Assembly: GCA_002731795.1 (NCBI GenBank)
Contig: PCCQ01000020.1
Coordinates: 1 to 32,211, forward strand
Source of the DNA: Fidelibacterota bacterium
GTDB lineage: Bacteria; Fidelibacterota; Marinisomatia; SCGC-AAA003-L08; D37C17
Reading direction: 5' to 3'
DNA: 32,211 bases
Position numbers and translations under genes: made by a program. Every line of letters starts with the position of its first letter. Within the stretch, counting starts at the first letter, position 1. Below, one piece after another: positions 1 through 32,211 of this stretch. The notes under the pieces were generated by a model. The model was not told the DNA's origin. It searched no databases and saw nothing but the letters and a program-made list of their open reading frames with translations.

Positions 1-189
1 TGAAGGAACTACTGAACCTGTAAATGAAAACGCTAAAACTGTTGTACCACTTGCTGATACTGTAAATCCATTTGCAGTTGCATCACCTCCTGCTGCTCCG
101 TCTACGCAACCGTCATGTGAAAATTGAAATCCTGCAATATCAGATGTACTAGAATAATTCAGGTTTCCACCATCTAAACTTAAGCAAAC
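1..189 (-). repeat. Module 3 of the secreted protein (partial copy)
   Basis: Residues 356-418. Over 62 aligned residues it differs from module 2 (526-831) at only four positions by my reading, so this is a recent intragenic duplication or a homogenised copy. The copy is cut by the window edge. Confidence 0.8.
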
Positions 190-1254
190 ATCGGTATCTG
201 CTGAGCAACCGCTATCATTTGAACATGATGATCCATCACCTTCACAAATTCCACATTCATCTTCTAATGCACTTCCACCGCATTCACCATTACAATCTGT
301 TCCTACTAAACAGTTACCATCGCAATCAAAATTTTCTTCTGGTCCATCACCTTCACAAATTCCACATTCATCTTCAATTGCATCACCAGCACAAACTCCA
401 TTGCAATCTAAATCAGCTGTACAATTACCATCACAATCAAAATTTTCTTCTGGATATTCGCATGTGCCATTATCAGTATTAGCTGATTCGTCAAAATTAC
501 ATGCAGTGTCATCGGTACATCCTAAAACCTCAATAACAGGGAAACTAACAGACAATGGTTGTCCTAAAATATTTGAGAATATAAATCCAGATAGACAATC
601 TTCTGATATATTTCCTGTAAGTTCAACAAGCGTTCCTTCACCTACCGGAACAACTGATCCTGTAAAAGAGAATGCTAAAACGGTTGTTCCACTTGCTGAT
701 ACTGTAAATCCATTAGCTGTTGCATCACCTCCTGATGCACCATCTACGCAACCGTCATGTGAAAATTGAAATCCTGCGATATCCGATGTGCTGGAGTAAT
801 CTAAATTACCACCATCTAAAGTCAAACATACCTCTGTACCATCCGGACATGATGCCTCAGGCTCTACATTACCTCCATCATCTGAAGACTGTTCAGAAAT
901 TTCCCATTCAAGAGCTTGTCCATTTACATTTGAAAAGATAAAATTTGTCAAACAATCTTGATTTATATCTCCTGATAGCTCAACCAGAGTACCTTCGCCA
1001 GCAGGTATCACTGAACCTGTAAAGGAAAAGGCCAAAACTACGGTGCCACTTGTCGATACTGTAAATCCATTAGCTGTTGCATCTCCTCCAGATGCACCGT
1101 CCACACAGCCTGTATGAAAAATCTGAAATCCACCAATATCATCAGTACTAGAATAGTTTAAATTATTACCATCTAAACTCAATGATACTTGCTGTGAAAA
1201 TGAAAAACTTAAAAATAGTATAAATTGAAGAAAAAGAACCGCTCTTTTTATCAT
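1..1254 (-). CDS. Secreted modular repeat protein, N-terminal part (runs off left edge)
   Basis: An open frame of 418 codons with no stop before the window edge, so the C-terminus is missing. It starts at an ATG preceded by a very strong Shine-Dalgarno (GGGGGGAG, 2-3 nt before the ATG). Residues 1-21 are a typical signal peptide (basic start, hydrophobic run, cut near SFSQ). Then come three copies of a roughly 95-residue beta-rich module (about 23-119, 142-243 and 356 to the edge) sharing the core GCVDGASGGDATANGFTVS and an LAFSFTGSV strand. Between modules 2 and 3 lies a Cys/Asp-rich linker (245-350) that opens with GCTDDTACNFDESA and contains two 37-residue tandem units with DCDGNC and DECGICEGDG. 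From memory, such linkers resemble calcium-binding repeats of secreted marine FCB proteins, and the modules resemble cohesin-like folds; both are inference. It is probably surface-exposed or exported; the function is unknown. A type IX sorting domain, if any, would lie outside the window. Confidence 0.85.
   Translation of the reverse strand, partial: MIKRAVLFLQFILFLSFSFSQQVSLSLDGNNLNYSSTDDIGGFQIFHTGCVDGASGGDATANGFTVSTSGTVVLAFSFTGSVIPAGEGTLVELSGDINQDCLTNFIFSNVNGQALEWEISEQSSDDGGNVEPEASCPDGTEVCLTLDGGNLDYSSTSDIAGFQFSHDGCVDGASGGDATANGFTVSASGTTVLAFSFTGSVVPVGEGTLVELTGNISEDCLSGFIFSNILGQPLSVSFPVIEVLGCTDDTACNFDESANTDNGTCEYPEENFDCDGNCTADLDCNGVCAGDAIEDECGICEGDGPEENFDCDGNCLVGTDCNGECGGSALEDECGICEGDGSSCSNDSGCSADTDVCLSLDGGNLNYSSTSDIAGFQFSHDGCVDGAAGGDATANGFTVSASGTTVLAFSFTGSVVPS
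232..342 (-). repeat. 111-bp tandem unit, copy 2 (Cys/Asp-rich linker)
   Basis: Encodes residues 305-341, beginning PEENFDCDGNC and ending DECGICEGDG. It follows copy 1 directly and in frame. The regular Cys spacing and the DxDG patterns suggest metal (calcium) or disulfide-stabilised loops. Confidence 0.8.
343..453 (-). repeat. 111-bp tandem unit, copy 1 (Cys/Asp-rich linker)
   Basis: Encodes residues 268-304 with the same start (PEENFDCDGNC) and end (DECGICEGDG) as copy 2. The middle differs (TADLDCNGVCAGDAIE against LVGTDCNGECGGSALE), so the copies are related but not freshly identical. Confidence 0.8.
526..831 (-). repeat. Module 2 of the secreted protein
   Basis: Residues 142-243. It shares with modules 1 and 3 the order LDGGNL..YSST, GCVDGA.GGDATANGFTVS, LAFSFTGSV.P and GTLVEL, followed by a Cys and FIFSN. 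Two Cys (169, 220) are conserved with module 1 (50, 101), which suggests an intramodule disulfide. Confidence 0.8.
898..1188 (-). repeat. Module 1 of the secreted protein
   Basis: Residues 23-119, directly after the signal peptide. It is the most divergent of the three copies (for example FQIFHTGC where the others have FQFSHDGC) but keeps every core motif. Confidence 0.75.
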
Positions 1255-1454
1255 AACTCCCCCCACCTTAAATTTTAGATAAACGATTTTCGTTAGTTTA
1301 ATTTAATGAATTAGAAAACATAAATCAATAACTATGAACAAATACTATTGCAATTGTATCTTATAGTGATAAATATCACAAAATTTAAATCTAGTAAATT
1401 ACTTTATATATTAGATGTGAATTAAAATTTAAAAATAATAAATAGGAAATAAAA
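1255..1454. promoter_or_regulatory. Divergent promoter region between the secreted protein gene and mdh
   Basis: This 200-bp, very AT-rich gap is the only sizeable non-coding stretch in the window and must hold promoters for both directions. On the mdh side a TATATT hexamer at 1407-1412 could be a -10, but no good -35 stands out. On the other side an inverted repeat (AACGA-TTT-TCGTT, 1282-1294) lies in the probable leader of the secreted protein gene. A second palindrome is listed separately. No small ORF or RNA gene is evident. Confidence 0.6.
1365..1380. promoter_or_regulatory. CRP/FNR-type palindromic operator candidate
   Basis: The 16-mer AGTGATAAATATCACA matches the classical CRP pattern TGTGA-N6-TCACA at nine of ten specified bases and is also close to FNR-like half sites. 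It is centred about 82 bp before the mdh start and 118 bp before the divergent gene start, so it could serve either promoter. That a CRP/FNR-family protein binds here is inference. Confidence 0.4.
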
Positions 1455-2390
1455 ATGGCTAAAAATAAAATTTTATTGATTGGTGGTGGTCAAATAGGTG
1501 GTAATCTCGCTCTTCTTGCTGCTCAAAAAGAACTTGGGGATATAATGATCTACGATATTCCACAAGCTGAAGGAATGGTTAAAGGAAAGGCTTTAGATAT
1601 TTTACAGCTTCGACCTCATGATGGATATGATGTAGATGTATCAGGTACATCAAATCCTGAGGATATGAAAGATTCAGATGTTGTAATTATAACAGCAGGA
1701 ATGCCAAGAAAACCTGGAATGAATAGAGAAGATCTACTTTCTATTAATATTAAGATTATTTCTGACGTTGCAAATAATGTTAAGAAATACGCACCAAATG
1801 CATTTGTAATAGTTGTTTCAAATCCATTAGATGCCATAGTTTATTCATTTTATAAAGTATCTGGATTCTCTAAGAATAAAGTTGTTGGAATGGCCGGTGC
1901 CCTTGATACATGTAGATTTAAAACATTTTTAGCTGAAGAAACTGGTTTTTCTGTGCAAGATATTCAATGTATGGTCCTTGGTGGCCATGGAGATACAATG
2001 GTGCCAATGTTAAGATTTGCAACTGCTGGTGGAATTCCAATTACTGAATTAGTTTCAGAACAAAGATTAAATGAAATTATAGAAAGAACAAAATATGCAG
2101 GAGGTGAACTTGTAAAATTATTTGGAAATGGTTCAGCATATTATGCTCCAGCAGCATCAGCAATTGAAATGGCAGAATCTTACTTAAGAGATAAAAAAAG
2201 ACTTATTCCATGCGCAGCTTTGTGTGAAGGTGAATTTGGAATAGATGGTTATTTCATTGGAGTCCCGACGGTTATTGGGGCTAATGGAATAGAAAAGATT
2301 ATTGAATTTGAAATGAACAATGAAGAAAAAGGTCAGTTAGAGCAAACTCTTAATGCTGTAAAAGAAACAGTCACAGAAACAGGACTCTAA
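1455..2390 (+). CDS. mdh: Malate dehydrogenase (LDH-like type)
   Basis: A 311-residue cytoplasmic enzyme that interconverts malate and oxaloacetate with NAD in the TCA cycle. The Rossmann glycine motif GGGQIGG is at 10-16, with Asp34 at the end of strand 2 as expected for NAD preference. The substrate loop has Arg85 and Arg91; Arg85 is at the position that separates malate from lactate dehydrogenases. Asp151/Arg154 and the catalytic His178 (in GGHGD) are present. Length and motifs match the LDH-like MDH group throughout. The ATG follows an AGGAAA ribosome site. It is the first gene of a three-gene plus-strand operon; the symporter gene starts 14 nt after its stop. The CRP-like palindrome upstream could link it to carbon or redox status. 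Confidence 0.95.
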   Translation: MAKNKILLIGGGQIGGNLALLAAQKELGDIMIYDIPQAEGMVKGKALDILQLRPHDGYDVDVSGTSNPEDMKDSDVVIITAGMPRKPGMNREDLLSINIKIISDVANNVKKYAPNAFVIVVSNPLDAIVYSFYKVSGFSKNKVVGMAGALDTCRFKTFLAEETGFSVQDIQCMVLGGHGDTMVPMLRFATAGGIPITELVSEQRLNEIIERTKYAGGELVKLFGNGSAYYAPAASAIEMAESYLRDKKRLIPCAALCEGEFGIDGYFIGVPTVIGANGIEKIIEFEMNNEEKGQLEQTLNAVKETVTETGL

Positions 2391-2404
2391 ATAAAGGAGC
2401 AGCA

Positions 2405-3853
2405 ATGGAAAAACTATTAAATCAAATAGATAGTGGGTTTGGCACATTAGTAAGTTTTTTGGCACCTATTTTATTTGCAGATATTGGTGGAATTCCCTTA
2501 ATCGTTCTTACTCTTCTTATTGGAGCGGTAACATTTACAATTTATTTTGGATTTATAAATGTTAGAGGATTTAAGCATTCAATAGAAATCATTAAGGGCA
2601 AATATGATAATCCCAATGATATTGGACAAATTAGTCATTTTCAAGCCTTAACATCAGCTCTCTCTGCAACTATAGGTCTAGGTAATATTGCCGGAGTAGC
2701 TATTGCAGTAACTTTAGGAGGTCCTGGTGCTGTATTCTGGATGGTTTTCATTGCTTTTTTTAGCATGTCTGCTAAATTCGTATCAGCGACACTAGGGTTA
2801 ATGTATAGAAAAGTTAATGATGATGGCTCAGTTAGTGGTGGCCCCATGTATTATCTTACTTATGGTTTTAAAAATAAAGGGAATTTATCTTATTTAGGAA
2901 AAATTTTAGGTGTCATGTATGCAATTTTTATTATAGGTGGTGCATTTGGTGGTGGAAACATGTTTCAAGCAAATCAATCTTATGAATTATTTGGTAAATT
3001 AACAGGTATACCAAGTTATCTATATGGAATCATTTTAGCAACACTTGTAGGGTTTGTTATAATTGGTGGGATAAAAAGAATTGGAGAAACTACTGAAAAA
3101 ATAGTTCCTTCTATGGTAACTATCTACGTTATAGCCTCATTATTTATCATTTTTAGTAATTTAGGTATGGTTCCTAATGTTATTTCTAGCATAATCTCTG
3201 AAGCATTTAATCCTTCCGCTGCATATGGTGGATTTATAGGCGCACTTGTTACTGGTATTAAAAGGGGTGTTTTTAGTAATGAAGGTGGTGTTGGATCTGC
3301 TTCAATTGCTCATTCAGCTGCAAAAACAGATGAACCAGTCCGTGAAGGAATCGTGGCAATGATTGGTCCTTTCATAGATACTATTGTTGTATGTTTTATG
3401 ACAGCCTGTGTTATTTTAATTACAGCTGATAACAATGATGTATATCAAAACGCAACTGCACTGATTGCAGAACAGGGAGCGACAGCCGTTGGAGCTTCAA
3501 TGACATCGGCAGCATTTGATTCAGTGATTCCAGGATTCAGATGGGTACTAGCTATTGTTGTATTTTTATTTTCTTATAGTACAATGATATCATGGTATTA
3601 TTATGGTAATAAAGGCTGGAAATATCTATTTGGAGATTCAGGTGTACCAATCTATCAAATTATGTATTTATCATGCACTATACTTGGAGCTATAGCATCA
3701 CTTGGAAATGTAATCGACTTTTCGGATATGATGATTCTTTCATGTGCATTTCCTAATATTATTGGTGCGATGTTTTTACTTCCAGAGTTGAAAGTAAAAT
3801 TAAATGATTATTGGTCCAGATACGAGGCTGGAGAGTTTAAAGTATATAAATAA
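2405..3853 (+). CDS. Alanine/glycine:cation symporter (AGCS family)
   Basis: A 482-residue inner-membrane protein with about 10-11 hydrophobic segments. The AGCS family (TC 2.A.25) takes up alanine or glycine with sodium (or protons). Family signatures are visible: the ALTSALSATIGLGNIAGVA stretch at about 81-99, GGPMYY at 145-150, and FSNEGGVGSA near 290. The ATG is preceded by a good AAAGGAG site, 14 nt after mdh. Next to malate dehydrogenase it may feed amino-acid carbon toward central metabolism, but the neighbourhood alone does not fix the substrate. Length is normal for the family. Confidence 0.92.
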   Translation: MEKLLNQIDSGFGTLVSFLAPILFADIGGIPLIVLTLLIGAVTFTIYFGFINVRGFKHSIEIIKGKYDNPNDIGQISHFQALTSALSATIGLGNIAGVAIAVTLGGPGAVFWMVFIAFFSMSAKFVSATLGLMYRKVNDDGSVSGGPMYYLTYGFKNKGNLSYLGKILGVMYAIFIIGGAFGGGNMFQANQSYELFGKLTGIPSYLYGIILATLVGFVIIGGIKRIGETTEKIVPSMVTIYVIASLFIIFSNLGMVPNVISSIISEAFNPSAAYGGFIGALVTGIKRGVFSNEGGVGSASIAHSAAKTDEPVREGIVAMIGPFIDTIVVCFMTACVILITADNNDVYQNATALIAEQGATAVGASMTSAAFDSVIPGFRWVLAIVVFLFSYSTMISWYYYGNKGWKYLFGDSGVPIYQIMYLSCTILGAIASLGNVIDFSDMMILSCAFPNIIGAMFLLPELKVKLNDYWSRYEAGEFKVYK

Positions 3854-3855
3854 GA

Positions 3856-4668
3856 TTGAAGAATAAATCTGAATTCCTATTATTCGCTCTTGACGTTGCT
3901 AAAGAAGCTGGTGATATACAATTATCATACTTTGGAAATATTTCATCGATTAAAAAAAAATCTTCAAATATAGATCTTCTAACAAATGCTGATATAGAAT
4001 CAGAAAAACTAGTAATAGGCAAAATCAAAGAAAAATATCCAGATCACTCAATAATATCTGAAGAGACTAAATCTAATTTAAAAGATTCTAAATATACATG
4101 GATAATAGATCCACTCGATGGAACTACTAATTTTGCACATAACCTCCCTATATTTGCAGTATCTATTGCTTTAATGAAAGATGATGAAATAATAATGGGA
4201 GTTGTTTATAATCCTGCAGCTAATAAATGCTTTTATGCTGAATTAAATAAAGCTGCTTATTTGAATGATAAATTAATTCAACCGTCAAGTTCAGAAAAAC
4301 TATCAGATTGTCTTCTCGCAACAGGTTTTCCATATTTACATGATAAAAAATATGATTTATCATTTAAAATATTTAAAGAATTTTATGATAAAACACGTGG
4401 ACTAAGAAGACTTGGAGCTGCAGCTCTTGATTTATGCTTTGTAGCAATGGGTCGTTTTGATGGATTCTATGAATATAATTTAAACGCATGGGATATATCT
4501 GCTGGTTCACTAATAGCTTCAGAAGCTGGTTGCACAGTAAGTGATTGGAATGGCAAAAAAATTCCTAAAGATGGCTCAAGGATTCTATGCTCAAATAGTA
4601 AAATTCATAAAAGCATGATGAATATTCTGACTAAGCCAGAATATAAACTATACTTTAATCTTTCATGA
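3856..4668 (+). CDS. Inositol monophosphatase family phosphatase
   Basis: A 270-residue Mg-dependent phosphatase of the IMPase/SuhB fold. Metal-site residues are in place: Glu69/Glu70 in ISEE, the [14 protein letters not shown] motif at 82-95 with Asp85 and Asp88, and Asp213 in AWDISAGSL. The substrate could be inositol-1-phosphate, histidinol phosphate or another sugar phosphate; sequence alone does not decide. The start must be the TTG, because an in-frame stop lies three codons upstream and the N-terminus fits the family. It begins 2 nt after the symporter stop, without a clear ribosome site of its own, so it is probably translationally coupled. Its last 14 bp overlap the end of purL on the other strand. 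Confidence 0.9.
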
Positions 4669-4683
4669 TAGAATCTAAAGTAT
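4650..4683. repeat. Inverted repeat at the convergent gene ends
   Basis: Perfect 8-bp arms ATACTTTA (4650-4657) and TAAAGTAT (4676-4683) flank an 18-nt loop that holds the IMPase stop codon; the left arm includes the purL stop. It could form a weak AU hairpin at the end of both transcripts. There is no U-tract on either side, so it is not a canonical intrinsic terminator. Confidence 0.3.
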
Positions 4684-6880
4684 GGAAATAAGCTTTTTCT
4701 ATTTTTTTACGATCAATATCTATAGAATTATTTATTTTAAGACTACTTGAATCATTAACAGAACCTATAGTTTGAGTGTATACATTATATTCTTCTGCTA
4801 AAAGTGCTACATGGTGTAAGTTTTTAGGTTGTAATGATACAACGATTACCCCTTGAGTCTCACCAAACAAAATCTGATCTTCTCTTAACTTTCTATTAAT
4901 TGATATTTCAGCTCCTAACCCAGACTTTCCTGAGCAGATTGACTCAGATAAATTAACTGCCAAACCACCATCAGAAATATCATGAGCTGACTTAATAAGA
5001 CCTTTAGAAATAAGTTCTAAACATATTTTATGTAAACTTAACTCAAGATTTAGATCAACATTTGGGATAGGACCTTCTATTCTATCATGACATTGCTTTA
5101 GATATTCAGAACCACCAATTTCACCATTAATAGATCCAATGATAACTATACTATCACCAGCATCTTTAAAAGCTATATCCATGTGTTTTAGTGAATCTTC
5201 TAATATCCCAACCATCCCAATTACAGGTGTTGGGTACACTGCTCCAAGATTTGACTCATTATAAAAACTCACATTCCCTCCAGTAACAGGAGTATCAAAT
5301 GCTCTACAAGCTTCCCCCATACCTAAGATTGCCTCTCTAAATTGCCAGTAGATTTCTGGATCTTGTGGATTGCCAAAATTTAAACAATTTGTAATTGCTA
5401 AAGGGTAGCCACCAGAGCAAACAACGTTCCGAGCTGATTCTGCAACTGCAATCATACCGCCTTGTCTAGGATTTAAGTATACATATCTTCCATTGCAATC
5501 AGTACTAATGGATAAAGCTTTATTTGACCCTTTCAATCTAACCACAGCTGCATCAGAACCAGGACCTATAACTGTATTTGTTCTTACTGTGGAATCATAT
5601 TGACTATATACATATTTCTTATTTGTAATATTTGGAGAAGAAAGCAGTTTCAATAAAATATCGTTATAATCTTCAGGCTCTGGAACTGATTCTAGATTTA
5701 GATTATTAGATTCTGAAAAATACTTTGGTTCACTATATGGCATATCATATTGTGGAGCTCCTCCACCTAAAACAAGTTCTTGAGTTGGTATATAAGCAAC
5801 TTGTTCATTATTATGAATTACATTTAAATGACCTGTATCTGTGACTACTCCTACTTCAGTACAATTTAAATCCCATTTTTCAAAAATCTCATGAAGATCA
5901 TTTTCAAAACCTTTTTTTACTACAACCAGCATACGCTCTTGAGACTCAGATAGCATTATTTCGTAAGCGTTCATATCTTTTTCACGAATGGGAACTAAAT
6001 CTAAATTAATTTCTATCCCTGACTTGCCCTTAGCTGACATCTCAGAACATGAACATGTAATTCCTGCAGCACCCATGTCTTGAATTCCAACCAACCATGG
6101 TTTTTTGCACAGTTCTAAAGTTGCTTCTAATAATAATTTTTCTGTAAATGGATCACCTACCTGGACATTAGAACGTTTAGATTCAGTTTCTTCAGTAAGT
6201 TCAACAGAAGCAAAAGTAGCTCCATGAATACCATCTCTTCCTGTGCTGGAGCCAACAATAAAAACAGGATTACCAACTCCTTCAGCTGTAGCGCTGGCAA
6301 CATGCTTAGTTTTTACAATTCCTACCGACATAGCATTTACTAAAGGATTTCCTGAATAAACATCTTCAACAACAACTTCACCACCAACCGTTGGAATACC
6401 CAAACAATTTCCGTAATCAGCGATACCTTCAACAACATGTTCAAGCAAGAACTTATTCCTTGGCTTATCTAAGCCTCCAAATCGCAAAGAATTCATAGAT
6501 GCTATTGGTCTTGCACCCATAGTAAACACATCTCTCATAATACCACCTACCCCTGTAGCAGCACCCTCATAAGGTTCAACTGCTGACGGATGATTATGTG
6601 ACTCAATCTTAAAGGCTGTTGCTAATCCATCACCCAAATCTACTAATCCCGCGTTTTCTTCACCAGCACCTACTAATAATTTGCCTCCATCTCTTGGAAG
6701 AGTTTTTATCATTTTTATTGATGATTTATAAGAGCAATGTTCACTCCACATTACTGAAAAAATTCCTAGTTCTACATAATTGGGCTCTCTACCTAGGATT
6801 TTAATTATTTTATTATATTCATCAGGACTTAATCCATGTTCTTCAATGATTTTGCTATCTATTTGAGGTATAGTTTCCAT
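4655..6880 (-). CDS. purL: Phosphoribosylformylglycinamidine synthase, small-type PurL
   Basis: 741 residues, the size of the small PurL that works with separate PurS and PurQ to convert FGAR to FGAM in purine synthesis. The N-terminus carries the catalytic-region motif SEHCSYKSS (His48). The ATP/metal segment [19 protein letters not shown] is at 92-110, followed by [11 protein letters not shown]. The second half contains a PurM/AIRS-like repeat with [10 protein letters not shown]. There is no C-terminal glutaminase domain and no purS or purQ in the window. It is the last gene of the minus-strand run, 39 nt after parC, with only a weak ribosome site and no obvious promoter, so it probably shares the parC transcript. 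Its 3' end overlaps the convergent phosphatase gene. Confidence 0.95.
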
Positions 6881-6919
6881 GTTTTTATCTTTTTGATTGT
6901 TTGTTTAATTTAGGCATAA

Positions 6920-9496
6920 TTAATCCTGCCCAAAAAGATTTAATGTATCAGAATCTGTATTATCTTTATCTGATTCTAAGTCTTGAGATTTATCATCTAT
7001 ACTAATATCTTCAATTTCTTTATTTACTATTTCAAAAGCACTCATTCTTTTGTATGGTGGTACTTTATTCCCAATTGATTTCCATCCTTTAACATCAACA
7101 AAATCATCAACATCTATTTCTTTGATTTTCTTACTTCCAGACTTGGAATGATAATTGAATTTAAAAATCACATCATTTTGAACTGTTGCTAAAAGTAACT
7201 TCATAGAATCATTAGATTCTAAGAAAATAAACTCTTTATCTATAGTTGATGTTTCGATGTTAAATCTTTTTATATAATTATTTTTTGATATTGTATTATA
7301 GTACATACATGATAATATGTTGTCTGGATCAAATTTTTCTAAAATAAGAATATCATTTAATTTGAATCTTTGATTTAAGTCAATTGAAAGTACAGAATAT
7401 GAACAATTATTTTTTACACACAGAATATAATCATTTGAATTAAATTTCCCCAAATACCTTCCTCTTTCTTCAAAATTTAACTTCCCAACAGTCTCATCTA
7501 TCCATAAATCTTTTCCTCCTAAAGTAGACTCACCTTTTGACTCAAGAGCAATTTTTTTAATTGGGTACTTTGAAAGTATGTTACCTTTTGAAGTTTTATT
7601 TTTTATATCTAAGGTTGAAAAATCATAAGTAAGGTTTCTAATTCTAGCTTTTGACCTTGAATCTAAATCAATAGATACAATTTCAGACTCACTATTAGGA
7701 TTTGCTGTAATATATAAAGCTTTTGATTTATCTTCATTTTTAGTTAAAGAGTAGATTCTATCTTTTATTGCAGCAGTTACTGAGAATCTTTTAACATATG
7801 ACCACCCTGTGATACTATCTTTATATACATAGTTATAAACCATATGATCATCATTTTTTTTCCATACTGCTACATGTAAAATATTATTTCCTACATATTT
7901 TTTAGAATCAATTGAAGTAACTTGATATGTACCATTTTGCAGAAAGACTATCACATTATCTAATTCAGAGCAATCTGAAACATATTCATCTGATTTAAGA
8001 TCAAAACCTATAAATCCATCTTTCTTATTAACGTAAAGTTTTTTATTAGCTATTGCAACTGTTTGTGCTGATATAGTATCAAATTTTTGCACGCTCGTTT
8101 TTCTACCTTTATCATGCCCAAAATTCAATAATAAATTTTCATAGTAAGAAATCGCATATTCTGTAATATTTTCAATATTATTCTCAACTTCTTTAATGTT
8201 TTTCTCAATCGACAATATATTTTCTTGAGCTTTATTTAGGTCGTATTTAGAAATTCTTTTTATTTTCAGATCTGTTAATTTAGCAATATCTTCTTCGGTA
8301 ACATTTTTCTTAAGCTGTTTAATAAATGGATCTAAGGAAGCTTTAATAGTAGAAATAATTGATTCCCAAGATGAAAGTTCTTCAATTTTTCTATAAATGC
8401 GATTCGAGATAAATATAATCTCCAACGAGAGTTGATGCCATCTTTCTTCTAATTTATTCAGTTCATAGTTCAGTTCTTTATTGAAAATTTTCATATAGTG
8501 ATCAACAGATAGTTTTAGAAGTTTATTAACATTTATAAATTCAGGTTTATTATCTATTATCACACAACAATTTGGAGAAATACTAATTTCACAATTAGTA
8601 AAAGCATAAAGACCATCGATTGTTAAATCGGGAGATGTACCTTTAATTAAATTGATTACAATCTCTATATTTTCGGAAGTATTATCTTCAATATTTTTTA
8701 TTTTAATTTTATTTTTTTCATTAGCTTTAACTATAGAGTCTATCAAAGATGTGGTTGTAATTCCATAGGGCACACTTTTAATAACAATCGTATTTTTGTC
8801 TATCACTTCAATATCAGATCTAACTCTAACCCTTCCTCCTCTTGAACCTCTATTATAATTATCAATATCAATAAGACCACCTGTGCTAAAATCTGGTAAT
8901 AATGAAAAAGATTTACCTTTCAAGTACAGAATGATGGATTTAATTATTTCAGTAAAATTATGAGGTAAGATTTTGGTGGATAAACTTACAGCGATACCTT
9001 CTGTACCTTGATATAATAAAATTGGGAATTTTACGGGTAATACTTCAGGTTCTTTATTTCGACCATCATAAGAGTCTACCCAATCTGTTATATTCTTATT
9101 AAATGTAACTTTTTTTGCAAAATCTGTAAGTCTTGTTTCAATATATCTTGAAGCTGCTGCCCTATCGCCTGTCCTATGATCTCCCCAATTACCTTGAGTA
9201 TCAACAAGCAATTGCTTTTGACCAAGCCCTACAAGAGCATCATTTATCGCCGCATCACCGTGTGGATGAAATTGCATAGTTTGACCAATAACATTTGCGA
9301 CTTTATGAAATCGACCATCATCAATATTATTCATCGCATGCAAGATTCTTCTTTGCACAGGTTTTAAACCATCTTCAAATCTTGGAATTGCCCTTTCAAG
9401 AATAACATAAGATGCGTAGTCAATATACCATTTCTGATACATCTCAGAAACTGATAAAAAGTCTTTAAAGCCTAAATCTTTGTTAACATTATCCAT
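6920..9496 (-). CDS. parC: DNA topoisomerase IV subunit A (ParC, Bacteroidetes-like)
   Basis: The type IIA topoisomerase subunit that cuts and rejoins DNA. The winged-helix region contains the quinolone-region signature [13 protein letters not shown] and the catalytic tyrosine Tyr118 in [11 protein letters not shown], with Arg117 beside it. A long coiled-coil segment (about 350-470) follows, then a divergent C-terminal beta-pinwheel-like domain and an acidic tail ending LFGQD. I choose the ATG at 9496 (858 residues) over a TTG three codons upstream: the ATG gives a compact ATGGATAA overlap with the parE stop, suggesting translational coupling. It is assigned as ParC rather than GyrA because the adjacent parE product is the short ParE form and the C-terminal region is unlike a classical GyrA tail. 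Confidence 0.88.
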
Positions 9497-11330
9497 CTGA
9501 TACAAGGTTATTAATTATAAAATCTTGTCTATCTTGAGTATTTTTTCCCATATAATAGCTTAGCAACTTATCTGTAGATATATCATCTTTAAGTATTACA
9601 GGCTCAAGTTTCATATCTTCATTAATTAAATCTTTAAATTCATTAGGAGATATCTCACCAAGACCTTTGAATCTTGTAATCTCTGGCTTGCCGCCTAACT
9701 TTGACAAAGCTTGATCTCTCTCATCTGTGGAGTAACAGTAATATGTCTGTTTTTTATTTCTTACTCTAAACAAAGGCGTTTCCAGAATATACAAATGGCC
9801 ACTTTTGACAATATCTGGATAAAAATTTAAGAAAAATGTTAAGAGTAAAAGTCTTATATGCATACCATCGACATCTGCATCTGTGGCAATTACAATTTGA
9901 TTGTATCTAAGATTTTCAATTCCTTGATCAATATTAAGAGCATTAAATAGCAAATTAAACTCTTCATTTTCGTAGATGACTTTCTTGGTTAAACCATATG
10001 TATTTAATGGTTTCCCACGTAGGCTAAAAACAGCTTGTGAAGAAACATCTCTAATTTTAGTAATTGATCCACCGGCAGAATCTCCTTCTGTAATAAAAAT
10101 AGTAGACTTCAATCGCTTATCGATATCATGCTTATTGTTATTTAAATGGATTTTGCAGTCACGCAATTTCTTATTATGTAGCTTCGCAGTCTTAGATCTT
10201 TTTGAGGCAAGCTTTTTGATACCTTGCATTTCTTTTCGTTCTTTTTCTGATTGAATAATCCTTGCTAATAGTTGATCTGCAACTTCAGGGTTCTTATGAA
10301 AGAAATTATCAAGTTTCGATTTCATAAAATCATTAGTAAATGTTTTAATTGTTTTTCCATTAGGTGAAATCTCTAATGAACCTAATTTAGTTTTTGTTTG
10401 AGATTCAAAAACTGGTTCTTCGACCCTAATACTTAGAGCTGCAATCATCGATGCTCTAATATCAGCTACATCAAAATCTTTTTTAAAAAATTCTCTTACT
10501 GCTCTTACAAATGCTTCTTTAAATGCAGATAGGTGCGTTCCCCCTTGAGTCGTTAGTTGGCCATTAACAAAAGAATAATATTCTTCATTGTAATTATTGG
10601 TATGTGAAACTGCTATTTCGATATCATCATCTTTTAGATGAATTATTGGATATCTCAGGTTTATATTTTCTGTTTTCTTATCTAGTAAATCTAGAAGGCC
10701 ATTTTCTGAAAAATATTTCTTACTATTAAGTTCAATTGTAAGTCCTGAATTTAAATATGCATAATTCCATATTTTATTTTCAACAAAATCTGATAGAAAG
10801 TTATAATTTTTAAAAATGTCATTATCTGGATGAAAAGTTATTTTGGTCCCATTTCTATTGGTTGTTTTTTCAATGCTACAATCTTCGATTACTGAACCAC
10901 GATTGCATATAATTTTTTTAACTTCTCCATCTCTTATTGCTTCAGCTATAAACTTTTCTGATAATGCATTAACCGCTTTTATTCCTACTCCATTGAGACC
11001 AACAGATTTTTTAAATACTTTTGAATCATACTTAGCACCTGTGTTTATTTTTGTAACACAATCTAAAAGTTTACCTAATGGAATCCCTCTTCCATAATCA
11101 CGGATTACAACCTTGCCGTTAGAAACATTTATTTGAATTCTTTTACCATGGCCCATTACAAATTCATCAATCGAATTATCAATAACTTCTTTAAGGAGAA
11201 CATATATTCCATCATCGGGAGATGAGCCATCTCCAAGTTTGCCTATATACATACCTGGCCGCGTTCTTATATGCTCATTCCAATCTAAGGACTTTATACT
11301 TGATTCTGTGTAATTATTATGTTTACTCAT
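9489..11330 (-). CDS. parE: DNA topoisomerase IV subunit B (ParE)
   Basis: A 613-residue GHKL-ATPase/TOPRIM subunit that partners the ParC encoded directly downstream. Visible features are RTRPGMYIG at 22-30, Glu48 and Asn52 of the ATP site ([10 protein letters not shown]), DYGRGIP at 78-84 and [14 protein letters not shown]. The TOPRIM segments are [11 protein letters not shown] and [14 protein letters not shown] near the C-terminal third. The short length, without the GyrB insert, supports ParE. The ATG overlaps the stop of the upstream lipoprotein gene by 8 nt (ATGAGTAA). This mirrors the 8-nt overlap at the parE/parC junction, so these three proteins are probably coupled in translation. 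Confidence 0.92.
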
Positions 11331-13071
11331 TCATTACTTTTTTTATAATTATATCTAATGAAGCATTAGGATGTTCATAAAAAATATTAAGAAGTTCTTC
11401 GTAATCAATGGATTTACTATCTTTCAACAAATTTTCTACCATATTTAATGATGTAAATTTAAGGATAGAATCCAATTTGTAGTTAAAGATATCTTTTAAT
11501 ATTAAATTATTTTTTATTCCGTCAACTATTTTCAATCTGTCATATTTGCTTATTGTGTAAATTGGATTATCATTGTTAACTAAAAAATTTATAGAAGCGA
11601 TAACATTTATTAAGTTTACCAATTCATCTTTTGTATTGAGAATTTTCATTACATTAAAATATTTAAAATTCTCTAAGCCACAGATTTGAAATGGTTGAAT
11701 TTGGTTTTTATCAATATTTAAATAATATCTTTTTAAAAGTGATTTAAATGAATGAAAATAATTTTTATTTAAATAAATACTATTAAAATCATTATTGGAA
11801 TCATAAATGTGACTATAGATGAAAAAATCTCCAGGAATAATTTTATCTAGATTATAATAATAATTTTGATATCTATCATTTTTATAATTAGAAGAATATA
11901 CATAAACAAAATTCTCAGATTGATTATTGAAATAGTCAAATGCATGCAACTGGGGTAATGATAGATTTGATACTCTCTTAATATCTAGTTTGTAACTATT
12001 ACTATAGTTAAATATTGAACTCGAAATCTTTTGGGATGATTTTAGAATTTCCTCATTGTTAGAACATTGATACGAACTATTATTTATTTCTTCAAAAACT
12101 GTAGAAATGACACTTATTGTATCTGAAATATCAGTCCAAATTGGCTCGTCATTTTTTTCTAAGTAAATTGGAAAACACAAATCAAATAGTTGATTTTCAG
12201 TACTTTCTAATTTTAAAAGAGCTGATTCAAGTATTTCATCAAAATCTTTCTTATTATTTGAAACTAAGTGAAAATATTTTTTATAATCTAATCTAGATAT
12301 TGAATTAGGGAATAAATTTAATTTTTCATATTGTCTATTATACCAAAAAGTGAGATTATCTATACTTTCCCTTAGATTTGTTAATTTTCTTGATAATGAG
12401 GTATTAGGGGTTTCATTTACTTCTTTAAAGAAAATGTTTGATGACAAATCATTTATCTGTTGAATATATTTTTCTAGTTCTTCGTTTTGAAATTCAAATC
12501 TATGTTTATACTTTATATTTTCAAGAAAAAAATCTATTCTATCAGCTAGAAAATCAACTTCATTTAGTAAAAATCTAATATCAAAATCGCTTAATAGATT
12601 TTTTTTATTCAAATGAATCAAACTAGCGACGTAAGCAGAATGATCACAAAAAATATTGAGATAATACAAAGAGTTCCATTGATTAAACTTCATTGTTTTA
12701 TCTAGATAAATCTCTTTGTTCAAAAATTCTTTTATTGATTTATATGCTAAAGAGTTATTTTTACCAACTTTATTTACATCTATCTGATTAAGTTCAATCA
12801 AAAATCTTTTTAAGTCACTTACATAGTCAAAACCAGAAAACTCTTTTTTATTCTTAAATGATGAATCTAATTTAATGAATTGAGTAGTCGGTGAATATTT
12901 CAAGCTCCAATTATAAAAGGATAGTTTGTATTCTTCAAATAACAAATAATCTCTATTTGAACATGAATTCAATAAAAAAGTAATTAATAATACTATAATT
13001 GTATTTTTATTTATTTCTAGAATTATACCAGCCCATTTTAGTTTTAAGTTTTGAATAGTAGTTAGATTCAT
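11323..13071 (-). CDS. Probable lipoprotein of unknown function, faintly DUF885-like
   Basis: A protein of about 580 residues, rich in Asn, Ser, Phe and Tyr. A hydrophobic stretch [13 protein letters not shown] ends in a Cys preceded by LNS, which reads as a lipobox and suggests membrane anchoring. The start is uncertain: the ATG used here overlaps nadK by 65 nt and leaves a long N-region of about 24 residues. An ATT at 13023 would give an ideal short signal peptide but is a rare start, and there is no good ribosome site in either case. The mainly helical body, with a YKSIKEFL...W...YYLN pattern followed by a helical repeat and a later [11 protein letters not shown] segment, reminds me of DUF885 proteins. 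The HExxPGHH metal motif of that family is absent. I do not assign a function. It lies between nadK and parE, overlapping both. Confidence 0.6.
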
Positions 13072-13855
13072 CAAAAAGAATAAATGGTACTTTCTTTGAA
13101 TCAATCATTATATCAATTTTAGAATTTTGTTTAAGCTCTAACATTGTTTGTCCATCTATGGTAAGTTTTACTTTGTCCTGATCACTTGGAGTTCTAATTG
13201 ATAATTTTGATTCTTCAGAAAGAACAATAGTCCTAGTCATTAATGAATGTGAACAAATTGGTGTTAAAGTAAATAAATGTAAATCTGGAGAGATTATTGG
13301 GCCACCAGCTGATAAAGAATATCCAGTTGAGCCATTTGCAGTCGAAATTATCAAGCCATCTCCCTCGTAAGTATTGACTTTCATTCCTCTGTCTTCAACA
13401 TCTAGGCTTATCATTCTTCCTGATTGCCCTCTATCAATTACAACATCATTAATTGCTGTATAATCAGTTTTATTCACTGAAACTTTGAATACTGCTCTAT
13501 TTTGAGTTATAAAATTTTTATTTTTTAAATTTTCAATTGAACTTGTAGCTTGATTTAAATCAGATTCTGCTAAAAAACCAAGATTACCAATATGAATACT
13601 AAGAAAAGGTTTATTACATTCATATTGAGATCTAATTGCTGACATTGTTGTCCCATCGCCTCCAACCGCAATTAAAATATCATAATGGAGGTTTTTATGT
13701 TGATTTAATTCATCAATAGACATTTCATATTGAGTACTTATAAACTCTAATTCATTAAGAAAAACTATCTCATCTTTAGAAAAATATTTAAATAATATAT
13801 CCATGACTAAAGATAATTTTTCTTTTCTTTTATTTATAAATAAACCAATTCTCAA
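13007..13855 (-). CDS. nadK: NAD kinase
   Basis: 282 residues; phosphorylates NAD to NADP, the sole source of NADP. The kinase motif GGDGTT is at 65-70. The substrate-binding Asn136/Asp137 (INDVVIDRG) and the glycine-rich segment GDGLIISTANGSTGYSLSAG (166-185) are intact. The C-terminus KTKMGW is typical, so the gene is complete despite the overlap with the next frame. The start is a TTG one base after the xseB stop; the conserved IGLFINKRK begins right behind it, which supports this start over later Met codons. It belongs to the xseA-xseB-nadK-lipoprotein-parE-parC-purL string. Confidence 0.95.
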   Translation of the reverse strand: MRIGLFINKRKEKLSLVMDILFKYFSKDEIVFLNELEFISTQYEMSIDELNQHKNLHYDILIAVGGDGTTMSAIRSQYECNKPFLSIHIGNLGFLAESDLNQATSSIENLKNKNFITQNRAVFKVSVNKTDYTAINDVVIDRGQSGRMISLDVEDRGMKVNTYEGDGLIISTANGSTGYSLSAGGPIISPDLHLFTLTPICSHSLMTRTIVLSEESKLSIRTPSDQDKVKLTIDGQTMLELKQNSKIDIMIDSKKVPFILFDESNYYSKLKTKMGWYNSRNK

Positions 13856-13856
13856 T

Positions 13857-14096
13857 TTACTGTAGTTCTTCCATATCTATTTTAGATGAGTCTTTAATTA
13901 TTTTAATTTTATTTTCGAATTCATTAAGCTTATCGGAACAAAAATTAAGAGATTCAATACCATCTTTATATTTAGATAATAACTCATCTAAATTACAATT
14001 TCCTGATTCAAGCTTTGTAATTATATCTTTTGCTCTGTCAAGATGTTGCTCGAAAGACAAATCGTTGCTTTTATTTATCTTTTTTTCTTTTGCCAT
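13857..14096 (-). CDS. xseB: Exodeoxyribonuclease VII small subunit
   Basis: A 79-residue, mostly helical protein with the XseB pattern: SFEQHLDRAKDIITKLESG followed by a NLDELLSKYKDGI helix. It assembles in several copies on XseA to form the single-strand-specific exonuclease VII. The length is typical. The ATG lies 26 nt inside the end of xseA, and the stop is 1 nt before nadK, so translation of the three is likely coupled. Confidence 0.92.
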   Translation of the reverse strand: MAKEKKINKSNDLSFEQHLDRAKDIITKLESGNCNLDELLSKYKDGIESLNFCSDKLNEFENKIKIIKDSSKIDMEELQ

Positions 14097-15273
14097 AAAC
14101 CTCCAATTTTAATTTTCCATCAGAATGTAATGAATAAATTTTATCACCAGTATTAACATCATTTATAGATGAAATATTTTCATTTTTATTATTTAGTAAG
14201 AATGAATATCCTCGATTTAAAACATTATATGGATTTAATCCATTTAAGGTTGCTTGAAATAAATTTAAACTTGATTCAATTTTATTGATTTTACCGTCTA
14301 AATATACATTTAAGTACTTATACAGTTCATGTATTTTTTCTCTTAAAATTAAAATACTTTCATTTGGATCAGTAATAACTTTTCTATTGGATAGGTCTTC
14401 TAAAATCGTACGATTTTTATCAAAAATATTATTGATAGATAAATCTATTCGGCTAAACAATTCATCTAAATAAATAAGGGCTTCTTGCTGATTAATTGAA
14501 ACGATTTCTGCGGCTTCAGAAGGTGTAGATGCCCGTTTGTCAGATACAAAGTCTGCTATCGTATAATCTGTTTCATGTCCAACTGCAGAAATTATTGGAA
14601 TTCTTGATTCAAAAATTGATCGAGCGACTATTTCTTCATTAAATGGCCATAGATCTTCTATTGAGCCTCCGCCTCTAGCGATTATTAGCACGTCAAAGTT
14701 ATAATATTCATTTATATGTTTAATAGAATGAGAAATGCTATTAGCTGCTCTGATACCCTGAACAGTTACAGGAAATATTTTTATATTTTGATATGTTGCT
14801 CTAGAACGAATAATTTTAATAAGATCATCTTTAACAACTCCATTCAAAGATGTTATTATACATATTTTCTTAATATATTTAGGTATTGCAGACTTATGAA
14901 TGTCATCAAATAAACCTTCTTTTGAAAGTTTTAGTTTTAATTTTTGAAAATTTTCCCAAAATACACCTAGACCATCACTTTTAATATTTAAAACTCTAAA
15001 TTGAAACTGACCTTTTGGAGTATATAGACCTAATGATCCTATGCAATGGATATAATCTCCTACTTTAAAGGATTTATTAAGCTTTTGCAAATCTCCTTTG
15101 AATATAACACATGAAATCTCAGATTTTTCATCCTTTAGGGTAAAGTAAGAGTGACCTGATGGTGAAATATTAAATGAGCTAATTTCTCCTTCAATTATGA
15201 TATTAGAAAATCTTTGCCTTATAAGATTATCTATATTGTTATTGATTTGCGATACAGTAAATTTGACTGGCAT
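14071..15273 (-). CDS. xseA: Exodeoxyribonuclease VII large subunit
   Basis: 400 residues: an N-terminal OB-fold for single-stranded DNA (about 4-100), then the catalytic domain with ARGGGSIEDLWPFNEE (199-214), GHETDYTIADFV (232-243) and DKRASTPSEAAE (245-256). A helical C-terminal region for XseB binding follows. I place the start at the ATG before PVKFTVSQ, because a longer frame beginning at 15312 would start inside a terminator hairpin and add 13 residues unlike the family. One motif is unusual: the segment normally close to TSPTGA reads TSLNGVV here (141-147). The protein is shorter than the 456-residue E. coli enzyme, mainly in the C-terminal helices. Confidence 0.92.
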   Translation of the reverse strand: MPVKFTVSQINNNIDNLIRQRFSNIIIEGEISSFNISPSGHSYFTLKDEKSEISCVIFKGDLQKLNKSFKVGDYIHCIGSLGLYTPKGQFQFRVLNIKSDGLGVFWENFQKLKLKLSKEGLFDDIHKSAIPKYIKKICIITSLNGVVKDDLIKIIRSRATYQNIKIFPVTVQGIRAANSISHSIKHINEYYNFDVLIIARGGGSIEDLWPFNEEIVARSIFESRIPIISAVGHETDYTIADFVSDKRASTPSEAAEIVSINQQEALIYLDELFSRIDLSINNIFDKNRTILEDLSNRKVITDPNESILILREKIHELYKYLNVYLDGKINKIESSLNLFQATLNGLNPYNVLNRGYSFLLNNKNENISSINDVNTGDKIYSLHSDGKLKLEVYGKRKKDK

Positions 15274-15283
15274 ACTTATATAT

Positions 15284-15316
15284 AAAAAAAATGGCCTATA
15301 AAAATAGGCCATTTTT
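15284..15316 (-). terminator. Strong intrinsic terminator after the hup/bS22-like genes
   Basis: A perfect 9-bp stem (15291-15299 with 15304-15312, ATGGCCTAT/ATAGGCCAT) with a 4-nt loop. On the minus strand it is followed by seven T (A-run 15284-15290). Four or five T on the other side could let it act on the plus strand too. It sits 9 nt after the stop of the small basic protein and 11 nt before the xseA ATG. It is the only clear terminator in the window. Confidence 0.85.
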
Positions 15317-15324
15317 GATATTAA

Positions 15325-15420
15325 CTATTTATTCTTCTTTTTATGCCTATTTGCTCGTAATCTTTTCTTACGCTTATGAGTATTCATTTTTCTTTTTTTT
15401 CTTTTTTTACCGCAAGGCAT
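15325..15420 (-). CDS. Small basic AURKAIP1/COX24-domain protein (bS22/mS38-like)
   Basis: A 31-residue protein, MPCGKKRKKRKMNTHKRKKR followed by LRANRHKKKNK, more than half Lys/Arg/His. It closely resembles the tiny proteins annotated as AURKAIP1/COX24-domain in Bacteroidetes (pattern MPSGKKRKRHK..THKRKKRLRKNRHKKK, from memory). That domain is shared with mycobacterial ribosomal protein bS22 and mitochondrial mS38, which sit on the small ribosomal subunit, so a ribosomal role is a reasonable inference. The ATG is preceded by AAAGGAAA, 18 nt after the hup stop, and the terminator follows immediately. Confidence 0.85.
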   Translation of the reverse strand: MPCGKKRKKRKMNTHKRKKRLRANRHKKKNK

Positions 15421-15438
15421 ATTTAATTTCCTTTATAT

Positions 15439-15732
15439 TTAAAATCCTCTTAATAAGGATTGATTTACGCTTTTTTTCAACAATTTTGAAACCTTAAAAA
15501 TAGGATCAAATCTTTCATTTAGTTTTACTACTTCACTTGTGGCAGGATTACGAGCTTCTCTTGCTGGTCTTTGTTTAACAAAAAAACTTCCAAAACCTCT
15601 CATGTCAACCCTCTCACCACGCTGGAGTGAGTCTTTTATGTAGAATATCACACCGTCAACAACAGCCTCAGTCTCTACTTTTGTCAAGCCTGTAGCTTCC
15701 GATACTTGCTCTACAATATCTGCTTTTGTCAT
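15439..15732 (-). CDS. hup: HU/IHF-family DNA-binding protein
   Basis: 97 residues with the HU fold: helices MTKADIVEQVSEATGLTKVE, then RGFGSFFVKQRPAREARNPAT, which is the beta arm with the conserved Arg-Asn-Pro that inserts into bent DNA. It has a short extra C-terminal tail (KKSVNQSLLRGF). It packages and bends DNA and is usually abundant. The ribosome site is very strong (AGGGGGAG just before the ATG) and physically overlaps the TAG stop of sppA, so HU can be made at a much higher rate than the upstream membrane proteins on the same message. Confidence 0.95.
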   Translation of the reverse strand: MTKADIVEQVSEATGLTKVETEAVVDGVIFYIKDSLQRGERVDMRGFGSFFVKQRPAREARNPATSEVVKLNERFDPIFKVSKLLKKSVNQSLLRGF

Positions 15733-15741
15733 TATCTCCCC

Positions 15742-16599
15742 CTACTTAACAATTAGATATTGTGGTATTGTATAAATATCATTAGATGGCTCTAATTTAT
15801 AAGAAAGAATATTAAAAATAAAGTCAAAAATAGATTTTTCTTCATTTGGCATTTTAACCAATTTAACATCATCATTAAAACTGTTCATATCTTTTAAGTA
15901 TTCAATTGCATCATTTAAAGTTCCTAAAGTATCAATTAGTCCAATTTCTAGGGCTTGCCTACCTGAATATATTTTTCCATTTGCGATATTTTTAACTTTA
16001 TCGATTGGAATATTTCTTTGATTTGACACTTCGTTAATAAATTGTTCATAAAGATCATCAATTAAATCTTGAAAATATAACATCTCATTTGCTGACATTT
16101 CTCTAAAAGGTGAACCTGAATCTTTGTATTCAGAACTTTTTATTGTATTGAACTCAATTCCAATCTTATCCATTAGTTCTTCAATAATTGGATATTCCAT
16201 AATGACCCCAATAGAACCAGTAATACTTCCAGGATTAGCAAAAATTTTATTTGTAGCTGTTGCTATATAATATCCACCAGATGCTGCAACAGATGAAATA
16301 GAGGAAACAAAATTAATATCATGTTCTTGTCTTTCCTTTATTATTCTACTAAATATTTCTTGGCTAGCTGCAACACCTCCTCCTGGTGTATTCAATCTTA
16401 TTACTATATCTTTTATATTTTTTTTATTAATTAAATAGTCAAGCTCCTTGCTAAAATCATCAGATGAAGTAATAGGATAATCTATATTTATAATTCCTAT
16501 TTCATCATTAGTTGATTTAAAAAAATCATCGAATGGAATTAAAGCTAAGAAGACCAAAGACAACAAAAAGAAGAAAATATATTTACTAGTCTTTTTCAT
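15742..16599 (-). CDS. sppA: Signal peptide peptidase SppA, short form (S49 family)
   Basis: 285 residues: one N-terminal membrane anchor (about 7-22) and a single S49 protease domain facing the periplasm. The catalytic Ser107 lies in SVAASGGYY and the general base Lys159 in SEYKDSGSPF. The spacing of 52 residues between them is what the short SppA type shows. RLNTPGGGV (68-76) forms the oxyanion region. It degrades remnant signal peptides or membrane proteins. The ATG overlaps the stop of the lytic transglycosylase gene by one base (TAATG), so the two are probably coupled. Confidence 0.93.
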   Translation of the reverse strand: MKKTSKYIFFFLLSLVFLALIPFDDFFKSTNDEIGIINIDYPITSSDDFSKELDYLINKKNIKDIVIRLNTPGGGVAASQEIFSRIIKERQEHDINFVSSISSVAASGGYYIATATNKIFANPGSITGSIGVIMEYPIIEELMDKIGIEFNTIKSSEYKDSGSPFREMSANEMLYFQDLIDDLYEQFINEVSNQRNIPIDKVKNIANGKIYSGRQALEIGLIDTLGTLNDAIEYLKDMNSFNDDVKLVKMPNEEKSIFDFIFNILSYKLEPSNDIYTIPQYLIVK

Positions 16600-18494
16600 T
16601 AATAAGGGGGACTAATTTTTAGGATTTGACCTTCTCTTATATCATCTGAAGAACTGATATTATTCCACTTTTTAATTTTACTTAAGCCAATTCCATATTT
16701 TTCTGCTATTTCACTTAAAGTGTCACCATATCTTACTTTATACGTTCGAGAACTTTTCTTTTTTGCTGTATAATTAGTTGAACTAGATGCCTTTACCCAA
16801 ATTTCTAGCTTTTGACCTAACCTTATTACATCAGTTCGGAGGCCGTTCCATTTCTTTATATTTTTAGCAGAAGTTTTATAAAGTTCAGCAATTTCACTTA
16901 CAGTATCACCTCTCTTAACAGTATGATAGATTTTTTTACGTTTATTTGCTTCTTGCTGTAAATATAATTCATAGTTGATTGGGATTTGAAGATAGGTTTT
17001 TGGCTTAATTCTATCTGGATTTGATATTTTATTGTAACTAATTATATCTTTCATCGGTACTTGATACTTCTTTGCTATTAACGATAGGTTTTCTCCATAC
17101 TTTACTCTATGTGACTTAATATTAAATACTTCATTATTATCAATCTCTATTAATGCAAACAATGAGTCAAAATTTTCAGATGCGTTAACTGGTAATCTAA
17201 ACTTATATACTTCATTTTCTTTTAAAGGAGGTACTATACCATGTTTTAATTCAGGATTATAAAATCTTAGCTCCTTAACAGATATATTTGAGCATTCTGA
17301 GATTTGCTTAACAGAAACTGATTTATCTAATTCTTTAATATTCCATTCAAGATCAGGTAAGGGGTTTGGAGTAAAGCCATATTTTTCCGGATTTTTTGAA
17401 ATAAAAATTGCTGCCATGATATTTGGAACATAGTTCCTAGTCTCTTTGGGTAAACTATATAGTTTCCAATAGTCTCTCGTACCGTGTCTCCTAATTGCTT
17501 TTCTAACTCTTCCTGATCCTGAATTATAGGCAGCAAATGCAAGATACCAATCATCGAACTCTGCGTATAAATCTTTAAGATAGGCTGCAGCTGCTCTCGT
17601 AGATTTTTCAAAATCTAGTCTTTCATCAATATGATAACTTCTATCAAGTCCATACATTTTTCCAGTAGATGAAATAAATTGCCAAACACCTGATGCATGA
17701 GCATAAGAATATGCATTTGGATTTAATCCACTTTCTATCATAGCTAAATAAAATAGTTCTGGAGGAACATTTTCTTCTTCTAAAATAGGTAGAATTATTT
17801 TTTTAAATCTATTGGTTCTATTTAGCCAATTTTGAATACTTACTTTGCCTTGATTTTGAAAAAATTTAATTATACTATGAACTTTTCCATTATAAGTAAT
17901 AGGAATATGCCCTTCAATAATCTCAACTGTCTCATCAACAAACTCTAAATCATCTAATTTTTGATCATATATAAAATTATCAAGTTTATCTCTAAGAAAA
18001 GCAACCGAAAGACCCGACTCTGTTTTGTCCACCGTATGTGCTTTTTCAAAATAGTTAACCGCAGTATCCAATAATTTATTGTAAGTTATTTTTTCAAACT
18101 CGTCCATCTCATTCATTTCATCAACTTGTGCAAGTGATTCGAAAAGGAGTTTAAAGTTAAATATTGTTTTTAGAGTATCTCCTGTATGATCAGCAACCAT
18201 ACCTTTTGCAAATAAAAAATGAGCTTCTGCTATTTGTTGTTCGAACAATGTATTTTTAATTAATATTGTATCAGATTTTTGTTCATTTATAATATTTTGA
18301 TTTAAATTATTTTCTTCAATGAAAATCATTGAAGAGTCTTTTATATTTCGGAAAACTTCTGTTGAATCAATTTCAGGTATTATAATTGAATCAATTTTAG
18401 AATCATCTTTATCTTTATTATTGAAAACTTTTAAAATATTTTGTGGTAAGATGATTGAAGTAGAGATAATAATAATAAATAATATTTTCTTCAT
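16599..18494 (-). CDS. mltD: MltD-type lytic murein transglycosylase with three LysM domains
   Basis: 631 residues. It has an N-terminal signal peptide (about 1-18), an Asp/Glu-rich linker and a helical region (about 83-175). The SLT domain follows with catalytic Glu254 in AMIESGLNPNAYS, GVWQFISSTGKMYGL, the repeat DWYLAFAAYNSGSGRV and NYVPNIMAA. Three LysM repeats lie at about 463-506, 524-567 and 585-629 and bind peptidoglycan glycans. It cleaves glycan strands with 1,6-anhydro ring formation and helps cell-wall remodelling. There is no lipobox, so it is likely periplasmic and held by LysM rather than lipid-anchored like E. coli MltD. It starts 2 nt after serS. Confidence 0.93.
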   Translation of the reverse strand: MKKILFIIIISTSIILPQNILKVFNNKDKDDSKIDSIIIPEIDSTEVFRNIKDSSMIFIEENNLNQNIINEQKSDTILIKNTLFEQQIAEAHFLFAKGMVADHTGDTLKTIFNFKLLFESLAQVDEMNEMDEFEKITYNKLLDTAVNYFEKAHTVDKTESGLSVAFLRDKLDNFIYDQKLDDLEFVDETVEIIEGHIPITYNGKVHSIIKFFQNQGKVSIQNWLNRTNRFKKIILPILEEENVPPELFYLAMIESGLNPNAYSYAHASGVWQFISSTGKMYGLDRSYHIDERLDFEKSTRAAAAYLKDLYAEFDDWYLAFAAYNSGSGRVRKAIRRHGTRDYWKLYSLPKETRNYVPNIMAAIFISKNPEKYGFTPNPLPDLEWNIKELDKSVSVKQISECSNISVKELRFYNPELKHGIVPPLKENEVYKFRLPVNASENFDSLFALIEIDNNEVFNIKSHRVKYGENLSLIAKKYQVPMKDIISYNKISNPDRIKPKTYLQIPINYELYLQQEANKRKKIYHTVKRGDTVSEIAELYKTSAKNIKKWNGLRTDVIRLGQKLEIWVKASSSTNYTAKKKSSRTYKVRYGDTLSEIAEKYGIGLSKIKKWNNISSSDDIREGQILKISPPY

Positions 18495-18496
18495 AT

Positions 18497-19768
18497 TTAG
18501 TCTTCTATTGCTGAAATATTCATATATCTCTGCAAAGCCTTAGGTATTTTGATCGTTCCATCTTTTTGCTGATAATTTTCAATTAACGCAATAAGTAATC
18601 TTGGGGTTGCGACGCCTGAACCATTTAATGTGTGTACAAACTCCATTTTTCCTGTCTTTGATGATCTAAATCTTATAGATCCTCTATTTGCTTGGAAGGA
18701 TTCAAAGTTGCTGCAACTTGAAACCTCTAAGTATTTATTTTCATATGGTGACCACACTTCTACATCATAACATTTGGCTGCAGAGAAAGATAAGTCACCA
18801 GTACATAATTCAATAACTCTATAGTGAAGACCTAAAGACTGTAGAACTTTTTCTGCGTCTTCTAAAAGAGACTCAAGCTCATTATAAGAATTGTCGGGGT
18901 GTACAAACTTAACTAATTCAACTTTATTGAATTGATGTAATCTTAACAATCCACGGGTATCTTTACCATAGCTACCAGCTTCTCTTCTGAAACAAGCACT
19001 ATATGCAGCAAATTTAACTGGTAGTTCTGATTCATCAAGTTGCTCTGATCGATAGTAGTTTGTGACAGGGACTTCAGCAGTTGGTATACAAAAGAGTTGA
19101 TCCTTAGGTATTTGATACATATCGTCAATAAATTTGGGCATCTGTCCTGTTGTCTGCATAGAATCAGAGTTAACTAGAAAAGGAGGAAACATTTCATCAT
19201 ATCCATTTTCTACATGCATATCTAACATAAAATTAATTAATGATCTTTCTAATTTTGCACCATTTTTAATATAAACTGGAAATCCAGATCCAGAAATTTT
19301 TGAACCTGCTTTAAAGTCTAATAAATTTAATTTTTCAGATATTTCGATATGACTTTTAATTTCATACTCAAATTTTGGCTTCTCACCCCATGTTCGAATT
19401 ATTTTATTTGATGATTCATCTGAACCTAGAGGAACAGAATCATGAGGAATATTAGGAAAATCTAAAAGTAAATTATCAATTTCAATCTTTAGCTCAACAT
19501 TTTTACTATCAATTTCTTTGATTTTTGAAGATACATTCTTCATTTCACTTATTAAGTCATCCGCAGGTTTATTTTCTTTTTTTAAAATTGATATCTGTTT
19601 TGAAGCAGAATTCCTTTTTTCTTTTAATTTTTCAACAAGAACTAATCCTTCTCTCCAATCACTATCTTTATTAAGTAATTTCTCTATCTTATTAACTTCA
19701 AAATTTTTAGTTTTAAGTTTTTTTGATATTAAATCTTGGTTTTCTCTGATATTTTTTAATGTAATCAT
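18497..19768 (-). CDS. serS: Seryl-tRNA synthetase
   Basis: 423 residues. An N-terminal coiled-coil arm (about 15-105) grips the tRNA-Ser variable arm. The class II core follows with TAEVP (230-234), motif 2 FRREAGSYGKDTRG (260-273) and motif 3 GSGVATPRLLIALIENYQ (383-400). The start is taken at the ATG giving MITLKNIRENQD, because SerRS proteins begin this way. A longer frame from 19801 would overlap the upstream glycosyltransferase gene and add 11 unlikely residues. The chosen ATG lies 1 nt after the stop of that gene. It charges tRNA-Ser, and tRNA-Sec where present. Confidence 0.95.
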   Translation of the reverse strand: MITLKNIRENQDLISKKLKTKNFEVNKIEKLLNKDSDWREGLVLVEKLKEKRNSASKQISILKKENKPADDLISEMKNVSSKIKEIDSKNVELKIEIDNLLLDFPNIPHDSVPLGSDESSNKIIRTWGEKPKFEYEIKSHIEISEKLNLLDFKAGSKISGSGFPVYIKNGAKLERSLINFMLDMHVENGYDEMFPPFLVNSDSMQTTGQMPKFIDDMYQIPKDQLFCIPTAEVPVTNYYRSEQLDESELPVKFAAYSACFRREAGSYGKDTRGLLRLHQFNKVELVKFVHPDNSYNELESLLEDAEKVLQSLGLHYRVIELCTGDLSFSAAKCYDVEVWSPYENKYLEVSSCSNFESFQANRGSIRFRSSKTGKMEFVHTLNGSGVATPRLLIALIENYQQKDGTIKIPKALQRYMNISAIED

Positions 19769-19769
19769 G

Positions 19770-20882
19770 TTATAAGTTATAAAGCTTAATTGTTTTATCA
19801 TTAACTATTTTTACATCATAGTCTGTTTCAACTATTTTTCTGCTATTTTCACCCATTGATATTCTATCTTTTTTATTTTTAGATATTTTATACATTTTTT
19901 GAGACAAATCAATTTGATCTTTTACATTTACTAAATATCCATTATATCCATCCCTGACAACTTCTTTACATCCAGGTGTATTTGTTGTTATTAAAGGTAA
20001 TTTCATTGCTGCTGCTTCAAGGAGAGATTTTGGAAGGCCTTCAGGATAGTAGGTGGGTAAAACAAAAACATCAATTTTTTGCAAAAAATCCCTGACATTA
20101 TCATTATGTTCAAGCCAGAAGAGATGTTCCTCAGAATTTAGTCGCTGAAGCCAATCATAGGATACTGAATCTGGACTGTGTGGATCAGGACTACCTAAAA
20201 CATAAAATTCGGTATTTAGATTTTTTGAATGCACAATCTTGGACGCTTCGACGAAATCTTCAATGCCCTTACTCCATATCATACGACACATTATTCCAAA
20301 TCTTACAAGATCATCTTTCTTTTCAACATTTTTTCTATTGAATGTTTCAATATCAACTCCAGAACTTTTAATTAAATGACATTGTTCAAAATTTAAAATT
20401 TCATTCTTTATAAAGAAGTTCATGTTATCAGGATTTTGGAATATAATTATATGATTATCTTTAAATGCCAATCTATATAGAAACATAATAAATCGATTTA
20501 TCCATTTTTTCTTATAGATAATATTAAAAGACAAACCAAGGCCAGGGATTGAGTTAATAACTTTCATTTTAGGAGAAAACCAAGCTGCGATACTACCATA
20601 TATGACGGGCTTGATTGTAAAATGATGTACAACATCAGGCCTCATTTTTTGATTAAATCTTATAAGTTTAAAAATAAAATATAAATCAAATATTATTGAT
20701 TTTTTAAACCTTGTTAGCTTAACCTCATGGTATTTAGCGCCTAGTTTAACCAATCTATCAACGTAATTATCAAATGGTGCTATGACATTTACTTCATGTC
20801 CTTCTACAATAAGTCGCTTAATTAAAGAACTTCTAAAGTTAAATAAATACCACGAAGTATTTGATATTAAATTAATTTTCAA
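19770..20882 (-). CDS. Glycosyltransferase family 4 (GT-B fold)
   Basis: 370 residues, cytoplasmic or membrane-associated. The N-terminal acceptor domain shows the NTSWYLFNFRSSLIKRL start and an IPGLG motif (112-116). The C-terminal donor domain has the retaining-GT signature EGLPKSLLE (Glu281 and Glu289, E-x7-E) and PGCKEVVRDGYNGYLV. Overall it resembles PglA/CapM-like enzymes that add a sugar to a lipid-linked intermediate; the sugar cannot be told. The start is a TTG after AGAGAAA, 36 nt after the Wzi-like gene. It closes the polysaccharide block and leads straight into serS. Confidence 0.9.
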   Translation of the reverse strand: MKINLISNTSWYLFNFRSSLIKRLIVEGHEVNVIAPFDNYVDRLVKLGAKYHEVKLTRFKKSIIFDLYFIFKLIRFNQKMRPDVVHHFTIKPVIYGSIAAWFSPKMKVINSIPGLGLSFNIIYKKKWINRFIMFLYRLAFKDNHIIIFQNPDNMNFFIKNEILNFEQCHLIKSSGVDIETFNRKNVEKKDDLVRFGIMCRMIWSKGIEDFVEASKIVHSKNLNTEFYVLGSPDPHSPDSVSYDWLQRLNSEEHLFWLEHNDNVRDFLQKIDVFVLPTYYPEGLPKSLLEAAAMKLPLITTNTPGCKEVVRDGYNGYLVNVKDQIDLSQKMYKISKNKKDRISMGENSRKIVETDYDVKIVNDKTIKLYNL

Positions 20883-20918
20883 TTGTTATTTCTCTTAAAT
20901 ATGAGGGGTAATATACAA

Positions 20919-22268
20919 TTATAATTCATATTCTTTGAAAAGATAATTAATTGATATTTGGATATTATTTTTAACTACGTCTATTGTGTTAATATTAACA
21001 TTAAGTGGATCAAAACCTGCATTTTCCCAATCAATTATAGAATATGAAAAGTCTAAAAGTATTTGATTATTGTAATTATATGACAAACCTACTTTGTAAA
21101 TCTTCTTTTGTTCAAATCCGTTTAAATATCTTTGTGAAAAATTGTTATTATAACCATATTTAGATTCGCCTCTTTTAGAATCTGAATACTCAATTGTTAA
21201 GTCATATTTACCTATTCTTTGTTCAAAAAAGAAGAACAACTGTGACGAGTGTGGACCAGCCCAGAATCCTAATGGATAAGAATATGAATAAAAGTCATTT
21301 ATCGCAAATTTATGTCTATATACCCTATTGTCTGAATGTAAATATTCAAATATAAATTGACCTTTTTCATTAAAAAGATTGGTTTCAATATCAATGCCAA
21401 ACTGATAAATAAACCAATTTTTGTGTTCTTTCTTAAATGTATCAGGAGGAGTCCATTCATCTATTACTAAAGATGTATATAGCGAATTATTTTGCAATTC
21501 TAACTCTATTGATATGCCTATTAAGTCATTATCTAAATCACCTAAAAAGGTTTGTGTTGGTAAAAAAGGAATTAATGGAAGGAAGTAATATGGTTCAAAG
21601 GATCTATTGCCACCATATATAATCATTTCATAAAGTGAAATTGTTACTTGATCAGATAGCAGATAATTAATTTTATGTGCATTAATACTCCTCTGAAGTG
21701 TCGGTATTCTGCTAGAATCTGAATTATAAATTTCAATATAAGATGAATCTTCAATTTGACTTTCTAATCTTCCATAAAGATGGGTATAAGAGAAATTGTT
21801 TGATAAGTTCCAATCATAGCCAAAATTAAAAAATTGTGGTGATTTGTCAGATAATATAATTTTATTGAATCCTGGGCCCCAAGTTTGACTATTAAAGCCC
21901 AAAAAAAACATAACTTTTTCATAACTATATTCAATCGTTAATGATGTTAAGAAAAAATTAAATTGATTTGAATCTAAACCAGGATTATTTTCTATATACC
22001 CTATTCCTGGGTGATAATTAAATGAATTAGGACGTTCATTAATTCCTGTAAATAAATGATAAGATAGTTGCGATTCTAAATACAAGTTATTTTGACTATG
22101 ATATATATTAAAACCAAAGGAATTCCTATGTAAATTTTGATTTTCATTTACATATAAATCGGTATCAGAATCGTATATATATGATATGAAAGGATTAATC
22201 TCTAAACTAAATAAAGAGCTAAAAGACAAAATTAATATTAATAGTTTTTCAATTTTGATTTTTAACAT
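20919..22268 (-). CDS. Wzi-like outer-membrane beta-barrel, capsule assembly family
   Basis: 449 residues with a signal peptide (MLKIKIEKLLILILSFSSLFS) and then many alternating aromatic beta strands ending in a C-terminal strand, as in an outer-membrane barrel. The segment WGPGFNKIILSDKSPQF (130-146) matches the Wzi/capsule-assembly family pattern, and YGGNRSFEPYYFLPLIPFLP resembles the later conserved Glu/Tyr/Pro region. Wzi helps attach or organise exported polysaccharide at the surface. I prefer this ATG over one seven codons upstream because it gives a clean signal peptide; it still overlaps the upstream glycosyltransferase gene by 20 nt. Its place among wzx/wzy/wzz genes supports the role. 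Confidence 0.75.
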   Translation of the reverse strand: MLKIKIEKLLILILSFSSLFSLEINPFISYIYDSDTDLYVNENQNLHRNSFGFNIYHSQNNLYLESQLSYHLFTGINERPNSFNYHPGIGYIENNPGLDSNQFNFFLTSLTIEYSYEKVMFFLGFNSQTWGPGFNKIILSDKSPQFFNFGYDWNLSNNFSYTHLYGRLESQIEDSSYIEIYNSDSSRIPTLQRSINAHKINYLLSDQVTISLYEMIIYGGNRSFEPYYFLPLIPFLPTQTFLGDLDNDLIGISIELELQNNSLYTSLVIDEWTPPDTFKKEHKNWFIYQFGIDIETNLFNEKGQFIFEYLHSDNRVYRHKFAINDFYSYSYPLGFWAGPHSSQLFFFFEQRIGKYDLTIEYSDSKRGESKYGYNNNFSQRYLNGFEQKKIYKVGLSYNYNNQILLDFSYSIIDWENAGFDPLNVNINTIDVVKNNIQISINYLFKEYEL

Positions 22269-23331
22269 GTAAGTAAAATTTCTCAGCAATATTACTCCAT
22301 CTATAATTATCTATAAAATTAATATTGGATGAAAATTTTTGTGCATTTTTTATTAATGCTGTTTCAATTTTTTTTGTTAGGACACTAGGCGATTCATTAG
22401 GATTAAAATAATCAGGAATATCTCCGGCGATTTCACGGAAAACAGGTATGTCTGAACAAATAATTTTACAATTTCTCGATATAGCTTCAATTAGAGGCAT
22501 ACCAAAACCTTCATATAAAGATGGGTAGACAAAAAGCTTGGTTCTATCATAAATATCAATTATTTGATTTTCACTATCAATAGAGTCTTCAAATCTGACT
22601 TTTACCTTTACAAGTTGATTTGATATGTTTTTAATATCATCCATTAAGCCAAGATCTTTGCCTATCAATAAGACATTTAGATCATTTTTACCTGAATAAT
22701 GACTTAATGCATCGATTAGGAATTTATGATTCTTTCTTCTTTCAAATGTCGCTATATAAGTGATATCTATATCTCGTTTATTATTTGGTTTTTTATTATA
22801 ATAAATATCATCTAAGCCGTTATAAGAAACAAAAATATTTTTATCCTTAATTCCACATTCTTTAATAATTTGTGATTTCGAAAAATTACTTACTGTCATT
22901 ATATTCTTAACTTTTTTCCATTGATACTTTTGAATTTTATGAGCAGTATTTAATAATTTAGTTCTTTGATAAATCGTAAAGTTTCTTACATCATGAATCA
23001 ACTGATAATGATTATGCTTCATTAAAGACTTTAATGGTATTGGCATAAAATCACTAACGATAACCATTTCTTTATTTTTAGAAAATAATCTTCCAAGACA
23101 TATATAGGATTGAAATCTATCTAAGAATTTAAATTTTGGAATTTCTACAAATGTTATATTTCTTATTTCAGCCAACCTAATGGGTATATTACCACTTTTA
23201 ACTACTACAATGATTTTTTCATTTGAAGATATTAATTTAGAAAAATGGTAAATGAAATTCTCAAACCTTTTATTAGCACCAGTTATGATATCTTTTTTAT
23301 AATAAAGTGAACAAAATAGATAATTCTTCAT
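22249..23331 (-). CDS. Glycosyltransferase family 4
   Basis: 360 residues, GT-B fold. Features are IHDVRNF near 112-118, the acceptor/donor hinge motif ATFERRKNH (194-202) and the nucleotide-sugar signature EGFGMPLIE (Glu274 and Glu282). The RKNH motif and short N-domain recall mannosyl- or rhamnosyl-type GT4 enzymes, but the donor sugar is not determined by the sequence. It starts 2 nt after the flippase gene, and its end overlaps the Wzi-like gene. It is one of only two glycosyltransferases in the block. Confidence 0.9.
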   Translation of the reverse strand: MKNYLFCSLYYKKDIITGANKRFENFIYHFSKLISSNEKIIVVVKSGNIPIRLAEIRNITFVEIPKFKFLDRFQSYICLGRLFSKNKEMVIVSDFMPIPLKSLMKHNHYQLIHDVRNFTIYQRTKLLNTAHKIQKYQWKKVKNIMTVSNFSKSQIIKECGIKDKNIFVSYNGLDDIYYNKKPNNKRDIDITYIATFERRKNHKFLIDALSHYSGKNDLNVLLIGKDLGLMDDIKNISNQLVKVKVRFEDSIDSENQIIDIYDRTKLFVYPSLYEGFGMPLIEAISRNCKIICSDIPVFREIAGDIPDYFNPNESPSVLTKKIETALIKNAQKFSSNINFIDNYRWSNIAEKFYLHVKNQN

Positions 23332-23333
23332 AA

Positions 23334-24548
23334 TTAATACTTTAGATAATTAGATATAATATTAGTCTTGAATATAAAATAAAATGTAATAGAAACTTTA
23401 AATATCCATGCGACCAAAACAGTTGGTATGATACCTAGAAAACCAAGATTAAAAAAATTTGTTATAAAAACTACAGATAAAAAATAAGTGATTAATGTTA
23501 AAATTATTATTTTTAGATAATCAATAATATTTTTTTTAGTTCCAAGTCCCAGTATGAACCAATGGAATAAACCATTAATGAATTGTAATGCTCCAATTAA
23601 GATTATCATTAAATCAACTTTAAAAGTTCTGAAATAATCAAATTTCCCTTTAAAAGCTATACTATTTATAGAATCTCCAAAAAAGATAAAAATAAATGAA
23701 ATTACAAAAACTATAACAGATGTATAAAAAAATAAGCTCTTAAGATTAATTTCTTCTTTTTTGGATAGCATTGGGAATAATACGTAACCAATGGATGTGC
23801 CAATCATTACAAATACTGTAATATAAATGAAACTTAACCCACTATATATACCATTTGCCTCCTGACCATAATAATAGGGTATAAATAAACCTTCCATATT
23901 TACGATCATCAGATTTAGGATATTTACCAAAAAAAATAAAAAACCAAATGAAACTATTTTTTTAAATTCTTTAGTTGGGATATACACATTTATAGATCTC
24001 TCGTCATATAAATATTTAAAAAAATACAAACATGGTAATAAAAAAGCGAATAAAAAGATATTTATAATTTCGATAGAGTTGATATCATAATATGCCGTGA
24101 TTCCTAATATTGAAATAAAAAAGATAATCTTATGACCTGCTTGAATAAATTGAGCTGTAGCATATTCATCTTTTAGCCTCGAATATGACGTTAAAAATAA
24201 CGTAAAAGAAAATATCACCAAACAGATAAAAATTGATAAATCATATCCATTGAAATCATAAAGAAAACCTATTATTAAAGTTAAAATCATCGAATTAAAT
24301 AAAATAAGAGGTAAAAGAAAATGAAAAATCTTCATTTTATCTACTTTAGAAAAATATTTGATATAAGATTTATCTATTCCCAAGAGGATGATTGCCGCAC
24401 CCATAGGAAAAATTCTTTTTAATAAATTAAAAAAACCGAAATTTTCCATAGTTAGAACTTCTCCTAACTTTAAAGTAGCAATAAATGAGCATAACATTGC
24501 AAATGCCATTACTAAAAATGTTCTACTTACGTAATCAAATAATTTCAT
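23334..24548 (-). CDS. Wzx-type oligosaccharide flippase
   Basis: 404 residues with about 12 hydrophobic segments and the MOP/polysaccharide-transport-like start (FLVMAFAMLCSFIATLKLGEVLTMENFGFF). It would flip undecaprenyl-linked repeat units across the inner membrane. The length is near the lower end for the family. The ATG overlaps the upstream wzy-like stop (ATGA). Low primary similarity is normal in this family, so the call rests on topology and context. Confidence 0.85.
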   Translation of the reverse strand: MKLFDYVSRTFLVMAFAMLCSFIATLKLGEVLTMENFGFFNLLKRIFPMGAAIILLGIDKSYIKYFSKVDKMKIFHFLLPLILFNSMILTLIIGFLYDFNGYDLSIFICLVIFSFTLFLTSYSRLKDEYATAQFIQAGHKIIFFISILGITAYYDINSIEIINIFLFAFLLPCLYFFKYLYDERSINVYIPTKEFKKIVSFGFLFFLVNILNLMIVNMEGLFIPYYYGQEANGIYSGLSFIYITVFVMIGTSIGYVLFPMLSKKEEINLKSLFFYTSVIVFVISFIFIFFGDSINSIAFKGKFDYFRTFKVDLMIILIGALQFINGLFHWFILGLGTKKNIIDYLKIIILTLITYFLSVVFITNFFNLGFLGIIPTVLVAWIFKVSITFYFIFKTNIISNYLKY

Positions 24549-25765
24549 ATATTAATTTTTCTGTTTAAGATTTGTCTTGAATAAGCTACAAACAAAATTG
24601 CAGGAACCCACAAAGATCTTTTATATGAATTTGCCATAAACATGTCTCCAGATATCATCATAACAGAAATGACTGATAAAACCATAATTACTCCATTATC
24701 ATAAAAGTTATTTGTATAGGCTTTGACAACATAAAAAATAATAATAAAATATAGCATTGTATAGCCAATGAGGCCGAAAAATCCATTTTCTAGCCATGAA
24801 ATTATAATTGAATTATGAACAGCTATTCCAGTTACATTTTGAGAATTACTTAATCCATATCCAAGGTATGGATTGTTATTAATTAATTCAAAAGATTTGT
24901 TAAGAACTAATAAGCGTTCTTGTGAAGAGGCAGATCTAGTTGCATCAAAGATTGTAGTATATCTAGAAAATGAGTTTTCAAAAAAACTTGGAAAAGAATT
25001 ATAAATGGAAAATAGAACAATTGAAAAGCAAAATAAATATAATATAGTATAAAATAGATTATAGCTTTGTGTGTATTTATAATAAAAAATTAAAAAAGAT
25101 ATTAAGCCAATTAAAAGAATTAAAAAACCGCTTCTAGAAGCAGTTAAAACGATAACAGCCAAAAGCAGGACTATGAATACTAAATTAATTATTTTTAAAA
25201 GGTAACTTGATTTATCTAAAGACACAAACATCAATATTGGTATGGATTGCGCCATAATTCTTGCTGTAATATTTGGCTCCATCGCACCATACGAAAATCT
25301 AATCATCCCCCATCCCTGTTCAACTAATAGAAGGCCATAGGAATAATCAATTCCAGTAATAAAGAAAATAAAAATTCCTAATGTAATTATTCCACTTATT
25401 AGGGATAGGGTATAAAGTAAATATTTAATATAAATACTTGATAAAGTCTGCAAATAAAGTGCATAGTATATTACTATAAAAATGAAAACTATCTGTAAAT
25501 ATGATAGCAAACTATCCATAGGAGAAAATGCAAAATGAACTGATATGAAAAATCCAATAGAATATATCACTATGGGTAATATAAAATCATTATTATTAAT
25601 TAGATATTTAAGTGAGATTCTATGATTTATTTGAAATGCAACAGCAAAAATAAATGCGATGGTGAAAAATAAATCACTTACAGAAAAATTATATATAACA
25701 TTAAGATAATTAAATGGTAATAAAATTATTGCAAATAGAAGAAAAGTTTTGCTTATAGAAATCAA
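24545..25765 (-). CDS. O-antigen polymerase/ligase-like membrane protein (Wzy/WaaL family)
   Basis: 406 residues and about 12 transmembrane segments. The Wzy_C-type signature is present: TASRSGF (208-214), a long periplasmic loop with GYGLSNSQN (302-310), and HN at 317-318 followed by LENGFFG. These loops bind polyprenyl-linked glycans in polymerases and ligases. Next to wzx and wzz it is more likely a polymerase. The start is a TTG without a clear ribosome site, 12 nt after the wzz stop; no ATG lies nearby in frame. It is coupled to the flippase by ATGA. Confidence 0.85.
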   Translation of the reverse strand: MISISKTFLLFAIILLPFNYLNVIYNFSVSDLFFTIAFIFAVAFQINHRISLKYLINNNDFILPIVIYSIGFFISVHFAFSPMDSLLSYLQIVFIFIVIYYALYLQTLSSIYIKYLLYTLSLISGIITLGIFIFFITGIDYSYGLLLVEQGWGMIRFSYGAMEPNITARIMAQSIPILMFVSLDKSSYLLKIINLVFIVLLLAVIVLTASRSGFLILLIGLISFLIFYYKYTQSYNLFYTILYLFCFSIVLFSIYNSFPSFFENSFSRYTTIFDATRSASSQERLLVLNKSFELINNNPYLGYGLSNSQNVTGIAVHNSIIISWLENGFFGLIGYTMLYFIIIFYVVKAYTNNFYDNGVIMVLSVISVMMISGDMFMANSYKRSLWVPAILFVAYSRQILNRKINI

Positions 25766-25777
25766 AATAAACTGGTA

Positions 25778-26764
25778 CTAAACTTTAGTTCCTTTTTTAA
25801 ATATTCCATCATAGCAATACATCATAAAACCAGAAAAGAAAAATGCAATAAATGTACTAGCTAATACAATTAAGGTGCGTAACGGCTTAGATTTCTCAGT
25901 AGCTACATCACCAGTGTCAAGAATATTTAATACAGGTCTTTCTTTTAGTTCTTCAATTTTATTTAATTCATATTGTTGCTTAAGTGTTATATATACCTGA
26001 GTATTTACCTCAATATTTCTCATTAACCGAGCTCTTTCAGTAAACTCTTCTGGACCTTCTTCTGATAAAGGATGATCTTTCATAAACTCTGACAATTCTT
26101 CTTCAGAATCATACAAATCAGCCTTAGCACTTAGTAACTGTTGTTCTATGAATTTTCTATTTTTTGTTGCTTTAAATGACATTTCATCTGATATATAAAT
26201 TTGAATCCAGTCGGATATATAATTTACAATTTTTGCGGCTATAGTTGGATCTTCCATTAACAATGAAATAGTTATCATCCCAGACTCATGTTCATATACT
26301 GTCATCAATGTTGACAAATGATCAATAGCCAAATTCTGAAGATGATCTTGAGGGGTTGGCTTAAGAGAAAAAATATTAGAAATAAAACTTGGTTCGTTTA
26401 ATTTCCAGTAGTCAACTAAATCAACTGGGTTCTCATATAGCTCAGAGTCCCATTTCTTTAATACTATTTCTTTTTTCAACCTTCTACTGTTAACAATATC
26501 TGGAAAATTAAACGTACTTGCATCACTGCCTGAAAGGTTAAAACCGAATGTAGAGGCTATTCCGTCTAATCCTGCAAATGAGCTTGGAAGATTGCTATCA
26601 TTATTTGTAGGGTAAATTGATACATATGATTTATATAAGGGTGTTGCAACTAAGCTATAAATAATAGATAAAGTAAATATTGAAAATGTTATGTAAAAAA
26701 TTTGCTTAGCATAATCTCTATATACTCGATAGACTTCAATAATGCCCACATTTTCTTTATTCAT
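25778..26764 (-). CDS. Wzz-type chain-length regulator
   Basis: 328 residues with a membrane segment at each end (about 20-40 and 297-317) around a periplasmic helical domain. The N-terminal part reads ATPLYKSYVSIYPTN and the C-terminal part PVLNILDTGDVATEKSKPLR, which is the usual Pro-rich stretch before the second membrane helix. It controls polymer length together with Wzy. There is no fused or neighbouring tyrosine-kinase domain. The ribosome site is excellent (AGGAGGA) and is formed by the last codons of the upstream export gene, with a TAATG stop/start overlap. Confidence 0.9.
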   Translation of the reverse strand: MNKENVGIIEVYRVYRDYAKQIFYITFSIFTLSIIYSLVATPLYKSYVSIYPTNNDSNLPSSFAGLDGIASTFGFNLSGSDASTFNFPDIVNSRRLKKEIVLKKWDSELYENPVDLVDYWKLNEPSFISNIFSLKPTPQDHLQNLAIDHLSTLMTVYEHESGMITISLLMEDPTIAAKIVNYISDWIQIYISDEMSFKATKNRKFIEQQLLSAKADLYDSEEELSEFMKDHPLSEEGPEEFTERARLMRNIEVNTQVYITLKQQYELNKIEELKERPVLNILDTGDVATEKSKPLRTLIVLASTFIAFFFSGFMMYCYDGIFKKGTKV

Positions 26765-28371
26765 TAATTAAATCCTCCTAAAAGAACAATAAGTGAAATA
26801 ATAAAACTCAAAGTTGAAGTAATTCCATTAGCAATCATAATTGAATTTTCTAATTTGGTATTTTTATCAAGGTTTATTTTTTGAACTATATAAATAATAT
26901 CTCCACTATCCAGTTTATCTATATTTTTATAATTAATTCGCTGTCCGCTACCTCTTTTAATGATATATATATCATTAGTTTCAGACTCTGTGATGCCTCC
27001 TGCATCTCTAAGATACTGATTTAAAGATTTATCTTTACTAAATGGATAAAGTCCTGGATATTTAATAGCTCCTGAAATTTCAATGAATGGAAAGTTTTTG
27101 GGAATTTCAATAAAATATCCATCATAAACATTATAATCTAAAATCTTTTTTACTTGTATTTCCCCATATGCATTTATAGGAATAAGCTGATTGAGTTCAT
27201 TAATCTCATAAGATTTATGTATATAATCATGGAATTCTTTTCTATATAAAAAGGTTGATTCATTATCTAAATTACTTTTTTCATCAAAACTGGTACTATT
27301 CATTATAGAAATTTTATTTCGATCTGCAAGTGAAGAATATCCACCTGCTTTATCAATAATATCTCGAACTGTTGTTTTTCCCTCTTCAACTGAATAAAAT
27401 CCAGGATTTAATACTTCTCCTTTAATTTCTACTAGTTTATGTTTTTTGTAATTATTTTTAACTTTAACATTAATTAAATCTTGAGCATTTAAAATCATCG
27501 TATTGAAATTTTCTTTACTAATTATTTCTGACCTTAAATTTGTATCTATAAAACGTGATATCTCAATTTGTTGATCTATTGCATCATAAGTAAATCCTCC
27601 TGCTAATTCAATCATAGAAGAGACTGTCTCACCTTCAACATACTCATAGACACCAGGTGCCTTAACTCCACCTGTGATAGTTATATTTTTATCTAAAAGA
27701 TCAAAAAATATTTTATCTCCAGATTGTAAAAAAGGATTTAATTCTTCTTCACCAGTAATACTAAACTTTAGAATATCAACTGGATATGTCTTTGAGTCTC
27801 TTTCAAGGATAATATTTCTACGAGACAATATTTTTTTAAGACTTAATATACTTGAATCTGATATAGACGCCTCATTATTAAATCTTAATATTTGCTCGTA
27901 TACATCAGATACTCTACTAACTGGATTAGAAATATAAACGCCCGATTCCTTAAAAGGTCCTAAAACTTGAATTTTAAAATCTTTTATTTTGGATAAAGTA
28001 ATTGAAATATTGCTATCATTATATTTATCAAGGCATTTGTCTCGTATAGCTGAAAACCCTTCATTTATAGTTAACCCATTTACAAATACTGTTCCTACAA
28101 CTGGAATAAGTATATCTCCAATAGGGGAAATAAATAAGTTTAAATTTACTATTTGATTAGCGGTAACAATATTAAGATAAATACCATCTCCAGGTCCTAA
28201 AGTATATTCATCAGGGTTTATAAGAGACTCTAGAGGTTCAGATAAAAAATTTTGCTTTAAAGATTCTGTCTTAATTGAAGAAGAACCGAGGTTATTAAAC
28301 TGGTTTTCTAAATTAAAAGAAGCAAATATATTTGATATAACTACAAACAGTAAAAAAAATACAATTCTCAT
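26764..28371 (-). CDS. Polysaccharide export protein (Wza/SLBB family)
   Basis: 535 residues. After a signal peptide (MRIVFFLLFVVISNIFASF) comes the Poly_export domain beginning YTLGPGDGIYLNI (about 56-130). Several SLBB-type repeats follow, recognisable by GAIKYPGLYPFSKD-like strands and AGG turns (about 135-200, 231-275, 315-355 and 429-472). The last 20 or so residues are strongly hydrophobic (ITSTLSFIISLIVLLGGF). There is no lipobox Cys, unlike Wza, so anchoring may be through this C-terminal segment. I choose the ATG with the AAAGGTCTCCT leader and ATGA overlap with the vWA gene; a longer frame from 28401 would place ten polar residues before the signal peptide. Confidence 0.88.
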   Translation of the reverse strand: MRIVFFLLFVVISNIFASFNLENQFNNLGSSSIKTESLKQNFLSEPLESLINPDEYTLGPGDGIYLNIVTANQIVNLNLFISPIGDILIPVVGTVFVNGLTINEGFSAIRDKCLDKYNDSNISITLSKIKDFKIQVLGPFKESGVYISNPVSRVSDVYEQILRFNNEASISDSSILSLKKILSRRNIILERDSKTYPVDILKFSITGEEELNPFLQSGDKIFFDLLDKNITITGGVKAPGVYEYVEGETVSSMIELAGGFTYDAIDQQIEISRFIDTNLRSEIISKENFNTMILNAQDLINVKVKNNYKKHKLVEIKGEVLNPGFYSVEEGKTTVRDIIDKAGGYSSLADRNKISIMNSTSFDEKSNLDNESTFLYRKEFHDYIHKSYEINELNQLIPINAYGEIQVKKILDYNVYDGYFIEIPKNFPFIEISGAIKYPGLYPFSKDKSLNQYLRDAGGITESETNDIYIIKRGSGQRINYKNIDKLDSGDIIYIVQKINLDKNTKLENSIMIANGITSTLSFIISLIVLLGGFN

Positions 28372-30341
28372 AGGAGACCTTTCCGTTTTCTTAAAAACCA
28401 CTCAAGTATAAGGGTTATTAATAAAATAAACCAAAACTTATGAAAAGAATGAATATTTAGCTCAATTTTATTCTTTTTGACAGAAATAGCTGAATTTAAA
28501 AGAGAATTTATTTTTTCATAAGATTCTATATCAAAATAATCTCCATTAGATTTTAATGCTGTCATCTGTAATTCTCCGACAGCTCTGTAAGACTTATTTA
28601 ATTCTATGATATTGGGATATACGATAATTTTAATTTGATTACTCTTGTATAGTTGATTATCAGATAATCCTTCTACAGATATGAGATATTCTCCATTTGA
28701 TAAATTGTCAATATATTTACGATTATTATTATCATTTTGAATCTTATTAAAATTGATCTTTTCGATTTCATTATTTTTTATATTTTCGAGAATAAGTTCA
28801 AAATTCATTTTTTTATATACTTCTGGATGGTTGATATCAATATATAAATTTTCACCATTAAATATTTCTGTTTTATTTGTACCTAAAATTATCTGTTTAC
28901 CAAAATCAATATATAAAAATATTAAGTTATAAAGATAATCTTTAAAAAAATCATATGAATCATTAATGAAAATTTTTGATAATTCAGGAATAAAAACATA
29001 AAACCTATTTTCACTCTCCGCAATTGCAACACTTTCATCAGAATAATTTAAGTGGGTGGTTTTAAAGTCATTGCTGATGAAAAAATTTTTATTTACTGGT
29101 ACTAAATTATTAAGATAACTATTTTTATTTTTTAAGGTTTTTCTATCCCCATCATCCTTAGAAAAATCTATTCTATCTGATAAAATATTACTTAAGGTAT
29201 TAAAATCATAATCTGGGCCTTCAAAAAACATACTTTTAGTTTTAGTTAATTTATCCCTTTCCAATGAAAAGAAAATTTCATTATCTGATTTTGAAAGTGG
29301 AAAATTGTCATATAAGATTAAATCTATATTTGTAAAATCTATATCTTCAATAGGTATGTTCCATTTATTATTTATTCTATATAAATTTTTAATTTCTAGA
29401 CCATCTATTTGATTTAACAAATTCGTTATTATCTGAGTATTTGAATTTAAAGATCCTGATATAAATAAAACTTTTTTATAATTATCAGTAATAATAGTCT
29501 GAATTTTAAAGCTGTTGTCCTGTTTATTTTCAATTATTGAATTTGCTAAAACTGAAATAGTCAAATCTAAATTTCCAGCTGTTTTTTTTTCAGTTGGTAT
29601 CATTATGTTGTAATTGTAAAAATTTTCTCCATCAGCTAAAGTGATATCTTTACTATATAATAATGAATTTTGATCCATAACCTCCAGCACACAATCCGTA
29701 TTTGATGATAATAGACTATTGATCATTACTTGAATATTAATTGAATCGCCTCTATTTATAGATATAGGAAATAAAACCTCATCAATTGATATTTCTTGAT
29801 TTTCAAGAGATCCCAAGCCAATAATATTTATTGGATTATCTAAAATTAAATCAGATAGACCAAATCCATGAGTTTGTATTCCATCAGTAAATAAAATATT
29901 TAAATGTTTTGGGGAAGTGTTAATTTTATTAACAACATCTGTATATATTGTTGATGAATCAGTAAAATCTACACTACCTCCTTCAACTAAATCCTCTCCG
30001 AATGTATAATAACTTAATTTATAATCTTTATTATCTGCCCACACCTCGATACTATCAATATAACTATTCATTTCATTTGATGTAACTACCTGAGAAATAC
30101 TTTTCGAATTATCTATGAATATGTTTATTTTTTTTTCAACTATTTTATCTGAATAGTAATTTATAAATGGTTCAAAAAATAGAATTAAAAGTATAGTTAG
30201 AGATATACTTCGTAACAAAAGCAAAGAATAAGATTTAACTTTTTTGTCATTTAAATGCTTTTTATATAAATATACAAATAGTATAAATGTCACTATTAGA
30301 ATTAATCCTAGAATAATAGGACCAAGTATATAAAATTTCAT
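28368..30341 (-). CDS. Membrane-anchored periplasmic von Willebrand A domain protein
   Basis: 657 residues. Two N-terminal membrane helices (about 5-25 and 39-60) flank a positively charged loop; a large periplasmic part and a C-terminal helix (about 635-652) follow, with a basic RKRKGLL end inside. A vWA-like domain begins at about 72 with a complete metal site by eye: Asp77-x-Ser79-x-Ser81, Thr134 and Asp153 in LFTDG. After it come beta-rich domains resembling CARDB/Ig folds. Such proteins occur in FCB bacteria; their function is mostly unknown. It begins directly at the tsaD stop (TAAATG) and overlaps the export gene by 4 nt, so it may work with the polysaccharide machinery; this is inference from context. 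Confidence 0.75.
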   Translation of the reverse strand: MKFYILGPIILGLILIVTFILFVYLYKKHLNDKKVKSYSLLLLRSISLTILLILFFEPFINYYSDKIVEKKINIFIDNSKSISQVVTSNEMNSYIDSIEVWADNKDYKLSYYTFGEDLVEGGSVDFTDSSTIYTDVVNKINTSPKHLNILFTDGIQTHGFGLSDLILDNPINIIGLGSLENQEISIDEVLFPISINRGDSINIQVMINSLLSSNTDCVLEVMDQNSLLYSKDITLADGENFYNYNIMIPTEKKTAGNLDLTISVLANSIIENKQDNSFKIQTIITDNYKKVLFISGSLNSNTQIITNLLNQIDGLEIKNLYRINNKWNIPIEDIDFTNIDLILYDNFPLSKSDNEIFFSLERDKLTKTKSMFFEGPDYDFNTLSNILSDRIDFSKDDGDRKTLKNKNSYLNNLVPVNKNFFISNDFKTTHLNYSDESVAIAESENRFYVFIPELSKIFINDSYDFFKDYLYNLIFLYIDFGKQIILGTNKTEIFNGENLYIDINHPEVYKKMNFELILENIKNNEIEKINFNKIQNDNNNRKYIDNLSNGEYLISVEGLSDNQLYKSNQIKIIVYPNIIELNKSYRAVGELQMTALKSNGDYFDIESYEKINSLLNSAISVKKNKIELNIHSFHKFWFILLITLILEWFLRKRKGLL

Positions 30342-31337
30342 TTAGAGAGAAAGGTTTGGATTAGGTTCTAATGATAAATCAGAACGTTCACCCGCTTTTA
30401 ATTTTTCATATCCAGCCATAGCGATCATTGCTGCATTATCCGTACATAAACTCAATGGTGGAAAATAAATTGAAAGATTATTATCTGATGATAGTTTTGC
30501 AGCTTTTTCTCTAAATCGACTATTAGCTGCAACTCCACCCGCAATAGAAACTTGATTTATCTCTTCTTCTTTTGAAATCCTACTTATTCTATCTAATAAT
30601 GTATCAACTATAGCCTCTTGATAACTTGCAGCAATATGATGAAGATTCTTTTTTACTTCTTTGTCATCCATTTTTCTTACTTTATAAAGAAGAGATGTTT
30701 TTAATCCACTGAAAGAAAAGTCATATTTTGATTTTTTAACCTTAGGTCTGGGGAATGGATAATATTCTGTATCTCCACCTACTGAAGCCTTTTGTATTTC
30801 TGGTCCACCAGGATAAGAAAGTCCAATTAACCTTGCCCCCTTATCAAATGCTTCGCCCGCTGCGTCATCTACAGTATTTGCGAGAAGATCATAATTGCCT
30901 ATTTTATTAACTCTCCATATCTGTGTATGTCCCCCAGATACAATTAAAGAAATAAAAGGAAAAGATATTTGTGTATTTTCCATAATGTTTGAAAATAAAT
31001 GACCTTCGAGATGGTTAACTCCAACATAGGGGATATTAAGAGCCATAGACATTCCTTTTGCAAAGTTTAAACCTACTAGAAGAGCACCTTTTAAACCTGC
31101 ACCATAGGTAACTGCAATACCATCTATTTCATGTTTCTGAATATTAGATTTATGAATAGCTCTATTTACAACATAAGTTATATTTTTTTGATGTTCTCTA
31201 GATGCTAATTCAGGAACAACACCACCATATTCAGAATGAATTTCTTGAGAATATACAATATTTGATAACATCTCATAATCTTTGACGATTGAAGCAGATG
31301 TTTCATCACAAGAGCTTTCTATGCCTAGTACAATCAA
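30342..31337 (-). CDS. tsaD: tRNA N6-adenosine threonylcarbamoyltransferase TsaD
   Basis: 331 residues of the Kae1/Qri7/YgjD family, which transfers threonylcarbamoyl to A37 of ANN-decoding tRNAs with TsaB and TsaE. The start GIESSCDETSASIV (5-18) and the metal-binding His109 and His113 (NHLEGH) are present, as are VSGGHTQIW and the C-terminal GGVAANSRFR and CTDNAAMIA motifs. The start is a TTG, since the conserved IVLGIESSCD begins directly after it and no alternative is available. It lies 13 nt after rpsA. No tsaB or tsaE is in the window. Confidence 0.96.
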   Translation of the reverse strand: MIVLGIESSCDETSASIVKDYEMLSNIVYSQEIHSEYGGVVPELASREHQKNITYVVNRAIHKSNIQKHEIDGIAVTYGAGLKGALLVGLNFAKGMSMALNIPYVGVNHLEGHLFSNIMENTQISFPFISLIVSGGHTQIWRVNKIGNYDLLANTVDDAAGEAFDKGARLIGLSYPGGPEIQKASVGGDTEYYPFPRPKVKKSKYDFSFSGLKTSLLYKVRKMDDKEVKKNLHHIAASYQEAIVDTLLDRISRISKEEEINQVSIAGGVAANSRFREKAAKLSSDNNLSIYFPPLSLCTDNAAMIAMAGYEKLKAGERSDLSLEPNPNLSL

Positions 31338-31350
31338 TTTTGCCTAGTTT

Positions 31351-32211
31351 TTATTCTTTCTCTTCTGAGCCCTCATCAGAAGGCATCTCTTCTGCATTGT
31401 CGCCTGAAGAGTCTTCAGCTGGAGTTTCTTCTGACATTGATTCTTCTTCAATATTTTGATCAGTTTTTGAGTCATCAGATCCTGAAGTAGATGAATGAGC
31501 ACCATCATCCATTATAATTACTTTTTTACTTTCAGCATCAACGCCTTGAACAACAAGTTCATACTTCTGGTCAATTTTAAAGCTATCTTTATCGCTTGTT
31601 TTCAATAGCCCTTCAACATCATGTTCTAATTCAAAGATAACACCCTTATCAATAACTTTAATTGCAGTACCCTTAATTGTTTTTCCAGACTCAAACTCAT
31701 CAGATAATGTATCCCAAGGATTATCTTCAAGTTGCTTTATCCCTAAAGATATTTTTTTATCTTCACTTGAAACTTCTAGAATTTTAACTTCTACTTCATC
31801 TCCGATTGCTATAAAATCTTTAGGATGCCTTATAGTTTTAGTCCAAGACATATCCGAAACATGTAAAAGCCCATCAATATTATCTTCTAAATTAACAAAA
31901 GCACCAAATTGAGTTATGTTTTTAACAACACCTTTTTGAACATCACCAACCTTATAGTTTGTTTCAATATCATCCCATGGATTAGAAGTTAACTGCTTGA
32001 CACCAAGAGATATTTTTTTCTCATTTTTCTCAACGCTAAGAACTTTTGCATTGACTATATCCCCAAGGGCATAAACATCAGATGGATGCTTAATATGTTT
32101 TGTCCAAGATATCTCGGATATGTGGATAAGTCCTTCAACACCTTCTTCAAGCTCTATGAATAAACCATAATTCATCATATTTACAACTTTACCTTCAACT
32201 TCTGATGAAAC
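31351..32211 (-). CDS. rpsA: 30S ribosomal protein S1, C-terminal part (runs off right edge)
   Basis: The frame stays open to the window edge, so the N-terminal part is missing; 286 residues are visible. There are three S1 RNA-binding repeats: about 5-74 (GLFIELEEGVEGLIHISEISW), 90-161 (FGAFVNLEDNIDGLLHVSDMSW) and a more degenerate one at 178-236. The SLGVKQL/SLGIKQL-NPWD junctions between repeats are typical of bacterial S1. The last 50 residues are a Ser/Glu/Asp-rich acidic tail. S1 helps the 30S subunit bind mRNA. It is the most upstream visible gene of the long minus-strand run. Confidence 0.92.
   Translation of the reverse strand, partial: VSSEVEGKVVNMMNYGLFIELEEGVEGLIHISEISWTKHIKHPSDVYALGDIVNAKVLSVEKNEKKISLGVKQLTSNPWDDIETNYKVGDVQKGVVKNITQFGAFVNLEDNIDGLLHVSDMSWTKTIRHPKDFIAIGDEVEVKILEVSSEDKKISLGIKQLEDNPWDTLSDEFESGKTIKGTAIKVIDKGVIFELEHDVEGLLKTSDKDSFKIDQKYELVVQGVDAESKKVIIMDDGAHSSTSGSDDSKTDQNIEEESMSEETPAEDSSGDNAEEMPSDEGSEEKE

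Follow-up and report, generated by a model that had tools for sequence, protein, structure and literature searches.

A likely T9SS-anchored, scaffoldin-like protein with cohesin-type modules in a dockerin-bearing genome of the Fidelibacterota

In the clostridial cellulosome, cohesins stand in tandem on a non-catalytic scaffold, and the enzymes carry dockerins made of two repeats. The case described here resembles this arrangement. It differs in that the clostridial complex is anchored to a Gram-positive surface, contains enzymes for plant polysaccharides and has modules of about 140 residues, against about 100 here. Cohesin–dockerin complexes with peptidases in their cargo have already been proposed in the Cloacimonadota and the Planctomycetes, according to the available excerpts of the two papers (PMC8542988, PMC6461901). 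The first, a cellulosome-like complex of the cloacimonadotal 'Ca. Stygibacter', was proposed from MAGs. In the excerpts, C-terminal dockerins are described on C25, S8/S53 and GH57 enzymes, also on GH18 enzymes, together with a large non-catalytic scaffoldin that has repeated cohesins and a C-terminal surface-attachment domain (PMC8542988), and both features are reminiscent of the present genome. Nevertheless, that organism belongs to another phylum and to an anoxic lake, and its one scaffoldin, of 3,755 aa, is described there with recognised cohesins and CBM2/3 (PMC8542988). In contrast, no CBM was found here in Pfam scans of the window part of the gene and of its continuation on contig C13. 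The second complex, the 'planctosome', was proposed for freshwater Planctomycetes of the Nemodlikiaceae and is likewise a cohesin–dockerin complex, meant for polypeptide degradation, with an M14 carboxypeptidase in its cargo. Its anchoring differs, being ascribed to an adaptor and to a protein that has a lamin-tail domain and a single cohesin, and the excerpts of that paper do not mention a T9SS scaffold with tandem modules (PMC6461901).

With respect to these complexes, the new points of the present case are another phylum, small genomes (here of marine MAG relatives), many scaffold-like genes (up to 11 module-bearing reading frames in this genome, against the single scaffoldin of 'Ca. Stygibacter') and cohesin-like modules that lie mostly below Pfam detection. 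It is also new that peptidases are the largest identified cargo in the scanned ORFs and that modules and dockerins covary across the phylum. In the open-access literature, nothing was found that joins Marinimicrobia with dockerin, or SAR406 with cohesin or type IX secretion, the newer names of the phylum being covered in part. In one paper that names both Marinimicrobia and cellulosome, the matching passages use the terms unrelatedly, and 'marinimicrobi', 'marine' and 'type IX' do not occur in the text of PMC11557425. In our judgement, the gene analysed here is likely to encode a T9SS-anchored surface scaffoldin of a cohesin–dockerin multi-enzyme complex.

The window, that is, the whole 32,211-nucleotide stretch of DNA that was analysed, is the beginning of contig C20 in a 1.55-Mb assembly of 93 contigs. 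A minus-strand reading frame stays open from an ATG at 1254 to the window edge, with an in-frame GTG at 1266; its parts are collected in Table 1. Loci with the same modules were placed in named genomes in 14 cases, 11 of them from Candidatus Neomarinimicrobiota MAGs (MED764, NAT74, MED829 and others) and the other three from 'bacterium TMED161', which is unclassified at NCBI. On account of these relatives, the window is assigned to the phylum Candidatus Neomarinimicrobiota, which NCBI now places under Fidelibacterota. SAR406 is the older marine name of this phylum; its members occur widely in the ocean, and most have not been brought into culture.

Table 1. Parts of the gene at the edge of the window, in window positions.
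Feature	Positions	Strand	Remarks
Scaffoldin-like gene, 5′ part, 418 codons	1..1254	-	contig edge cuts it; rest = G000:C13:1-4257
Signal-peptide-like N-terminus, 21 residues, MIKRAVLFLQFILFLSFSFSQ	1192..1254	-	by-eye reading, hydrophobic
Cohesin-like module 1	886..1188	-	profile match
Cohesin-like module 2 (modelled as 523-837)	529..831	-	profile match, AlphaFold2 model, fold comparison
Cys/Asp-rich linker: GCTD...C head motif and two CDGNC...DCNG.C...DECGIC units	223..522	-	
111-bp tandem repeat, 2.0 copies, 81% match	232..453	no strand	
Cohesin-like module 3, first 63 residues, remainder on C13	1..189	-	profile match
78 bases (reverse complement) = first 78 bases of contig C13	1..78	-	assembly break within module 3

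An earlier note on this DNA had described a secreted-type modular protein cut by the edge, and this agrees with the open frame and with the N-terminus, which is signal-peptide-like when read by eye. What was there called a strong ribosome site is the purine-rich AAGGTGGGGGGAG directly 5′ of the ATG; a promoter scan 5′ of the gene gave 3 sites versus 2.6 in shuffled sequence, that is, no excess. The linker unit of 111 bp is tandem, as had also been stated, and the Cys/Asp-rich linkers are probably stabilised by disulfides and calcium. A linker model made from three sequences had a mean pLDDT of 36.5 and gave no structure. Since the linker motif also occurs in ORFs without a module-profile match, on contigs C3, C22, C40 and C85 (loci L039, L041, L042 and L040), it seems to be a spacer used generally in the surface proteins of this genome and not specific to scaffoldins. 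In Pfam, the window ORF has below-cut-off matches only (TubC_N, Lsr2, BTBD8_C and others), with no match to the cohesin family PF00963. Two other candidates were rejected: NprX of NCBIfam, which has an E-value of 2e-4 yet scores 21 bits against a cut-off of 75, and ADAMTS5 among PDB sequences, which is below cut-off (E 0.018) and aligns to the linker. Directly beside the scaffoldin gene, and divergent from it, lies a gene (window 1455–2390) that reads from its sequence as malate dehydrogenase-like.

The missing 3′ part, in which the earlier note had proposed to look for further modules and a sorting domain, was found on contig C13, whose start overlaps the end of the window gene exactly, by 78 identical bases. 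The joined frame of about 1815 aa has seven modules, Cys/Asp linkers and 0 internal stops. Its C-terminus resembles that of T9SS type A proteins: the type A sorting domain TIGR04183 reaches 42 bits against a cut-off of 23, and PF18962 reaches 33.5 against 27. The join is supported by the TMED161 locus (L067), in which the N-terminal part and this C-terminus are found together, with eight modules. There, the gene is read as two overlapping frames, and this break is probably due to the 76 ambiguous bases in the stretch. T9SS genes are over cut-off in the genome, namely SprA (222 bits with its frame neighbours, cut-off 200) and the PorV family (234 bits, with neighbours, and 153 bits, cut-off 90). 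Because of its domains and these T9SS genes, the protein is expected to be exported and anchored. The N-terminal signal would take it into the Sec pathway across the inner membrane, and the C-terminal type A sorting domain would hand it to the T9SS, which would leave it on the outer surface.

Seventeen module ORFs run to a stop codon, and 12 of them carry a T9SS-type tail. Among the 19 module ORFs of the named loci, nine have such a tail, seven are cut by the end of the locus, and three stop without one, two of these at frame-broken places and the third being a 198-aa ORF with a single module. In the genome itself, besides the window part, three of five module ORFs with a stop have the tail (C13, C74 and C23); these three helped to build the tail profile, and two of them are independently confirmed by TIGR04183. 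The remainder consists of one 198-aa ORF without a tail, a trypsin-like protein on C21 that ends in a dockerin, and six ORFs that are cut.

The link of the modules to cohesins is clearest at the level of the predicted fold. The AlphaFold2 model of module 2 has a mean pLDDT of 94.5, and when it was compared by VIA-align, rows 1–29 were all cohesins (Z 9.2–6.9), the first non-cohesin being row 30; the best match (Z 9.2) aligned 96 residues at 2.6 Å. Since VIA-align itself cautions that Z values of 7–8 may be common, the agreement among the rows weighs more than the value of Z. The top match in Foldseek was the non-cellulosomal cohesin 2xdh (E 9e-4), the sole match below 0.001. The other leading rows were mostly cohesins, with carbohydrate-binding domains at ranks two (1exg, E 5e-3) and five (3ndy), and a further carbohydrate-binding domain, 2cwr, is among the lower rows of VIA-align (Z 6.6). 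As modelled, the module has a cohesin-type beta-sandwich fold, the fold with which the earlier note had proposed to compare it. By contrast, its link to cohesins in sequence is marginal: PF00963 touches 3 of 48 modules at E-values up to 0.1, and a search of PDB sequences with the module profile did not find cohesin. The genome has three Pfam cohesin matches over cut-off. One of these belongs to the module family, where the module at aa 1191–1293 of C23 falls in the matched region. With an iterative profile, 34 strong matches were obtained in the fetched parts of the genome; they correspond to 33 modules, module 3 being split over two contigs, and several of the reading frames that carry them lie at contig edges.

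Some of these results would also suit a T9SS-delivered adhesin, in which the cohesin-fold modules bind something else, such as a glycan or particle surface, and the partners of the dockerins are further cohesins of the genome that Pfam recognises. The carbohydrate-binding domains among the structural matches favour this reading, as do the three Pfam cohesins over cut-off, one of which lies within the module family. It is opposed by the 29 uninterrupted cohesin rows and by the counts across the phylum given below, and it is considered unlikely, if still worth weighing.

The copies of the module are older than they look. The earlier note had regarded modules 2 and 3 as near-identical and module 1 as more divergent, and had suggested ongoing duplication or gene conversion in what might be an adhesin or a scaffold. 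The near-identity is real at the protein level in the stretch before the window edge, where 4 of 61 residues differ; in part, however, it is an effect of the cut, as protein identity is 81% over the full 101 codons, with module 3 completed from C13. Module 1 is indeed more divergent, being identical to module 3 at 50 of 61 positions and to module 2 at 70 of 96. Silent sites tell against recent exchange: the same 61 codons of modules 2 and 3 hold 21 silent differences, and over the 101 codons dN is 0.15 and dS 0.97. Between the window gene and its TMED161 counterpart, the co-linear modules have dS values of 0.64 (m1–m1), 0.72 (m3–m4), 0.40 (m4–m5), 0.28 (m5–m6), 0.07 (m6–m7) and 0.33 (m7–m8), two of these six pairs covering only 78–79 codons. 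Since each of these six pairs has a lower dS than modules 2 and 3 of the window gene, most of the duplications predate the split, and the likeness mostly reflects purifying selection on old copies. Recent gene conversion is thus rejected, and ongoing conversion finds no support. Module 2 lies at a silent-site distance of 0.97 from module 3 versus 2.0 from its positional partner, m3 of TMED161, and an old partial conversion may have involved it. The number of modules does change between related genomes, from seven in the window gene to eight in TMED161, that is, by one extra copy, and m1 and m2 of TMED161 resemble each other closely (dS 0.50). The 4 differences in 61 residues and this change in number would speak for a repetitive adhesin that evolves rapidly and in which recent duplication and gene conversion keep the modules alike, but the silent-site data already disfavour it, and we regard it as highly improbable. 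Of what the earlier note had put forward, the scaffold reading, the cohesin-type fold and the presence of further modules and a sorting domain towards the 3′ end are supported.

Dockerins are numerous in this genome, with 50 matches to PF00404 (Dockerin_1), 48 of them over cut-off. Thirty-eight were inspected, and in 34 of the 37 that were judged the dockerin lies 9 residues or fewer from the C-terminus. In both repeats, all 37 sequences have Asp at positions 1 and 12 and Asp or Asn at position 9, while Asn3 is present in 36 (repeat 1) and 34 (repeat 2) and Asp5 in 36 and 33. These sequences therefore have the two F-hand repeats, with Asp or Asn at the calcium positions, that define type I dockerins. 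Positions 10, 11, 17 and 18 are those to which, from clostridial dockerins, we presume a role in recognition. Again for repeats 1 and 2, position 10 is I or V in 37 and 35 sequences, position 11 is L in 28 and 25, position 17 is V or I in 36 and 36, and position 18 is N in 25 and 27. The likeness of both repeats at these putative recognition positions suggests one common specificity and possibly dual binding.

To define the cargo, 39 dockerin ORFs were collected, several of them truncated where the retrieved sequence stops, and 30 were scanned with Pfam; one of these 30 has no dockerin at an E-value of 0.001, and two score under the cut-off. Peptidase domains are present in 9 of the 30. The enzymes found are C25 (two), M14 (two), S8 (two), C10, a trypsin-like and an S9/esterase-like one. 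Other cargo includes a peptidyl-arginine deiminase, an endonuclease/phosphatase, two arylsulfotransferase-like proteins, a GH57 enzyme with a CBM and several FG-GAP propellers. No cellulase family was found by Pfam in the 30 scanned ORFs, so that they lack the plant-wall cargo of a cellulosome. Seven cohesin-like modules on the joined frame and dockerin enzymes are present in the genome and may assemble in the manner of a cellulosome. Compared with typical T9SS cargo, many enzymes of this genome carry a dockerin in the place of the sorting domain.

If modules and dockerins are partners, their numbers may be expected to move together. In a survey of 245 genomes from the phylum, 117 match the module profile and 147 the dockerin, with both in 109, the module only in 8, the dockerin only in 38 and neither in 90. 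With scores per genome limited to 19 for modules, 25 for dockerins and 22 for sorting domains, the numbers of modules and dockerins correlate with a rho of 0.82, and all 27 genomes with at least 20 scored dockerins have at least 5 modules. For Pfam cohesins and dockerins the rho is only 0.46, and in families f1–f4 the genomes have 0–5 Pfam cohesins, whereas most have at least 25 dockerins; both figures argue against an adhesin whose dockerins are served by Pfam-recognisable cohesins. The T9SS sorting domain, present in 243 of the 245 genomes, was used as a control for the size of the secretome. Its count correlates with modules at 0.32 and with dockerins at 0.43, and given this count the partial rho between modules and dockerins is 0.80. 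Family means give a rho of 0.84 in 25 of 31 families, calculated without f22–f27 (in none of which a module is listed, with 0–6 dockerins) and without genomes G060 and G061 of f14.

Within families, the rho between modules and dockerins, followed by that between modules and sorting domains, is 0.76 and 0.56 in f16, 0.59 and 0.29 in f18, and 0.68 and 0.38 in f29. In f30 the two values are 0.71 and 0.81, and in the genome's own family, f1, they are 0.23 (p 0.29, the module counts being lower bounds) and 0.61. In both f1 and f30, the number of modules goes with that of T9SS domains, as might be seen if the dockerin were itself a signal for export or anchoring, by the T9SS or another machine, and if its rise with the modules reflected a large secretome. 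Against this stands f5, a family of the same order that is rich in T9SS domains (median of 65 first-look candidates) and yet has modules in 5 of 11 genomes and dockerins in 2 of 11, with 1–2 each. Apart from this, Pfam cohesin matches thirteen of the small f13 genomes (0.4–1.0 Mb), for the most part in ORFs around 340–390 aa long, with no dockerin match at an E-value of 1e-4 among the matches listed, that is, a cohesin without an evident partner. In f16 and f18 there are recurrent ORFs of about 180 aa with one Pfam cohesin over much of their length.

The tails of a single peptidase family also bear on the role of the dockerin. With an M14 carboxypeptidase as query, its dockerin removed, 50 homologs were judged among the matches listed: 37 end in a dockerin only, 13 in a T9SS domain only and 0 in both. 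This comparison is without L156, which has an open end, and L161, in which another reading frame is the longest. The sorting-domain profile was made from 6 and the dockerin profile from 12 sequences, so that the source proteins of the genome itself match by construction. Among the matches listed, a dockerin forms the end of all 20 M14 loci of f1 (in 20 of 23 genomes) and of all 17 close homologs of f30 (in 16 of 20 genomes). A T9SS domain forms that of both f5 homologs and of 11 of 11 further M14 loci of f30. Ten of these 11 belong to another M14 subfamily, with about 30% identity; the cleaner comparison is thus that of f1 and f30 with the two f5 homologs and L149 (40–46% identity).

The shared C-terminal place of dockerin and T9SS domain, and their mutual exclusion on these homologs, would again suit a dockerin that acts as a signal. 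The same may be said of the gene that immediately follows the scaffoldin gene downstream on C13; it ends in a dockerin and encodes a choice-of-anchor B protein (167 bits to TIGR04312, against a cut-off of 100). Nevertheless, some proteins carry both domains: L122–L131, which were set aside from the comparison since their similarity to the query is confined to its C-terminal part, include five in ten non-M14 proteins with dockerin and T9SS domain together. A dual F-hand dockerin is also, we assume, different in kind from a beta-sandwich sorting domain. A dockerin that serves as an export or anchoring signal is therefore judged quite improbable. The corresponding position next to the scaffoldin of TMED161 is also taken by a dockerin gene. 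In general, 5 of 23 neighbours of module genes are dockerin genes, against 9 of 134 for genes elsewhere (p 0.035, one-sided), a modest adjacency in which two of the five neighbours are orthologs. Two proteins combine a cohesin-like module with a dockerin, L082:4923-7106 (on C21, with a trypsin-like domain) and L066:7680-10619 (from a named locus), the latter with a T9SS-type tail as well; these are possible adaptors.

In a surface scaffoldin as preferred here, seven short, divergent cohesin modules would be set along the protein with the Cys/Asp-rich linkers between them. Secreted proteins with C-terminal dockerins, including gingipain-type C25, M14, C10, S8 and trypsin-like peptidases and the peptidyl-arginine deiminase, would dock onto these modules and form a multi-enzyme complex that is largely protein-digesting. 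Because of the fold, the covariation and the alternation of tails, we infer that the modules bind these dockerins; the surface location and the substrate of the complex are inferences too. A bolder possibility, which we hold to be unlikely, is that in these SAR406 relatives the dockerin now serves generally as the surface anchor, in the place of the T9SS sorting domain. Enzymes would fold in the periplasm, dock on the scaffoldin, the only one to carry a sorting domain, and be exported as its passengers. If true, what the T9SS exports would be multi-enzyme complexes in assembled form.

Since dockerin and sorting domain alternate within a single peptidase family, one may ask how a protein that lacks a T9SS domain crosses the outer membrane. 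In addition, cohesin-like scaffolds that are largely invisible to Pfam can be detected through modules that rise and fall with dockerins. Finally, the assemblies of family f1 are of 1.1–1.9 Mb, and a docked multi-peptidase complex at the surface, if true, would give SAR406 a concrete means to use particulate protein.
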